Source: Candidatus Cacconaster equi (GTDB lineage Bacteria > Bacteroidota > Bacteroidia > Bacteroidales > UBA932). Taken from it: a stretch of DNA of 64,000 nucleotides. This document shows, piece after piece, positions 1 through 64,000 of the stretch (its first letter is position 1; the number at the start of each line of letters is the position of its first letter). The translations under genes and the position numbers were made by a program. The DNA lies in contig JAGHSK010000017.1 in NCBI GenBank assembly GCA_018065895.1, positions 1-64,000 on the forward strand, written 5' to 3'. Below the pieces are notes generated by a model. That model ran no database searches, was not told the origin of the DNA, and was given only the letters and a program-made list of their open reading frames with translations.

Positions 1-165
1 TTCGTAATCCTTACAAAATTATATAAAAAAAAATTTAATTACAATCAGCAACGTTTACATTTGTTAAAAAAAGTAAAGAAGCCCGAAATGTCGTTTCGAA
101 CCGATTCCCCCTCATTTCCGAAAAGAGGGTGATTATTTGATGATTATTCTGAGTTCACATAGCCT

Positions 166-197
166 TTTGTTTTTTTGATAAAAAGTTTTTACCTTTA
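166..197 (+). promoter_or_regulatory. Putative Bacteroidetes-type promoter for the SusC gene (TTTG-N20-TACCTTTA)
   Basis: TTTG at 166-169 and TACCTTTA at 190-197, resembling the TTTG/TAnnTTTG consensus; about 66 nt upstream of the SusC ATG. Confidence 0.5.
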
Positions 198-263
198 TCA
201 AATCTTGTGGCAAAGACACAAAATTCATCAATACTTTTTTATTAACTTTATCTAAACCTTCCT

Positions 264-3200
264 ATGAAGAAACTTTTAGCAATTGCGCTTTTGGTATTGT
301 CATGCAATATCGTTTTTGCGCAAAACAAGGTTACCGGTAAGGTAACATCTTCAGAAGATGGCTCTCCAATCCCATTCGCAAGTGTCGTAATCAAAGGCAC
401 TATGACTGGTGAGGCAACAGATGACAACGGTGCGTTCACACTCACAAACGTACCTGCAAATGCTGTCCTGGAGATTTCATCAATCGGTTTTCTGACCCAG
501 ACCGTCCAAGTGAACGGCAAGTCAGTAATAAACGTAAGCTTGAGCCCTGACTCCGAAGCTCTCGACGAGGTTATGGTAGTAGCTTACGGTACTGTAAAGA
601 AAGGTTCCTATTCGGGATCCGCAGCTGTAGTAAAGCAGGACGCTATCAAAGATGCTCCTGTAGTCAGCTTCGAGCAAGTTCTTGCAGGTAAGGCTCCTGG
701 CGTTCAGGTTGCATCTTATTCAGGTCAGCCTGGTTCCGAAGCGGAGATTTCCATCCGTGGTTTCGGTTCTCTCAATGCCGGCAACCAGCCTCTTTACGTT
801 ATCGATGGCGTTCCTGCAACAAGCGGTGACTACTCTTCAGGTAACATCTCTACAGGTTCAATGAACTTCCTCAACCCTGGCGATATCGAAAGTGTGACAA
901 TCCTCAAGGATGCGGCAGCAGCTTCACTCTACGGCTCACGCGCATCAAACGGTGTCATCCTCATCACGACCAAGAAAGGTAAAATGGGCAAGATCACTAC
1001 CAACTTCAAGGCCAGCGTAGGTATGTCATACTGGGCATACAACAACTATCCTCTCTGTAACGATGCCGAAAACGAGGCAATGCACAGAATGTCGTGGTTG
1101 AACTACGCAAACGAAGAAGGTCCGTCAGAGTGGGAACCATACGGCTCAATCGACAACTATGTCAACGAGATGGTGGAAGAGTACTACCCTAAGAAAGACG
1201 AAAGCAAATACATATATAAAGATTGGGAGGACGTTCTCTTCCGTACAGGTATCAACCAGAACTATGAACTCAGCGTTTCCGGTGGTGGAGAGAAAGCCAG
1301 AGTTTATGCTTCAGTAGCATGGACAGACCAGCAGGGTGTCGTTTCAATCGACTATCTGCGCCGTTTCTCAACAACGGTGAATGCCGAGGCATCTCTTGCC
1401 AAATGGCTCAAAGTCGGTGGAACAGTTCAGTACTCTTGGCAGTACCAGACAGGTCACCAGGATGGTTGGTCTTCAAAGGACAACCCGTTCTTCATCTGGA
1501 AAGTCGTTCTCAACCCAAGATGGCCTTATGCATACAAGGACACGGGAGAGCTCTATCTTAAGGAGTGGAGCCCAAGCTTCTCAACAGTAAACCCTGTCGC
1601 AACTTACGAAAACCAGATCAACGATGCATATCAGAACCGTCTGATGCTTAAGGGATGGGCTGAGGCAACATTCACCGACTGGCTCAAACTCAAAACAACA
1701 GTCAGCGACGACTGGTTGTATGTACGCGACAAGTTCGCATGGACCTACGGACACCCTAACTTCTATGCTTATTCAGATATCGGAGGATATATCGGAAACC
1801 GTCACCGCAACGTTGACCGTCTCGTAACATCAACCGTGCTGAATTTTGACAAGACCTGGGACAAGCACCACGTATCGGCAATGGCCGGCTGGGAATCAGA
1901 GCGTGAAAAATATTTCATGTCAACCATCGGTAAGATTGACTTATCATATATGGGTGCAACTGAATCATACCTTGCCACAGGCTTCGACGGAGGTTACAGT
2001 TACACACGCGACTGCACATTGCTTTCTGCTCTCGGAAGCTTGAGCTATGACTATGCAGCCAAGTACTACATCACAGGCACCTTCCGTCGTGACGGTTCAT
2101 CAAGACTTGCTCCTAAGACACGTTGGGGCAACTTCTGGTCAGTATCAGGATCCTGGAGATTCTCAAATGAGGACTTTATCAAAGCAGACTGGTTAAACGA
2201 CGCCAAGATCCGTGGTTCATACGGTACTTCAGGTACACTTCCTTCAGACTACTTCGGATATATGGCGCTCTATGACTATACTGCTTATGGCCAGGATGGC
2301 GCAAGTTATCCATCAACTCTCGGCAACGAGGAACTTACTTGGGAAAAGAACAAAAACTGGAACGTCGCACTCGACGCTACCCTCTTCGACCGCGTAACCC
2401 TCACAGCTGAATACTACAGCAAGCTCACTACTGACCTTCTTCTTGATGCAAGAATTCCTTCAGTGACAGGTTTCTCTTCAACTCTGAAGAACATCGGATC
2501 AATGTCCAACAAAGGATGGGAGCTTTCAGTAAACGTTGACATCCTCAAGAATGTCAGTGGATGGAACCTTTCCGTCGGAGCCAACTGGAGTACAGTCAAG
2601 AACAAGATCGTTTCCCTCACTGAGGACGGCGCACCTATCATCGACACTCCTTACATCTGGCAGCCAGGCTACAACTTCTACCAGTACTACACGAGAGAAT
2701 ATCTCGGTGTATGCCAGGAAGACGGCTACCTCGGCAACAGCCGCCTGAAAGCAGGTTACCCAATGTATGCCGAAGGTTCTCACTATGTAGCCGGTGAAGT
2801 TGCAGACCAGAAGATCATAATGAAGGACGGCACTGTAATTGAAAAAGGCCAGACAGTTCCAAAGGACACTTACAACTACTTCCCTGAAAACCGTCAGAAT
2901 GCCAGCAATATGATTATCGAAGGCAAAACTGCTATTCCTAAGGGCTTCGGTGGTTTCAACCTCAACCTCGGATGGAAAGGCCTGACCCTCGATATGGCTT
3001 GGTCTTACAAGTACGGACACTATATCTGGGATGATGGCGTAGAGCAGATGGAAAGTGACGGTTACTATTGGTCACACCGCAACATTGCCAAGGACCAGCT
3101 CAATGCATGGACCCCTACCAACACCAACACAGACGTTCCTAAACGTGTTGCCGACAATGGACAGGGCGGATATTACTACTCAAGCAGATACCTGAAGAAA

Positions 3201-3422
3201 GGTGACTTCCTCCGTCTGAAGAACCTCACCCTCTCTTACAACCTGCCTAAGAACTTCGTTCAGAAACTGGCGATGAGCAACGCTCGTATTTATGTAGCAG
3301 GCGCCAACCTCCTCACATTCTCAGGCCTCAACATCGACCCTGAAATCCAGGCCAGTGGCTACTACTACTATGTTACTCCTGCACTCAGAACAGTTACCTT
3401 CGGTATTGACCTGTCATTCTAA
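264..3422 (+). CDS. SusC/RagA-like TonB-linked outer membrane protein
   Basis: Signal peptide, carboxypeptidase-like regulatory domain (VTGKVTSSEDGSPIPFASVVIKG), plug domain (APGVQV..SIRGFGSLNAGNQPLYVIDGVP), C-terminal aromatic beta strand. Confidence 0.95.
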   Translation: MKKLLAIALLVLSCNIVFAQNKVTGKVTSSEDGSPIPFASVVIKGTMTGEATDDNGAFTLTNVPANAVLEISSIGFLTQTVQVNGKSVINVSLSPDSEALDEVMVVAYGTVKKGSYSGSAAVVKQDAIKDAPVVSFEQVLAGKAPGVQVASYSGQPGSEAEISIRGFGSLNAGNQPLYVIDGVPATSGDYSSGNISTGSMNFLNPGDIESVTILKDAAAASLYGSRASNGVILITTKKGKMGKITTNFKASVGMSYWAYNNYPLCNDAENEAMHRMSWLNYANEEGPSEWEPYGSIDNYVNEMVEEYYPKKDESKYIYKDWEDVLFRTGINQNYELSVSGGGEKARVYASVAWTDQQGVVSIDYLRRFSTTVNAEASLAKWLKVGGTVQYSWQYQTGHQDGWSSKDNPFFIWKVVLNPRWPYAYKDTGELYLKEWSPSFSTVNPVATYENQINDAYQNRLMLKGWAEATFTDWLKLKTTVSDDWLYVRDKFAWTYGHPNFYAYSDIGGYIGNRHRNVDRLVTSTVLNFDKTWDKHHVSAMAGWESEREKYFMSTIGKIDLSYMGATESYLATGFDGGYSYTRDCTLLSALGSLSYDYAAKYYITGTFRRDGSSRLAPKTRWGNFWSVSGSWRFSNEDFIKADWLNDAKIRGSYGTSGTLPSDYFGYMALYDYTAYGQDGASYPSTLGNEELTWEKNKNWNVALDATLFDRVTLTAEYYSKLTTDLLLDARIPSVTGFSSTLKNIGSMSNKGWELSVNVDILKNVSGWNLSVGANWSTVKNKIVSLTEDGAPIIDTPYIWQPGYNFYQYYTREYLGVCQEDGYLGNSRLKAGYPMYAEGSHYVAGEVADQKIIMKDGTVIEKGQTVPKDTYNYFPENRQNASNMIIEGKTAIPKGFGGFNLNLGWKGLTLDMAWSYKYGHYIWDDGVEQMESDGYYWSHRNIAKDQLNAWTPTNTNTDVPKRVADNGQGGYYYSSRYLKKGDFLRLKNLTLSYNLPKNFVQKLAMSNARIYVAGANLLTFSGLNIDPEIQASGYYYYVTPALRTVTFGIDLSF

Positions 3423-3434
3423 AAAAACAAGAGT

Positions 3435-4919
3435 ATGAAAAAGTTTATACAATATATCGCAGTTGCAGCACTGGTCCTCATTTCGATCTCTGCATGCAAG
3501 GGCTTTCTTGATCCAATGCCTACGGACTCCGTAGTTGACAAGAACGCTATGGTGACAATGCCGGATGCCAGGGTAGCCTGCAACGGTTTGTACACTCCTC
3601 TCAAGTACTATGGGCTGTACGGTACATATTTCCCATATATGGGCGACCTCAGAGCGGACAATATCTACCCGCGTACAGCTGACGGTACCGGATCTGTTAT
3701 CTACACATGGCAGTATGAATCTTCTCAGAACTCCTACTTCGGCACATTCTGGGAGAGTTACTACAACGTGATCATGCGATGCAACTCATTCATTGAGAAC
3801 ATCAACGTTCTCGAAGTAACTTCAGACAGCGACAAGGAGGAAAAGAATGGCCTCACAGGTGAGGCATACGCTGTAAGAGCTCTCTGCTACTTTGACCTTG
3901 CACGTCTTTACGGCCAGCCATATACCTATGATAAAGGAGCTTCTCTCGGAGCTGTTATCCTCAAGGAAAGAATTTTCCCTACAGAGGCAGCAGAGGCAAG
4001 CCGCAGCACAGTTGCAGATACGTATGCACTCGTTCTGAGCGATCTTGACAGCGCTCTCGCAAAACTTCCTGAAAGCAAGAAACTCGGTCACTTCAACTAT
4101 TGGGCAGCAAAACTGCTCCAGGCTCGTGTTTTCCTTTATATGGGCCAGTGGGACAAAGCATATGCTGCAGCTGAAGAAGTAATCAACAGTTCTCCATATG
4201 AACTGGTTGATCCAGACGAGTATCTGAGCTACTGGGGAGAAGAAGGCAACGATGAATCTGTTCTGGAACTCCTTGTATCAGTTCAAGGCGATATCGACGA
4301 GGATGGCGGTTTCTACACCATGTACCACAATCTTTGGTTCGATGACGCAAATGCCGGCGCAAGCCTTATCCCTACCCTCAAATGGAGAAGCCTCTTCTTC
4401 GACACTCCTAATGACGTACGTGCCGAGATGATTGCTTATGACGATCCTGAGACGGGTGCAAAGGGTACAGGTGAATTCTGGCTCCGCAAGTTCATCGGTA
4501 ACAAAGATCAGGGATATACTTTCCGTCGTAACAATCCACGCGTCCTGAGAATGTCCGAAGCTTTCCTCATTGCCGCTGAAGCAGGCCTTGAGGCCAACAA
4601 GTCAGAAGCTCTCGCATATTTCAACGAATTCTGTGAAAGCCGTTATTACGACTATGTTGACGCAACTACTCTCACCCTTGACATGATTCAGACTGAACGT
4701 CAGAAAGAGTTTATCGGTGAAGGACACCGCTTCTTCGACGTAATGCGCCGCGGAGGCTCGTTCACCAGCGACAAGACTATTGACCCTCACGATTTCAGAG
4801 GCGGTTCACAATATCAGAACTCACTTAAGGTCGGCGATGCAAAAGTTGCCCTCCCTATCTCATCTGATGAAATCGCAACATATCCAAAGCTCCAGCAGAA
4901 CCCTGGATACAAGAACTAA
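3435..4919 (+). CDS. SusD/RagB-like starch-binding outer membrane lipoprotein
   Basis: Lipobox (ISISAC), SusD-like TPR and C-terminal RQKEFIGEGHRFFDVMRRG motif; directly downstream of SusC. Confidence 0.95.
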   Translation: MKKFIQYIAVAALVLISISACKGFLDPMPTDSVVDKNAMVTMPDARVACNGLYTPLKYYGLYGTYFPYMGDLRADNIYPRTADGTGSVIYTWQYESSQNSYFGTFWESYYNVIMRCNSFIENINVLEVTSDSDKEEKNGLTGEAYAVRALCYFDLARLYGQPYTYDKGASLGAVILKERIFPTEAAEASRSTVADTYALVLSDLDSALAKLPESKKLGHFNYWAAKLLQARVFLYMGQWDKAYAAAEEVINSSPYELVDPDEYLSYWGEEGNDESVLELLVSVQGDIDEDGGFYTMYHNLWFDDANAGASLIPTLKWRSLFFDTPNDVRAEMIAYDDPETGAKGTGEFWLRKFIGNKDQGYTFRRNNPRVLRMSEAFLIAAEAGLEANKSEALAYFNEFCESRYYDYVDATTLTLDMIQTERQKEFIGEGHRFFDVMRRGGSFTSDKTIDPHDFRGGSQYQNSLKVGDAKVALPISSDEIATYPKLQQNPGYKN

Positions 4920-4937
4920 TCTGAAATTTCAAACGTT

Positions 4938-4971
4938 AAAAAAGGTTGTCAGCTGCTGACAACCTTTTTTT
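4938..4971. terminator. Bidirectional intrinsic terminator between susD and the OstA-like gene
   Basis: Near-perfect palindrome AAAAAAGGTTGTCAGCTGCTGACAACCTTTTTT; the OstA-like stop codon lies inside the hairpin. Confidence 0.85.
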
Positions 4972-7258
4972 CTTTTGCGGCCCTTCTCGCCTCCCGCCGT
5001 TCTTTCCTGGCCTTCTGCCTTGCCTGTCGACGGGCCTGACGTTCCTCTTTCCGCAAGGCCCTCTTCTGGGCACGTTCAATCTTTCTCTTCTCCCTAGGCG
5101 AAAGTTTCTCCGACGATTCTGTGTCAGTCTTTATCTTTTCAATCTTCAAGGTATCAGAGGCTACCGTAGTATCCTTGACAGGTACCTGATTTGCCAACGA
5201 ATCCTCAAAAATCTCCATTCTTCTGCGGGCTTCTTTGAGAGAATCGCTGACGCGCTTTCTTTCCAATCTCGCCAGGCGCTGCGCTTCAATCGAATCAAGC
5301 ACCCCTTTCATGTAATTATCGAAATAAAGATTAGTCTCATCATACATAGGGGCAGCGACACGTGCATATTTCTCCCTTTGCGAAATATTAGGCCTGATAT
5401 GTGTGATTTCCGCCGAGGAGACAGGGCGTTCTTCACCACGCCATACGAAATCCTTGAGCCTGTGCTTCTCGGCTTCAAGTTCAAGAATCGGGTAAGCGTC
5501 ACTCTTGACTGTCTCCATATAAAGAATGCGTTGCGCGTTGCCGTCCTTCACCAATGCAGTCATGGATTTGGCCTCCTTGAGGTTGACGGTGGTGAGAGAT
5601 CCCTTTTCATCAAGATAGAACAAGGCATTCACTCCACCCAGAGCATCAAAACGATATAATTGGTTATCGTGGAAATACCCCATCATTTCCGTACTCTTGA
5701 TCTGATTGAAGTGGACTGAATCCTCCTGCGAAATAATCCAGGAATCAGTCACCATACTTGACCTGTCCAAACCGCCATTCCTTATCAGGATATTCATTGT
5801 TTCCGCAGTGAGCTGGTTCTTCACCTCATTCCACATTATCGGAGTTCCATACATCCTGGCTATCGAGTCAAGTGAGGAAAATATCACCGTATCACAGCGG
5901 GCCTGGATGTCGGACCTGTATGCCTTTACATTGTGATAGGCATATAACATACGGATATGGGTGGTATCAATCACTGCCGAGGAAGAATCCTGAACCGCAC
6001 CAACGGAGTCTATCGCCGTTCTTACCGAATCCGCCGCAGCAAGCATAGAAGAGTCAGGCATTGCAAGCAGGGAGTCCGGAACCGGCGCTACAGTGGAGTC
6101 ACGTTTGGCCATCTTTCCTTTAGGCGGGACTGTTGGAGGCAGCTTGCCGGCATCCCGCATTTTTTCCGTCTTTTTCTTCTCTCGTTCAGCCGCCAGTTCC
6201 TCTCTCTTTTTCTTCAAGGTATCGTATGTGATATCCTCATATCTCTGTTTGGATGCCGCTATCTCTTCTGCCGGTATATCATTCTTGCGCAAGGCAAACG
6301 TAACAAGTGTATCAGCCCCGAAATAGAGGGTGTCCACAACTTTGTTCTCATTTTCCCCACAGAAGATTATTGCAGGTTCCTCCGTCATCGTAACCACCCC
6401 GTCAACGGTATCCCTCTCATATCGTATATGATTGGCAGTATAATACGCCTTATGTGTGGTATCCAGTATCTGGGAATTGCGGTACATGTTGATTTCACCG
6501 CTTTTCTGGTCGTAATTCACGTCATCGCTCCATGCTTCGTACGACGGATCATTCATATAGACGCGATTGCTGAAGTGTACCTCTTTGCCATTGCGGTCAT
6601 ACCATCCGTCATCAGCATAGAGAAAACCGTCATCCTTCCACATGTTTGTGGCCTCTCCGAATCTGGCGACCTGGGAATCAGTATTGTAAATCAATTTTGT
6701 GGTAAGGATTCTGATAGAATCCATATACATCTCCACATCATGCTCAAAGACAAAGGTATTGTCATTTGTAGTATAGGTGCCGTCGCGGCTTTCAATGACA
6801 TTCCCCTCAGAGTCCTTCATTGAACCGCCACGATGGAAAAAACCCACACTGTCCTTGGTGTTGTAGTCCAATTGCATCGTCCGGAGCACATGCCCGTCCT
6901 TATCGATCAGTTCAACGACCCCGCCATTGAAATGGGCCATATTTTCCTCAATGTCATAGCGCAGCTGCTCACTCTTGAGCATTGTATTGTCCTGGACTAT
7001 TCTGACATTGCCATATGCGTCAATACACTTCCAATCGATATTCCAGGAAGCGGAATCACAATACAGATGCGCATTGTTATGCAGAAATTCCGCATTACCC
7101 CAAACCCGCCTGTAATTGAGACCATACTCAAAAACCTGCTGCGCCTGGTCAGCATAAACGAGCCGGATAAGACTGTCGCGTCCGGCTTCCTGAGCATTTG
7201 CCGCAAAGGAAGAGAGCAGGAGCAAAACTCCGACAAATATTCCGAACCGGAGTCTCAT
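4949..7258 (-). CDS. OstA/LptA-like organic solvent tolerance domain protein with Lys/Arg-rich C-terminal tail
   Basis: Signal peptide and repeated OstA-type beta motifs (ENMAHFNGGVVELIDKDG, YNTDSQVARFGEATN); adjacent SurA-like genes. Confidence 0.8.
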   Translation of the reverse strand: MRLRFGIFVGVLLLLSSFAANAQEAGRDSLIRLVYADQAQQVFEYGLNYRRVWGNAEFLHNNAHLYCDSASWNIDWKCIDAYGNVRIVQDNTMLKSEQLRYDIEENMAHFNGGVVELIDKDGHVLRTMQLDYNTKDSVGFFHRGGSMKDSEGNVIESRDGTYTTNDNTFVFEHDVEMYMDSIRILTTKLIYNTDSQVARFGEATNMWKDDGFLYADDGWYDRNGKEVHFSNRVYMNDPSYEAWSDDVNYDQKSGEINMYRNSQILDTTHKAYYTANHIRYERDTVDGVVTMTEEPAIIFCGENENKVVDTLYFGADTLVTFALRKNDIPAEEIAASKQRYEDITYDTLKKKREELAAEREKKKTEKMRDAGKLPPTVPPKGKMAKRDSTVAPVPDSLLAMPDSSMLAAADSVRTAIDSVGAVQDSSSAVIDTTHIRMLYAYHNVKAYRSDIQARCDTVIFSSLDSIARMYGTPIMWNEVKNQLTAETMNILIRNGGLDRSSMVTDSWIISQEDSVHFNQIKSTEMMGYFHDNQLYRFDALGGVNALFYLDEKGSLTTVNLKEAKSMTALVKDGNAQRILYMETVKSDAYPILELEAEKHRLKDFVWRGEERPVSSAEITHIRPNISQREKYARVAAPMYDETNLYFDNYMKGVLDSIEAQRLARLERKRVSDSLKEARRRMEIFEDSLANQVPVKDTTVASDTLKIEKIKTDTESSEKLSPREKRKIERAQKRALRKEERQARRQARQKARKERREARRAAKEKKVVSS

Positions 7259-7261
7259 CTG

Positions 7262-8629
7262 CTATTTGACCCAGCCCTCACGTGTGAATGGACACCCTCT
7301 GAACATGGGATCTATGACGATATAAGTGGATTTCTGTTTCTGCGTAATGAACTTTTCCACAGCCGCTTCAGAATTTATGCGGTTGACTTCATCCTGCAGC
7401 GTACTGTAGTCCTCCTTGAAATTGGCCGTATGGGAAGGAATCAACTTCTCAAGATTGATGATTTTATATATGGTGTTGCCATTTCTTCCCTCATTGTCAA
7501 GCGACTCAAAAGGTTCTGAAATGTCTCCCACACTCATATCCTTCAGGGCATTGTAATCCGCAGGCTTAAGCTGGTCCTTTTCGAAATATGAAGAACCTGT
7601 GTACTCATCTGCAAGAAGTCCACCGTTGACCAAAGTCTTGATATCCTCTGAATACTTCCGGGCGGCATCAAAGAAAGAAATGCTGTCGGAGAGTATTTCG
7701 GTACGGATGGAGTCCAGTTTGGCGAATGCCTTCAACCTGACTTCCGAGGGATATTTCGGTTTGATGAGGATGTGCCTTGCATTGAACATGTCACCTTTCC
7801 GCTCAATCATCTGAATGATATGGAAGCCGTCAGGTGTCTCGACAACCTGTGAAACCTGCCCGGCCTTCAGGGCCATTGCCGCATCGGAGAAAACAGGCCA
7901 GTATATGGACCTTGGATTCATTCCGAGTTCACCGCCTTTTGCAACGCTGCCCGGGTCTTCAGAATAGAGACGGGCCAAAGTGGAAAATTTCTCACCGTTT
8001 AACACACGCTCACGGAGCGAAATAAGCTTCTCCTTAACGGCCAGTTGAGCGGCCTTCTTGTCAGGATAGAGTCCTATCTGACGGATACGATACTTCGTGC
8101 TGACAACAGGAAGGTCTTCTTCCGGAGTCTCTTTTGCAAATTTCTCAATTTCACGTGGTGTAAGTTTAGGAATATCCTGCGAAACCTTCTGCTGCATCTG
8201 CTGGATCAGGGATTGTTCCTCGAGTTGTTCCTTCCACTCCTGACGCAGTTTATAAATAGGTTTTCCGAAGTATTCCTCAACCTTCTCTTCTCCGCCAAGG
8301 AACTGAACAGTCTCCAGCATTCTGCTTTCCAATGCCGCATCGACGTTGGCTTCGGACACGCTCAAGGAATCCAGCTTGGCCTGAACAAGGAAAAGCTTGG
8401 CCACCATCAGGCCCTCAAGAATCTCACATCTCGCATTCCTGTCGACGCTCATTCCCCTGGCAGCCATCATCTGAGCCTCCGATTCAAGCTGTGAAAGCAT
8501 TATCACGTCATTGCCCACAAGCGCCACCGACTTGTCAACAAGTCCACCCTGATACTTCTGGGCAAAAAGACTGACTGCCGGAAAAAACAAACAAAAAGTC
8601 AAAAATGCCGCAAGAATCTTCTTATTCAT
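7262..8629 (-). CDS. SurA-like periplasmic peptidylprolyl isomerase with two parvulin domains
   Basis: Signal peptide; parvulin motifs (FSTLARLYSEDPGSVAKGGELGMNPR, ARHILIKPK). Confidence 0.88.
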   Translation of the reverse strand: MNKKILAAFLTFCLFFPAVSLFAQKYQGGLVDKSVALVGNDVIMLSQLESEAQMMAARGMSVDRNARCEILEGLMVAKLFLVQAKLDSLSVSEANVDAALESRMLETVQFLGGEEKVEEYFGKPIYKLRQEWKEQLEEQSLIQQMQQKVSQDIPKLTPREIEKFAKETPEEDLPVVSTKYRIRQIGLYPDKKAAQLAVKEKLISLRERVLNGEKFSTLARLYSEDPGSVAKGGELGMNPRSIYWPVFSDAAMALKAGQVSQVVETPDGFHIIQMIERKGDMFNARHILIKPKYPSEVRLKAFAKLDSIRTEILSDSISFFDAARKYSEDIKTLVNGGLLADEYTGSSYFEKDQLKPADYNALKDMSVGDISEPFESLDNEGRNGNTIYKIINLEKLIPSHTANFKEDYSTLQDEVNRINSEAAVEKFITQKQKSTYIVIDPMFRGCPFTREGWVK

Positions 8630-9479
8630 CGTATTCGTAGATTTTTAAAGTTTTGTTCACGAGAGCATCTTCCAGCAATTCCTGTTCCATTTTTGCCAGA
8701 AGGTCCTGTTTCCGCTTATTTATTATTGTCTCTTTTATATTGTCCCAGTTATATTCCACTGGCGACAATTCGTCAGGAGCCACATATTCCGTCACGAAAA
8801 CAAGGTATGACGTCGTCTCGTCTTTTTTTTCAAATAATGATTTATGAGCAATCTCACTCTCGCAAGTCAGAAGATCCTCATCAATCTCCTTTGCAAGAGT
8901 TGAAACCGGAATCCACTTCCCTCCGAAATCCGTATAGCGTTCCGCTGAATCATAACATATCTTCTCCAACCGTGAGACATCATCCTTCTCCACTGCATCG
9001 AAATCGCCCAATATCATCTCATAATACGGAGACTTCGGGGAAACTCTGGCAACGCGCGCCTTTACGATGGAATAAGGGAAGACATAATTCGCAGAATGAT
9101 CCTGATAATACTTTCCTATCTCAGCATCGGTGACCACAGTATCGAGATTTGCTTCGATATAAGCTTTCTCATACCTGAAACCCAGAAGATTGCGACGGTA
9201 ATCTTCAATCTGGGCGTCTACGTTTCTGTCGGACTTTGAAAGTTCTTTCCCAGCCTTGAGCAACATCAGCTTGCTCATTGCCCAAGTGTCCACATACCTG
9301 CGGACCATCTTCGCACTGTCCTCCGATGAAACGTTTTCCGGAAGAAGTTTCACCACATCGCTCTCATATAGGACGTCCCTGCCGATTGCCGCCACCTTCC
9401 TGTCGCCATAATGGTTCAGGAAAGAACTGCAGGATGATACGAGCATAATTGCCGCAATCAGGGGAACGATTCTTTTCAT
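8622..9479 (-). CDS. SurA/PrsA-like lipoprotein (peptidylprolyl isomerase family, divergent)
   Basis: Lipobox (LVSSCSS), SurA N-like helical region; overlaps the downstream PPIase gene. Confidence 0.65.
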   Translation of the reverse strand: MKRIVPLIAAIMLVSSCSSFLNHYGDRKVAAIGRDVLYESDVVKLLPENVSSEDSAKMVRRYVDTWAMSKLMLLKAGKELSKSDRNVDAQIEDYRRNLLGFRYEKAYIEANLDTVVTDAEIGKYYQDHSANYVFPYSIVKARVARVSPKSPYYEMILGDFDAVEKDDVSRLEKICYDSAERYTDFGGKWIPVSTLAKEIDEDLLTCESEIAHKSLFEKKDETTSYLVFVTEYVAPDELSPVEYNWDNIKETIINKRKQDLLAKMEQELLEDALVNKTLKIYEYDE

Positions 9480-10942
9480 CAGCGCGTATAGTTAGGTGCC
9501 TCTCTGGTGATTGTCACGTCGTGAGGATGGCTCTCCACCATTCCGGCTGAAGTAATCTTGACGAACTTGGCCTCTTTGAGCACATCCAGATTCTTTGCTC
9601 CGCAATATCCCATACCAGCGCGAAGTCCACCGACCAATTGATAGATAACCTCCGCCAAAGTACCCTTGTATGGCACTTGCGCCACAATTCCCTCAGGGAC
9701 AAGTTTCTTGATATCTTCTTCCATATCCTGGAAATAGCGGTCTTTTGAGCCTTTCTGCATAGCTTCAAGAGAGCCCATTCCACGGTATGACTTGAATTTT
9801 CGGCCATTGAGGATGATAGCCTCTCCCGGGGCCTCTTCCACTCCGGCGAACAGGGAACCTGCCATTATTGTGCTTGCACCAGCCGCCAAAGCTTTGACAA
9901 TATCTCCTGAATAGCGGATTCCACCATCTGCAATTACAGGAATTCCACTGCCTTTAAGCGCATCAGCAACATTCATGACTGCAGTGAGTTGAGGGACACC
10001 GATACCAGCAATGATTCTGGTAGTGCAGATCGATCCCGGGCCGATGCCTACTTTGACGCCGTCAACTCCGCACTCCTTAAGGGCGAGAGCCGCCTCTGCC
10101 GTAGCTATGTTCCCGGCAACTATCTGAAGATCCGGAAAGGCCTTGCGTATTTTCTTGATTGTTTCGAGTACGAATACGGAATGTCCGTGAGCGGTATCGA
10201 GAACAACTGCGTCCGTATGCACGCTTACAAGTTTTTCCACATCCTGCAGGCTGTGAGAATTGATGCCCACTGCCGCCGCCGTGAGAAGGCGTCCCATAGA
10301 ATCCTTGCTTGCCGACGGATTGTCCTTTATCTTGTTGATGTCACGGAATGTGATGAGCCCGACAAGCTTGTTGTCCGCATCAACGACAGGAAGCTTCTCA
10401 ATACGATGCTTTCTCAGCACCTCCGTAGCCTGAGGTATGGAAGTGTTCGGAGAGACGGTGATGAGATTCTCGGATGTCATCACAGATTTTATCGGTGTCG
10501 CCGCATTGTCCTGGAATCTCAGGTCACGGTTCGTAACAATACCGATGAGATGTCCCCCTCCGTCAACTACAGGAATTCCACCTATGTGGTTCTCATGCAT
10601 AAGTTTCAAAGCATCACCGACTGTAGCCCCGACAGAGATTGTAACAGGATCATATATCATTCCGTTCTCTGCTCTCTTCACTTTACGAACCTGCTCCATC
10701 TGCATGTCAATAGGCATATTCTTGTGAATAACACCTATTCCGCCTGCTCTGGCCATCGCAATTGCCATATTGGCATCCGTAACAGTATCCATAGCGGCGG
10801 ATACGATCGGAACATGAAGAGGAATCTCACGGGTGAATCTGGTGCATACGTCCACATCGCGCGGGAGAACCTCACTGCGGGCAGGGATAAGGAGGACATC
10901 ATCGTATGTCAATCCTTCCATTACAATCTTGTCAGTGTTCAT
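9479..10942 (-). CDS. guaB: Inosine-5'-monophosphate dehydrogenase
   Basis: Two CBS domains, [20 protein letters not shown] catalytic loop, [11 protein letters not shown]. Start placed at internal ATG 10942 ([18 protein letters not shown]) rather than the ORF-track ATG 10969, which lies within the putative -7 element. Confidence 0.97.
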
Positions 10943-10966
10943 TTTCTCTAAATTAGATATATTTTG

Positions 10967-10974
10967 CAAATATA
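10967..10974 (-). promoter_or_regulatory. Putative -7 element (TATATTTG) for guaB
   Basis: TAnnTTTG match directly after the T-tract of the upstream terminator. Confidence 0.5.
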
Positions 10975-10979
10975 TAAAA

Positions 10980-11009
10980 AAAAGGGCAACTCTGTCGAGT
11001 TACCCTTTT
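10980..11009 (-). terminator. Intrinsic terminator of the epimerase transcript
   Basis: On the minus strand AAAAGGGTAACTC-GACA-GAGTTGCCCTTTT followed by a T-tract. Confidence 0.75.
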
Positions 11010-11025
11010 CTGCTTCTGATGTTTT

Positions 11026-12192
11026 TTACAAGCTGATGATGCCAGGCTTCTTGGCAAGTCCCAAACCTGGTTTGTCTTCAAGGGTGATACGTCCGTCAAC
11101 GAGTTTCATTCCTTCGAAGCAGTCGTTTCCGAGAAGATAATTGCCATCGAGATCCGCCCACTCCATCTTAGGAGAGATCTGTGCGGCAGCGGATATTGCA
11201 ACGGATGTCTCGGTCATACAACCGACCATCAGCTTCATATGCAGCTGTTCAGCCATGGTAATCATCTGACGGGCCTCATAAAGTCCGGTGCACTTCATCA
11301 ACTTGATGTTGATTCCGTGGAACGCTCCTTTGAGCTTAGGGATGTCTGTCAGACGCTGGCAGGATTCATCCGCCATGACAGGCAATGGACTGCGCTCGGT
11401 TACCCAGGCTATTTCGTCAAGATTGTATTTGCTCATAGGCTGCTCAATCATTGTGACGCCCTTCTCAGCAAGCCAGTTGATCATATCGAGAGCGTAATAT
11501 TTGTCTTTCCATCCCTGGTTTGCATCAATGACGATGTTACGGTTGTCGCGAGCGCGGATGAACTCAATCATACGCTTGTCCTCTTTCTCCGTCATTCCCA
11601 GCTTAACCTTGATGATCTTGTTCCAGTTGGCTTCGTCAAGCTTGGTCTGGAGCATTTCGTCTGACTCATCATAGCCTATTGTATAGCAGGTGTAAGGAGC
11701 TTTCTTTGCGTCGAATCCCCACATCTTCCACCAAGGCTGGCCCATGATGTTACCGCAAAGGTCGTGAAGCGCAATGTCGATTGAGGCCTTGGCAGCAGTA
11801 TTGTTGGTTGTGATCTTGTCGCACGCCTTCATTATGTCCTCAATCTGGAAAGGATTGTCGAACTGAGGAAGAATGTTTTCAATCACCTTCTTGTAGTATT
11901 CGTGGCAGGAAGCCTGTGTCTCACCGAGATATGGTGGCATTGCGGCCTCACCGTAGCCCTCGTAGCCATCCCAGCTGAGGCGTGTGATAACGATAGGGGT
12001 AGTTGTTCTGGAAGAACCTGAAATGTGGAAGGTGAACTTCATGATACCCTGAAAATCCTCCCAGTCGAGTTGCAGTTTCTTGCTTCCGCTCTTCTTCACT
12101 GCCTTTGCGGCAAACAGATCAGAGGGCTTCCACATTGCAGCAGCAGCCGTCATCAGCCCTGCCGTCTTGAGAAATGTTCTACGATTGCTCAT
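11026..12192 (-). CDS. Enolase-superfamily dipeptide (L-Ala-D/L-Glu) epimerase with Tat-like signal
   Basis: MSNRRTFLKTAG twin-arginine motif; KVKLGM, DANQGW and MIEQPM muconate-lactonizing-enzyme group motifs. Confidence 0.85.
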   Translation of the reverse strand: MSNRRTFLKTAGLMTAAAAMWKPSDLFAAKAVKKSGSKKLQLDWEDFQGIMKFTFHISGSSRTTTPIVITRLSWDGYEGYGEAAMPPYLGETQASCHEYYKKVIENILPQFDNPFQIEDIMKACDKITTNNTAAKASIDIALHDLCGNIMGQPWWKMWGFDAKKAPYTCYTIGYDESDEMLQTKLDEANWNKIIKVKLGMTEKEDKRMIEFIRARDNRNIVIDANQGWKDKYYALDMINWLAEKGVTMIEQPMSKYNLDEIAWVTERSPLPVMADESCQRLTDIPKLKGAFHGINIKLMKCTGLYEARQMITMAEQLHMKLMVGCMTETSVAISAAAQISPKMEWADLDGNYLLGNDCFEGMKLVDGRITLEDKPGLGLAKKPGIISL

Positions 12193-12212
12193 ATTTTTGT
12201 GATTTTGTGTTG

Positions 12213-13256
12213 TTATTCAAAATAGACTCCGCCCTTTGCTATGGAAGTCACACCCTTGTCGCAGTCCTGAGTGCCGATGATACGTGCTGCTCGGATGATC
12301 TTGCGTTTGTAGTAATCCGGACGACTCTCGTCAAGGATGTTGTTGATACGCACGACGCCGGCAGAATGGATAATCATACCTTCGCCCATATATATGCCGA
12401 CGTGGGAGATTCGTTCAGGCCTTTCAGCTGTAGCCTCCCTTCCGAAGAACACGAGGTCGGCCGGCTGAAGGTTGTCATAGCCTTCACTTACGTCAACGGG
12501 ATCACCTGTCTTGTACTGCTGTGAGGCATTACGCAGAAGCTGGTATCCGTTCAGGTAATATACACTCTTCGAAAATCCGCTGCAGTCAACTCCTTTGATT
12601 GAAGTGCCAGCCCAAAGATAAGGGATGCCCACGAACTTCTTCGCAGTTGCTATGATTTCCGCCCTGGCGCGGTCAATGTCAGCTTGTGGAGCATCGGCAG
12701 GCACCACGGCAACACGGCTGTTGGCCCACTGCTCGAAATCGGTAACGTCTGCAGTCAGAGCGAAGGCGTGTTTTCCATTAGGAAGAATTACTTCAGTGTA
12801 TTTGCCTGATGTACCGGCATATTGTACGATACAGCCACAAACGGCGTCACACACTCTCTGGGCATCCGCCTTAGGCGCTTCCACAAAGAAGGTATAATCG
12901 TTTGTGACAATCACACGCTTTGACTTTTTCCAAGCTGCAAGGGCATCTTCGTCTGTCATCTGTATTGCAGCATCATTCACCCACGCTTTGTATCCGTCAG
13001 GTGTCTCAATCATTACCCAATAGTCATCTTCCGGAGCATAATGCACTTTTACAGGTGTACCCATAAGGGCCTGTGTACCCAGTTCGGCAGCGTAATCAGG
13101 ATCTTCGCGCATATTGATAACGGAAAGCGAAGCAAATGCAAGCCCGTTGAGTTCCTCATACTGCGGTTCTTCAATGTTCTGTTCACTCTTCGGTTGATTT
13201 GAACTGCAGGCAACGGCAAGGATTGCGCAGGCAACAATCAAAAAACACTTTTTCAT
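12213..13256 (-). CDS. SH3-domain NlpC/P60 lipoprotein (YkfC-like gamma-D-Glu-diamino acid endopeptidase)
   Basis: Lipobox (LAVACSS), NlpC/P60 motif GVDCSGFSKSVYYLNG plus SHVGIYMG; start placed at the internal signal-peptide Met at 13256. Confidence 0.85.
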   Translation of the reverse strand: MKKCFLIVACAILAVACSSNQPKSEQNIEEPQYEELNGLAFASLSVINMREDPDYAAELGTQALMGTPVKVHYAPEDDYWVMIETPDGYKAWVNDAAIQMTDEDALAAWKKSKRVIVTNDYTFFVEAPKADAQRVCDAVCGCIVQYAGTSGKYTEVILPNGKHAFALTADVTDFEQWANSRVAVVPADAPQADIDRARAEIIATAKKFVGIPYLWAGTSIKGVDCSGFSKSVYYLNGYQLLRNASQQYKTGDPVDVSEGYDNLQPADLVFFGREATAERPERISHVGIYMGEGMIIHSAGVVRINNILDESRPDYYKRKIIRAARIIGTQDCDKGVTSIAKGGVYFE

Positions 13257-13307
13257 ATTTTTTAAGTTTACATTTAGATGTTCAACCAACAAATTTAATG
13301 ATTTTCA

Positions 13308-13315
13308 TATCTTTG
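13308..13315 (+). promoter_or_regulatory. Putative -7 element (TATCTTTG) for the radical SAM gene
   Basis: Exact TAnnTTTG match 12 nt before ATG 13328. Confidence 0.55.
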
Positions 13316-13327
13316 TGCAAGAAAAAA

Positions 13328-14260
13328 ATGGAAGTAAAATTGAAAAAAAGATATAATCCTTTCGCTGATTTTCTCAAGGAAAAATACGGAGGCAGACTTC
13401 AGAAACTGGTGATTGACGCAGGCTTTTCCTGCCCGAACCGCGATGGGACTCTCGCCTTCGGAGGATGCACTTACTGCGACAACAATGCATTCCATCCCAA
13501 TTACAGCACTCCGGACAAAAGCATAGCGCAACAGATTGACGAAGGGATAGAATTCCATAAGATAAGATATCCCAGGGCAACACGCTATCTTGCCTATTTT
13601 CAACCATATTCCAATACTCACGCTCCAATTGAAAGGCTCAAGGAGATTTACGGCCAGGCTCTCGCCCACCCTGCCGTCTGCGGCATTGTCATAGGCACCC
13701 GACCGGACTGTGTCGATGAGCGGAAGCTTGACTACCTTGCCCAGCTGCAGAAAGAGCACATCGTCATATTGGAATACGGCATCGAATCCTGCTACGACCA
13801 GACACTCACCCACATCAACCGCCATCACACCTGGGCACAGGCAGTCGAGGCCGTGAAAATGACGCATGAGCGCGGGATAATGACAGGAGCGCATTTCATT
13901 TTCGGGCTGCCGGGAGAGAGCAGGGAAATGATGCTCAATATGGCAGGTATGATCAACACGCTGCCTGTGGATTCCGTGAAGTTCCACCAGCTCCAGATAA
14001 TCAAAGGGACTCGGATGGAGCGGGAGTTCGCCCAATACCCGGAAAGGTTCGTAACCTGGGACCTTCAGGAATACATCGATTTTTTCATAGATTTCCTGGA
14101 GAGATTGCGGATGGACCTTCGCATAGAACGTTTCGCCGGGGAGGTTCCACCGAGATTCGTCAACTCCACGCCCTGGGGTAAGGTCCGCAATGTGGAGCTG
14201 CTCAGAATGCTTGAAAAAAGGCTGGAAGAGCGGGACACCTGGCAGGGAAGGCTGAAATAA
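13328..14260 (+). CDS. TIGR01212/YhcC-family radical SAM protein
   Basis: CPNRDGTLAFGGCTYCDN cysteine cluster, FGLPGES motif; start moved to ATG 13328 downstream of the predicted promoter. Confidence 0.88.
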   Translation: MEVKLKKRYNPFADFLKEKYGGRLQKLVIDAGFSCPNRDGTLAFGGCTYCDNNAFHPNYSTPDKSIAQQIDEGIEFHKIRYPRATRYLAYFQPYSNTHAPIERLKEIYGQALAHPAVCGIVIGTRPDCVDERKLDYLAQLQKEHIVILEYGIESCYDQTLTHINRHHTWAQAVEAVKMTHERGIMTGAHFIFGLPGESREMMLNMAGMINTLPVDSVKFHQLQIIKGTRMEREFAQYPERFVTWDLQEYIDFFIDFLERLRMDLRIERFAGEVPPRFVNSTPWGKVRNVELLRMLEKRLEERDTWQGRLK

Positions 14261-14262
14261 AA

Positions 14263-14292
14263 AGAGGGTTGCCCTTCTTCGGGCAGCCCTCT
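14263..14292. terminator. Intrinsic terminator (probably bidirectional)
   Basis: AGAGGGTTGCCC-TTCTTC-GGGCAGCCCTCT stem between convergent genes. Confidence 0.75.
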
Positions 14293-14313
14293 CCGATCTA
14301 TTTTCAGGAAAGA

Positions 14314-14589
14314 TTACTTCTTTGCAAGTGCCGACAGTTTCTCGCACAAAGCGTCAAGGCCGGCATAAAGTTCCTTCACGATATTATTGTAATAAGCCTT
14401 CTTGCTTCCCTCTTTTGCAGGGTGATTGACCTTCACGAAAAGATCCTCTGCAAGATCGTTGGCTGCATTCATAAGAGCCTCAACCTTCTCGGTAGGAACC
14501 TCTTCATGAAACATGGAGAAAAGAAGGCAGTCTTCGATAAAATCACTTACCAGGAACTCAATGTCCTTTTTGATAACTCTTAGGTTCAT
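14314..14589 (-). CDS. Small conserved-looking helical protein of unknown function (91 aa)
   Basis: Intact ORF directly downstream of pnp on the same strand with 2 nt spacing. Confidence 0.7.
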   Translation of the reverse strand: MNLRVIKKDIEFLVSDFIEDCLLFSMFHEEVPTEKVEALMNAANDLAEDLFVKVNHPAKEGSKKAYYNNIVKELYAGLDALCEKLSALAKK

Positions 14590-14591
14590 TT

Positions 14592-16880
14592 TTATTCTGA
14601 TTTAGGGTTGTTGTTTTCTTTTCTTGGTCCTCTTTCACGGTTGTCCTTGTTGAAAGGGCGGCGAGGCCCGTTGTTGTGGCGATCACCTGAAGGGCGGCGG
14701 TCACCCTGAGGACGCGGTTTGCGCTCAGGTTCAACATAGCCTTCCGGTTTTTCGAGGAGGGCTCTGCGGCTCAGACGGAGCTTGCCGGTCTTGGCATCGA
14801 TTTCGAGGAGTTTTACATCCACTTCGTCACCTTCGTGAAGGACATCCTCGACCTTTTCAGTCTTTGCCCAGTCAATTTCGGAGATGTGGAGCAACCCCTC
14901 CTTGCCAGGAAGAATCTCTACGAAAGCACCGAATTCAAGGATTGAAACCACCTTGCCGTGATATACTTCACCGACCTCAGGAACGGTTGTGATGGCCTTT
15001 ATCTTTGCAAGGCAGGCATCCATTGCTTCGCGGTTGTCACCGAAGATATCGACAACTCCGATTGCATTGCCCTGAGCATCTTTCTGCTCTTCGATTGTGA
15101 TGGTGCATCCTGTCTCCTTCTGCATGCCCTGAATGGTCTCGCCACCTTTTCCGATGATGGCTCCGATGAATTCGCCTGCAACCTGAATCTGGACGATGCG
15201 AGGAACGAACGGCTTGTAATCCTCACGAGGCTTGTCGATGGTCTTGAGCATCTCACCCATAATATGCATACGGCCCTGACGTGCCTGTTCAAGAGCTTTT
15301 TCGAGAACATCATAGCTCAGTCCGTCAACCTTGATATCCATCTGGGTGGCGGTGATTCCGTCTGCAGTACCGGTAACCTTGAAGTCCATATCGCCGAGAT
15401 GGTCCTCGTCACCAAGTATGTCGGTAAGGATGGCATAACGGTCATTAGGACGTTCAGCATCCGTGATCAGGCCCATGGCTACACCCGCAACAGGTTTCTT
15501 GATCTTCACACCTGCATCCATAAGGGCAAGGCAGCCGCCGCAAACGGAAGCCATTGAAGAAGATCCGTTTGACTCAAGAATATCTGATACCACACGTACT
15601 GCGTATGGATTTTCAGGAGCCAATGGAACAACCGGCTTGAGAGCGCGCATTGCAAGGTTTCCGTGACCGATCTCACGACGGCCGACACCTCGCTGGGCTT
15701 TTGCTTCACCGGTTGCAAAAGGAGGGAAGTTGTAATGAAGAACGAACTGCTGGTCGTCCTGAATGAGAACCTCGTCAGTCTCCTTCATATCCATCTTGGT
15801 ACCGAGGGTGACAGTGGCAAGCGACTGAGTCTCACCACGGGTGAAGATAGCGCTTCCGTGTGCGCAAGGCAGATAGTCAACCTCGCACCAGATAGGGCGC
15901 ACCTGATTGCATACTCGGCCGTCAAGGCGGATGCCCTCGTCGAGAATCATATTACGCATCGCCTCTTTCTCCTCGTTGTGATAATATCTTTCAACAAGAG
16001 GAGCCTTCTCCTCAAGTTCCTCTTCAGGAATGGTTGCAAGGAACTCTTCCTTAATAGCCACGAAGCCGTCTTCACGCTCATGTTTAGGCTTTGCGCTCTT
16101 TGCCAGAGCATAGCACTTGTCGTAGCAGAATTCGTGAACGGCCTTCTTGAGTTCCTCATCCTCTACGTCGTGAGGATAGTCACGCTTGTTGACGTCGGTG
16201 CCGAGTTCCTTCATAAGCTCTTTCTGAACGCGGCAGTGGCGTTTGATCTCCTCGTGGGCGAATTTGATCGCCTCAAGCATATCGTGTTCGCTGACCTCGT
16301 TCATCTCGCCTTCCACCATCATGATGTTCTCTTCGGTGGCTGCGACCATAAGTTCAAGGTCAGAATCTTTCATTTCGCTGAAGTTAGGGTTGATCTTGAA
16401 CTGCCCGTTTATGCGGCACACGCGAACCTCCGAGATAGGTCCCATGAATGGGAGGTCGCTGGTGGCAAGGGCGCAAGATGCAGCCAGTCCTGCAAGAGCA
16501 TCCGGCTGGATGTCCTTCTCTGCAGAGATAAGGTTTACGTTCACATAAACCTCAAGATGAAAATCGTCAGGCCAGAGAGGTCTGATAGGACGGTCCACAA
16601 GGCGGGAGATCAGAATCTCATAGTCAGAAGCCTTGCCTTCCCTCTTCATGAATCCGCCGGGGAAGCGTCCTGCTGAATAATACTTTTCTTTGTAATCAAC
16701 CTGAAGCGGAAGGAAATCAGTGCCTTCCTTCACTTCTGAAGCAGCCGTGACGGTTGCAAGCAACATTGTGCCGCCCATCTTGACCACTGCTGAACCGGCC
16801 GCCTGTTTCGCCAATTTGCCGGTTTCAATTTCAATTGTTCTACCATCAGCCAGTTGGATGGTTTTCTTTATTATATTCAT
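14592..16880 (-). CDS. pnp: Polyribonucleotide nucleotidyltransferase
   Basis: Two RNase PH domains, KH ([20 protein letters not shown]) and S1 ([28 protein letters not shown]) domains. Confidence 0.98.
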
Positions 16881-16898
16881 ATCGTCTTAAAATGTCCT

Positions 16899-16928
16899 AC
16901 AAAAAAGGCCGCATATTTCGGCGGCCTT
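16899..16928 (-). terminator. Intrinsic terminator after rpsO
   Basis: AAGGCCGC..GCGGCCTT stem with flanking A/T run. Confidence 0.7.
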
Positions 16929-16946
16929 ACATCAGGTTTTCCTATT

Positions 16947-17222
16947 TTACTTACGAAGGTTAAGAGCCTTCACAATAGCTCTGTATCTCTCGATATCGGT
17001 AGCCTTGAGGTAATCAAGCATCTGACGACGTTTACCGATCAGGCGCTGCATTGCGCGCTGGGTGCCGTGGTCTTTCTTGTTTGCCTTGAGGTGACCGGTC
17101 AGGTGAGCGATACGGTAGGAAAACAAAGCAATCTGGCTCTCTGGAGAACCAGTGTCAACATTAGACTTTCCGTATTGACCGAAAATCTCTTGCTTCTTGT
17201 CTGCGTTCAGATATTCTGACAT
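16947..17222 (-). CDS. rpsO: 30S ribosomal protein S15
   Basis: TGSPESQIALFSYRIAHLTGHLKANKKDHGTQRAMQRLIGKRRQMLDYL. Confidence 0.98.
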   Translation of the reverse strand: MSEYLNADKKQEIFGQYGKSNVDTGSPESQIALFSYRIAHLTGHLKANKKDHGTQRAMQRLIGKRRQMLDYLKATDIERYRAIVKALNLRK

Positions 17223-17378
17223 TGTAGCAAAAAATTAATTAATAAAATCTCCCGACTTTTTCGGGTCTGCAAATGTAGGGATTATTTTCGAATTTACAAG
17301 TATTCCCAATCAATTTGTAAAAAACTGCCACTATTTGTAATTTTGAAGCAATAAAGCAGCAGTATCTTTCCCAGTCCC

Positions 17379-17774
17379 ATGATTTTCAAATTCATATACC
17401 GACGCAGGCGCAGGCCGAAACCTTCGGGTCCGGAGATTGAGCGGCTCCGCGCCGAAGCCAAGGCTTTTCTGCCTGACCGGCTCAGGGAACTGGCGGTACA
17501 GAAGGGATTTGCCGACGGGAGTCACTGCGAATACCGGCGCATATTCATAAAGAACAACCTCACGAATTGGGGCAGTTGCTCGTCAAAAGGCAACATCAAC
17601 CTCAACCTGCGGCTGATGCTGCTTCCGGAGCATTTGCGTGACTATGTGATTCTGCACGAGTTGTGCCATCTCAGGTACCCGAACCACGGAAAGGAGTTCC
17701 ACTCCCTGCTGAACAGCTTGTGCAATGGGCAAGAGAAGCAGCTTCGCGAAGAATTAAGGGGCTACCACACATAA
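17379..17774 (+). CDS. YgjP/DUF45-like zinc metallopeptidase
   Basis: NWGSCSSKGNINLNLRLMLLP and VILHELCHLRYPNHGKEFHSLL (HExxH-like zinc motif). Confidence 0.85.
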   Translation: MIFKFIYRRRRRPKPSGPEIERLRAEAKAFLPDRLRELAVQKGFADGSHCEYRRIFIKNNLTNWGSCSSKGNINLNLRLMLLPEHLRDYVILHELCHLRYPNHGKEFHSLLNSLCNGQEKQLREELRGYHT

Positions 17775-17806
17775 AAAATGTCCGACAAGATCTGCCGGAC
17801 ATTTTT
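17774..17806. terminator. Bidirectional terminator between the YgjP-like gene and glyA
   Basis: AAAAATGTCCG..CGGACATTTTT. Confidence 0.8.
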
Positions 17807-17823
17807 CAGTTTTCAGAAAGGGC

Positions 17824-19104
17824 TTACCACCTGTTGAGCGGCATTCCGTACATCTTTCTCTTGACCTGATCTTTGACCTCCGCAATGACTTTGTCGTCAT
17901 CGACATTGCTCAGAACCTTGTCAATAAGGTCAACGATTCCAGGCATATCCTTCTCCACAAGGCCACGTGAAGTGACTGCAGGTGTTCCGACACGCAGGCC
18001 CGAAGTCTGGAAAGCGCTTCGGCTGTCAAACGGAACCATATTCTTGTTGACGGTGATGCCGGCGCGTACGAGAGCCTTTTCCGCCACCTTTCCGGTAAGA
18101 TCAGGATATTTGGTACGAAGATCTATCAGCATAAGATGGTTGTCTGTTCCTCCGGAAACGACATAGTAACCCTTGTCGATGAAAGCCTGAGCCAGAGCCT
18201 TGGCGTTCTTCTGAACCTGGATCTGATAATCCTTGAATTCAGGCTGGAGAGCCTCATAGAAGGCGACAGCCTTGGCTGCGATGCAATGCTCGAGCGGACC
18301 GCCCTGAATGCCCGGGAAGACTGCAGAATTGATCATCGCGCTCATCATCTTGATCTGGCCCTTCGGAGTAGTTACTCCCCACGGATTTTCAAAGTCCTTG
18401 CCGATGAGGATGATACCGCCACGTGGACCGCGAAGGGTCTTGTGAGTGGTGGAAGTCACTATGTGGGCATACTTGACAGGGTTCTTCAAAAGACCTGCTG
18501 CAATGAGTCCCGCAGGATGAGCCATATCCACCATGAAAATAGCGCCTACCTTGTCGGCTATTGCGCGCATCCGTTCCCAATCCCATTCACGCGAATATGC
18601 AGAAGCACCGCCCACGATAAGTTTCGGTCTGCACTCAAGAGCGAGCTTTTCCATTTCGTCGTAATCTACAAGACCAGTCTCCTGATTCAACTTATAGCCA
18701 ACGGCTTTATAGAGCATACCACTGACGTTTACAGGTGAACCGTGTGAAAGATGTCCGCCGTGCGACAGGTCGAGGCCCATAAAGGTGTCTCCCGGCTTGA
18801 GGCAAGCCTGAAAAACCGCCATATTGGCCTGAGCGCCGGAATGAGGCTGGACATTGGCGAATTCTGCATCAAAAAGTTTGCATACGCGGTCAATTGCGAG
18901 TTGTTCAATCTGGTCAACAACCTCACAGCCACCGTAATATCTTGCTCCGGGATATCCTTCAGCATACTTGTTTGTGCAAACGCTGCCAAGAGCCTCAAGC
19001 ACCTGATTGCTCACGAAGTTCTCGGATGCTATGAGCTCAATACCTTCACTCTCACGCTCTTCCTCTTTGCGAAGAAGCTCGGAAATCTGTACATCTTGTT
19101 TCAT
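17824..19104 (-). CDS. glyA: Serine hydroxymethyltransferase
   Basis: [41 protein letters not shown]. Confidence 0.98.
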
Positions 19105-19172
19105 ATCGTATATAATGAATTAAATTTCCAATGGGATATTACACAAAGATACTTCAATTTCCCGAAAAACAA

Positions 19173-19358
19173 TCACAAAATGTGAAACTCTCCGTTTTCA
19201 TCCTTCTCTATCCAATCACCTTCATTGACCGTAACGTAGCCTTCTTTTGTCTGAAGAGAAAGCATCGAGAAACCCATACAGAAATAAGGGGCGAGAATTC
19301 TCCCGTCACAAAACTCCTTGACCTGAGGATAGTTCAATCCGGTATATTGAATTTTCAT
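19173..19358 (-). CDS. Small protein resembling the phage-associated 'PGDW..GEF' family
   Basis: 61-aa ORF with GYVTVNEGDWIEKDENGEFHIL motif, same strand as glyA. Confidence 0.5.
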   Translation of the reverse strand: MKIQYTGLNYPQVKEFCDGRILAPYFCMGFSMLSLQTKEGYVTVNEGDWIEKDENGEFHIL

Positions 19359-19383
19359 ATGCGTAAAGGTACATTAATTTTGC

Positions 19384-19391
19384 TACCTTTG
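19384..19391 (+). promoter_or_regulatory. Putative -7 element (TACCTTTG) for the TrmH-family gene
   Basis: TAnnTTTG match 17 nt before ATG 19409. Confidence 0.45.
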
Positions 19392-19408
19392 CCCTGCAAA
19401 AGACAAAT

Positions 19409-19942
19409 ATGTTCCGGAAACTTCTCAACAGCGAATTGGGCCGCATAAGCGTGGAAGAGTACAAAGAAGCCGAAAAGGCCCCCATAGTGCTTGTGCTTGA
19501 CAATATCCGCAGCCAGCATAACATAGGATCCGCTTTCCGTACCTGTGACGCTTTCCGCGTAGAAAAAATATTTTTGTGCGGTATATGTGCCGTTCCTCCG
19601 ACTGCAGAAATTCACAAATCCGCACTCGGAGCCGAATTCAGCGTGGATTGGGAGTATTCTGCACAGACCACTGGCGCGGTAAGGAAATTGAAGGATGAGG
19701 GGTATGTCATCGTCAGTGTGGAGCAAGCCGAGAATTCAACCATGCTACAGGATTTCCGGATGGAAGACGGCCGGAAATATGCCTTCGTATTCGGAAATGA
19801 GGTCAAAGGCGTCCAACAGGAAGTTGTGGACGAATCAGACCTATGTCTTGAGATACCCCAATACGGAACAAAACATTCCCTGAATGTATCCGTTTCTATA
19901 GGAGTAATCCTTTGGGGAATACGTGGCGCCAAAGTCAGCTAG
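19409..19942 (+). CDS. TrmH/SpoU-family RNA 2'-O-methyltransferase
   Basis: LVLDNIRSQHNIGSAFRTCDAFRVEKIFLCG, FVFGNEVKGV, LEIPQYGTKHSLNVSVSIGV. Confidence 0.93.
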   Translation: MFRKLLNSELGRISVEEYKEAEKAPIVLVLDNIRSQHNIGSAFRTCDAFRVEKIFLCGICAVPPTAEIHKSALGAEFSVDWEYSAQTTGAVRKLKDEGYVIVSVEQAENSTMLQDFRMEDGRKYAFVFGNEVKGVQQEVVDESDLCLEIPQYGTKHSLNVSVSIGVILWGIRGAKVS

Positions 19943-21027
19943 CCCGCAATGGAGAAGGTGTACTCCCGACCCCCTACCTTCACAATGATTTTGTAGCGTT
20001 TGTATTTCTGGTCTTTGAAAGCCACATAGCCTCCGTAAGACTCGCCATCGTCAAGGTCAATGCTCTGGAGGTAGTTGTTCCACAGATGCTCGCGGTTCTT
20101 TTCAAGAGCCTCAGCATATTCATCGACCTGGTCCCTGTTTATGGAACGGAATGCCATCTCGAGCGAGCCAAGGATAATCTGGCTTCCAAGGTCGTCGCTC
20201 CTGACCTTGAACCGGCGGTAATCGCTTATTGACGAGGCCACCGGATTGGATCTCGAACTGTACGAATAGACCGACGATGCGTTGCTGCCCTCGACGTATG
20301 AATCATATGTTGAGACGCTCCACAGAGGAATCTCCACATAGCCTTTCTTCTCGTTCTTGGTTGCAGTTACTTTAATGTTGTCGCTCGAAACAGAGATTCT
20401 ATGTCCGGAATCGTTGGTGATAACCACGTCGAGTTTCCCCACTCTGGTCAGACCGAGGAATTCTTCTCCGAGATGAGTGGCGACAGAAAGACCGTTTATG
20501 TCATAAAACGCGTACTTTTTGCCGTTCTGGCTATATGTTCCAAACTTCACGTAGTCGGAATAACCGAGGAAATCCTCAACATTGATCTTTTCAACAGTCC
20601 TTGAGGTATCGACGGTAACATTGTCAAAATTGAAAGTCATTCTTGAAGAGGACTTCTCGTTCTCCACCATACGGAACGGCTTGTCAAGAGGCAATCTGTC
20701 GAACTGGAGAATAAAATACAAATCATTGCCGTTGCCTTCGACAACGGCGGCCATATTCTCGCTGGTAAAAGGGATGTTGGCGGTCTGGACCAACTTGTAT
20801 TTCTTGAAAACTCCCTCCACTGATATCTTTGTGTTGTCGTTCACACTGAATGCCTGCCTGTCGTCCGTTCCCTCGACTTTGAAGAAGAAGACGCTGGCAT
20901 CATCGTACTGATCGATTTGAAGAAGTTTGAATGCGCTGTTTGAGTCATAACTGATACTGTTGTACTGGGCATTCAGCACAACGGCGCTTCCAAAGAGCAT
21001 TACAGCCAATAGTAGGGCACGTTTCAT
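19939..21027 (-). CDS. Secreted protein of unknown function (362 aa)
   Basis: Signal peptide MKRALLLAVMLFGSAVVLNAQ; no recognised family. Confidence 0.75.
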   Translation of the reverse strand: MKRALLLAVMLFGSAVVLNAQYNSISYDSNSAFKLLQIDQYDDASVFFFKVEGTDDRQAFSVNDNTKISVEGVFKKYKLVQTANIPFTSENMAAVVEGNGNDLYFILQFDRLPLDKPFRMVENEKSSSRMTFNFDNVTVDTSRTVEKINVEDFLGYSDYVKFGTYSQNGKKYAFYDINGLSVATHLGEEFLGLTRVGKLDVVITNDSGHRISVSSDNIKVTATKNEKKGYVEIPLWSVSTYDSYVEGSNASSVYSYSSRSNPVASSISDYRRFKVRSDDLGSQIILGSLEMAFRSINRDQVDEYAEALEKNREHLWNNYLQSIDLDDGESYGGYVAFKDQKYKRYKIIVKVGGREYTFSIAG

Positions 21028-21100
21028 TCTTTAACGATTTTCAATTGAAATTATCAAAAACAAAGGTTGGCATAAGACCCCTTTGCCAACCTCCTTCCTG

Positions 21101-21173
21101 TGGAGCACAGGAGAATCGAACTCCTGACCTTTTGAATGCCATTCAAACGCTCTACCAACTGAGCTAGTACCCC
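21101..21173 (-). tRNA. tRNA-Ala (anticodon GGC)
   Basis: Minus strand GGGGTACTAGCTCAGTTGGTAGAGCGTTTGAATGGCATTCAAAAGGTCAGGAGTTCGATTCTCCTGTGCTCCA; cloverleaf pairs, loop ATGGCAT. Confidence 0.95.
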
Positions 21174-21188
21174 ATTCTGTATGAAAAG

Positions 21189-21262
21189 TCGGGAAGAGGT
21201 GACTCGAACACCCGACCTCTGCGTCCCGAACGCAGCGCGCTAGCCAACTGCGCCACTTCCCG
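21189..21262 (-). tRNA. tRNA-Pro (anticodon CGG)
   Basis: Minus strand CGGGAAGTGGCGCAGTTGGCTAGCGCGCTGCGTTCGGGACGCAGAGGTCGGGTGTTCGAGTCACCTCTTCCCGA; loop TTCGGGA, C1-G72 start. Confidence 0.95.
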
Positions 21263-21271
21263 ATTGGACTG

Positions 21272-21301
21272 CAAAGATATAAAAAAAGCGGGACGAACAA
21301 A
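21272..21301 (-). promoter_or_regulatory. Putative promoter of the tRNA-Pro/tRNA-Ala unit (TTTG-N18-TATCTTTG)
   Basis: TTTG (21298-21301) and TATCTTTG (21272-21279) on the minus strand. Confidence 0.65.
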
Positions 21302-21317
21302 AAATATTCATCCCGCT
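21281..21317 (-). terminator. Intrinsic terminator of the rnf operon
   Basis: Minus strand AGCGGGA..TCCCGCT followed by TTTTTT, downstream of the rnfA stop. Confidence 0.75.
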
Positions 21318-21336
21318 ATTTATCAAAAGAATTCTG

Positions 21337-21942
21337 TTATACCAGACCTGAGAAACCCATGAATGCCATAGCCATAATACCGGCCGTGAGCAAAGCGATA
21401 GGAACGCCGCGGAAACCCTTTGGAACGTTGCTCAGTTCAAGTTGCTCGCGGATACCGGCGAACAGAATCAGGGCAAGACCGTAACCTATTGCAGTGGCAA
21501 TTGCAAAGACAATTGCCTGGCCGAGGTTCATCATATGACTTCCGGCATTGTTGATGAAATCGTATTCATTGGTAACCACCTGGATTGCCACTCCGAGAAC
21601 AACGCAGTTGGTTGTAATCAGAGGCAGGAAGATACCGAGCGCCTGATAGAGTGAAGGACTGATCTTCTTGAGGATAATCTCCACCATCTGCACCAGAGCG
21701 GCGATTACGAGAATGAAACTTACAGTCTGAAGGAACTCGAGACCGAGAGGAACGAGTACATAGTTCTGCAGGAGGTAAGTCACCAAAGTAGCGATAGCCA
21801 TTACGAATGTAACGGCGGCAGCCATACCGAGTGCAGTGTCAACCTTCTTGGAAACCCCAAGGAAAGGACAAATGCCCAGGAACTGCGACAGAACAATATT
21901 ATTGACGAATATTGCCGAGATGAAAATAATTATGTATTCCAT
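21337..21942 (-). CDS. rnfA: Electron transport complex subunit RnfA (RsxA)
   Basis: [35 protein letters not shown]. Confidence 0.95.
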
Positions 21943-21945
21943 ACA

Positions 21946-22542
21946 CTATGCCTTTTTAGAGGTTAACTTTCTGAATAATACCATCAGATATGCAAGCACG
22001 ATGAATCCGCCCGGGGCAAGTACGAATGCGAGCATTCCGTCACCTTCGAACAATTTGAATCCGAAAGCGGCGCCGCTGCCGAGAATTTCACGTACCAGAC
22101 CGATGCAGGTGAGGGCGATGGTGAAGCCAAGGCCGATTCCCAGGCCGTCAAGAGCTGAGTCTCCGACAGAGTTCTTGTTGGCAAATGCTTCTGCACGGCC
22201 GAGAACGATACAGTTCACAACAATAAGAGGTATGAACAGACCGAGAGTAGCGTACAGGGATGGAACATATGCCTGAAGCAGGAATTGAACGATAGTCACG
22301 AATGCCGCAATCACAACGATATAGCAAGGTATTCTGACTTTGTCAGGGATAAACCTCGCAATAGCGGAAATTGTAATGTTTGAAAGAATCAGCACACACA
22401 TTGTTGCCAGACCCATACCCATACCATTGATGGCAGATGTCGTGGTGCCGAGTGTAGGGCACATACCGAGAACCAGCACGAAGGTAGGATTGTTCTTGAT
22501 AATTCCGTCAAGAATCAATTTTAATTTACTGTTACTGCTCAT
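21946..22542 (-). CDS. rnfE: Electron transport complex subunit RnfE (RsxE)
   Basis: NNPTFVLVLGMCPTLGTTTSAINGMGMG, IPLIVVNCIVLGRAEAFA. Confidence 0.95.
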   Translation of the reverse strand: MSSNSKLKLILDGIIKNNPTFVLVLGMCPTLGTTTSAINGMGMGLATMCVLILSNITISAIARFIPDKVRIPCYIVVIAAFVTIVQFLLQAYVPSLYATLGLFIPLIVVNCIVLGRAEAFANKNSVGDSALDGLGIGLGFTIALTCIGLVREILGSGAAFGFKLFEGDGMLAFVLAPGGFIVLAYLMVLFRKLTSKKA

Positions 22543-23149
22543 CTTCTTCTGTATTTATGGTTTCTTCCTCAACTGCAACCTCTTCCACAACAGGCTGAGC
22601 GACTTTCTTATAAATCTCGCATGCTGCGCTGACACCTTTAAGGAATGCGCGTGAGGTGATGGTTGAAGCAGTGATTGCGTCAATGTCACCTCCGTCCTTT
22701 GAAACGGTGAAGTTCGTGGAAGCGATGTCCTTTCCTTTTACCTGAGCGCGAGGCTGAATGTTTTCATCGGTGATTTTTGCTCCGAGTCCGGGAGTTTCGG
22801 AGTGTGATATTACGGACGTATTGTAAATCGTACCGTCATTTGTGAAGCCCACCATCATCTGAAGAGCGCCACCGAAGCCTGAACTCTTGACTTTGATTGC
22901 ATAACCGACGATTTCACCGCCCATTTTTGCAGGATATACTTCACAGTCGTCAACAACTGACATCTCCTCAGAAGGAACATTGTCAAACTGAGGAACGACA
23001 GCTGCGATGGCATCGTTGACTTTAGCGACCTGAGCAGCTTCAATCGGAGCTTTAGTCACTGAATAGACTACGCCCAGAAGTGCTGAACAAACAAGGCAGA
23101 TGACTGTCAATGACAGAACCATATTGCCGAATGTAGATTCCTTAGCCAT
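22532..23149 (-). CDS. rnfG: Electron transport complex subunit RnfG (RsxG)
   Basis: FMN-binding domain with DAITASTITSRAF flavinylation-type motif; operon position. Confidence 0.92.
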   Translation of the reverse strand: MAKESTFGNMVLSLTVICLVCSALLGVVYSVTKAPIEAAQVAKVNDAIAAVVPQFDNVPSEEMSVVDDCEVYPAKMGGEIVGYAIKVKSSGFGGALQMMVGFTNDGTIYNTSVISHSETPGLGAKITDENIQPRAQVKGKDIASTNFTVSKDGGDIDAITASTITSRAFLKGVSAACEIYKKVAQPVVEEVAVEEETINTEEDEQ

Positions 23150-24150
23150 TATTTAACCTCCCCAAACCTGCGTGGTTTGCAATATTTGTTGATCAAAGGA
23201 ACTGTACAGTTCATAATCAGGATAGCGAAAGAAACACCTTCCGGATATGCTCCGAAGTAACGGATAAGCACTGTTATGACACCTATGCCGAAGGCGAAAA
23301 TAATCTGTCCCTTGGTAGTCATAGGAGACGTTACATAATCGGTGGCCATGAAAATGGAACCGAGAAGGACACCACCCGTGCAGATATTGAACAACGGACC
23401 TGTATAGAGCTCAGGATTGATTGCACTGAATATGCCTGACATAATGGCGATGGTGGCGATAATCACAACCGGGATGGTCGGCTTTATGACTCTTCTTATC
23501 ACGAGATACAGGAAGCCGAGAATCAGTGCCAGCGCTGACACTTCACCAGCTGAACCACCTACCTTGAAGAAGAACATCTGCTTCCAGGTAAGCCCGCTGT
23601 ATGCGGCAACTTCTGAAAGAGGAGTTCCGTTTGCGATAGCCTCTTTGGCCACTGCGAGCGGAGTGGCGGCAGCCACACCGTCAACCGATGCGTTTACACT
23701 GTCGAACCACGATGCAGGGATTGTCCAATCTGTCATAAGGGCAGGGAACGAAACGAGAAGGAATACACGACCCGCAATAGCCGGGTTGAAAATATTCTGT
23801 CCCAAACCTCCAAAAGACATTTTTACCACACCGATTGCAAATATGGAACCAACCAGGACAAGCCACCAAGGCGAGTTTGGAGGAAGGTTCAGTGCCAACA
23901 GACAGCCTGTGACGGCTGCAGAGAGATCGTCTATCGTAGGTTTTACCTTCATTACATATTTCTGAATGAGGTACTCTACAAGACAGCAGGCGATTACGCC
24001 GATGGCGACAAGTTTCACGGCTGAGAAACCAAAGAAATAAATGGAAACCAACAGCGACGGCGCCAAGGCAATCAGCACGTCTCCCATAAGCGATCTGGTA
24101 GTACGATCGCTATGTACGTGCGGTGCCGGGGATACTATAAATTTTTTCAT
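23149..24150 (-). CDS. rnfD: Electron transport complex subunit RnfD (RsxD)
   Basis: Multi-TM protein with FMATDYVTSPMTTKGQ motif; operon position. Confidence 0.95.
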   Translation of the reverse strand: MKKFIVSPAPHVHSDRTTRSLMGDVLIALAPSLLVSIYFFGFSAVKLVAIGVIACCLVEYLIQKYVMKVKPTIDDLSAAVTGCLLALNLPPNSPWWLVLVGSIFAIGVVKMSFGGLGQNIFNPAIAGRVFLLVSFPALMTDWTIPASWFDSVNASVDGVAAATPLAVAKEAIANGTPLSEVAAYSGLTWKQMFFFKVGGSAGEVSALALILGFLYLVIRRVIKPTIPVVIIATIAIMSGIFSAINPELYTGPLFNICTGGVLLGSIFMATDYVTSPMTTKGQIIFAFGIGVITVLIRYFGAYPEGVSFAILIMNCTVPLINKYCKPRRFGEVK

Positions 24151-24162
24151 AGGTACTATTGT

Positions 24163-25503
24163 CTATTTTTTAGCAGCTCTGCCGCGGATAATTTTCATCA
24201 CCTCTGCCTTGTTGATACGGATAAGGTCAAGGAGAGGAATATTTGCAGGGCAAGTATAAAGGCAGCATCCACATTCGATGCAGTCAAAGATGCGTTCCTT
24301 CTCAAGATCGTCGTAACGACCGCCTACGCGTGCGAGTTTGTTGAGAAGCCAAGGTTCAAGGCCCATAGGGCAAGCGGAAGCGCATTTACCGCAACGGATA
24401 CAGTTGCTTTCAGGCTTGCGCACCGTCTCCTCCTCACTAAGGATGAGGATCGAACCATTTGCCTTGACTGTAGCGGCGTCAAGATTGGCAATTGCCTTTC
24501 CCATCATAGGGCCACCGCTCACAATCTTCGCGGCATCTTTAGGAATACCTCCGGCAACCTCCAGTATCTTGGAAACAGGGGTTCCGACCCTCACGAGATA
24601 GTTGTGCTGAACGTCCATGCAGTGACCTGAAACTGTAACTGAATTGTCGATGACAGGTTTGTTCTTCTGAACAGCCTCATATATCGAGAGAGATGTGGCG
24701 ACGTTCTGAACAACAGCGCCCACGTCGATAGGAAGTTTCCCTGAAGGAACCTGACGGCCTATTACGGCATCAATCAGCTGTTTCTCACCTCCCTGAGGAT
24801 ATTTCTTCTTGAGGGTGACAACCTCTATGCCTTTGAAATCCTTTGCCGCCGCGCTCATTGAAGCAATGGCTTCCGGTTTGTTCTCTTCGATTCCGACATA
24901 AGCCTTGTCAACGTTGAGCACTTTCATCATGATTTCAGCTCCGATGAGAATTTCAACCGGACGTTCTCTCATGATACGGTCATCCGATGTGATGAACGGC
25001 TCGCACTCTGTACCGTTGAGGATAAGGGCGACAGCCTTTTTGTCCTTCGGAGGATTGAGCTTCACGTGAGTAGGAAATGACGCTCCGCCAAGGCCCACAA
25101 CACCGGCATTCTGAATTTTGGAGAGAATTTCCTCGGATGTGAGATTGCACTCTCTGACAATGTCCCTGCTGCGGTCGATTTCTTCACACCACTCGTCACC
25201 TTCTACTGCAATGACCACATGCATCACGAGGTTTCCTGCAATGTCCGCTCTCGGCTCAATAGCCTTGACGGTGCCTGAAACTGATGAATGTACATAGCCT
25301 GAAATGAATCCGGTCGGTTTTCCGATGACGGTTCCGACTTTCACCTTGTCACCTACTGCCACTACAGGCTCTGCCGGTGCACCAAGATGCTGCGCCATTG
25401 AGATGTATGCCGTCTCAATAGGAGGAAAGACCTCGATGGCTGCATTCTTTGATATCTTGTTGTCGTTAGGGTGGACACCACCTAAACAAAATGTCTTTTT
25501 CAT
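24163..25503 (-). CDS. rnfC: Electron transport complex subunit RnfC (RsxC)
   Basis: GLGGASFPTHVKL, NGTECEPFITSDDRIMRER, two 4Fe-4S clusters (CIRCGKCASACPMGLEP; CIECGCCLYTCPANIPL). Confidence 0.97.
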   Translation of the reverse strand: MKKTFCLGGVHPNDNKISKNAAIEVFPPIETAYISMAQHLGAPAEPVVAVGDKVKVGTVIGKPTGFISGYVHSSVSGTVKAIEPRADIAGNLVMHVVIAVEGDEWCEEIDRSRDIVRECNLTSEEILSKIQNAGVVGLGGASFPTHVKLNPPKDKKAVALILNGTECEPFITSDDRIMRERPVEILIGAEIMMKVLNVDKAYVGIEENKPEAIASMSAAAKDFKGIEVVTLKKKYPQGGEKQLIDAVIGRQVPSGKLPIDVGAVVQNVATSLSIYEAVQKNKPVIDNSVTVSGHCMDVQHNYLVRVGTPVSKILEVAGGIPKDAAKIVSGGPMMGKAIANLDAATVKANGSILILSEEETVRKPESNCIRCGKCASACPMGLEPWLLNKLARVGGRYDDLEKERIFDCIECGCCLYTCPANIPLLDLIRINKAEVMKIIRGRAAKK

Positions 25504-25521
25504 AAGTATATCCTCCCTTGT

Positions 25522-26424
25522 TTATTCTGATTTAGGAGCCTCTGCCGGTTTCTCAACTGCCGGTGCCGGTGCTGGAGCTGGAGACACTGCCGGAGCCGCT
25601 GGCCTTGGTGGGAAATTCACCGCCCAGATAGCCTTGGTAGGGCAAGCATCAAAACACTTGCGGCACATCTTGCATTTTGTGAAATCTATATAGGCTACAT
25701 TATTTTCAACGTGAATTGCATCGAACTGACACTCTTTCACACACTTGCCACAACCGATACATCCAACTGCACAAGCCTTGCGCGTAACTGCACCCTTATC
25801 TTTGTTTATGCAGGAAACATATACCCTTCTTCCCTTGAATCCCTTAGGACGGAGTTCTATGACTCCCTTAGGACAAGCTTTCGCACATGCGCCACAAGCG
25901 ACGCATTTGGATTCATCAACTTCGGCGATGCCACGACGCTGGTCGATGTGGATAGCATCGAAATTACAAGCATCTACGCAATCTCCTTTTCCGAGGCAGC
26001 CATATTTACAACCGGTATCACCAGTGTAAAGTGCAGCCATAACTTTGCAAGAGGCATATCCGTCGTAATGGTTTGTCCGTTCGCGATTGTCAAAAGTGCC
26101 ATGGCAGCGTACTACGGCCACCATAGGTTCTTTCTCTTCAACCGCTCTTCCAAGGGCCTGGGCAACTTTTGACATAGTGGCATTACCTCCCACCGGACAA
26201 AAGAAACCCTCCATACTTGGAGCCTTCACTACACTTTCAGCAAATGCGTGACAGCCTGCGTGTCCACACCCGCCACAATTAGCTCCAGGCATAATGGATT
26301 CGACGATTCCAATCCTCGGATCCTCCTCCACCTTGAACTTTTGTGCTACAAAATAGAGCACAACTGAGAACAGTAGCCCCAAGGCTACCAGACAGGCAAT
26401 CGTAAAAAGAATAGTTCCAGTCAT
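25522..26424 (-). CDS. rnfB: Electron transport complex subunit RnfB with Pro/Ala-rich tail
   Basis: MPGANCGGCGHAGCHAFAE and multiple ferredoxin clusters. Confidence 0.95.
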   Translation of the reverse strand: MTGTILFTIACLVALGLLFSVVLYFVAQKFKVEEDPRIGIVESIMPGANCGGCGHAGCHAFAESVVKAPSMEGFFCPVGGNATMSKVAQALGRAVEEKEPMVAVVRCHGTFDNRERTNHYDGYASCKVMAALYTGDTGCKYGCLGKGDCVDACNFDAIHIDQRRGIAEVDESKCVACGACAKACPKGVIELRPKGFKGRRVYVSCINKDKGAVTRKACAVGCIGCGKCVKECQFDAIHVENNVAYIDFTKCKMCRKCFDACPTKAIWAVNFPPRPAAPAVSPAPAPAPAVEKPAEAPKSE

Positions 26425-26861
26425 TTAGGTTCTATATAAAAAGTAAATATTTTTGAGAGTTTTTTTCTGCAGAGAAAAACGCCGAAATAATATATGGCAA
26501 GTATCATCAGGGTTCCAAGTCCGACCCAAACTTCATTTAACTTGAGAAGCGACAATACTATTATGGAAGCCACAAGTACAATCAGGGGCACCACATATGC
26601 AATCCAGATGGCTTTCAGTCCAAGAGATCCTTTCATAACGACATTGACCTGGTCGCCGATCTTGTAATCCGAGGTAAGCGTATGCAGGTCATACGGAACC
26701 TCTATCACCTTTATCGACTCGTCAGATGCCGCACATACACCTTTTGCATGGCAGGCGGCACACGCCGACTTGTTGACGATTTCCACGCTGATGAAATCTT
26801 CGGAAATCTCAATTATACGACCTTCATGTTCAACCTTGTCAAGCTGTCTAGTCATTTGCAA
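26421..26861 (-). CDS. RseC-family SoxR-reducing system protein
   Basis: CAACHAKGVC cysteine motif plus two TM helices, upstream of rnfB. Confidence 0.85.
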   Translation of the reverse strand: MQMTRQLDKVEHEGRIIEISEDFISVEIVNKSACAACHAKGVCAASDESIKVIEVPYDLHTLTSDYKIGDQVNVVMKGSLGLKAIWIAYVVPLIVLVASIIVLSLLKLNEVWVGLGTLMILAIYYFGVFLCRKKLSKIFTFYIEPK

Positions 26862-27711
26862 CTACATTGAAAGGGTACTTGTTACCTTCATATGACGAAA
26901 GACGTCCCTTGAATGTCCCGACCTTGAGTGGCGCAGCAAACAGGACAGGAGCCTTGTTCCCGTCAAGAGAATACCATATGAAAACCTTTTCGCCACCGAA
27001 GAACGTTCCTTCCGGGTTCTGGACATCCAACTGAACGCCATCGTGATCCACATAGGAGAACTGTTTTCTGGAGGAGATGGCAACTCCGACCTTGACTGTC
27101 TCAACATTGCCGAGCCCCTTCAATTCAACCGTCTCCTTTCCAATTATTCTGATCTTCAGGTCAAGAATATCCCTGTCGGCCACGCAAGTGATCACTTCGG
27201 AGGTTCCGACGGCATTGAGATCTCTCGTCCTCATATAATATATGATGTTGACCATATCCCTGATGGAGACATCCTCCCTATAGGTGGTGTCAACAGGAGG
27301 CTTTGTGCTTTTCGTTATATCGACCTTGATGGAAGAGCCGTCTCCAGACCAGACGTAAGTGTTCTTTGACCAATACTTTCCTTCATTTACGTCACGATGG
27401 TACATATAAGGGGTCATTTCAACATCAGGTGAGAACTTGCATTCATAGACATCCCTGATTTTGTAAAATGAATCCCAGAATCTGTAAGTGTATGCGTTTC
27501 CTCTGACATGTAAGCAAGGCTTGCCGGCAAAGGTCTCCTCCGTACAGGTCAACTCCAATCCTGCCAGATCGGCATTTATGCCCCATTGATAATGGACTAC
27601 GTAATTCAGTTTTTCACCACCTTTGAACGGCAGTTCCTGAGCGTCGGCATAACAATACAACGTCAGGAGCATAAGTGATGCAATTATGTATTTCACAAGA
27701 TTTGTTTTCAT
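26848..27711 (-). CDS. DUF3108-family exported protein
   Basis: Signal peptide, FKGGEKLNYVVHYQWG and GNVETVKVGVAI motifs. Confidence 0.75.
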   Translation of the reverse strand: MKTNLVKYIIASLMLLTLYCYADAQELPFKGGEKLNYVVHYQWGINADLAGLELTCTEETFAGKPCLHVRGNAYTYRFWDSFYKIRDVYECKFSPDVEMTPYMYHRDVNEGKYWSKNTYVWSGDGSSIKVDITKSTKPPVDTTYREDVSIRDMVNIIYYMRTRDLNAVGTSEVITCVADRDILDLKIRIIGKETVELKGLGNVETVKVGVAISSRKQFSYVDHDGVQLDVQNPEGTFFGGEKVFIWYSLDGNKAPVLFAAPLKVGTFKGRLSSYEGNKYPFNVVAND

Positions 27712-27714
27712 AGG

Positions 27715-29199
27715 CTATTGATCAAACTCCTGGTTTGGAACAAATTCATTCATTCGGGAGCCCCTCGTGGTATAGGCAGGTTCCTGTTCCTTGAACTGAG
27801 CCCCGTCATTAGCATCCACGAAACGTACCTCTTCCGACAGGAACCGCATAGGCACGTCGCACACTTCTCCGTTACGGTGCTTGGCAATGATTACGTCCGT
27901 CTTGCCGGGATAAGCGTTTTCTTCAACCACTCCGACAAATTCAGGACGGTGAATGAACATTACGATATCCGCATCCTGTTCGATTGCTCCTGATTCGCGA
28001 AGGTCGCTCAACTGGGGCCTCTTGTTTCCGCCACGAGTCTCTACGGCTCGGCTCAACTGCGACAGAGCAATGATAGGGACGCTCAACTCCTTTGCAATTG
28101 ATTTCAGAGCGCGGGAAATGGCAGCGACTTCCTGTTCCCTCATCCCTCTAAGCTCCGGAGGGCCGGCCATCAGCTGCAGGTAGTCAAGAATAATTATCTG
28201 AACTTTGTTCTTCTGGACCAGACGTCTGGCTTTTGACCTGAATTCGTAAACTGAAAGCGAAGGAGTGTCGTCTATCCACAAAGGCGACTGAGCGAGCTTG
28301 GCCAAACCTGAATTGAGCAAGCGCCATTCGGTGTCGTCCATCTTCTTCGCGCCTCTTATTTTGTCTGTTGAAAGGCCCGTCTCACTCACCATAAGCCTCT
28401 TGACCAACTGCGTTGCCGGCATCTCCAATGAGAAGAAGCCGACCGGAATATTGTGGTTGACTGCCATATTTCTCGCCATCGTAAGTACGAACGCAGTCTT
28501 ACCTACAGAAGGGCGGGCAGCTATTATAATCAAATCGGATTTCTGCCAGCCATACGTGATCTTGTCGATATTTGCGTAGCCGGAAGGAACTCCGCTCAAA
28601 TTGTCCTTGCGTTTCTGATTCTCTTCGATTTCAGAGACTGCCTTGTTGATCACAGAGCTGATGGATTCGGTCTCACGACGCATATTCCTTTCAGCCAAAG
28701 TGAAAATCTTCTGCTCCGCGGTATCTACAAGTTCATCAACAGGAAGGGAATTTTCGTAGGCGATTTTCTGTACTTCGTGGGATATTGAAATAAGTTCCCT
28801 CTGGAGAAACTTTTCAAGAATGACCTTTGAGTGATATTCAACGTGCGCGGCGGCGCCGATTTTATTTGAGAGCCTGCTCAAATAGGCCATTCCGCCCACT
28901 TCCTCAAGATTTCCGGACTTGGAGAGTTCACTTGATACAGAAAGAATGTCAACAGGGTCATTTCTCAGGGAGAGCGCCGCGATAGCTTCAAAAATCTTTC
29001 TATGCGCCTCCTTGAAGAAACAATCCGCCTGGAGCTGGTCCATGACATCTGATACCACCTCAGGCTCCAAAAGCAGAGCGCCTAAAACAGCCTCTTCAAT
29101 TTCAATGTCCTGAGGAGGGAGCAAACCGCCCAACTCCTCACCGATGGCCTTGAAATCAACTTTCGGCTTCTTCTGTATATTTTTCTCCTGTCGTGCCAC
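27715..29199 (-). CDS. dnaB: Replicative DNA helicase
   Basis: Walker A ARPSVGKTAF, IIILDYLQLM, QLSRAVETRGGNKRPQLSDLRESGAIEQDAD. Confidence 0.97.
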   Translation of the reverse strand: MARQEKNIQKKPKVDFKAIGEELGGLLPPQDIEIEEAVLGALLLEPEVVSDVMDQLQADCFFKEAHRKIFEAIAALSLRNDPVDILSVSSELSKSGNLEEVGGMAYLSRLSNKIGAAAHVEYHSKVILEKFLQRELISISHEVQKIAYENSLPVDELVDTAEQKIFTLAERNMRRETESISSVINKAVSEIEENQKRKDNLSGVPSGYANIDKITYGWQKSDLIIIAARPSVGKTAFVLTMARNMAVNHNIPVGFFSLEMPATQLVKRLMVSETGLSTDKIRGAKKMDDTEWRLLNSGLAKLAQSPLWIDDTPSLSVYEFRSKARRLVQKNKVQIIILDYLQLMAGPPELRGMREQEVAAISRALKSIAKELSVPIIALSQLSRAVETRGGNKRPQLSDLRESGAIEQDADIVMFIHRPEFVGVVEENAYPGKTDVIIAKHRNGEVCDVPMRFLSEEVRFVDANDGAQFKEQEPAYTTRGSRMNEFVPNQEFDQ

Positions 29200-30017
29200 T
29201 ATTCCTGGTCAAAGTCAGGGTTGACGAGAATTCTTCCGCAATATTCACAAACAATGATCTTCTTGCTCTCTGCGATGTCAATACGTTTCTGTGGTGGAAT
29301 CTTGTTGAAGCATCCGCCACAAGCATCACGTTTTACAGTAACCACTGCCAGTTTGTTGTGTGCATTTTCCCTTACCTTGTTATAAGCGAAAAGCATACGC
29401 TCATCAATCTTGGAAATGAGGGACTCCTTCTCGGCGACAAGGGCGGCTTCGTCCTTCGCTGTTTCCTCCACTATGGTGTCCAGTTCCTTTTTCTTTTCAA
29501 CCAGATCGGATTCACGAAGTTCCAGAGCCTTACGTGTCTCAGCCACAACTTCGTTCTTTTCTGCGATGGCCGCATCGTTCTCCTTCATCCTCTTTTCAGC
29601 AATCTTCTGTTCGAGTTCCTGATACTCTATCTCCTTGCTGATCGAATCATACTCACGGTTGTTCTTGACATTGTTGCGCTGCTCCTCATATCTGGCAATC
29701 TCATTTCTGGACTCCTCCAGTTTATGCTTGTTGTCGACATTGCTTTTTTCGAGGTCAGCAATTTCACCCTGAAGCTTTGATATTCTGGTCTTCAGGCCTT
29801 CGATCTCGTCCTCAAGGTCCTGAACCTCAAGAGGAAGCTCTCCCCTGAGAAGGTATATCTTGTCAATTTTCGTATCGGCCTGCTGAATCTGATAAAGGGT
29901 ACGAAGTTTCTGTTCCATCGTAACGGCATCGGTATCAGACATATTGCTCTGGAGAGAAACGAACGTTTCCCTCTGGTCGATAGGAGCCTCTATCTTACTT
30001 AACTTTTTAGTTGCCAT
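29199..30017 (-). CDS. Zinc ribbon / coiled-coil protein (C4-type, DUF164-like)
   Basis: Long coiled coil and C-terminal CGGCFNKIPPQ..CEYCGRILV. Confidence 0.88.
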   Translation of the reverse strand: MATKKLSKIEAPIDQRETFVSLQSNMSDTDAVTMEQKLRTLYQIQQADTKIDKIYLLRGELPLEVQDLEDEIEGLKTRISKLQGEIADLEKSNVDNKHKLEESRNEIARYEEQRNNVKNNREYDSISKEIEYQELEQKIAEKRMKENDAAIAEKNEVVAETRKALELRESDLVEKKKELDTIVEETAKDEAALVAEKESLISKIDERMLFAYNKVRENAHNKLAVVTVKRDACGGCFNKIPPQKRIDIAESKKIIVCEYCGRILVNPDFDQE

Positions 30018-30081
30018 AATCCACTAAGTAGTAATGTGTTATATGTTATTTTTAATTAATGTCAGCCTAAGACGGACAAAG

Positions 30082-30405
30082 TTATGAAATTTTCTGCAGT
30101 TCCTCAAGCATAGAACGTATATCTTTCAGTTTTTCCACAATCTTCATTTTAGCGTCAAGCCTATCCTTGTCTGTCGACAGCCGCTTTGCGACACCGTCCA
30201 AAGTAAGGCCATCCACACGCACAAGGTGTTGAATGAGCTTCAGGTTATCCAGGTCCTTTTTGTGGAACAGCCTGTTTCCCTTTGCATTGCGTTCCGGCCT
30301 GATATACTTTGGAAAGGTATTGGCCCAGAAACGTACCGTAGTGTTTTCTTCAGAAAGGATATCGGCGACTTCGCCGATTGTATAATATAGTTTTTCCATA
30401 ATCAA
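30082..30405 (-). CDS. MerR-family transcriptional regulator
   Basis: YYTIGEVADILSEENTTVRFWANTFPKYIRPERNAKGNRLFHKKDLDNLKLI. Confidence 0.9.
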   Translation of the reverse strand: MIMEKLYYTIGEVADILSEENTTVRFWANTFPKYIRPERNAKGNRLFHKKDLDNLKLIQHLVRVDGLTLDGVAKRLSTDKDRLDAKMKIVEKLKDIRSMLEELQKIS

Positions 30406-31379
30406 TCCATTGACTGTCCAGTAGTTACAGCCACCTTGAGCATTTCGTCATATTCGAAGGGGGATAAATCGGAGAAGAAATAGTTGACCGGCTCCTGATA
30501 TTTCCCATTCCGTATCACTTCGTAATGCAGACACGGAGCAAAGGATGTTCCGCTCAGACCGGCCCGACCGATCATTGCGCCTGCTTTGACCTCCTGCCCA
30601 CGCCGTACGGTTGCAATGCTCAAATGTGAGTATGTTGTGACATATCCGTCTTCGTGTTCGATGGTGACTCTGGTTCCGAATGTCCTTACAGCCTTTTCGA
30701 CATCAATGACAAAACCGTCGGCCGTACATACGACCTCCGAGCCGACAGGGACCATCAGGTCGATGCCATTATGATCCCTGACCGTCTTGAAAAAAGGGTT
30801 TACCTTCTTTCCAACGGACGCACCGGTCTGCAAAATGGTGAAATTTCTGATCGGAATGATTGACGGAATGCTCGCCACTCCGTTCGCCTTCTTTGCAAAA
30901 ACCCCCGTCGCAACGCGCAGAGCCACGTCTATTTTGTCTGCGACACCTTCCAGCGTCTGCAACTTCCTGTCTGATTCTTCAATGATCTTTTTTTCCGACT
31001 TTTCATACAGATCACCCTGCCACTGAGTGGAGTCTTCGTGCAAAAGGCCATATCTGGGAGGATCTGAATTGAACACGGCATTATATATCTCGCGGTCCCG
31101 AAGCTCGAGGTTCCCGACGGCATTGTCCACGAGATTCATTGTTTCCTGCATCTTGGAATATTGCTCGCGCATTTCCTTGTTTTCCCGTAACAACATTTTT
31201 TCCCTGTCGGTATCATATGCAAGCGCGAACACGACATATATCAGCACAGCTGCAGAGAAACTGAGAACGAAATATTTGAAAAGCTTCCAGATGACGCTCC
31301 AGAAAGTATCCTTCTTCAACTTGAAACGGAGATGCTCCTTATCGTACACGAACTTGGCCATACCGCTACCTCCTGGCAT
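30402..31379 (-). CDS. M23/LytM-family protein, probably degenerate (HxH to CLH)
   Basis: Single TM, coiled coil, LytM domain with NGIDLMVPVGSEV, YSHLS and APCLHYEV. Confidence 0.88.
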   Translation of the reverse strand: MPGGSGMAKFVYDKEHLRFKLKKDTFWSVIWKLFKYFVLSFSAAVLIYVVFALAYDTDREKMLLRENKEMREQYSKMQETMNLVDNAVGNLELRDREIYNAVFNSDPPRYGLLHEDSTQWQGDLYEKSEKKIIEESDRKLQTLEGVADKIDVALRVATGVFAKKANGVASIPSIIPIRNFTILQTGASVGKKVNPFFKTVRDHNGIDLMVPVGSEVVCTADGFVIDVEKAVRTFGTRVTIEHEDGYVTTYSHLSIATVRRGQEVKAGAMIGRAGLSGTSFAPCLHYEVIRNGKYQEPVNYFFSDLSPFEYDEMLKVAVTTGQSMD

Positions 31380-32325
31380 TTTGGGTTATCTGTGAATACT
31401 CTTCATCGGACATGCTGCTGCTCAAGAAGTTCCACGGGTTGATCTGTCTGTCCCTGTAAAGCACCTCATAATGGAGATGAGGGCCTGTAGATCTGCCGCT
31501 ATTGCCTACAGCGGCAATCTGCTCTCCTCTTCTGACCTTGTCACCTTCGCGGACAAGAGCCTCGCGCAGGTGGGCATAACGTGTCTTGTATCCGAATCCG
31601 TGATCAATGACCACCATATTGCCATACCCGAAGAAATTGTGGAGAACCTCCACCACTGTGCCATCTCCCGTGGCATACACCGGATCTCCCTTATGTCCGG
31701 CGATATCTATGCCTCCGTGGAAAGATACCGCCTGGCTAATAGGATGGACGCGGTATCCGAAGGAGCTTGTTATTCTGAAATCGGAAATCTTTATCGGGCA
31801 GATCGACGGAACACAGGATGCCATATCATCAGCTCTCTTGGCCAGAAGCGCAACGTCATCGAATGACTTCGACTGTACGTATGCCTTCTTTGTGAGGATA
31901 TCCATCTTCACGGCGGAGGTTATCAGAATATCGGAATGTTCGAGCGACTCAAGATCAGAATACCTCTCCATTGTTCCGAATCCGGAATTTCTTACTTCGG
32001 AGGGGATTTCATCCATACCGAAAATCGGTCTGTACACAACATTGTCACGTCGCTGTATCTCCATCAAAGCGACATTGCTTTCCTCCATCTTCTCATTCAG
32101 GGATTCGATTTTCGCAAGGAGCAGCCTGTTCTCCCTTACAAGCCGGGCCTCTTTCGGCGTCATATAGCCCAGAACGTCTGTATATAGATAGAAATAAACG
32201 GCGAAACACGCCAGCCCCGTAAAAAGAACCGCTGCAGCCCTTACAAGTATCTGCCGGAAGGTTTTCCTGTCGATCTCGTAGGAAAGTGTCTTTTCATTGA
32301 ATATGTACCTCTTTTTCCTAAACAT
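31366..32325 (-). CDS. M23/LytM-family metallopeptidase
   Basis: HGGIDIAGHKGDPVYA, YAHL, GPHLHYEV all intact; TM plus coiled coil. Confidence 0.93.
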   Translation of the reverse strand: MFRKKRYIFNEKTLSYEIDRKTFRQILVRAAAVLFTGLACFAVYFYLYTDVLGYMTPKEARLVRENRLLLAKIESLNEKMEESNVALMEIQRRDNVVYRPIFGMDEIPSEVRNSGFGTMERYSDLESLEHSDILITSAVKMDILTKKAYVQSKSFDDVALLAKRADDMASCVPSICPIKISDFRITSSFGYRVHPISQAVSFHGGIDIAGHKGDPVYATGDGTVVEVLHNFFGYGNMVVIDHGFGYKTRYAHLREALVREGDKVRRGEQIAAVGNSGRSTGPHLHYEVLYRDRQINPWNFLSSSMSDEEYSQITQNARR

Positions 32326-32351
32326 CGGTCACTTACGGCCTCATTATCATA

Positions 32352-32388
32352 CAAAATTACGATATTCCGATAAAAAAACCTAATTTTG
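32352..32388. promoter_or_regulatory. Divergent promoter pair (CAAAATTA-N21-TAATTTTG)
   Basis: Inverted TAATTTTG -7 elements at 32352-32359 (-) and 32381-32388 (+) between the M23 gene and alaS. Confidence 0.55.
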
Positions 32389-32409
32389 TGCCAAATTAAG
32401 AATACTGGC

Positions 32410-35025
32410 ATGACTTCGAAAGAGATTAGGAAAACCTTTACGGATTTCTTCGCAACAAAAAGACACACCATTGTACATTCCGCACCTATGGTGGTCAAGA
32501 ATGACCCTACGCTGATGTTCACCAACGCCGGGATGAATCAGTTCAAAGATATTTTTCTCGGTAACATAGCGCCTGTCAACAAACGCGTGGCAGATGCCCA
32601 GAAATGCTTGAGAGTAAGCGGAAAGCACAATGACCTTGAAGAAGTGGGACACGACACCTACCACCACACGATGTTCGAAATGCTCGGCAACTGGAGTTTC
32701 GGGGAATATTTCAAGAAAGAGGCCATCGAATGGGCATGGGAGCTTCTTACCGAAGTTTATCGCCTACCGAAAGAGAGGCTGTATGCCACAGTGTTCGAAG
32801 GCTACGAACCGGACGGACTCTCTCTTGACCAGGAAGCTTTTGATTTATGGACCAGATTTCTCCCGAAAGAACATATAATCCTTGGAAACAAGCACGACAA
32901 CTTCTGGGAAATGGGAGACACCGGACCTTGTGGTCCATGCAGCGAAATCCACATTGACCTCAGAAGCAATGAGGAGATTGCCGCAATCCCCGGGGCTGAA
33001 ATGGTCAACAAGGGACACCATCTGGTAATTGAGATATGGAATCTGGTGTTCATGCAATACAATCGGAAGGCAAATGGGACACTTGAACCGCTTCCGGCAA
33101 AGCACGTTGACACCGGAATGGGTCTTGAAAGACTCTGTATGGCGATTCAAGGCAAGCAAAGCAACTATGATACGGACGTATTTTCCGGAATGATAGACGC
33201 CATTTCGCGATTGAGCGGCAGGAAGTATGAGCCGGATACACAATTGGGCGTCGCCATGAGAGTCATAGCCGACCATATCCGTGCCATCAGTTTCTCAATA
33301 ACGGACGGACAGCTGCCAAGCAACGTCAAGGCAGGATATGTCATCCGCCGAATCCTCAGAAGGGCGGTCCGTTACGGCTACACGTTCCTCGGCTTGACGG
33401 AGCCGTTCCTGTGCAAGCTTGTGCCACAACTGGTCAGCGACATGGGTGAAGCATACCCTGAACTGATAACACAGCAGAACCTCGTGGAGAAGGTTATCAA
33501 GGAAGAGGAGGAATCTTTCCTGCGAACTCTTGACAAAGGCACGAAACTGCTTGAGAGTATAATGGACAAGTGCAAGGACACCAAGAAAATATCCGGTGAT
33601 GATGCATTTGTGATGTACGATACTTACGGATTTCCGATTGATCTGACTGAACTCATCGCCCAGGAAAACGGATACACTGTGGACATGGAGGAATTCAACG
33701 TCGAACTCAACAAGCAGAAAGACAGAGCCCGGAATGCCACCGCAATAGAGAATGGCGACTGGACTGAATTCTACCACGTTGACAAAGTTCGTTTCGAAGG
33801 ATATGACTATACCGAGATACAGGGGGCTCTCCTCTCACGCTTCCGCACAGTGAAGGCAAAAAACAAAGAGATGCTTCAGGTAGTGTTTGACCGAACGCCT
33901 TTCTACGGAGAGATGGGAGGTGAAGTCGGCGATACCGGATATGTCATCGCCGAGGATGGAGAAAGGATAAGAGTCCTCAACACCGTGAAGGAGAATAACC
34001 TTACAATCCATATTATGGAGAAGATTCCGGAGAACTGCGAGCAATCCTTCACTCTTCAGGTTGATGCCCTCAGGCGGCAGAAAATTGCCAACAACCACAC
34101 CTGCACGCACCTGTTGCACCAGGCTTTGAGGGAATTCCTCGGAACGCACGTTGAGCAGAAGGGGTCATTCGTATGCGACAAATACTTCCGCTTTGACTTC
34201 TCCCACTATGAGAAGCTCTCCAACGAGCAGATTGACAAGATAGAAAACCGCGTGAACGCCCTGATACGCGCAAACTCTCCTCTCGAAGAGATGCGCCACA
34301 CCACAATGGACATTGCAAAGGCCATGGGTGCGATGGCTCTCTTCGGTGAAAAATATGGTGAATGGGTACGCGTAGTCAAATATGGCAAAAGCGTGGAACT
34401 CTGCGGAGGCTGCCACACTCAAGCTACCGGTACAATAGGCTTTTTCAAGATCAATGCAGAGTCAGCCGTTGCAGCCGGCATACGCCGGATCGAAGCGGTG
34501 ACAGGCACTGAAGCCGAGCTTGTTGTCGACGAGATGGAAAATACCATACGCGTGGCAAAATCATTCTTCAACAATGTTCCTGACCTTGCGGGAGCCATCA
34601 CAAAGATGATTGCGGAAAATGAATCCTACAAGAAACAGATGGAAGAGGTCTTCAAGGAGAGAACCCTGAAGTTGAAGGAATTCCTTGTTTCTCAGGCAAA
34701 AGAGATAAATGGCAGAAGAATTGTCGTGATTTCCAAAGCTATGGATATGCAGATGCTGCGCAATGCTGCCTTCGCCCTTCAGAAAGAGGAGAAGAACCTT
34801 GCCGTAATCAGTGCGTTTGAGGTTGATGGCAAGCCTCAGCTGCTTGTAATGTACACAGCCGATCTCGTATCATCCGGAAAGAATGCCCAAAACTCAATCA
34901 AGGAGGTTGCCAGAATCATTCAGGGCGGTGGTGGCGGACAGCCCGGCCTTGCAACGGCAGGTGGCAAGAATATTGCTGGTCTCGAAGAAGCAAAAGCGAA
35001 ACTTATTGAGACAGCTACGGCATAG
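32410..35025 (+). CDS. alaS: Alanyl-tRNA synthetase
   Basis: [54 protein letters not shown]; start moved to ATG 32410 because the ORF-track GTG 32386 lies in the -7 element. Confidence 0.97.
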
Positions 35026-35036
35026 CTTCAGATATA

Positions 35037-37460
35037 ATGAAAAAATTACACACGTACCTGATACGACAATTCATAGGACCGTTCTTCGCCGTTCTGTTCG
35101 TTGTTGTGTTCGCGCTTGCTCTCGAGTTTCTCTGGGTTTATATCGATGAACTCGTGGGCAAGGGGCTGGGGCTTGGTGTGATTTTCGAATTCATGGCCTG
35201 GGCCTCGGCAACACTGCTGCCGCTTGCGCTTCCGCTTGCCACGCTTCTGGCCTCAATCATGACTCTCGGCAATCTGGGAGAGAGGAATGAGCTTCTGGCA
35301 ATGAAGGCGGCAGGCATCTCACTGAGCAGAATCCTGGTACCACTTTTCGCGGTTTCGCTTCTGATAAGCATAGGGGCTTTTTTTGCTTCTAATAATCTTG
35401 TTCCTGTAGCATACAACAAGATATATTCGCTCAGAGCCGACATAGCCCGGACAAAAAATGAAATAAAGATTCCTACGGGGACATTTTATGACGGAATCGA
35501 CGGTTATGTTCTGCGCATCGAATCCCGCGACGATGACGGAATGATGCACAACCTGATCATCTATGACCATACCGACTACGGGGGAAACACCAATATGATT
35601 CTTGCGGAGTCAGGAAAGATCAATACAACCGGCAACAAGAACGACATCATTTTCGACCTTTACAACGGATGTTCCTACCAGGAGGATAATAATATAACCT
35701 TGAGCGACACCACCGTCGAGCTCAGCAGAATCTCATTTGATTACCAGAAAATCATTATTCCACTGGAGAATTACAGTTTCTCACGTTCAGAAGATAACGA
35801 ATTCGGCAACGAAGTGATGGCCCGCAACCTCCGCGGACTTATCCACGACAAGGATTCCATTGCCCATGCCATTGACTCCCTGAAGAATTTCCAGTACGAC
35901 AGGTTCATAAGCAGCACCGGACTTGTCCATCTGAGCCAGCTTGACACTTCAGCCAACCGGAACCGCTATTTGGAGGGCATCGACATTGATAAAGTATATT
36001 CAAATATAGACCAAAGCAAGGAACGCTCTGCCATTCAATCAAAATTGGACGAATTCACGAGAGATGCCGACCTTGTGGACAGGTTCGTTTGGGAGAGAAA
36101 ACACTATCAGGAGACCTACTACATAACTGACGTGGAAGCGTATCGCAAGTTCACTCTCTCCATTGCCTGCCTTCTTTTCTTCTTCATAGGGGCCCCTCTC
36201 GGCGCCATTATCCGGAAGGGCGGACTTGGAACCCCGGTTATTATTTCGGTCTTCTTCTTCCTTGTATATTATGTCATTGACACTGTAGGCAAACGTCTGG
36301 CCAGGGCCGGAGCAATGACTCCTTTTGCAGGAGCATTCATCTCCGCGGCAGTGCTCCTGCCTATCGGAATTTTCCTCACCAGACAATCTACCCGTGACTC
36401 AGCCATCTTCAATATGGATTTCTACAAAGAATTGTTCAAGACCATAAATCGAAAAATTTCAAAGACATACCATCGTTTTATGAACCGTCTGACCATCAAG
36501 GGCGGAGGAAGAATCCGCATCGTGTTCATGGGGACTCCGGAGTTCGCCGTTGCGCAGCTCGATGCCCTGATGAACAGCGAATATGAGGTAGTTGCAGTGG
36601 TTACCGTACCTGACAAGCCTAGTGGACGAGGTCTTGAAGTCAATGAAAGCGCCGTCAAAAAATACGCTGTAGCCCACAACCTTCCGGTACTTCAGCCAGT
36701 CAAGCTGAAAGATCCCGAATTTCTTGAACAGCTTCGTTCCTTCAATGCCACTCTTTTTGTGGTAGTGGCATTCAGAATGCTGCCGAAGGAGGTGTGGAAC
36801 ATGCCTGTTTATGGAACATTCAACCTCCACGCATCCCTTCTGCCTCAGTATCGTGGTGCCGCCCCTATCAACTGGGCCATAATAAATGGGGAGAAATTCT
36901 CCGGTGTAACTACATTCATGATCGACGAGCAGATTGACACTGGAAAGATATTATTCCAGGAATCCTGTGCAATTGAAGAATATGAATCTGCCGGTGATCT
37001 TCACGACAAACTGATGAAAATGGGATGCGACCTTGTACTCAAGACAGTTGATGCCATCGAAAATCATCAGGCCAAGCCTTACGATCAGCAACTCGGAATG
37101 AGTAAGGTGCTCAAACCGGCGCCTAAGTTGACAAAAGAGCTATGTCATATCGATTGGAACGGTGACGTGGAGGAAATAGCACATCTTATCAGAGGCTTGA
37201 GCCCGTACCCGACAGCCTTTACAAATCTGGTTCGTGGTGACGAAGTTATCAGAGTCAAGATTTTCGATGCATACGATTCGAAGATTGACATTCCGGACCT
37301 TCCTGCAGGAGCCATCTCCCTTGACGGGAAGCATATTCAGGTCAAGTGCGGCAACGGCGTACTGCGCATCTACTCACTTCAGGTCGCAGGCAAAAAGAGA
37401 ATGAACGTGGATGCCTTCCTTCGTGGCTTCCGCGACCTCGAAACATATCACTTCGAATAA
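35037..37460 (+). CDS. LptF/LptG (YjgP/YjgQ) permease fused to methionyl-tRNA formyltransferase
   Basis: Residues ~1-481: six-TM permease with periplasmic domain; residues ~482-807: RIVFMGTPEFAVAQLDAL..FNLHASLLPQYRGAAPINWAI..GVTTFMIDEQIDTGKIL (Fmt). One uninterrupted frame. Confidence 0.9.
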   Translation: MKKLHTYLIRQFIGPFFAVLFVVVFALALEFLWVYIDELVGKGLGLGVIFEFMAWASATLLPLALPLATLLASIMTLGNLGERNELLAMKAAGISLSRILVPLFAVSLLISIGAFFASNNLVPVAYNKIYSLRADIARTKNEIKIPTGTFYDGIDGYVLRIESRDDDGMMHNLIIYDHTDYGGNTNMILAESGKINTTGNKNDIIFDLYNGCSYQEDNNITLSDTTVELSRISFDYQKIIIPLENYSFSRSEDNEFGNEVMARNLRGLIHDKDSIAHAIDSLKNFQYDRFISSTGLVHLSQLDTSANRNRYLEGIDIDKVYSNIDQSKERSAIQSKLDEFTRDADLVDRFVWERKHYQETYYITDVEAYRKFTLSIACLLFFFIGAPLGAIIRKGGLGTPVIISVFFFLVYYVIDTVGKRLARAGAMTPFAGAFISAAVLLPIGIFLTRQSTRDSAIFNMDFYKELFKTINRKISKTYHRFMNRLTIKGGGRIRIVFMGTPEFAVAQLDALMNSEYEVVAVVTVPDKPSGRGLEVNESAVKKYAVAHNLPVLQPVKLKDPEFLEQLRSFNATLFVVVAFRMLPKEVWNMPVYGTFNLHASLLPQYRGAAPINWAIINGEKFSGVTTFMIDEQIDTGKILFQESCAIEEYESAGDLHDKLMKMGCDLVLKTVDAIENHQAKPYDQQLGMSKVLKPAPKLTKELCHIDWNGDVEEIAHLIRGLSPYPTAFTNLVRGDEVIRVKIFDAYDSKIDIPDLPAGAISLDGKHIQVKCGNGVLRIYSLQVAGKKRMNVDAFLRGFRDLETYHFE

Positions 37461-37467
37461 AGGGTAT

Positions 37468-38424
37468 TTACTTCACCGATTTTTTTCGGACGGCAGCCAG
37501 CATGTCATCAACGACTGCTTCCATCCCCCATTCAGGCTTCCAACCCCACTCCTCGCGGGCGCAGGAATCGTCCATGATATCAGGCCATGAAGCAGAAATG
37601 GCAGCCTTGACCGGATCAATGTCGTAGTCGAAGCTGGCATCCGGAATGCGCTTTTTTATTGCCTCAAACAGTTCCTTCGGGCAGAAGCTCATACTGGCGA
37701 TGTTAAAGCTGTTGCGATGTATGAGTCTGGCAGGGTCAGCTTCCATCAAATCAGTGACAGCCTTTAGCGCATCAGGCATATACATCATATCCATATAGCT
37801 GTCCTGAGGCACCTCGCAGGTATAGTGGTGGCCGTCCTTGATTATTTCATAGAACACTTCAACCGCATAGTCAGTGGTTCCTCCACCCGGCTGAGCCCCA
37901 TTTGAGATGATGCCCGGGAATCTGACACTCCTCGTATCAACCCCGAAACGCGTGAAGTAGTAGTCGCTCAGCAGCTCCCCGGCCACCTTGCATACTCCGT
38001 ATATCGTGTTCGGACGCATCACTGTGTCCTGTGGAGTCTTGTAATGAGGAGTACTTGATCCGAAGGCGCCTATGGAGCTCGGTGTAAATACGGAGCATTT
38101 GAACTCCTTTGCAATATTCAGGGAATTGAGCAGGGCTCCCATATTGAGCTTCCATGCAAGTTCAGGCATTTTTTCTCCGGTTGCACTCAACAACGCCACC
38201 AGATTGAAGATGGAATCGACTTTGTATTTTTTTACCAAATCAGCGAAAGCATTGGCGTCAGTAGCATCAAGTTTTTCTCCAATACCGCCCTCACGCAACT
38301 TTTCAACCTGCAAATCTTTCAAATCTGCCCCAATAACATTATCTTTACCATAGAGTTTTTGGAGATGAGGCACAAGTTCAGTGCCTATCTGGCCACCAGC
38401 TCCCACAACCAGGATACGTTTCAT
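37468..38424 (-). CDS. NAD-dependent epimerase-type L-threonine 3-dehydrogenase
   Basis: GAGGQIGTELVPHL, VFTPSSIGAFG, YGVCKVAGELL (SDR YxxxK), short-chain TDH-like. Confidence 0.85.
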   Translation of the reverse strand: MKRILVVGAGGQIGTELVPHLQKLYGKDNVIGADLKDLQVEKLREGGIGEKLDATDANAFADLVKKYKVDSIFNLVALLSATGEKMPELAWKLNMGALLNSLNIAKEFKCSVFTPSSIGAFGSSTPHYKTPQDTVMRPNTIYGVCKVAGELLSDYYFTRFGVDTRSVRFPGIISNGAQPGGGTTDYAVEVFYEIIKDGHHYTCEVPQDSYMDMMYMPDALKAVTDLMEADPARLIHRNSFNIASMSFCPKELFEAIKKRIPDASFDYDIDPVKAAISASWPDIMDDSCAREEWGWKPEWGMEAVVDDMLAAVRKKSVK

Positions 38425-38432
38425 TAGAAAAA

Positions 38433-39347
38433 TTGGTTTTGTCTGACAATAAAAAAATAGCTATCGACCCATCCGCTTTCGGCTTTCTGGACGTTGCATA
38501 TACAAAGATAGTCACGAATTCCGATATTCGTAAATCTTTTGATGAATATATTGGTTCCGGATTCTGCGCAGATATGGATTATCTGAAACGAAACGTGGAC
38601 AAACGCACTGATCCATCGCTTCTTGTGGAAGGTGCCAGTACAATTGTCTGTTTTCTGGCTCCATATGGAAAGGCAAATGGAGGAGTAGCCGGATTCGCTC
38701 AAGGCGAAGATTATCATTCAGCCGTAAAAAGAAAGCTATTTGAAGTCATATCATTTCTCAAACAGGAATCTTCAAGGATGGGGCTTTCAAGTTTCTCCGC
38801 CAGGGCATTTGTTGACAGCGCTCCTGTGGCGGAGCGGTTCTGGGCTGCCCGCTCCGGCCTCGGGTTCATCGGCAGAAACGGATTTCTGATCTCGCCGCAA
38901 TTCGGGCTGCGAACCATCATCGGAGAAATAATATGCAACCTGCCTTTTGAATTGTTCGCAGATAGAAGACCTCTTGCCGTAACTTCATGCGGAGATTGCG
39001 GGAGATGTGCGGAGGCCTGTCCTTCCAAAGCCCTGCAATGGCAGAAAGATGGATTTTCTCTTGTTGACGCGCGTAAATGTATATCCTACCACACGATAGA
39101 GTCTCACTCGACGGCGGGACATCCCGTCGACTTCAACGGATGGATATTCGGATGCGAAGAGTGTCTGGATGTCTGTCCCTGGAACAAGGAGGTTCCATCC
39201 TGGGAGGAACTGAAAAAAAACAGCGGCTATTTGCTGAATTTAAGCCGCCGGGAGTGGGCGGACATGGGTTCTGACGAGTTCAATGTGCATTTCGGTGACT
39301 CCGGACTGAAAAGGGCGGGTCTTGACAAAATAAAGAGCAATTTATGA
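38433..39347 (+). CDS. queG: Epoxyqueuosine reductase
   Basis: CGDCGRCAEACPSKAL and CEECLDVCPWNK; TTG start in the ORF track, true start uncertain. Confidence 0.9.
   Translation: MVLSDNKKIAIDPSAFGFLDVAYTKIVTNSDIRKSFDEYIGSGFCADMDYLKRNVDKRTDPSLLVEGASTIVCFLAPYGKANGGVAGFAQGEDYHSAVKRKLFEVISFLKQESSRMGLSSFSARAFVDSAPVAERFWAARSGLGFIGRNGFLISPQFGLRTIIGEIICNLPFELFADRRPLAVTSCGDCGRCAEACPSKALQWQKDGFSLVDARKCISYHTIESHSTAGHPVDFNGWIFGCEECLDVCPWNKEVPSWEELKKNSGYLLNLSRREWADMGSDEFNVHFGDSGLKRAGLDKIKSNL
38503..38510 (-). promoter_or_regulatory. Putative -7 element (TATCTTTG) for the threonine dehydrogenase gene, inside queG
   Basis: Exact TAnnTTTG on the minus strand about 80 nt upstream of ATG 38424. Confidence 0.45.
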
Positions 39348-40096
39348 TATCAAGGGAAAATAAAATTGTAATGACAGGCTCCTGTTTTTCCACTGAAATC
39401 GGAAACCGTCTGAAGGATGCAGGCTACAATATATGCCTGAATCCCTTCGGCATCCTGTTCAACCCCGCTTCCATTGCCGCCGCAATGGAACGGCTCGAAA
39501 GTGGAGAACGTTTCACGGAGAAAGACGTCATAATGCGGACGGATGATGCCGCCCTCGGCAAATTCAGTTATGTCTCTTTTTCCCATCACGGATCCTTCGC
39601 AAGACCTTCTCCTGACGAATTCATAAAGAATGCTGACAGCTCCCTTGCCGTGGCAAGGAACTTTTTTCTATCAGCTGACACCATAATCCTGACATTCGGT
39701 ACCGCTTGGGTGTTCAGGCACATATCCAGCGGAAAAATCGTCGCCAACTGCCATAAAATTCCCTCAAGGGAGTTCTCCCGCGAAATGATGGATGTTGACC
39801 GGATTGCATCTCTCTATCTGCCCATCATAAAAAGGCACCCGGAGAAACGCTGGATATTCACGGTCAGTCCTATAAGACATCCGGCCGACGGCCTGCACGG
39901 TAACCAGTTGAGCAAAGCCACGCTTCTTCTGGCCATTGAAAAGATTCAACGGCAGTGCAGTGAAAATACAGCTTATTTCCCTTCGTACGAAATAATGATT
40001 GATGAACTCCGCGACCACAGATATTATGCCTCTGACGACCTGCACCCGTCGGAAGAGGCTGTCAATATGATCTTTGAAAAATTTATTGCATTATGA
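39344..40096 (+). CDS. GSCFA-domain protein
   Basis: MTGSCFSTEIGNRLKDAGYN motif, overlaps queG by 4 nt. Confidence 0.9.
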   Translation: MISRENKIVMTGSCFSTEIGNRLKDAGYNICLNPFGILFNPASIAAAMERLESGERFTEKDVIMRTDDAALGKFSYVSFSHHGSFARPSPDEFIKNADSSLAVARNFFLSADTIILTFGTAWVFRHISSGKIVANCHKIPSREFSREMMDVDRIASLYLPIIKRHPEKRWIFTVSPIRHPADGLHGNQLSKATLLLAIEKIQRQCSENTAYFPSYEIMIDELRDHRYYASDDLHPSEEAVNMIFEKFIAL

Positions 40097-42246
40097 AACA
40101 TACCATCACACTTTTGACATTGCTGCTTTCAGTTGCGCTGAGCGCCCAGAATCCACACGAACTGCTGAAACAGAATCCGGAAAGATATGCAGGCGTATTC
40201 CACAGTTACGAGGTGCCATCTACAATCGTTGACACACCCGCTCCATCAGGCTACAAGCCATTCTACGTAAGCCATTACGGCAGGCACGGAAGCCGATACC
40301 TGACAAGTTATGCCGCAATGGACACTTTGTGCAGAATATTGGGCACGGCAGCGGACAAGGGATTCCTTACGGAAGAGGGTATGCTGCTTTTCCGCGACAT
40401 AAAAGAGCTGCGCGAAGTTCATCAGGGGATGCTGGGTATTCTGACCCAGAAAGGCTCGAAGGAGCATCAAGGTATCGCACACAGGCTCTTTGAGAGGGTT
40501 CCTTCCGTCTTCAGACAGAAAGACCGCAACGAAGTGATGGCAGCATCCAGCACAATCCAACGGTGCATCCAGAGCATGGCAAACTTCAATACGCAGCTCA
40601 AGGCTGACGTTCCGGGTCTCGACATAAAAATGTACACCGGAGACCGGTATATGCAATACATCCTCAAGTCCTCCAAAAAACCTCGCAACTCCAAACTTCA
40701 GAAAGCGATTTTCGATTCTGTGCTTTTGTGTTCCTTCAATCCGAACAGAGCGATGAAGGCATGGTTCAACAAACCGGATGAAGCTGCAAGGTATTTCGGG
40801 CCATACGATCCTGCCCACTTCTGCTTCCATCTCTTCTCGGAAGCCTGCATCACCCAGTGCCTTGATGAGAACCTCCATGACATTTTCTCTTATTTTTCTG
40901 ACAGTGAACTTTTCCAACTGTGGAGATGCGCCAATATGGACCACAACAACAGCATGGGCTTCACCATTGAGAACAACAGCCGGACGGACGAAACCGGACA
41001 GGTCATTCTGAGAGACATCATCGAAAAGGCCGACGCGGCAATTAGAGGCAACAACAGGGCCGCAGACCTTCGTTTCGGGCACGATTCCGGGCTTCTTCCG
41101 CTACTCAACCTCATCAGGATAAAAGGGCTTGAGAAGCCTTTGAACATGACTGAAACTTCCGAGGAAAACGGTGCTTTCATTTTTGAAATGATGCCTATGG
41201 CATCCAATCTTCAACTGATATTCTATCGCAACAGCAAAAACGACATTCTGGTAAAGCTCATCCGGAACGATATGGAAACTGTAATTCCGGAATTGCCGAC
41301 GTACAGAGGACCATATTACAAATGGGAGGAGTTGAGGGAATATTTTGCTTCATTGTGCGGATACAAGAACCTGAGACTTCTTTATTGGAATATACAAAAC
41401 GGAATGTGGGACGGGCAGGATGACAATTACGACAGATTCGTATCCTGGGTTCAGGAACAGAATCCCGACATCTGCGTATGGTGTGAAGCACAGTCGATAT
41501 ACTATAGCGGAACTGCCGACAACATGAAACCTGAGGAGCGGTTCCTTGTTGACGGATGGAATGAACTTGCCTCCCGTTACGGACACAACTACATTTATGT
41601 AGGTGGCCACCGTGACGACTACCCGCAGGTCATCACGTCAAAATATCCTATTGAGAACATTGAACGGATTGTCGGAGCAGAACCTGACAGCGTTGTGACG
41701 CACGGGGCAGGATGGGCGCAAGTTGATGTGAACGGCAAGAAAATCAACGTCGTAACTCTCCATACCTGGCCTCAGAAATGGGGTTACCGGGTGAATGACA
41801 AAGAGGCCAGCAAAGGAAGGAACGAAGGTGACCTGTACAGGAGAATGGAGATAGAATATATCTGCAACCACACGGTTCTTACCCATCCCGATGCGGCTGG
41901 GGAATTCTGGATGATGATGGGTGACCATAATGCCCGTTCACGACTGGATAATGACCTTTACAAGTATGCGGACAATGACACCAGGCTTCTCGTCCACGAC
42001 TTTATTCTCAACAACACCCCTTACATCGATGTGGTCAAAGATTTCAATCCCGGGAAATTCTTCACTTCGATGCACGGACAAAGCCGTATCGATTTTGTAT
42101 ATCTCACACCTGCCCTCAACGACAAGGTTGTAGATGCAAGGATTGTCTATGATTCCTATACGGAGCCGGTAAGAGACCCCAAGCATCTTTCCAACTTCTG
42201 GCACCCTTCAGACCACAGGCCTATAATCGTGGATTTCCAACTATGA
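40093..42246 (+). CDS. Exported histidine acid phosphatase fused to endonuclease/exonuclease/phosphatase (EEP) domain
   Basis: Signal peptide; SHYGRHGSRYLTS and RFGHDSGLLPLL (histidine phosphatase); C-terminal YWNIQNG, VWCEAQ, LHTWPQ, GDHNARS, SRIDFVY, SDHRPIIVDF (EEP). Confidence 0.88.
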   Translation: MKHTITLLTLLLSVALSAQNPHELLKQNPERYAGVFHSYEVPSTIVDTPAPSGYKPFYVSHYGRHGSRYLTSYAAMDTLCRILGTAADKGFLTEEGMLLFRDIKELREVHQGMLGILTQKGSKEHQGIAHRLFERVPSVFRQKDRNEVMAASSTIQRCIQSMANFNTQLKADVPGLDIKMYTGDRYMQYILKSSKKPRNSKLQKAIFDSVLLCSFNPNRAMKAWFNKPDEAARYFGPYDPAHFCFHLFSEACITQCLDENLHDIFSYFSDSELFQLWRCANMDHNNSMGFTIENNSRTDETGQVILRDIIEKADAAIRGNNRAADLRFGHDSGLLPLLNLIRIKGLEKPLNMTETSEENGAFIFEMMPMASNLQLIFYRNSKNDILVKLIRNDMETVIPELPTYRGPYYKWEELREYFASLCGYKNLRLLYWNIQNGMWDGQDDNYDRFVSWVQEQNPDICVWCEAQSIYYSGTADNMKPEERFLVDGWNELASRYGHNYIYVGGHRDDYPQVITSKYPIENIERIVGAEPDSVVTHGAGWAQVDVNGKKINVVTLHTWPQKWGYRVNDKEASKGRNEGDLYRRMEIEYICNHTVLTHPDAAGEFWMMMGDHNARSRLDNDLYKYADNDTRLLVHDFILNNTPYIDVVKDFNPGKFFTSMHGQSRIDFVYLTPALNDKVVDARIVYDSYTEPVRDPKHLSNFWHPSDHRPIIVDFQL

Positions 42247-42263
42247 GATTTTTACTATCTTTG
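42234..42263 (+). promoter_or_regulatory. Putative promoter of tgt (TTTC-N18-TATCTTTG)
   Basis: TATCTTTG at 42256-42263, only 6 nt before ATG 42270. Confidence 0.6.
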
Positions 42264-42269
42264 TAAGTT

Positions 42270-43400
42270 ATGAAATTCACGCTGCTGGGTAAAGACAGAG
42301 ATTCAAATGCCAGGCTTGGCTTGATACAGACAGACCACGGGACGATACATACGCCCATATTCATGCCTGTCGGTACCGTAGGCTCGGTAAAAGGCGTTTA
42401 TCACAAGGATTTGCGTGAAGACATAAAGGCGCAGATCATACTCGGCAACACCTATCATCTTTACCTGCGTCCCGGACTTGACATTCTGCAGAAAGCCGGC
42501 GGGCTTCATAAATTCACCTCATGGGATCGTCCCATTCTGACTGACAGCGGAGGATTTCAAGTATTTTCTCTGGCGCAGAGCCGTAAGATTACGGAGGACG
42601 GGTGCATTTTTCAAAGTCATATTGACGGCTCACGGCATATGTTCACTCCAGAGAACAATGTCGATACGCAACGCATAATCGGCGCGGATATAATTATGGC
42701 CCTGGATGAATGCTGTCCTGGAGACGCCGAATACAAATATGCCGAAAAATCCCTCCGTCTCACCCAGAAATGGCTTGAACGCTGCATAAATCGTTTCGAC
42801 CAGACAGAGCCTCTGTATGGTTATGACCAAACTTTTTTCCCGATTGTACAGGGATGTGTATATCCTGATTTGCGCCGGGCCGCGGCAGAGCATGTCGCTT
42901 CTCTTGACAGAGAAGGATATGCAATAGGAGGATTGGCTGTCGGAGAGCCTGTCGAGAAAATGTATGAGATGATTGAACTCGTACACCCGATTCTCCCTCA
43001 GGACAAGCCGAGATATCTGATGGGAGTCGGAACTCCGTCCAACCTTTTGGAGGCAATCGCAAGAGGAGTGGATATGTTTGACTGCGTGATGCCGACCAGG
43101 AACGGGCGCAATGCAATGCTCTTCACCAGCGAAGGCACGATCCACATCAGGAACCGCAAATGGGCGGACGATTTCAGCCTTCTTGATGAGAATGGCACCT
43201 CATTTGTCGACCACTGCTACACGAAAGCATACCTGAGGCATCTGTTCATTTCCGGAGAGATGCTTGCGGCACAGATCGCCAGCCAGCACAACCTCGCATT
43301 CTACCTTCACCTGATGGAACAGGCACGCGAGCACATTGCAGCAGGAGATTTCAAACAATGGAAAGACGTTATGGTAAAAAAACTGGATGTCAAGTTATAA
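42270..43400 (+). CDS. tgt: tRNA-guanine (queuine) transglycosylase
   Basis: ILTDSGGFQVFSL, MALDECCPGDAEY, GGLAVGEPVEKMYEMIE, FDCVMPTRNGRNAMLFT. Confidence 0.98.
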   Translation: MKFTLLGKDRDSNARLGLIQTDHGTIHTPIFMPVGTVGSVKGVYHKDLREDIKAQIILGNTYHLYLRPGLDILQKAGGLHKFTSWDRPILTDSGGFQVFSLAQSRKITEDGCIFQSHIDGSRHMFTPENNVDTQRIIGADIIMALDECCPGDAEYKYAEKSLRLTQKWLERCINRFDQTEPLYGYDQTFFPIVQGCVYPDLRRAAAEHVASLDREGYAIGGLAVGEPVEKMYEMIELVHPILPQDKPRYLMGVGTPSNLLEAIARGVDMFDCVMPTRNGRNAMLFTSEGTIHIRNRKWADDFSLLDENGTSFVDHCYTKAYLRHLFISGEMLAAQIASQHNLAFYLHLMEQAREHIAAGDFKQWKDVMVKKLDVKL

Positions 43401-43403
43401 GCG

Positions 43404-44498
43404 ATGAAAAACAACAAGATCAAAATACTTGACTGGTACATTATCAAGAAGTACATCGGAACATACTTCTTCACGATTCTCATCGCAGTGGTAATCATCA
43501 TTATCTTTGACATCAGTGAAAAAATCGAGAAGTTCGTGGACCACCAGGCCCCGATTGACGGTATAATCTTCGACTATTACTGCGGTTTCATTCCTTGGAT
43601 CCTCAACAGTTTCTGTCCATTGTTCGTGTTCATCTCAGCCATCTTCTTCACGTCAAAACTCGCCCAGAACAGTGAAATCATCGCAATGCTCTCCGGAGGC
43701 ATCAGCATGAAACGCATTCTGGCGCCTTATATGGCTTCAGCCGCCTTCATCGCGGCTTTCACGATGTTTCTGGGGATGGTTGTGATTCCTCCGGCGAACA
43801 AGGTGCGTCTGGACTTTGAAAACAAATATGTAAGACAGAAGGACGCGGTCAGCAGCCAACGGAACATCCACTATCAGGTTGCTCCAGGAGAATTCGTTTA
43901 TGTCGAACAGTTCAGCACCTGGAGCAATACCTCATACAAGTTCACGATCGAGAAGATAGAGGACAATGAACTCGTTTCGAAGATTTCAGCGGAATCTGCC
44001 GCCTGGGACACTACTTTCAACGGATGGAAACTCAACAACTATTTTGAAAGGGATTTCTACGGAGAAAGCGAAACCGTGGAGATTGCACCTGTAAAGGATA
44101 CGGTCATAAACCTGGTTGCAGATGACTTCTACAGAAGGAAGAACTATGTGGAATCCATCTCTCAGAGGCAGTTGAACAAGTATATCAAACTTCAGAAGAT
44201 GCGTGGGGATTCCGCCATCAAATTGTCTTTGATAGAGAAGCATAACCGCATCGCAATGCCATTCTCGGCATTCATCCTTTCTGTCATAGCCGTTTCGCTG
44301 TCATCCAGGAAGAAGCGCGGAGGATTAGGCATCAATATCGGTATCGGACTAGCCTTAAGCTTCATATACATTCTTTTCATGCGTTTCAGCCAAATGTTCG
44401 TACTGACTGACACTTTGCCGGTAGTTCTTGCCATCTGGCTTCCGAACATAGTATTTGCTCTGATTGCATTCCTGTTATATAAAATTGCTCCAAAATAG
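43404..44498 (+). CDS. LptF/LptG-family LPS export permease
   Basis: YjgP/YjgQ topology and motifs (EIIAMLSGGISMKRILAPYM); C-terminal TM bundle. Confidence 0.9.
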   Translation: MKNNKIKILDWYIIKKYIGTYFFTILIAVVIIIIFDISEKIEKFVDHQAPIDGIIFDYYCGFIPWILNSFCPLFVFISAIFFTSKLAQNSEIIAMLSGGISMKRILAPYMASAAFIAAFTMFLGMVVIPPANKVRLDFENKYVRQKDAVSSQRNIHYQVAPGEFVYVEQFSTWSNTSYKFTIEKIEDNELVSKISAESAAWDTTFNGWKLNNYFERDFYGESETVEIAPVKDTVINLVADDFYRRKNYVESISQRQLNKYIKLQKMRGDSAIKLSLIEKHNRIAMPFSAFILSVIAVSLSSRKKRGGLGINIGIGLALSFIYILFMRFSQMFVLTDTLPVVLAIWLPNIVFALIAFLLYKIAPK

Positions 44499-44512
44499 AA
44501 ACAACTACATAA

Positions 44513-45802
44513 ATGGCGACAACTCAACAAAAGCAGATGAGGCTGCGTCTCATCATCATGAACTTCCTGGAATTCGCTGTCTGGGGAGCTTACCTCACAT
44601 CACAGGGCCGCTATCTGGCCAGTGTCAATCTCGGTCCGCAAATCGGATGGTTCTACTCGATTCAAGGCATCGTTTCCATCTTCATGCCAGCACTCATAGG
44701 CATCGTTGCCGACAAGTGGATCCCGGCACAGAAAGTTCTCAGTCTGTGCCATCTCCTCGCTGGAGCTTTCCTGATTGCAGCCGGCTGCTACGGACAGGCT
44801 GCAGGTGATGCTGTGCAGTTCGGCACAATATTCACGTTGTACTCACTCAGCGTAGCCTTCTTCATGCCTACGCTGGCCCTTGCCTATTCTGTATCATATT
44901 GCGCACTTGACAGCGTGCAGATGGACACAGTGAAGGATTTTCCTCCTATCCGCGTATTCGGCACAATCGGATTCATCTGCTCGATGTGGTTCGTCGACCT
45001 GACGGGATTCCAGAATAGTGCGATGCAGTACATCGCCTCCGGAGCATTCAGCCTCGTTCTCGCAGTTTACGCCTTGACGATGCCGTCTTGCCCAATCAAC
45101 AGGAATGCAGAAAAGAAGTCGCTTGTCGATGCGATGGGCCTTCGTGCCTTCACCCTCTTCAAGGATTCCAAAATGGCTGTTTTCTTCATCTTCTCCATGC
45201 TCCTCGGCATAGCTCTTCAGATAACCAACAGCTTTGCAAATCCTTTCCTTGCTTCATTTGACGGAATTCCTCAATATGCCGGGACTTTTGGAGTCAAGCA
45301 CTCGAATATGCTCATCTCCCTCTCCCAGGTATCTGAGACACTGTGTATCCTTATGATTCCTTTCTGCCTGCGCAAATTCGGAATCAAGAAGGTGATGCTG
45401 ATAGCAATGTTTGCCTGGGTACTCCGCTTCGCATTCTTCGGACTCGGAAACCCTGGTAACGGGGTATGGCTCTTCGTACTCTCAATGATAGTATATGGCG
45501 TGGCTTTCGACTTTTTCAACATTTCAGGATCCCTTTTCGTGGATACTACGACCAACACCTCTATCCGCAACAGCGCCCAGGGTCTGTTCATTATGATGAC
45601 CAATGGTATCGGCCCGGCTATCGGAACACTCGCAGCACAGGCTGTGGTCAACAAATGCACTCTCGGTCTCGAAGGAGAAGCCTTGATTGCAGGGTGGGAT
45701 AAAGCCTGGTTTATTTTCGCAGCATATGCACTGGTGCTCTTCATTCTCTTTGCAATATGCTTCAAATACAGACACGAGCCGACGGCTTCCCAAAACAAAT
45801 AA
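44513..45802 (+). CDS. MFS transporter, nucleoside:H+ symporter (NupG)-like
   Basis: Twelve-TM hydrophobicity, MNFLEFAVWGAYLTSQGRYL N-terminus typical of the NupG family. Confidence 0.85.
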   Translation: MATTQQKQMRLRLIIMNFLEFAVWGAYLTSQGRYLASVNLGPQIGWFYSIQGIVSIFMPALIGIVADKWIPAQKVLSLCHLLAGAFLIAAGCYGQAAGDAVQFGTIFTLYSLSVAFFMPTLALAYSVSYCALDSVQMDTVKDFPPIRVFGTIGFICSMWFVDLTGFQNSAMQYIASGAFSLVLAVYALTMPSCPINRNAEKKSLVDAMGLRAFTLFKDSKMAVFFIFSMLLGIALQITNSFANPFLASFDGIPQYAGTFGVKHSNMLISLSQVSETLCILMIPFCLRKFGIKKVMLIAMFAWVLRFAFFGLGNPGNGVWLFVLSMIVYGVAFDFFNISGSLFVDTTTNTSIRNSAQGLFIMMTNGIGPAIGTLAAQAVVNKCTLGLEGEALIAGWDKAWFIFAAYALVLFILFAICFKYRHEPTASQNK

Positions 45803-45822
45803 CAAATCCGTTCATCATATTC

Positions 45823-45847
45823 AAAAGCCGGCGCCCTGCCGGCTTTT
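45823..45847 (+). terminator. Intrinsic terminator after the MFS gene
   Basis: AAAAGCCGGC-GCCCT-GCCGGCTTTT then TTTT. Confidence 0.85.
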
Positions 45848-45896
45848 GTTGTTTTTGGTATAATTTTCGTAATTTCGACAGGAAAACGTCAGTACA

Positions 45897-48800
45897 ATGA
45901 ATCCGAGCATAAAAACCATATCATTTATCGTTGCCTTGCTGGCTTCTGCAACAATCCTGAACGCTCAGAATGAAACTCAGTTGTGGAAAAAGGTTGAGAA
46001 AGCCGAAAAAGAAGGAAAGCCACAAACAGCGACGATATATCTGAAACAACTGGAAAAGATAGCCTCCGACAGGGGTGATGAACTGGAAAAAATCTACATC
46101 ACTGAGGAGTTGTATGCCTGCATTTCTTCATTCAATTGGAAAGAGGCGAACGTCCTGTATCCCGAATACTCTTCGGCAAAAAAGAAACTCTTCGACAACC
46201 TTGACGCCAACATTGAAAAATACAGTGGGCACAAGCGCGAAATCATACTTCTGTATGAAAGGGCGAAAAGGCACCGCTCCGAAATCCTTCAAAAAGGAGA
46301 AAACGCCAGGGGAGAAGATTGGATTCTTCTGAGGAAAGAATATCTGGGCCTTTTGGCGAAGGCCTCCGGAACAAGATATGCTTCCCTGCTGAAGCAGGAG
46401 ACCGATTGGCTTGATGCAAAAGAGCTGAGCAGCAGTACTCCCGGACAGACCGCTCCCGGAGGAAATGCAATCCTGCAAGTCACGACAAGAAACATTGGTA
46501 AAATAGATGTGTCACTGTACAGGCTTGACGAGGGAATCCTGTTTTCCGGCGGACAGAGTTCCGAGATAGTCAGAAGCCTCAAGAAAAATGCAAGACTCGT
46601 TTCGTCAAGCACCTTCTCCAAATTGAAAAACGAGTTCGCCATCAGCGAGAGAAGTGAGATTCCCATACTCCTGCCGGAAGCTGCCAACTATCTGATCCAT
46701 CTCGCCTCAGAAGGATGCGACGAGTTTGTCCCGGCCAATGCGAGCAACATCGCCGGAGCCATCAGAAAACGGAATGGGGAGTTGGAGATATTCGCCGCAG
46801 ACCTCACCACAGGCAAGCCTTTCGATACGATACAAGCCTCCTTTTTCACAGAAGGCAGGTTCAACGGAGAAGACGGGTTCTCCTTTATAAACGGAACCTC
46901 CTCACGGCAATACTCCCTTGACGGCTTCACACCGGCCGCTATGGAAGAAAGTCTTGAAAAAGACGAAAACCTCCGCGTAAAGCTTGAATTGCCGGAGGAT
47001 CACGGATCCCCGGCAATGAACCTCCCTTATTGGTGGCGGACAGGCGCCGAAGAAAGGAATGCAGATCCTCAGCACAGCCAGTCATTTCTGCTGACGGACC
47101 GCACATTGTACAAGCCTTCCGACTCCATCTTTTTCAAGGTAATCTGCTATTCGGGCAACGGCATTCAAGGCAAAGTGTCGGAAAACCGGCCTGTGGAGGT
47201 CTCATTGAGGCACAGTTCCGATGCCAAGCCTGTGAGCACCATGAATCTGATGACAAATGATTTCGGATCTGCCAGTGGTGCATTCGTCCTTCCGGAAAGT
47301 GCAAAAAACGGCACCTATTTCCTTGAAGTCAAAGGAGAAAGCTCCACTTCTGTAAGAGTTGAAAGTTATAAGAGGCCCTCTTTTACAATCAGTTTCGAAC
47401 AACCGTCAGACATTTTCTGCTTTGGTGACATAATTTCTCAAAAGGGCAGCGTAAGCAATTATGCAGGGTTCCCGGTAGCCGGGGCAAAAATCAAATATTC
47501 CATCACCCGCAGGAGCTATCCGAGAGCAGGGCGATATTTCCATCTTGCCCAGGATTCAATTGCCAGTGGTGAGACAATTTCAGACAATGAAGGGCATTTC
47601 AGTATAAACTTTGCAGCAAAACGACCGGCAGATGCCCCGGAAGACGACTTTCTTTCAGCCTCATATGTGATATCGGTGACAGCTTCGGATCCGCAGGGAG
47701 AGACCCATGGGGGCTCCGTTTCGATTCCCATATCAGATATCCCCATCGATCTGAACATCAGTATTGATGGCAAAGAAATGCACGAAAATACGCTGATCGT
47801 TGATAAAGACAGCGTCAGTGGATACACAATAAACGCAACTGCGCTTAACGGAAAACCTGTTGAACTTTCAGGAACGTATTGTCTGTATTACGGAGAAAGA
47901 CTATACCGCAAGGACACTTTTTCCGGAAACAAGCAGGTTTTCATGCCATTTGCCGATATGCCATCCGGCATATACAAAATAAAGGTACAGGCCCTCTTCC
48001 GCGGGAAAGAGCTGTCCACTGAACAGGAAATTCTTCTGATAAGCACTGCCGACAGAGTCCTTCCTATAAAAACCGATTTCTTCTACTGCCCGGTCAGGAC
48101 AGAAGGTTCGATTGATTTTCTGCTGGGAACATCCGAAGATGATCTTTACCTCAATATGGAGATTCTCGACGGACACAATGTCCTCCACCATGAGGTAATC
48201 CATCTCAAAAACGAGCTCAGGCATATAAGACTGCCTTTCCTCAAGCAGTATGGGACAGCTGTGAATGTTTCGCTACTGGGATTCCGCAACGGCAGGAAAA
48301 TCGAGAAGGAATATATTTTCACAAATCCTCAAGCCACTTCGGCAAGTCTGAATCTTATATATCTGAGAGACAGGACAGCTCCCGGAAATAAGGAAAAACT
48401 GATAATTTCCTCTGTTCCCGAATCTGAAATCGCTCTCTCCATTTTTGATATCACCACCGACCGTTTCAGGCGGAACAGTTTTGCCTTTGTACCTCTTCTG
48501 CCATTCAGCGGAAAATCCACACCACAGACAATCACCACAACCGGTGGTCTTCCATACATTCGGATGACAAAGGCAATGGCCTCAAATGTCAAAGTAGCCG
48601 GGTACAATATGGAAGCCGCAGACGAAGTGGCCGATTTCCGCTCCGATTTCGGGGAGACAATCGGATTCTTCCCTCACCTGCGCACAGGAAAGGACACCAC
48701 GGCTACCGTTGAATACACAACAAACGGGCTGCTCGGTACATTCCGCATTCTCGCCATGTCCCACACGAAAGAACTGCTTGTCGGGAATGCAGAAGCTTCC

Positions 48801-50564
48801 TTTATCGTGCAGAAACCGTTGATGGTCATTCCTAACCTTCCTCTGTTTGTGCGCGAGGGCGACAATATCACCCTCAAAGCCAAAATTGTCAATCTTACCG
48901 ACAAACAGGTAAAGGGAGAGGCCCGCATCACAATTACCGATGAGCTTGGAAATCATTTGACAGACAAAGACATCACACCTCGTAAAGTCACTTTGCTTTC
49001 GAATGAGCAAGGCGAAGTGTCCTGGAACATCAAGATACCTCAAGCCAGGAAGATTGACGTTAAAATCACCTGCTCGGCCGGAAATATCTCCGATGGTGAA
49101 ATCAACAGCATTATCGTTGAGCCAGACGAAGTGACAATCACAGAATCATCATCATTCATCTTCGGCAAAGGAAAGGATTTCAACACGTGCGAAAAAGAGC
49201 TTAAGGAGAGATTAGGAAGGTATCATCCCGTATTTACACGAGCGGAGTACTCGACTTTAAGTGCAGTCAAGGAATCTCTTCACGAGGCGGCCAGACCAGA
49301 AGATGACAATGCCATAGAATGGATGAACCAGTTATACATCTGCCTGACAAGAGCGAAAGTGTTCAACGAAGCGGCCGACACCCTGTTCAGAAGCCAGGCT
49401 TTTGCCAGGATGTCTGAATTGCAAAAGAGTGACGGTGGTTTCTGCTGGTTTGCCGGAATGCCTTCAAGCGAAAACACGACCATGTACATTCTTGAAAAGC
49501 TCGGGCAGTTGAGGGAACTCGGTGCAATCTCTCCCGATGGAAAGGAACGCAAAATCGTAGCAGATGCGGTTAAATATATTGATTCGCGTATCCAAAAGTG
49601 CAATGCTGTCAAATCCCCATCCTACTTCGCGATGATACGGATGATGGCAGTGCGCAGCCTATGGTTGGACATTCCATTTTCCGATGAAGCAGAAAAAGGC
49701 TTCCGTGCATTTCTGGAAGGCACCTCTGATGGATGGCAGGATATTTCAATCCTTCAGAAAGCCCAGCTTTGCCGCACATTGTCAAGATGTGAGGCAACAG
49801 CATATGGTGACCGTTCCTTCAAGAAGAGGATTTCCGCCATCGCAGCATCTCTTGAGGACTATGCCGTCGTAAATCCTTCTGCCGGATGCTACTTTCCTAA
49901 TGCTGTGAAGCCTTTCCGCGGGCTGATGAACAATGAAATATACGCCCACTCTCAATTGATGGAACTGTTCTCCCACCTTGGCAACAGGAAATTGGCTGAC
50001 GCTCTGGCGCAGTGGCTCCTTCTTCAAAAGCACAATCAAGCCTGGGAAAACTCTGTAGCGACGGCAGATGCCGTGCATGCCCTGATAAGCGGCAATGCAA
50101 AAGATATGCGATTCGGAGCAGTATATTGCAGTTATACCACAAAACTCGGAAACGTCACCGCCTCATCCAATGAGATAGACGTTCAGCGCAGCTTCATCCG
50201 AGTCTCCGACGGGAAGATGCTGGAGGAAGGAGACCATCTGAATGCCGGTGACCAGATCATAGCACGCTATACTCTGAAAAACAGTGAGAACAGGTCGTTC
50301 GTACAGATGACTGCAATGCGTCCTGCTGCCTTCTACCCTAAAGATGAACTTTCTTTCTACAATTGGAACGGATTCTACCGCGATGTGCGGGAATCTGAAA
50401 CCAGATACTACTGGGAACTGCTTCCCGAAGAAACCACTACCATAGAGGAGCGGTTCTTTGTATCTCAGGAAGGCACATTCACAAGTGGCATCGCACAAGT
50501 CGAATGCCTGTACGCAAAAGAGTACCGGGGTCATACGGAATCATTAACCGTAATATGCGATTGA
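45897..50564 (+). CDS. Alpha-2-macroglobulin-family (MG-domain) exported protein, apparently without thioester motif
   Basis: Signal peptide, MG domains (SFLLTDRTLYKPSDSIFFKVICY), bait-type region, alpha-alpha toroid-like C-terminus. Confidence 0.85.
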   Translation: MNPSIKTISFIVALLASATILNAQNETQLWKKVEKAEKEGKPQTATIYLKQLEKIASDRGDELEKIYITEELYACISSFNWKEANVLYPEYSSAKKKLFDNLDANIEKYSGHKREIILLYERAKRHRSEILQKGENARGEDWILLRKEYLGLLAKASGTRYASLLKQETDWLDAKELSSSTPGQTAPGGNAILQVTTRNIGKIDVSLYRLDEGILFSGGQSSEIVRSLKKNARLVSSSTFSKLKNEFAISERSEIPILLPEAANYLIHLASEGCDEFVPANASNIAGAIRKRNGELEIFAADLTTGKPFDTIQASFFTEGRFNGEDGFSFINGTSSRQYSLDGFTPAAMEESLEKDENLRVKLELPEDHGSPAMNLPYWWRTGAEERNADPQHSQSFLLTDRTLYKPSDSIFFKVICYSGNGIQGKVSENRPVEVSLRHSSDAKPVSTMNLMTNDFGSASGAFVLPESAKNGTYFLEVKGESSTSVRVESYKRPSFTISFEQPSDIFCFGDIISQKGSVSNYAGFPVAGAKIKYSITRRSYPRAGRYFHLAQDSIASGETISDNEGHFSINFAAKRPADAPEDDFLSASYVISVTASDPQGETHGGSVSIPISDIPIDLNISIDGKEMHENTLIVDKDSVSGYTINATALNGKPVELSGTYCLYYGERLYRKDTFSGNKQVFMPFADMPSGIYKIKVQALFRGKELSTEQEILLISTADRVLPIKTDFFYCPVRTEGSIDFLLGTSEDDLYLNMEILDGHNVLHHEVIHLKNELRHIRLPFLKQYGTAVNVSLLGFRNGRKIEKEYIFTNPQATSASLNLIYLRDRTAPGNKEKLIISSVPESEIALSIFDITTDRFRRNSFAFVPLLPFSGKSTPQTITTTGGLPYIRMTKAMASNVKVAGYNMEAADEVADFRSDFGETIGFFPHLRTGKDTTATVEYTTNGLLGTFRILAMSHTKELLVGNAEASFIVQKPLMVIPNLPLFVREGDNITLKAKIVNLTDKQVKGEARITITDELGNHLTDKDITPRKVTLLSNEQGEVSWNIKIPQARKIDVKITCSAGNISDGEINSIIVEPDEVTITESSSFIFGKGKDFNTCEKELKERLGRYHPVFTRAEYSTLSAVKESLHEAARPEDDNAIEWMNQLYICLTRAKVFNEAADTLFRSQAFARMSELQKSDGGFCWFAGMPSSENTTMYILEKLGQLRELGAISPDGKERKIVADAVKYIDSRIQKCNAVKSPSYFAMIRMMAVRSLWLDIPFSDEAEKGFRAFLEGTSDGWQDISILQKAQLCRTLSRCEATAYGDRSFKKRISAIAASLEDYAVVNPSAGCYFPNAVKPFRGLMNNEIYAHSQLMELFSHLGNRKLADALAQWLLLQKHNQAWENSVATADAVHALISGNAKDMRFGAVYCSYTTKLGNVTASSNEIDVQRSFIRVSDGKMLEEGDHLNAGDQIIARYTLKNSENRSFVQMTAMRPAAFYPKDELSFYNWNGFYRDVRESETRYYWELLPEETTTIEERFFVSQEGTFTSGIAQVECLYAKEYRGHTESLTVICD

Positions 50565-50580
50565 CCACTTTATACCTTGT

Positions 50581-50620
50581 AAAAAAAGATGGAAGCCAGA
50601 AACTGACTTCCATCTTTTTT
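50581..50620. terminator. Bidirectional terminator between the A2M-like gene and rplQ
   Basis: AAAAAAAGATGGAAG..CTTCCATCTTTTTT. Confidence 0.85.
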
Positions 50621-50635
50621 CGTATGTAAAAACGA

Positions 50636-51214
50636 TTAGTTACCGGTTTTACGAGGAGCCTGAACCTTCTTTGCAGGAGCAGCCTTTGAAGATACCTTAC
50701 CTGTTGCTTTTGGAGCAGCGGCTTTCTTTGCAGGAGCTTTCTTTGCAGGAGCCTCAGCCTTTGCCTCACCCTCAGCAGCTGGAGCTGCAGCCTTCTTTGT
50801 GCTACGGCGGGTAGCAGGTTTCTTGGCAGCAACCTCTTTAGGAGCTACAACACTTGCGTTGAAATCAACAAGTTCCATAATTGCCATTTCTGCAGCATCA
50901 CCCTCGCGGAATCCGTTCTTCACGATACGGGTATATCCACCCTTGCGGTCTGCGATTTTCGGAGCGACTACGCGGAAAAGCTCGCTGACAGCCTCTTTCT
51001 GCTTGAGATAGCTGAATACGACACGGCGTGAATGTGTTGTATCTTCTTTTGACTTGGTGATGAGCGGCTCAACATAAGTTCTCAGAGCCTTGGCCTTTGC
51101 AAGAGTTGTCTCAATCTTCTTGTGAAGGATGAGAGATGCTGCAAGGTTAGCCATAAGGGCTTTGCGGTGACCACTCTGACGTCCCAAGTGATTAATTGAT
51201 CTATTATGCCTCAT
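50636..51214 (-). CDS. rplQ: 50S ribosomal protein L17 with Ala/Lys/Pro-rich C-terminal extension
   Basis: [42 protein letters not shown]. Confidence 0.97.
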
Positions 51215-52217
51215 GATCTTTCTGTGGTTTTTGTTCGATGTTATACTTAGTAATGTCCATGCCGAAACTCAATTTGAGTCTTTCAACGATGCTGTCAATC
51301 TCATTCAATGATTTCTTACCGAAATTGCGGAACTTCATCAGCTCGGATCTCTGGTGTGAAACAAGGTCTGCAAACGTTTCGATATCAGCGGCTTTCAAGC
51401 AGTTAAGCGCTCTTACGGAGAGCTCCATATCAGAAAGTTTGGTTAGAAGGAGATGACGCATTCTGAGCGATTCTTCATCAAGCTCTTTGCTTTCAACCTC
51501 AACTGGAGTTTCAAGAGTTATCTTCTCATCTGAGAACAACATGAAATGGTGGATCAGAATCTTGGCAGCTTCTTTCAAAGCCTCCTTTGGATGGATTGAA
51601 CCATCAGTGGTGATTTCAAGATTCAGTTGTTCATAGTCTGTCTTCTGCTCTACACGGCAAGGCTCAACGGAATACTTCACATTCTTGATAGGAGTATATA
51701 TTGAGTCGATTGCGATAGTATCAATTGAAGCGGATTCAACGATGTTCTCTGTTGAAGGAACGTAGCCCCTTCCCTTTCCAATCTTCAATTCCATATTCAG
51801 CTTCACTGTAGGCTCCATTGAGCAGATGTGAAGTTCAGGATTGAGGACTTTGAATGAAGAAAGACTCTTGGAAATGTCTTCAGCAGTAAATTCTTGCTTA
51901 CCACTAATTGTGATGTTTACCACTTCACCGTCAACACCGTCAATCATTCTCTTGAAACGGACCTGTTTCAGATTAAGGATGATGTCAACGACACTTTCAA
52001 TCACACCATGGATAGTGTCGAACTCGTGAGAGACGCCATCGATGCGGATTGAATTAATGGCAAACCCCTCCAATGAAGACAACAATATTCGACGCAACGC
52101 GTTACCGATGGTGATACCGTATCCCGGCTCAAGAGGGCGGAATTCGAAACGTCCGAAGGTTTCGGTTGAATCAAGCATTATTACCTTATCGGGTTTTTGA
52201 AATGCTAAAATTGCCAT
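51204..52217 (-). CDS. rpoA: DNA-directed RNA polymerase subunit alpha
   Basis: [29 protein letters not shown]; alpha-[16 protein letters not shown]. Confidence 0.98.
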
Positions 52218-52256
52218 TTTAATTTCAGTTTTATTAGTGTTAAAAGCAAGTTAATT

Positions 52257-52862
52257 CTACTTAGAGTACAACTCGACGATAAGCTGTTCATTGATTGTTT
52301 CAGGAACCTCTGAACGCTCAGGGAGAGAAGCGAACTTACCTGTGCACTTTGCTGCATCCCATTCAAACCAAGAGTACTTGTTTGCGCCATTGTTGAGGCT
52401 GTTCTGAACTACCTCAAGGCTCTTTGAGCGCTCACGTACACCGACCAGCTGGCCAACGCGGACAATTGTTGAAGGGACATTGCATACTTCACCGTCAAGG
52501 GTGATGTGGCAGTGTGACACAAGCTGTCTTGCAGCAGCTCTTGTAGGAGCGATTCCAAGACGGTAAACGATATTGTCAAGGCGTGATTCAAGGAGCATGA
52601 TAAGGTTTTCACCTGTACGTCCTTTCATTCTGCTTGCCTTTCCGTAAAGATTGCGGAACTGTCTCTCAAGTACTCCGTAAGTGTATTTCACTTTCTGCTT
52701 TTCAGCAAGCTGAGTACCATACTCAGAGACTTTCTTGCGCTTCTTTGCCAAGCCGTGCTGTCCTGGAGGATAGCTTCTCTTTTCAAAATATCTATCAGGA
52801 CCGTAGATTGGCTCACCGAATTTACGGGCTATTTTAGTTTTTGGACCAGTATATCTTGCCAT
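52257..52862 (-). CDS. rpsD: 30S ribosomal protein S4
   Basis: [24 protein letters not shown]4 RNA-binding domain. Confidence 0.98.
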
Positions 52863-52883
52863 AATCTAAATCATTTAAATACG

Positions 52884-53273
52884 TTATACTCTACGGCGAC
52901 CCTTTGGACGGCAACCATTGTGTGGTAATGGAGTTACATCGATAATTTCAGTAACCTCGATGCCTGCTCCGTGAATTGTACGGATAGCTGATTCACGACC
53001 TGCTCCCGGACCTTTCACGTATGCTTTGATCTTACGCAGACCAAGGTCATAAGCAACCTTCGCGCAGTCTGCCGCAGCAACCTGGGCAGCATACGGAGTG
53101 TTCTTCTTTGAACCTCTGAAGCCCATCTTACCTGCAGATGACCAGCTGATTACCTGACCATTGCTGTTTGTCAGAGTTACAATGACATTGTTGAAAGTCG
53201 ACGAAATATGGGCCTGACCATAAGCGTCAACCTTAACAACTCTCTTCTTACTTGTTGTAGTTTTCTTTGCCAT
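52884..53273 (-). CDS. rpsK: 30S ribosomal protein S11
   Basis: [37 protein letters not shown]. Confidence 0.98.
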
Positions 53274-53285
53274 AATCTAAATCCC

Positions 53286-53663
53286 TTATTTAGTTGCTTT
53301 CTTCTTGTTAGCTACAGTCTTCTTGCGTCCCTTGCGGGTACGTGCATTGTTCTTGGTGCTCTGTCCGCGAACTGGAAGGCCGAGACGATGGCGGATTCCT
53401 CTATAGCAGCCCACATCCATCAATCTCTTGATGTTCATCTGAACTGCTGAACGAAGTTCACCTTCGATTTTGAATTCATTGGCAATCTTACCACGGATTG
53501 CAGAAATCTGATCATCGTTCCAATCCTTAACCTTGATGTTAGGATCAATGTTGAGGTCAGCAAGGATCTTGCTTGCAGAACTGCGACCGATACCGAAGAT
53601 ATAGGTCGAACCTATCTCTCCACGTTTGTTGTTTGGTAAATCAACTCCGGCTATACGTGCCAT
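53286..53663 (-). CDS. rpsM: 30S ribosomal protein S13
   Basis: [30 protein letters not shown]. Confidence 0.98.
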
Positions 53664-53702
53664 AATATATTTTTTATTTTATTGTTTATACAAATTAAAA
53701 AA

Positions 53703-53819
53703 TTATCCCTGGCGCATCTTGAATTTCGGATTCTTCTTGCAAATTACATACAAGCGGCCTTTGCGTTTAACGATTTTGCAATCCTCACTACGCTTTTTTA
53801 TGGATGTTTTAACTTTCAT
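53703..53819 (-). CDS. rpmJ: 50S ribosomal protein L36 (38 aa, absent from the ORF track)
   Basis: Translated by eye: [38 protein letters not shown]. Confidence 0.95.
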
Positions 53820-53833
53820 TTGTGTAAGTTTTA

Positions 53834-54052
53834 TTATTTGTATCTGAAAGAAGTTCTTCCTTTTGTCGAATCGTACGGACTCATCTCAACTCTTACCTTG
53901 TCTCCAGGGAGGATCTTGATGTAATGCATACGCATCTTGCCGGAAATGTGGGCGATAATCACGTGACCGTTGTCAAGCTCCACTCTGAACATGGCATTTG
54001 ACAAAGCTTCAATGATTGTTCCTTCCTTTTCTATAGCTGACTGTTTTGGCAT
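53834..54052 (-). CDS. infA: Translation initiation factor IF-1
   Basis: [50 protein letters not shown]. Confidence 0.98.
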
Positions 54053-54072
54053 ATGTTTTCCGTAATTTTTGA

Positions 54073-54840
54073 CTATTTGTTGTTTTCGATAAATTCAAAT
54101 GTTGACAAGACATAAGGCTCTCCCTTGCGGATGGCAACCGTCAACTCGAAATGAGCTGATTTCTTACCATCGGCTGTGATAATTCCCCAACCGTTGTCAT
54201 CCAGATAGATTTCTTTACGACCGGCTGTAATCATAGGCTCGATGCAGATAACCATTCCTTCCTTCAGTTTGACTCCGTGCCCGCGACGTCCGTAATTTGG
54301 TACCTCAGGACTTTCATGCATATTCTTGCCGATGCCGTGACCTACCATTTCCCGAACTACGCCGAAACCACGTGTCTCGCAATAATTCTGAACAGCTTCT
54401 CCAATATCGCCTATCCTTGCTCCGGCTACGGCTTGTTCAATTCCTTTGTAGAGAGAGGCCTTGGTGGCATCCAGCAATGCCTGATCCTCCTCCGACACCT
54501 TTCCTACAGGAAAAGTGTAGGCTGAATCGCCGTAGAATCCTCTGTACTTCGTGCCGCAATCCACTGAAAGGATATCACCCTCCTTCAATTTGTAGGAAGA
54601 TGGGAATCCGTGAACCACAACCTCATTCACTGAAGTGCACAAAGTCGCAGGATAGCCTTCATAACCCAAAAAGCCCGGTTCCGCACCGAGAGATCTGATG
54701 AACCTCTCTGCAATCACGTCCAATTCCTTGGTAGTGATACCGGGTTCCACATGCTTTCCAACCTCTGCCAGTGTCTTTGACACCATCAGGGCGTTTTCAC
54801 GCATAATGGAAATTTCTTCTTCGGTCTTGATTCTTATCAT
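54073..54840 (-). CDS. map: Type I methionine aminopeptidase
   Basis: Metal-ligand motifs [37 protein letters not shown]. Confidence 0.97.
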
Positions 54841-54861
54841 TTCAAAGAACTTGTCTGTTTT

Positions 54862-56187
54862 TTACATACCCGAACGGCCTTTGAGACGTCCCGTCTTCAT
54901 AAGTCCGTCGTAGTGACGCATAAGCAACTGGCTTTCGATTTGCTGAAGAGTGTCAAGGATAACGCCCACAAGGATGAGCAGTGATGTACCGCCATAGAAT
55001 GGAGCGAACTGGTTGTTGACACCGAGCAGCCTTGCAATGGCAGGCAGAATCGCAACGACGGCCAAAAGAATTGAACCAGGGAGCGTAATGCGTGACATTA
55101 CAGTATCGATATAATCAGCGGTCTTCTTGCCAGGCTTGCAGCCAGGAATGAATCCGCCGTTCTTCTTCATCTCTTCAGCCATATTGGTAGGGTTCACTGT
55201 AATAGCGGTGTAGAAATAAGTGAAGACGATAACCATTATCGCATAGACGAAGTTATACCAGAAACCTGTGGTGTTGCTGAATACTGCAGCCAAACCCTTT
55301 GTTGCGCTGAAATTGGTAAACATGATAGGAATGATCATCAGTGCCTGCGCGAAGATGATAGGCATAACGCCCGCTGCATTTATCTTCAACGGAATGTACT
55401 GACGGACACCACCATACTGTTTGTTTCCAACGATACGTTTGGCATACTGTACAGGAATCTTTCTTACAGCCTGAACAAGAGCGATTGTTCCAACGAAAAC
55501 GAGGAAGAGAATCAGCAACTCGACGATAAGCATAAGCAGACCGCCTGTTGTCTGGTTAAGTTTCTCAACGATTTCGAGGTGCAAAGCCTGTGGGAGACGT
55601 GCAATAATACCCACCATGATGATCAGGGAAATACCATTACCAATGCCGCGGTCTGTAATTCTTTCACCCAACCACATTACGAACATAGTACCGCCAATCA
55701 GAATCAGCGTTGCGAAGATGCCATACCATACGCTGCCCATAGTCGTTACGAATGCCTCTGCAGGCAAAGTGGTTCTAAGGCTTGCTACGTATGCAGGTCC
55801 CTGCAATGCAAGAATAAGGATTGTGAGGTAGCGTGTGTACTGATTCATCTTCCTGCGGCCGCTCTCACCCTCGCGCTGAAGGCGCTGGAATGAAGGAACG
55901 AATACGCCGAGAAGCTGAATCACAATTGATGCGGAGATGTACGGCATAACACCCAATGCAAAGATTGATGCGTTACCGAACGCTCCACCTGAGAACATAT
56001 TCAACAGACCTACCAGGCCTTCTGAAGACTTCGCCTGGAGGCTGGCAAGCTGGGATGCGTCAATACCAGGGATTACGATGTAGCTGCCCAGACGGTACAC
56101 TACAATCAAAGCGAAGGTATAAAGCAATCTCTTGCGGAGCTCCTCGATCTTGAATATGTTGACTATTGTCTGAAAAAATCTTTTCAT
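54862..56187 (-). CDS. secY: Protein translocase subunit SecY
   Basis: Ten-TM SecY motifs, GIGNGISLIIMVGI, LLMRHYDGLMK. Confidence 0.98.
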   Translation of the reverse strand: MKRFFQTIVNIFKIEELRKRLLYTFALIVVYRLGSYIVIPGIDASQLASLQAKSSEGLVGLLNMFSGGAFGNASIFALGVMPYISASIVIQLLGVFVPSFQRLQREGESGRRKMNQYTRYLTILILALQGPAYVASLRTTLPAEAFVTTMGSVWYGIFATLILIGGTMFVMWLGERITDRGIGNGISLIIMVGIIARLPQALHLEIVEKLNQTTGGLLMLIVELLILFLVFVGTIALVQAVRKIPVQYAKRIVGNKQYGGVRQYIPLKINAAGVMPIIFAQALMIIPIMFTNFSATKGLAAVFSNTTGFWYNFVYAIMVIVFTYFYTAITVNPTNMAEEMKKNGGFIPGCKPGKKTADYIDTVMSRITLPGSILLAVVAILPAIARLLGVNNQFAPFYGGTSLLILVGVILDTLQQIESQLLMRHYDGLMKTGRLKGRSGM

Positions 56188-56199
56188 GAGAGATTAAGG

Positions 56200-56646
56200 T
56201 TAAAGTTTGTTAACAGTACCGCCCTTCTCCTCGATCTTCTTGATAGCTGATGCAGAAAATGCATCTGCAGTTACATCAACCTTGGCTGTGAGTTCGCCGT
56301 TTCCAAGAATCTTGATCAGATCGTTCTTGCTGGCGTAACCTGCACTCTTCAATACGTCAGTGTCGATGGCAGTGATATTGTACTGCTCGCTGACAGTCTG
56401 GAGAACTGAAAGATTGATTGCTTTGTATTCTACTCTGTTATAGTTCTGGAATCCGAACTTAGGAAGACGTCTCTGAATAGGCATCTGACCTCCTTCAAAA
56501 CCAATCTTCTTTGAATATCCGGCACGTGCCTTTGCACCGTTGCTACCACGGCAGGCAGTCTTGCCATGACCTGAACCAGGACCACGGCCTACACGTTTCT
56601 CACTTCCAACTGAACCTTCGGCAGGTTTAAGATTATTTAGTTTCAT
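56200..56646 (-). CDS. rplO: 50S ribosomal protein L15
   Basis: GRGPGSGHGKTACRGSNGAKARAGYSKKIGFEGGQMPIQRRLPKFGF. Confidence 0.98.
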   Translation of the reverse strand: MKLNNLKPAEGSVGSEKRVGRGPGSGHGKTACRGSNGAKARAGYSKKIGFEGGQMPIQRRLPKFGFQNYNRVEYKAINLSVLQTVSEQYNITAIDTDVLKSAGYASKNDLIKILGNGELTAKVDVTADAFSASAIKKIEEKGGTVNKL

Positions 56647-56659
56647 CGCCTATTCCTCC

Positions 56660-56842
56660 TTATTTAACCTCTTCAACTTTAACAAGGTGAAGAACTTTTT
56701 CAATCATACCTTTGGTTACAGGGGTCACTTCAACCTCAACGGTCTGGTGCATTCTGTGAAGACCAAGTGAAATCAGATTTGCTACCTGACGGGGTGTTGA
56801 ACCGCTTCTGCTTTTGATCTGAGTCAATTTTACTTTTGCCAT
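56660..56842 (-). CDS. rpmD: 50S ribosomal protein L30
   Basis: KVKLTQIKSRSGSTPRQVANLISLGLHRMHQTVEV. Confidence 0.96.
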   Translation of the reverse strand: MAKVKLTQIKSRSGSTPRQVANLISLGLHRMHQTVEVEVTPVTKGMIEKVLHLVKVEEVK

Positions 56843-56854
56843 AACTTATACCTC

Positions 56855-57373
56855 CTAACCGTTAAATACCCTACTCATAGGAATGCCACGGAGTCCTGCA
56901 ACTGTGTATGCGTCACGCATTTCAGTAAGGGCTGCAACTGTAGCCTTCACAAGGTTGTGAGGGTTTGATGAACCTTTTGATTTTGCAAGCACGTCGCTGA
57001 TGCCGACTGACTCGAATACTGCACGCATTGCACCACCGGCCTTCACTCCTGTACCAGGGGCAGCTGGTTTCATGAATACGCGTGCACCTCCGAACTTGGA
57101 CTCCTGCTCATGAGGAATGGTCCTCTTGTTCAAAGGAACTCTCACGAGGTTCTTCTTTGCATCCTCGATGCCTTTTGATATTGCTGTAGTTACTTCGTTT
57201 GCTTTTCCAAGGCCATAACCTACTACACCATTCTCGTCACCGACGACAACGATAGCTGCAAAACTGAAGTGGCGTCCACCTTTGGTAACCTTGGTTACTC
57301 TCTGGACTGCTACCAATCTGTCCTTAAGCTCAAGATCAGTAGTTTTTACTTTCTTTACACTGATATCTGCCAT
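56855..57373 (-). CDS. rpsE: 30S ribosomal protein S5
   Basis: [33 protein letters not shown]. Confidence 0.98.
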
Positions 57374-57378
57374 AGCCT

Positions 57379-57741
57379 TTAGAATTTAAGACCACCCTCG
57401 CGAGCGGCGTCTGCCAAACTTTTAACTCTTCCGTGATAGAGGTAACCTCCGCGGTCGAAAGCGACTGTAGAGATGCCTTTTTCATTTGCACGTTCTGCAA
57501 TTGCCTTTCCGACGATCGCAGCGGCCTCGATACCGGTTTTACCTTTGCAAGCCTCAACAAGAGCTTTGTCATTTGAAGAAGCGGAGCAAAGAGTTACACC
57601 TTTAATATCGTCAACGACCTGTACATAGATCTGCTTGTTGCTTCTGAACACTACCATTCTTGGTCTTTCTGCAGTACCATTCACAACCTTGCGAATACGG
57701 TAGTGGATTCTCTGTCTTCTTTCTGTTTTAGTCAATGCCAT
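57379..57741 (-). CDS. rplR: 50S ribosomal protein L18
   Basis: [38 protein letters not shown]. Confidence 0.97.
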
Positions 57742-57755
57742 AACTTAATCTCCTA

Positions 57756-58316
57756 TTATTTAGCAGCAGCTGACTTACCAGCCTTACGACGAAGTTGTTC
57801 ACCAACAAACTTGATACCTTTGCCTTTGTAAGGTTCCGGTTTGCGTAATGAACGAATCTTGGCAGCAACCATACCGAGGAGCTGCTTGTCGGCGCTCTTG
57901 ATTACCAATACGGGATTCTGTCCCTTCTTAACAGGTTCAGCTTCAGCCTTGACTTCTTTCGGAAGCATCAACTGAATATCGTGTGAGAAACCGAGGTTGA
58001 AGATAACGATCTGGTCCTTGACTTCAACACGGAAACCTACACCCACCAATTCTTGTTTAATACTATAGCCCTCTGAAACACCAGTTACCATATTCTGGAT
58101 CAATGCGCGATACAGACCATGCATTGAACGGTGGCGTGGCTGGTCGGTCGGACGGGTTACTTTGAGAACATTTCCTTCAACGGTGACCTTGATATCAGGA
58201 TCAACTTTCTGTGACAATTCACCGTTCGGGCCTTTAACCTTTACCACATTGTCGTCACTAACTGTAACAGTAACGCCAGAGGGAAGGTTTACAGGCAATT
58301 TTCCAATTCTTGACAT
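57756..58316 (-). CDS. rplF: 50S ribosomal protein L6
   Basis: MSRIGKLPVNLPSGVTV, RKPEPYKGKGIKF. Confidence 0.98.
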   Translation of the reverse strand: MSRIGKLPVNLPSGVTVTVSDDNVVKVKGPNGELSQKVDPDIKVTVEGNVLKVTRPTDQPRHRSMHGLYRALIQNMVTGVSEGYSIKQELVGVGFRVEVKDQIVIFNLGFSHDIQLMLPKEVKAEAEPVKKGQNPVLVIKSADKQLLGMVAAKIRSLRKPEPYKGKGIKFVGEQLRRKAGKSAAAK

Positions 58317-58342
58317 TATTTAAAATTTTTAATTATTAACAA

Positions 58343-58738
58343 TTAGTAAACGTAGCAGATCACTTCGCCGCCGACATTCATAGTCTTGGCTTCCTTGTCA
58401 GTGATAATGCCTTTTGATGTGGAAAGAATAGCAATTCCAAGTCCGTTGAGTACGCGTGGAAGATTCTCCACGTCAGTGTACTGCCTCAAACCCGGAGTGC
58501 TGACACGAATAATTTTCTTGATGGCAGCCTTCTTTGTATCAGGATGATACTTGAGAGCCATCTTGATGGTGTTGCAAGGGGTACCTTCAACAACCTTGTA
58601 AGCCAAAATATAACCCTTCTCGTGGAGAATGCGGGTAATTTCAACTTTCATCTTCGAAGCAGGAACCTCGACAGTCTTGTGACCTGCAAGGTATGCATTA
58701 CGAACTCTGGTCAGGTAATCTGCAATTGGATCAGTCAT
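58343..58738 (-). CDS. rpsH: 30S ribosomal protein S8
   Basis: MTDPIADYLTRVRNA, GLGIAILSTSKGIITDKEAKTMNVGGEVICYVY. Confidence 0.98.
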   Translation of the reverse strand: MTDPIADYLTRVRNAYLAGHKTVEVPASKMKVEITRILHEKGYILAYKVVEGTPCNTIKMALKYHPDTKKAAIKKIIRVSTPGLRQYTDVENLPRVLNGLGIAILSTSKGIITDKEAKTMNVGGEVICYVY

Positions 58739-58836
58739 TTTTTTAGTTTTTTTTGAATCCCGGCATCACTCGGAAAAGCCCTGTCGCGACGCCCGATATC
58801 CAATGTTGGTTAATTATATTATTATAGGTATATACT

Positions 58837-59106
58837 CTACCAGCTTGCTTTCTTCACGCCCGGGATAAGGCCGTTTGAAGCCATCTCACGGAATTGAATA
58901 CGGCTGATGCCGAAATGACGCATATATCCCTTTGGACGACCGGTGAGTGAGCAGCGGTTGTGAAGACGGCAAGGTGCGGAATTCTTTGGAAGCTTGTCCA
59001 GAGCAGCCCAATCACCAGCCTCTTTGAGAGCTTTGCGTTTTTCTGCATATTTGGCACAAAGTTTAGCGCGTTTAACTTCGCGTGCCTTCATTGATTCTTT
59101 TGCCAT
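58837..59106 (-). CDS. rpsN: 30S ribosomal protein S14
   Basis: [44 protein letters not shown]. Confidence 0.98.
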
Positions 59107-59111
59107 ATCTC

Positions 59112-59726
59112 TTAGTTGTTATGCTTAATGTTCTTGAATGGAAGACCGAACTCGCGAAGCAGAGCGTAAGCCTCTTCGTCCTTGGTTGCGGTGGTCACGA
59201 AAGTAATCTCCATACCCATTACCTTGGTAATCTTGTCGATATCAATTTCAGGGAAGATGATCTGCTCCTTAACACCGAGAGTGTAATTTCCTCTACCGTC
59301 GAAATTCTCAGCGATTCCTTTGAAATCTCTGATTCGAGGGAGTGAAACAGCGATAAGTCTTTCGAGGAATTCATACATCTTCACACCACGGAGAGTCACC
59401 TTAACGCCGATAGGCATTCCCTTACGGAGTTTGAAGTTTGAAATATCCTTGCGTGAGATGGTCTGAACAGCCTTCTGACCTGTAATGGTAGTAAGTTCCT
59501 GCTGAGCGACATCAATAAGCTTCTTGTCCTGAGTTGCACTGCCGATTCCCTGGTTGATGGTAATCTTGGTGAGCTTTGGAACCTGCATGACTGTTGAGTA
59601 CTTGAACTCCTTCATCAGCTTATCAACGATTTCTTCTTTATATTTCTTCTGAAGAGAAGGAACATAACCGATCTGCTCCATTGTTGGCCCCTGTGGAGCT
59701 ACTGGTGCTTTTTCTTTCTTTGCCAT
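59112..59726 (-). CDS. rplE: 50S ribosomal protein L5
   Basis: [40 protein letters not shown]. Confidence 0.98.
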
Positions 59727-60046
59727 TATTTAACCTCCTCACCTGATTTTTTAGCGTAGCGTACAAGTTTGCCTTTGTCGTTGAGACGGCGTCCAATCTT
59801 GGTGGCACCACCCTTGACAGGGTCAACTACCTGAAGATTTGAAACGTGTATGCCGGCTTCCTGTTTAACGATTCCACCCTGCGGGTTCTTTGCGTTTGGT
59901 TTGGTATGTTTGCTAACCATGTTGACTCCCTCAACAATGGCGCGGCTTTTCTCTGTAAGCACCTCGAGAACCTTTCCGGTCTTTCCCTTGTCGTTCCCGG
60001 CGTTTACATATACCATATCGCCTTTCTTTATGTGTAACTTTGTCAT
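59726..60046 (-). CDS. rplX: 50S ribosomal protein L24
   Basis: [22 protein letters not shown] (KOW). Confidence 0.97.
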
Positions 60047-60058
60047 GATTCTAACCTC

Positions 60059-60424
60059 CTATAGTACTTCCGGGGCAAGTGAGACGATTTTCATATAATT
60101 GTCACGCAATTCACGTGCAACCGGACCGAAGATACGTGTTCCGACAACCTCATCAGCTTTTGTCAACAATACACAAGCATTGTCATCAAAACGGATGTAT
60201 GAACCATCGGGACGACGGATTTCCTTCTTTGTACGAACTACTACAGCGTTTGAAACTGCACCTTTCTTAGTGTTTCCACCAGGGATAGCACTCTTTACGG
60301 CAACAACGATTTTGTCACCAACACTGGCATAACGACGGCGTGTACCGCCAAGGACACGGATGCAAAGAACCTCCTTTGCTCCTGAATTGTCCGCCACCAT
60401 CAAACGTGATTCTTGCTGTATCAT
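60059..60424 (-). CDS. rplN: 50S ribosomal protein L14
   Basis: [27 protein letters not shown]. Confidence 0.98.
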
Positions 60425-60426
60425 GA

Positions 60427-60681
60427 TTATTTAGCTTTTTCTACGATTTCTACTAATCTCCAACGTTTAGTCTTGCTCAACGGACGGGTTTCCATGATGC
60501 GGACGGTATCGCCCTCACCGCACTCGTTGTTTTCATCCTGAGCGACGAACTTTGTGGTTTTATTTACGAACTTACCGTAAATAGGGTGCATCTCTTTAGT
60601 TTTTACAGCAACTACAATAGATTTTTCCATTTTGTTGCTAACCACAATCCCGATTCTTTCTTTACGAAGATTTCTTTCCAT
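60427..60681 (-). CDS. rpsQ: 30S ribosomal protein S17
   Basis: [37 protein letters not shown]. Confidence 0.98.
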
Positions 60682-60694
60682 AGGACCTCTATTA

Positions 60695-60889
60695 TTAGTT
60701 CTGTTTTTCTTTCTCGGCGAGAACTGTCATCATACGGGCGATGTCAGCTTTTGCTTTCTTGATGGTAGAAGTATTTTCTAATGGAGAGATCGTATGGTTG
60801 ATCTTCATACGATTCAAGTTCTGTTTTTCAACTTCAAGACGTTCGCGCAAATCCTTTACGGCCATCTCATTCAATTCTTGTTTCTTCAT
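60695..60889 (-). CDS. rpmC: 50S ribosomal protein L29
   Basis: [56 protein letters not shown]. Confidence 0.96.
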
Positions 60890-60905
60890 CGTCTTAAACT
60901 TCTAA

Positions 60906-61325
60906 TTATTCAACATAGTCTCTTCTGATCACGAACTTGGTGGAAACAGGGAGTTTCTGTGCGCCAAGACGAAGGGCTTCCTTTGCAACCTCCATCGGAA
61001 CACCTTCTGCTTCAATGAGCATACGGCCCGGAGTGATAGGAGCAACGAAACCTTCAGGATTACCTTTACCTTTACCCATACGAACCTCGGCCGGCTTTCT
61101 TGTGTATGGCTTATCAGGGAATACGCGAATCCAAATCTTACCTTCACGTTTCATGTAACGAACTACAGCCTGACGGGCGGCCTCAATCTGTTGGCCTGTC
61201 AGCCAGCAGCTTTCAAGGGTCTTGATACCGAAAGATCCAAAAGCCAACTGACTACCTCTGTGAGCAAGGCCTTTCATACGGCCTTTCTGCTGTCTTCTAA
61301 ATTTGGTTTTCTTTGGTTGTAACAT
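60906..61325 (-). CDS. rplP: 50S ribosomal protein L16
   Basis: [38 protein letters not shown]. Confidence 0.98.
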
Positions 61326-61403
61326 CTCTTTATAAATTAAATTATTTTTTAAGTTCTTAACTATCAGTCCTTTAGCCTATTCTGGGCATACCGGACAGGG
61401 TTG

Positions 61404-61433
61404 CAAAGATACACAAAAAAAACAAATACCAAA
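61404..61433 (-). promoter_or_regulatory. Putative promoter of the rplP-rplQ operon (TTTG-N18-TATCTTTG)
   Basis: TTTG at 61430-61433 and TATCTTTG at 61404-61411 on the minus strand; about 78 nt leader to the rplP ATG. Confidence 0.7.
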
Positions 61434-61471
61434 AACTTTTGCGAATATTTCGACAAAAATTTTTGGTATTT
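61424..61471. repeat. 18-bp inverted repeat (17/18) with 12-nt centre; candidate terminator hairpin of the dipeptidase gene
   Basis: AAATACCAAAAACTTTTG-CGAATATTTCGA-CAAAAATTTTTGGTATTT; followed on the minus strand by GTTTTTTTTG. Confidence 0.8.
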
Positions 61472-61534
61472 AATCTACTGATTTATCAGTCTCTTACAGG
61501 AAGTGAAGACTCCCGTAAAAATGACATTTTCGAC

Positions 61535-62626
61535 CTACTTGGAAGCGTTCATTTCAGCTGCCACCTTTTCAACCTGGCGCATCACCCTGAGGATATTGCC
61601 GCCCCAGAACATACGGAGCTCCTTCTCCGTCCAACCCCTGCGGAGGAGTTCGACAGTGATATATTTCATTTTGGAGGCATCCTCCAGCTGAGCCATTCCA
61701 CCACCGCCGTCAAAGTCTGTACCTATGCCGACATATTGTGGGCCGACAAGGTTCTTTATATAATCGACATGGTCACAGAAGACCGAAATATTGACCTGTG
61801 GATGAGGCAGGCGGGACAAGGCCCAACGTCCTGACGTCACCTGTATCACTCCGCCATTGGCGGCAATCGCATATATCTCCGCATCCTTCAGATTGCGTGG
61901 GATATCCTTCAATGAATAAACGCAGGAATGAGAAGCGATTACAGGCGCTTTGCTGTACTGGATACAGTCAATGAGGGTTTCTGTCGATGCATGGGATATG
62001 TCCACAAGGATGCCGAGACGGTTCATCTCCTTCACCACCTCTTTTCCGTACGCCGACAGCCCGTGGTATGCTGTGACGGAATCCTGCGACGAGTCACATA
62101 TGTCATTGTGATAATTGTGGCACAAGGTAATGATGCGGGTTCCCAGATCATAAAAATCCTTCAATTTGCCTATGTCAGTGCCTATTGGAAAGCCGTTTTC
62201 CAATCCCATTATGAAACTCAGTTTCCCTTCTTTCTTGCAGCGTTCTATGTCAGCGACACTGTAGGCTACCTCCATCTCGGAAGGATTCTGTGCAATATAG
62301 TCACGAATCCCCTTCATCCTGGCGATGGCGTAATCATACGACTTGGCACGGTTCTCATCGGTCAAAGCTCTCTGCCCCACGAAAATCGGATAGAAGCAGC
62401 AATCAACGCGCCCTGCCTTCAAATTTTCCGGACAAGCCTGAATCTCCTGATGACTCTTCCCGGGTTTGATCATTTCCAATGCAGTGTCGGTATGTGTATC
62501 GACAGATATCACTCGGTCGTGAATCTTCCCGGCCTTTTTCAGAAGAGCAGCTTCATCACTCTGCGGCATAAAGCCCATTGCCGCCAGGAGTGAACAAACA
62601 AGAAAAAGATGCAAAACTTTTTTCAT
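61535..62626 (-). CDS. Exported membrane dipeptidase (renal dipeptidase-like, M19)
   Basis: Signal peptide; VISVDTHTDTAL, LVDISHAST, VIASHSCVYSL, GIGTDFDGGGG. Confidence 0.9.
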   Translation of the reverse strand: MKKVLHLFLVCSLLAAMGFMPQSDEAALLKKAGKIHDRVISVDTHTDTALEMIKPGKSHQEIQACPENLKAGRVDCCFYPIFVGQRALTDENRAKSYDYAIARMKGIRDYIAQNPSEMEVAYSVADIERCKKEGKLSFIMGLENGFPIGTDIGKLKDFYDLGTRIITLCHNYHNDICDSSQDSVTAYHGLSAYGKEVVKEMNRLGILVDISHASTETLIDCIQYSKAPVIASHSCVYSLKDIPRNLKDAEIYAIAANGGVIQVTSGRWALSRLPHPQVNISVFCDHVDYIKNLVGPQYVGIGTDFDGGGGMAQLEDASKMKYITVELLRRGWTEKELRMFWGGNILRVMRQVEKVAAEMNASK

Positions 62627-62632
62627 CCCATA

Positions 62633-63991
62633 TTATTTTTTCAATTGTTCCTTTGGAATCCACCATTTGAGATATTTTGACAGAACTATCAAAAATACCG
62701 ATATGGCCAGACATATGAGCATCATCCCCAAGCCTTTGCCATTGGCAAACATTACAGGCACCAGTGAAATCAGTATGATTTCAACCGGGGCGCACGGCAG
62801 ATATGCCAAAGCGTAATCGTCCATAGCCTTCGATGCCATCTTAGGGTCAACTATTCTCAAAAGAGCTATTCCCATTGCCATCGTGCCAGTCCACCACCCC
62901 CATGCGAATATGGATTTCTCAAACCAATCCTTTCTGAACAGATGCCTCCCGAAATAGAATACCGTAAAGACTGTCACAACAATGCCGACAGCCAACAGAA
63001 CAGCTAGAGGAACAGCATATTTCACCACAACCGAAAGCTTTATGGAAGCTATTCCGAAGGCAACCAGCAGATCTGTGGAAAAACTGCTGATGCTGCTGGC
63101 CGTCTTTCCATCAATATATTTCGAAACCTGTGTCTTATTGAAGATGATCTTCAATATCAGGCCCACAACGAACGCGCAACTGAAGACAGGAAGTTCAAGC
63201 TCCGGTGCAAGCATCTTGACTCCCTTGCTGAACATATACCCTCCGAAAGCAGCTACAATCACAAGGGCGAAATGGAACGTGAGGGAATCAATCGAAATGG
63301 GCGAAGTGGTTGCAGTTCCCAGAGGATCCCTTTTCTCTTCAGGAAGGAGACCGCTGCGAAGTTCATCCGGCAGATCCCCGAAATCCGTTATGTACGATGT
63401 CTGTTTGTTTTTTGCAGCCATTTTAATGAACACCAATCCTCCGACAATTGCAAGAATGACACCGATTGTAGCCGTAGTCATACCGAGGCTGCCTGCTTCA
63501 TCCCATCCTAATCCGTCAAAAGCAGTACCGATAGCAGCAGCAGTGCCGTGGCCGCCATAGAACCCTGTAGGGAGCATCACGCCAAAAGCGTCATTAAGGT
63601 TCGGCCAGATAGCCTTCATCACAAGAAGGCCGAAAATTCCCATCAGTGCCCATTGGAAAAGCATTCCGAACTGGGAATATGCCCACATCGGCCCTACTCT
63701 GCCAGCAACCTCCTTCATCTTGAAGGAAGGTGCGGAAAGAGGAAGTGCACCGAAAACCATCGCTATCAGAACGGCGGGATAGACTGATATCGAACTTGAC
63801 ATAGGGAGCCATCCAAGCCCGTTCGGGCCGAAAGCAAGGCCAAGAACGCCAGCTATCATACTCGGTGGAATAAACAGTCTTTGAATCAATTTTACCTTGG
63901 CCCTTATGAGTTTGCCTATCAGCAGAAGGCCCATTATTATTCCCAAGTCCGAAAAGAGGACCCATGGAGTGAAAGTGGTGACATCGAACAT
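62633..63991 (-). CDS. GltS-like sodium:glutamate symporter
   Basis: Multi-TM, FYGGHGTAAAIGTAF motif and duplicated inverted topology typical of GltS. Confidence 0.82.
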   Translation of the reverse strand: MFDVTTFTPWVLFSDLGIIMGLLLIGKLIRAKVKLIQRLFIPPSMIAGVLGLAFGPNGLGWLPMSSSISVYPAVLIAMVFGALPLSAPSFKMKEVAGRVGPMWAYSQFGMLFQWALMGIFGLLVMKAIWPNLNDAFGVMLPTGFYGGHGTAAAIGTAFDGLGWDEAGSLGMTTATIGVILAIVGGLVFIKMAAKNKQTSYITDFGDLPDELRSGLLPEEKRDPLGTATTSPISIDSLTFHFALVIVAAFGGYMFSKGVKMLAPELELPVFSCAFVVGLILKIIFNKTQVSKYIDGKTASSISSFSTDLLVAFGIASIKLSVVVKYAVPLAVLLAVGIVVTVFTVFYFGRHLFRKDWFEKSIFAWGWWTGTMAMGIALLRIVDPKMASKAMDDYALAYLPCAPVEIILISLVPVMFANGKGLGMMLICLAISVFLIVLSKYLKWWIPKEQLKK

Positions 63992-64000
63992 TTATATTCC

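Follow-up and report, generated by a model that had tools for sequence, protein, structure and literature searches.

In the 64,000-nucleotide stretch of Candidatus Cacconaster equi DNA analyzed here (the window), we found a single gene that joins an LptF-type permease in frame to a complete methionyl-tRNA formyltransferase (Fmt). We consider it probable, at roughly 0.8, that this gene encodes one bifunctional inner-membrane protein combining LptF of the exporter LptB2FG with a membrane-tethered Fmt that is the only one in the cell. The N-terminal half would act as the LptF subunit of this LPS exporter, and its cytoplasmic C-terminus would carry the sole Fmt through a short basic linker. If the protein is translated as one chain, all Fmt molecules would be held at the inner membrane, presumably one for each LptB2FG, and initiator Met-tRNA would be formylated at the cytoplasmic face, with formyl-Met initiation probably still in use. 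The two activities, LPS export and formylation, would run independently, and the fusion would be neutral or cost-free, with no special regulatory purpose beyond the co-translation of neighbors. The features on which the argument draws are as follows.

32386 to 35025, plus strand: alaS, separated by 11 nt from the fusion gene downstream (TIGR00344, 880 bits; synteny).
35037 to 37460, plus strand: LptF-Fmt fusion protein, a single open reading frame of 807 aa (domain profiles; 36 full-length genomes of the genus).
35037 to 36383, plus strand: LptF-type LPS-export permease domain, residues 1-449, with six membrane helices and a periplasmic beta domain (PF03739, PDB matches to LptF/LptG, AlphaFold).
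36384 to 36512, plus strand: basic linker on the cytoplasmic side, residues 450-492, which stems from the LptF tail and is helical in part, at 460-486 (AlphaFold, charge, dN/dS).
36480 to 36482, plus strand: ATG in frame, at offset -11 from the junction, not kept across the genus (comparison with relatives).
36513 to 36515, plus strand: ATC at position 1 of Fmt, not a start codon and, judged by split and fused relatives, not a relic of one either.
36516 to 37457, plus strand: complete methionyl-tRNA formyltransferase domain, residues 494-807, with N596, H598 and D634 kept (TIGR00460, alignment to 1fmt).

The frame runs through its 807 codons with zero internal stops, and Pfam searches of the protein returned LptF_LptG at residues 7-449 (E 1.5e-72), Formyl_trans_N at 494-666 and Formyl_trans_C at 697-799. 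These matches bear out a first-pass annotation made from the letters, which had described one in-frame 807-codon permease-Fmt frame without a stop between its halves; both domains are complete. That annotation rightly placed Fmt after the permease, and its coordinates for an ATC codon (36513-36515), a purine-rich GGCGGAGGAAG (36501-36511) and an ATG (36480) are accurate. Its domain boundary at about residue 482 is 11 residues too early, since Fmt begins at residue 493/494 and residues 450-492 form the linker. An AlphaFold (AF2) model built from 24 family members (mean pLDDT 77, pTM 0.42) shows the membrane helices of LptF with its periplasmic beta domain, then a helix at 460-486 predicted with low confidence, and the Fmt domain; because the pTM is low, the mutual placement of the LptF and Fmt halves is not predicted.

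Mapping across the Bacteroidales located the fusion in the window's genus and in eight further genera of one family (g26, g27, g153, g154, g156, g165, g166 and g172), of which several rest on single MAGs and g172 on one genome (G289). Within the window's genus, 37 of 40 genomes carry it (36 full-length, one cut at a contig end); the remaining three lack the locus, and split lptF and fmt genes were found in none of the 40. The other full-length proteins of the genus are 59-71% identical to that of the window, and the fusion has been retained over deep divergence (~50% identity). A scan of named GTDB genomes gave 80 loci, 79 of them passing the fusion test. The records are all of Bacteroidales or Bacteroidia, with Candidatus Cryptobacteroides and Candidatus Cacconaster caballi among them; nearly all are labeled MAGs, many from ruminant or other animal guts. 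Outside the family, no fusion was seen in the roughly 440 genomes from the order and phylum that were scanned. One genome of family f15 (G050) has lptF and fmt adjacent yet split, and long open frames around Fmt in four others (G593, G585, G636 and G569) proved to be ordinary stand-alone Fmt genes.

The permease half scores above the PF03739 cut-off over its full length (245 bits, residues 7-449 on profile positions 2-352 of 353) and shares with LptF (YjgP) and LptG (YjgQ) of LptB2FG this family, the six membrane helices and the periplasmic beta domain. A conserved glutamate, E85, aligns adjacent to the coupling-helix glutamate of LptF, which we take to be E84. Unlike known LptF and LptG proteins, the fusion ends in Fmt and has an extra helical insert after the beta domain. 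It scores 150 bits with the curated LptF equivalog TIGR04407 (cut-off 230) and 114 with the LptG profile, also below cut-off. We therefore file this half as LptF-like, without a strict equivalog assignment, as a divergent Bacteroidota form. The C-termini of LptF and LptG lie on the cytoplasmic side, and the LptB2FG channel is a heterodimer of the two. A second permease is present at 43422-44492, scoring 192 bits with TIGR04408, below that profile's cut-off of 240. It lies directly after tgt (42270-43400). Proteins of the PF03739 family have been tried as queuosine-precursor transporters, without complementation (PMC11130926). The permease at 43422-44492 is more simply read as the LptG partner of the fusion.

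The linker between the two halves is basic, with a mean net charge of +6.8 over its last 25 residues across 63 fused proteins, as expected for the cytoplasmic side. From 21 disjoint close pairs we estimated dN/dS at about 0.13 over the 37 linker codons that precede the junction; the last membrane segments gave 0.11 and Fmt 0.064. These values indicate that the linker is translated and under purifying selection. This constraint counts against a reading in which soluble Fmt is produced alongside the fusion, through an internal start or proteolysis of the linker; we regard that reading as unlikely though still credible. An internal start had been proposed at ATG 36480; this codon is shared only with the nearest relative (L004), and comparison within the genus does not support it. 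In the window's genus (31 genomes) and in g165 (9 genomes), none has an ATG within eight codons of the junction, which likewise speaks against a second product, and the plus strand near the junction gave no sigma-70-like or Bacteroides-type promoter match. The observation in favor of a second product comes from g26, the largest sister genus, where 55 of 78 genomes have an ATG no more than eight codons from the junction. It lies at offset -6, -4 or -3, in the region where fmt begins in split relatives; other nine-codon blocks of g26 contain ATG in mostly 0-14% of genomes, with one block at 36%. Even there, 15 of the 78 have no ATG, GTG or TTG within eight codons. The fused gene of g26 may thus hold a relic of an fmt start or a working one. 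The loci concerned, of g26 and its nearest relatives, are L063, L100-L118 and L132-L202.

The ATC codon at 36513 had been regarded as a fossil start, an idea that its relatives do not sustain. Among 31 split relatives, Fmt starts 2-8 codons upstream of the ATC position, nearly always with ATG and in a few with GTG or TTG; the exception is L080, which shows no start codon within 12 codons. The residue at the equivalent position varies in split relatives (L, P, T, S, K and others), and the codon in the window's genus is ATC, ATA, GTC, GTA or GTG, coding for I or V, with mostly T in g26. Similarly, GGCGGAGGAAG had been suggested as part of the same relic; it codes for Gly-Gly-Gly-Arg of a Gly-Gly-Gly-Lys/Arg linker, and the DNA is not purine-rich at this place in most relatives.

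Gene order in the family forms a series leading up to the fusion. The outgroup families f64 and f93 and the same-family genera g157 and g158 have lptF-ribBA-fmt. In the core genera of the family the order is alaS-lptF-fmt, alaS being a conserved neighbor; lptF and fmt there overlap or are separated by a few tens of nucleotides, and all three relative frames occur. In most genomes read of g155, the two genes are in frame with one TAA between them; at loci L071, L072 and L095-L097 of this genus they share the frame, and in most of these just one TAA, a few codons ahead of Fmt, stands between the genes and fusion. The first-pass annotation had held that relatives with two separate genes would speak against the fusion. 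Such relatives do occur in sister genera, and they mark the ancestral state rather than an artefact.

Trees of concatenated LptF and Fmt require three or four changes between split and fused states, and a single fused clade is rejected by AU tests (p = 7e-12 for the full set of 22, p = 1e-4 without G289). At least three independent fusions are thus the best reading of these sequences. The loss of ribBA from between lptF and fmt would have left adjacent, often overlapping genes, after which small deletions would have removed the lptF stop codon and restored the frame, at least three times. We rejected a single origin with later fission on the AU tests and because, by our own count on the tree, it needs about ten losses against three or four changes; such a history is possible but less parsimonious. 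Moreover, 22 of 31 split pairs sit in different reading frames, which a simple gain of a stop codon would not yield, and this counts against fission as well. Split G255 and fused G289 differ at the junction by gaps of 15 and 4 nt, the fused case being one MAG. In g157 and g158 (L083 and L084), LptF is about 630 aa long, with a C-terminal extension of about 150 aa in place of Fmt, and open-frame lengths of about 630-680 suggest a similarly extended LptF in other Bacteroidales.

That the fusion arose repeatedly may be due to selection, or simply to how easily overlapping genes fuse. On the selective side, the state of LPS export might control initiator-tRNA formylation, or the reverse, through the LptB2FG tether. 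Fusion in at least three lineages and its retention over deep divergence fit such regulatory coupling, but adjacent, overlapping genes are expected to fuse repeatedly without selection, sister genera live with split genes, and the fused Fmt has no specific residues apart from one weak R/K column. We hold regulatory coupling to be improbable. It is just as doubtful that the family repeatedly anchored its only Fmt to the LPS exporter because co-localization is useful, with formylation tied to the abundance or activity of LptB2FG; if this were true, translation initiation and outer-membrane assembly would be physically linked. A coupling of the fusion to envelope biogenesis, as the first-pass annotation had put forward, may at most be inferred. 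That annotation also suggested that Fmt may be tethered to the inner membrane, and this part is supported as a reading from topology, given the complete fusion and the lack of a second Fmt described below.

The whole Fmt domain passes the NCBIfam equivalog for fmt, TIGR00460, at 242-245 bits against a cut-off of 201.5. N596, H598 and D634, together with NLHASLLP, which contains the SLLP motif, align to E. coli Fmt (1fmt), and the catalytic N, H and D are invariant in 24 fused proteins. The C-terminal domain of Fmt is also present (PF02911). The likeness to E. coli Fmt (1FMT/2FMT) extends to the full domain pair, the Asn-His-Asp triad, SLLP and the equivalog score. Fmt is a housekeeping enzyme of nearly all bacteria and is usually treated as free and soluble, whereas here it makes up the C-terminal portion of a membrane permease. 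Unfused Fmts have 71 columns conserved at 95% or more, and 65 of these remain so in fused ones. HASLLP reads HAALLP (residue 600 of P0001) in 19 of 63 fused proteins, mainly in g26.

A stand-alone second fmt was sought in 22 fused genomes, of which 21 have a completeness of 90% or more, and in all 22 the fused gene is the sole match over the TIGR00460 cut-off; far weaker matches elsewhere fall in the range that we take to be expected for PurN and similar enzymes. On these profile scores, the fused domain is the cell's only Fmt and the sole candidate for formylating initiator Met-tRNA in these genomes. Peptide deformylase was found in all eight fused genomes examined, including that of the window, which suggests that formyl-Met initiation is probably still used.

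A different substrate would be expected if the domain formylated a sugar of LPS or lipid A, and was attached to the exporter for that reason. ArnA, in which a formyltransferase is joined to a decarboxylase, takes part in lipid A modification; the fold is common to ArnA and sugar N-formyltransferases, and the fusion partner here is an LPS exporter, so the likeness is that of a formyltransferase fold inside a fusion protein in an LPS setting. ArnA differs, however, in partner, substrate and orthologous group: PRK08125, for the ArnA and sugar formyltransferase group, reaches 148 bits against a cut-off of 777, and the Fmt equivalog wins. The best PDB matches of the modeled Fmt part are Fmt structures, at 34-38% identity compared with about 24% for ArnA, and Foldseek against 2fmt and 4iqf gave TM scores of 0.85-0.90 on the target. 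With a deformylase encoded, the columns of unfused Fmts kept and the domain being the sole Fmt of the genome, we consider sugar formylation very improbable.

Although every genome is a MAG, an assembly or sequencing error that deleted the stop codon between lptF and fmt is refuted for the window's genus, since the identical junction recurs in its 36 full-length genomes and in dozens of named MAGs from independent projects and coding constraint runs across it; chance or misassembly is ruled out by in-frame fusion in so many independent genomes, and the single-genome g172 fusion could still be an artefact.

Both domains come from known families, and what appears to be new in these sequences is their joining in one protein. 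The LptF-Fmt architecture was not found in the open-access literature searched, and it may be listed unremarked in protein architecture databases. It attaches Fmt to an essential membrane transporter in gut bacteria and suggests that formylation of the initiator tRNA can tolerate membrane tethering or makes use of it. The family displays a natural series, with ribBA between the genes and then lptF and fmt adjacent, overlapping, one stop apart and fused, and its three or more independent fusions make it a good system for asking whether gene fusion is neutral or selected. Automatic annotation from either domain alone will mislabel these genes. Elsewhere in the window, the minus strand carries two tandem genes (30402-31379 and 31366-32325) that overlap by a few bases and by eye look like M23-type peptidases.

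Follow-up and report, generated by a model that had tools for sequence, protein, structure and literature searches.

Among the known systems closest to the protein analysed here are MINPP phosphatases of gut Bacteroidales. BtMINPP of Bacteroides thetaiotaomicron acts on InsP6 in the periplasm and in outer-membrane vesicles (PMC3969271), and an HAE proton-donor triplet is the motif that defines MINPPs (PMC7762957, PMC3969271). A second solved structure, 7r5y from Prevotella, is called a MINPP by its depositors and reads HD at this position. We analysed a window of 64,000 nucleotides from Candidatus Cacconaster equi, whose genus (GTDB Bact-11, family UBA932, Bacteroidales) is found in the guts of horses and other mammals (PMC8957277). 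The window encodes a histidine phosphatase (HAP) domain joined to an EEP domain, a fusion for which we found no paper in the open-access literature. The HAP+EEP architecture is new and, in our sample, confined to a narrow gut lineage; its parts are known kinds of enzyme.

The fused reading frame and its two catalytic halves

Positions 40093-42246 of the window (+ strand) form a single ORF of 717 aa with zero internal stops. This agrees with the initial annotation, which had read the locus as one exported polypeptide carrying two hydrolase domains. Judged by eye, the N-terminus has the typical look of a signal peptide, which makes the protein a candidate for export. The features of the ORF are as follows.

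40093-40146, + strand: probable type I signal peptide (MKHTITLLTLLLSVALSA then QN), assigned by eye from the sequence
40153-41355, + strand: branch-2 histidine phosphatase domain, residues ~21-421 (Pfam PF00328, PDB 7r5y, Foldseek)
40282-40296, + strand: RHGSR motif, residues 64-68, with nucleophile H65, invariant among HAP relatives
40561-40563, + strand: R157, third phosphate-binding Arg, invariant and aligned with the corresponding BtMINPP Arg
41080-41085, + strand: HD proton-donor motif, residues 330-331 (HDSG, against HAE in MINPP), from the alignment and PMC7762957, PMC3969271
41353-41388, + strand: fusion junction LCGYKNLRLLYW, with almost no linker, kept in all three fusions
41365-42243, + strand: EEP domain, residues 425-717 (Pfam PF03372, AlphaFold pLDDT 93.6, Foldseek)
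41389-41391, + strand: N433 of WNIQNG, metal/phosphate site, invariant
41485-41487, + strand: E465 of CEAQ, metal ligand, invariant
41761-41763, + strand: H557 of TLHTW, invariant
41923-41931, + strand: D611 and N613 of GDHNAR, invariant
42091-42093, + strand: D667 of RIDFVY, invariant
42211-42216, + strand: D707 and H708 of SDHRP, invariant

A missed stop or frameshift near position 41370 had been named as what would undo the two-domain reading. We rule out such an artefact because intact, in-frame fusions with the same junction occur in two more MAGs, one of Candidatus Cacconaster merdequi (L003/L094; 73% identity to the window protein) and one from another genome of the genus (L007/L056; 61% identity). 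The three independent genomes share the junction CGY[KR]NLRL[LV]YWNIQNG, and substitution rates by codon position across it (0.25/0.10/0.45) are those of coding sequence, which likewise argues that the junction is genuine. By this pattern, the junction looks to be under purifying selection.

The HAP half scored 31.1 bits against Pfam His_Phos_2 (PF00328; cut-off 23.6). A PDB sequence search matched residues 23-420 to the HAP/MINPP chain of 7r5y (E 4e-43) and the HAP half to BtMINPP (E ~1e-35). The nearest structure is 7r5y, at 29% identity and, for the HAP half of the full-length model, a Foldseek TM score of 0.90 (target-normalised). Residues R64, H65, R68, R157, H330, and D331 are invariant in an alignment of 26 HAP relatives; the RHGxR motif, the third Arg, the HD proton donor, and the above-cut-off Pfam score together place this half in branch 2 of the histidine phosphatases. 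The MINPP hallmark HAE triplet is absent: residues 330-333 read HDSG, and HD is invariant in all 26 relatives. Phe36 occupies the position of BtMINPP Ala31 in the alignment. On its sequence, we therefore describe the HAP half as a branch-2 histidine phosphatase of HD type whose fold is MINPP-like, and do not regard it as a canonical MINPP. The genus also has HAP paralogues (L080-L084) in a glycan-utilisation locus, where their neighbours are GH9, GH2 exo-glucosaminidase-like, ROK, and SusCD genes; specificity may therefore differ among HAPs.

For the EEP half, the Pfam family Exo_endo_phos (PF03372; cut-off 24.5) gave 26.1 bits on the isolated half and 23.9 on the whole protein. Structural prediction bore out the proposed EEP fold (mean pLDDT 93.6; Foldseek probability 1.0, E 2e-15), and the best Foldseek matches were nucleases (ExoIII/APE1/LINE-1 endonuclease). 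N433, E465, H557, D611, N613, D667, D707, and H708 are invariant in an alignment of 28 EEP relatives; this complete catalytic set (N, E, H, D/N, D, D/H) and the four-layer fold of the model are those of the EEP superfamily. With full residue sets, invariant among aligned relatives, both catalytic sites appear intact, as originally proposed. The residue at position 557 is His in EEPs of the DNase I/SMase type (also in 5-phosphatase) and Tyr in ExoIII/APE1. The EEP half scored 18 bits against TIGR00633 (ExoIII/AP endonuclease; cut-off 99.05); this score, the predicted export, and the His for Tyr dismiss an AP-endonuclease identity. In the full-length AlphaFold model the EEP half came out poorly, being covered by no more than three fusion rows, so that the model gave no reliable inter-domain arrangement.

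Distribution and origin of the fusion

The genus was represented by 40 genomes, most of them unfinished drafts (completeness is 84% for the assembly that holds the window); 17 carry the EEP half and only 3 carry it fused. No fusion was present elsewhere in a search sample of ~1,200 genomes in total, which took in 200 genomes from the family, 393 from the order, 396 from the phylum, and 150 from Rikenellaceae. In sister species, the chromosomal slot of the fusion has QueG/GSCFA and an NAD-dependent epimerase at one end and NupG-LptG-Tgt at the opposite end. This slot holds HAP alone in four genomes (G195, G104, G068, and G053) and EEP alone in two (G115 and G183). The fused proteins form a single clade in both domain trees (support 100/97 for HAP and 98/94 for EEP), and the HAPs and EEPs from the slot fall in the clades next to it, a placement less well supported for EEP (92/88). 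At exactly the position of the fusion junction, most stand-alone EEPs have a signal peptide, lipobox, or TM anchor.

From the gene order and the trees, we infer as the probable origin a single fusion of two adjacent genes, each for an exported enzyme, with loss of the second (EEP) signal peptide. A fused ancestor that later lost one half or the other is less likely, since EEPs outside the genus also stand alone with export signals. A mobile-element or viral origin was rejected: viral contigs held no EEP relative, and plasmids gave only HAP-like partial matches.

Several larger EEP ORFs (L068, L073, L075, L130, and L136-L139) were discarded as candidate HAP fusions; their N-terminal parts are not HAP and have no Pfam match. 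One of them, at positions 4236-5786 of L068 (genome G068), joins EEP to a different N-terminal region of ~215 aa, so that the genus has another type of EEP fusion besides HAP+EEP. Five others (L130 and L136-L139) encode EEP proteins of 800+ aa that look exported and either adjoin SusC/SusD pairs or form tandem arrays with two or three members.

Gene neighbourhood and possible function

The immediate surroundings of the fusion include the following features.

38433-39347, + strand: QueG-like epoxyqueuosine reductase (TIGR00276, 182 bits, below the cut-off of 200)
39344-40096, + strand: GSCFA-family protein (Pfam PF08885), a conserved neighbour with a 4-nt overlap (ATGA) with the start of the fusion
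42256-42263: Bacteroidetes-type -7 box TATCTTTG, found by eye, 6 nt upstream of the start codon of tgt
44513-45802, + strand: nucleoside permease (Nuc_H_symport, nupG; Pfam PF03825, E 9e-112)

The TATCTTTG box, read by eye, suggests that tgt-lptG-nupG could be transcribed separately from the fusion, with a tgt transcript that is separate or nearly leaderless. A terminator-like hairpin follows the nucleoside permease gene at 45822-45848. In G195 and G068, a stand-alone HAP gene starts 2 nt after nupG on the same strand. Since tgt-lptG-nupG is a conserved gene-order block of these genomes, the proximity of nupG to the fusion may reflect synteny rather than function. Queuosine salvage, raised by the QueG and Tgt neighbours, was set aside: tgt-lptG is a common block, and nothing further supported the idea. 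Rfam matches to RNA regulators were absent near the window gene and in five purine-operon loci. Also in the window, positions 35037-37460 (+ strand) encode an LptF/LptG-type permease and methionyl-tRNA formyltransferase (Fmt) in one ORF. A second species of the genus has the same LptF-Fmt ORF (L079, 11565-14003, - strand); the lengths are 807-812 aa, ATC stands where the Fmt start codon would be, and the in-frame fusion looks conserved.

Stand-alone EEPs, as distinct from the fusion itself, show a recurrent link to purine genes. Among the 10 Rikenellaceae genomes having an EEP orthologue, 8 carry it directly after purL inside a purine-biosynthesis operon (L005, L128, L129, and L131-L135). The makeup of the operon varies (purE-K-L-EEP-C-F-M-N-H or purE-L-EEP-M-N-H), and the EEP gene always adjoins purL. 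These EEPs are 56-66% identical to the EEP half of the window protein. They are predicted to be exported, several with lipoprotein signals, whereas the rest of the pathway is cytoplasmic. Scavenging of purines is the most sensible role for an exported hydrolase that belongs to a purine regulon. The idea that purine auxotrophy drives such scavenging was unsupported; the window genome has purM.

We favour degradation of nucleic acids or nucleotides to nucleoside and phosphate, a reading to which we give about an even chance, because EEP orthologues sit behind purL and the fusion's own cluster contains a nucleoside permease. Other EEP paralogues beside SusC/SusD outer-membrane uptake pairs also speak for it. 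The two-site enzyme would be located in the periplasm or in outer-membrane vesicles. Its EEP half, as a metal-dependent phosphodiesterase/nuclease, might cut nucleic acids or other nucleotide phosphodiesters, and the HAP half might then strip the terminal phosphate from the resulting nucleotides; inositol phosphates and further phosphomonoesters would probably be substrates of this half too. Nucleosides would finally be imported by the permease of the same cluster, with phosphate released. The initial annotation had proposed a phosphorus-scavenging machine. What stands of that proposal is an exported-looking protein with two intact hydrolase domains; a general phosphorus-scavenging action on phytate or lipid headgroups is its conjectural part. 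The phosphatase half, MINPP-like in fold, has HD in place of HAE. The purine-operon EEPs and the nucleoside permease point to nucleic acids and nucleotides.

We rank phytate/phosphorus scavenging next, then unrelated co-secretion, and lipid/glycan remodelling last. A scavenger of phytate and organic phosphate, in which a MINPP-like HAP would act on dietary inositol phosphates and the EEP would yield phosphomonoesters from any phosphodiesters, is the strongest of these rivals and a serious one for the phosphatase half, though less likely than nucleotide scavenging. The phosphatase half may be a phytase, given that its nearest solved structures, 7r5y of Prevotella sp. CAG:617 and BtMINPP, are MINPPs acting on InsP6, and its HD and aromatic F36 at the BtMINPP Ala31 position resemble PhyA phytase (PMC3969271). 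Against this reading, the MINPP hallmark is missing, EEP orthologues track with purine genes, and a Pfam scan of the immediate neighbours revealed no phosphate or inositol uptake genes. The rarity of the fusion (3 of 40 genomes in the genus, and no case in the rest of the sample), its near absence of linker, and the occurrence of either gene without the other in the slot of sister species would all fit an accident, in which a deletion joined two unrelated exported enzymes that are tolerated, work independently, and share no pathway. Such an accident seems improbable: the fusion is kept at 61-73% identity, with its junction sequence conserved and both active sites and the junction apparently under purifying selection.

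Remodelling of lipids or surface glycans appears slightly less probable again. Here the EEP would be a sphingomyelinase/phospholipase C-like enzyme or phosphoinositide phosphatase, and the HAP would dephosphorylate the released headgroup or a phosphorylated glycan. His557, shared with non-ExoIII EEPs such as SMase and 5-phosphatase, is compatible with this reading, as are the HAP paralogues beside GH9, GH2, and SusCD and the lptG gene near the fusion. The window protein, however, matched no lipid-specific EEP family in NCBIfam; its best folds are nucleases, though fold does not fix substrate, and tgt-lptG is a general synteny block.

Returning to nucleotide scavenging, a broader version of it, in which these EEPs of Bacteroidales are secreted nucleases of the purine regulon and in one genus became fused to a nucleotidase beside a nucleoside permease, is possible but tentative. 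If true, it would describe a secreted nuclease co-expressed with de novo purine synthesis and a one-polypeptide converter of nucleic acid to nucleoside. Fusions are natural clues to shared pathways, and here a phytase-like phosphatase is tied to an enzyme resembling nucleases. Together with the purine-operon position, the fusion suggests, in a testable form, what two uncharacterised groups of enzymes exported by gut Bacteroidales may act on, and it would bear on the competition of gut bacteria for nucleotides and phosphate.

Comparison with known systems

The Prevotella sp. CAG:617 MINPP/HAP (7r5y) resembles the window protein in fold (TM 0.90 to the target), in its RHGSR and HD motifs, and in being a gut Bacteroidales enzyme; it differs in lacking an EEP domain and in sequence (29% identity), and the substrate of the window protein is a prediction. 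BtMINPP (4fdt, 5cx4) shares the overall fold, length, and RHGxR nucleophile motif and, as judged by eye, a signal peptide, but has HAE where the window protein has HDS and Ala31 in place of Phe36, and likewise no EEP domain. EEP nucleases of the ExoIII/APE1, LINE-1 endonuclease, and DNase I types have the same fold and full set of catalytic residues; unlike ExoIII/APE1, the window protein is predicted to be exported, scores 18 bits against a cut-off of 99, and has His at the APE1 Y171 position. The stand-alone EEP lipoproteins and secreted proteins of Bacteroidales (such as L004, L005, and L132-L134) are 56-66% identical to the EEP half, whereas each is encoded by a separate gene with its own export signal, which in Rikenellaceae lies inside a purine operon.
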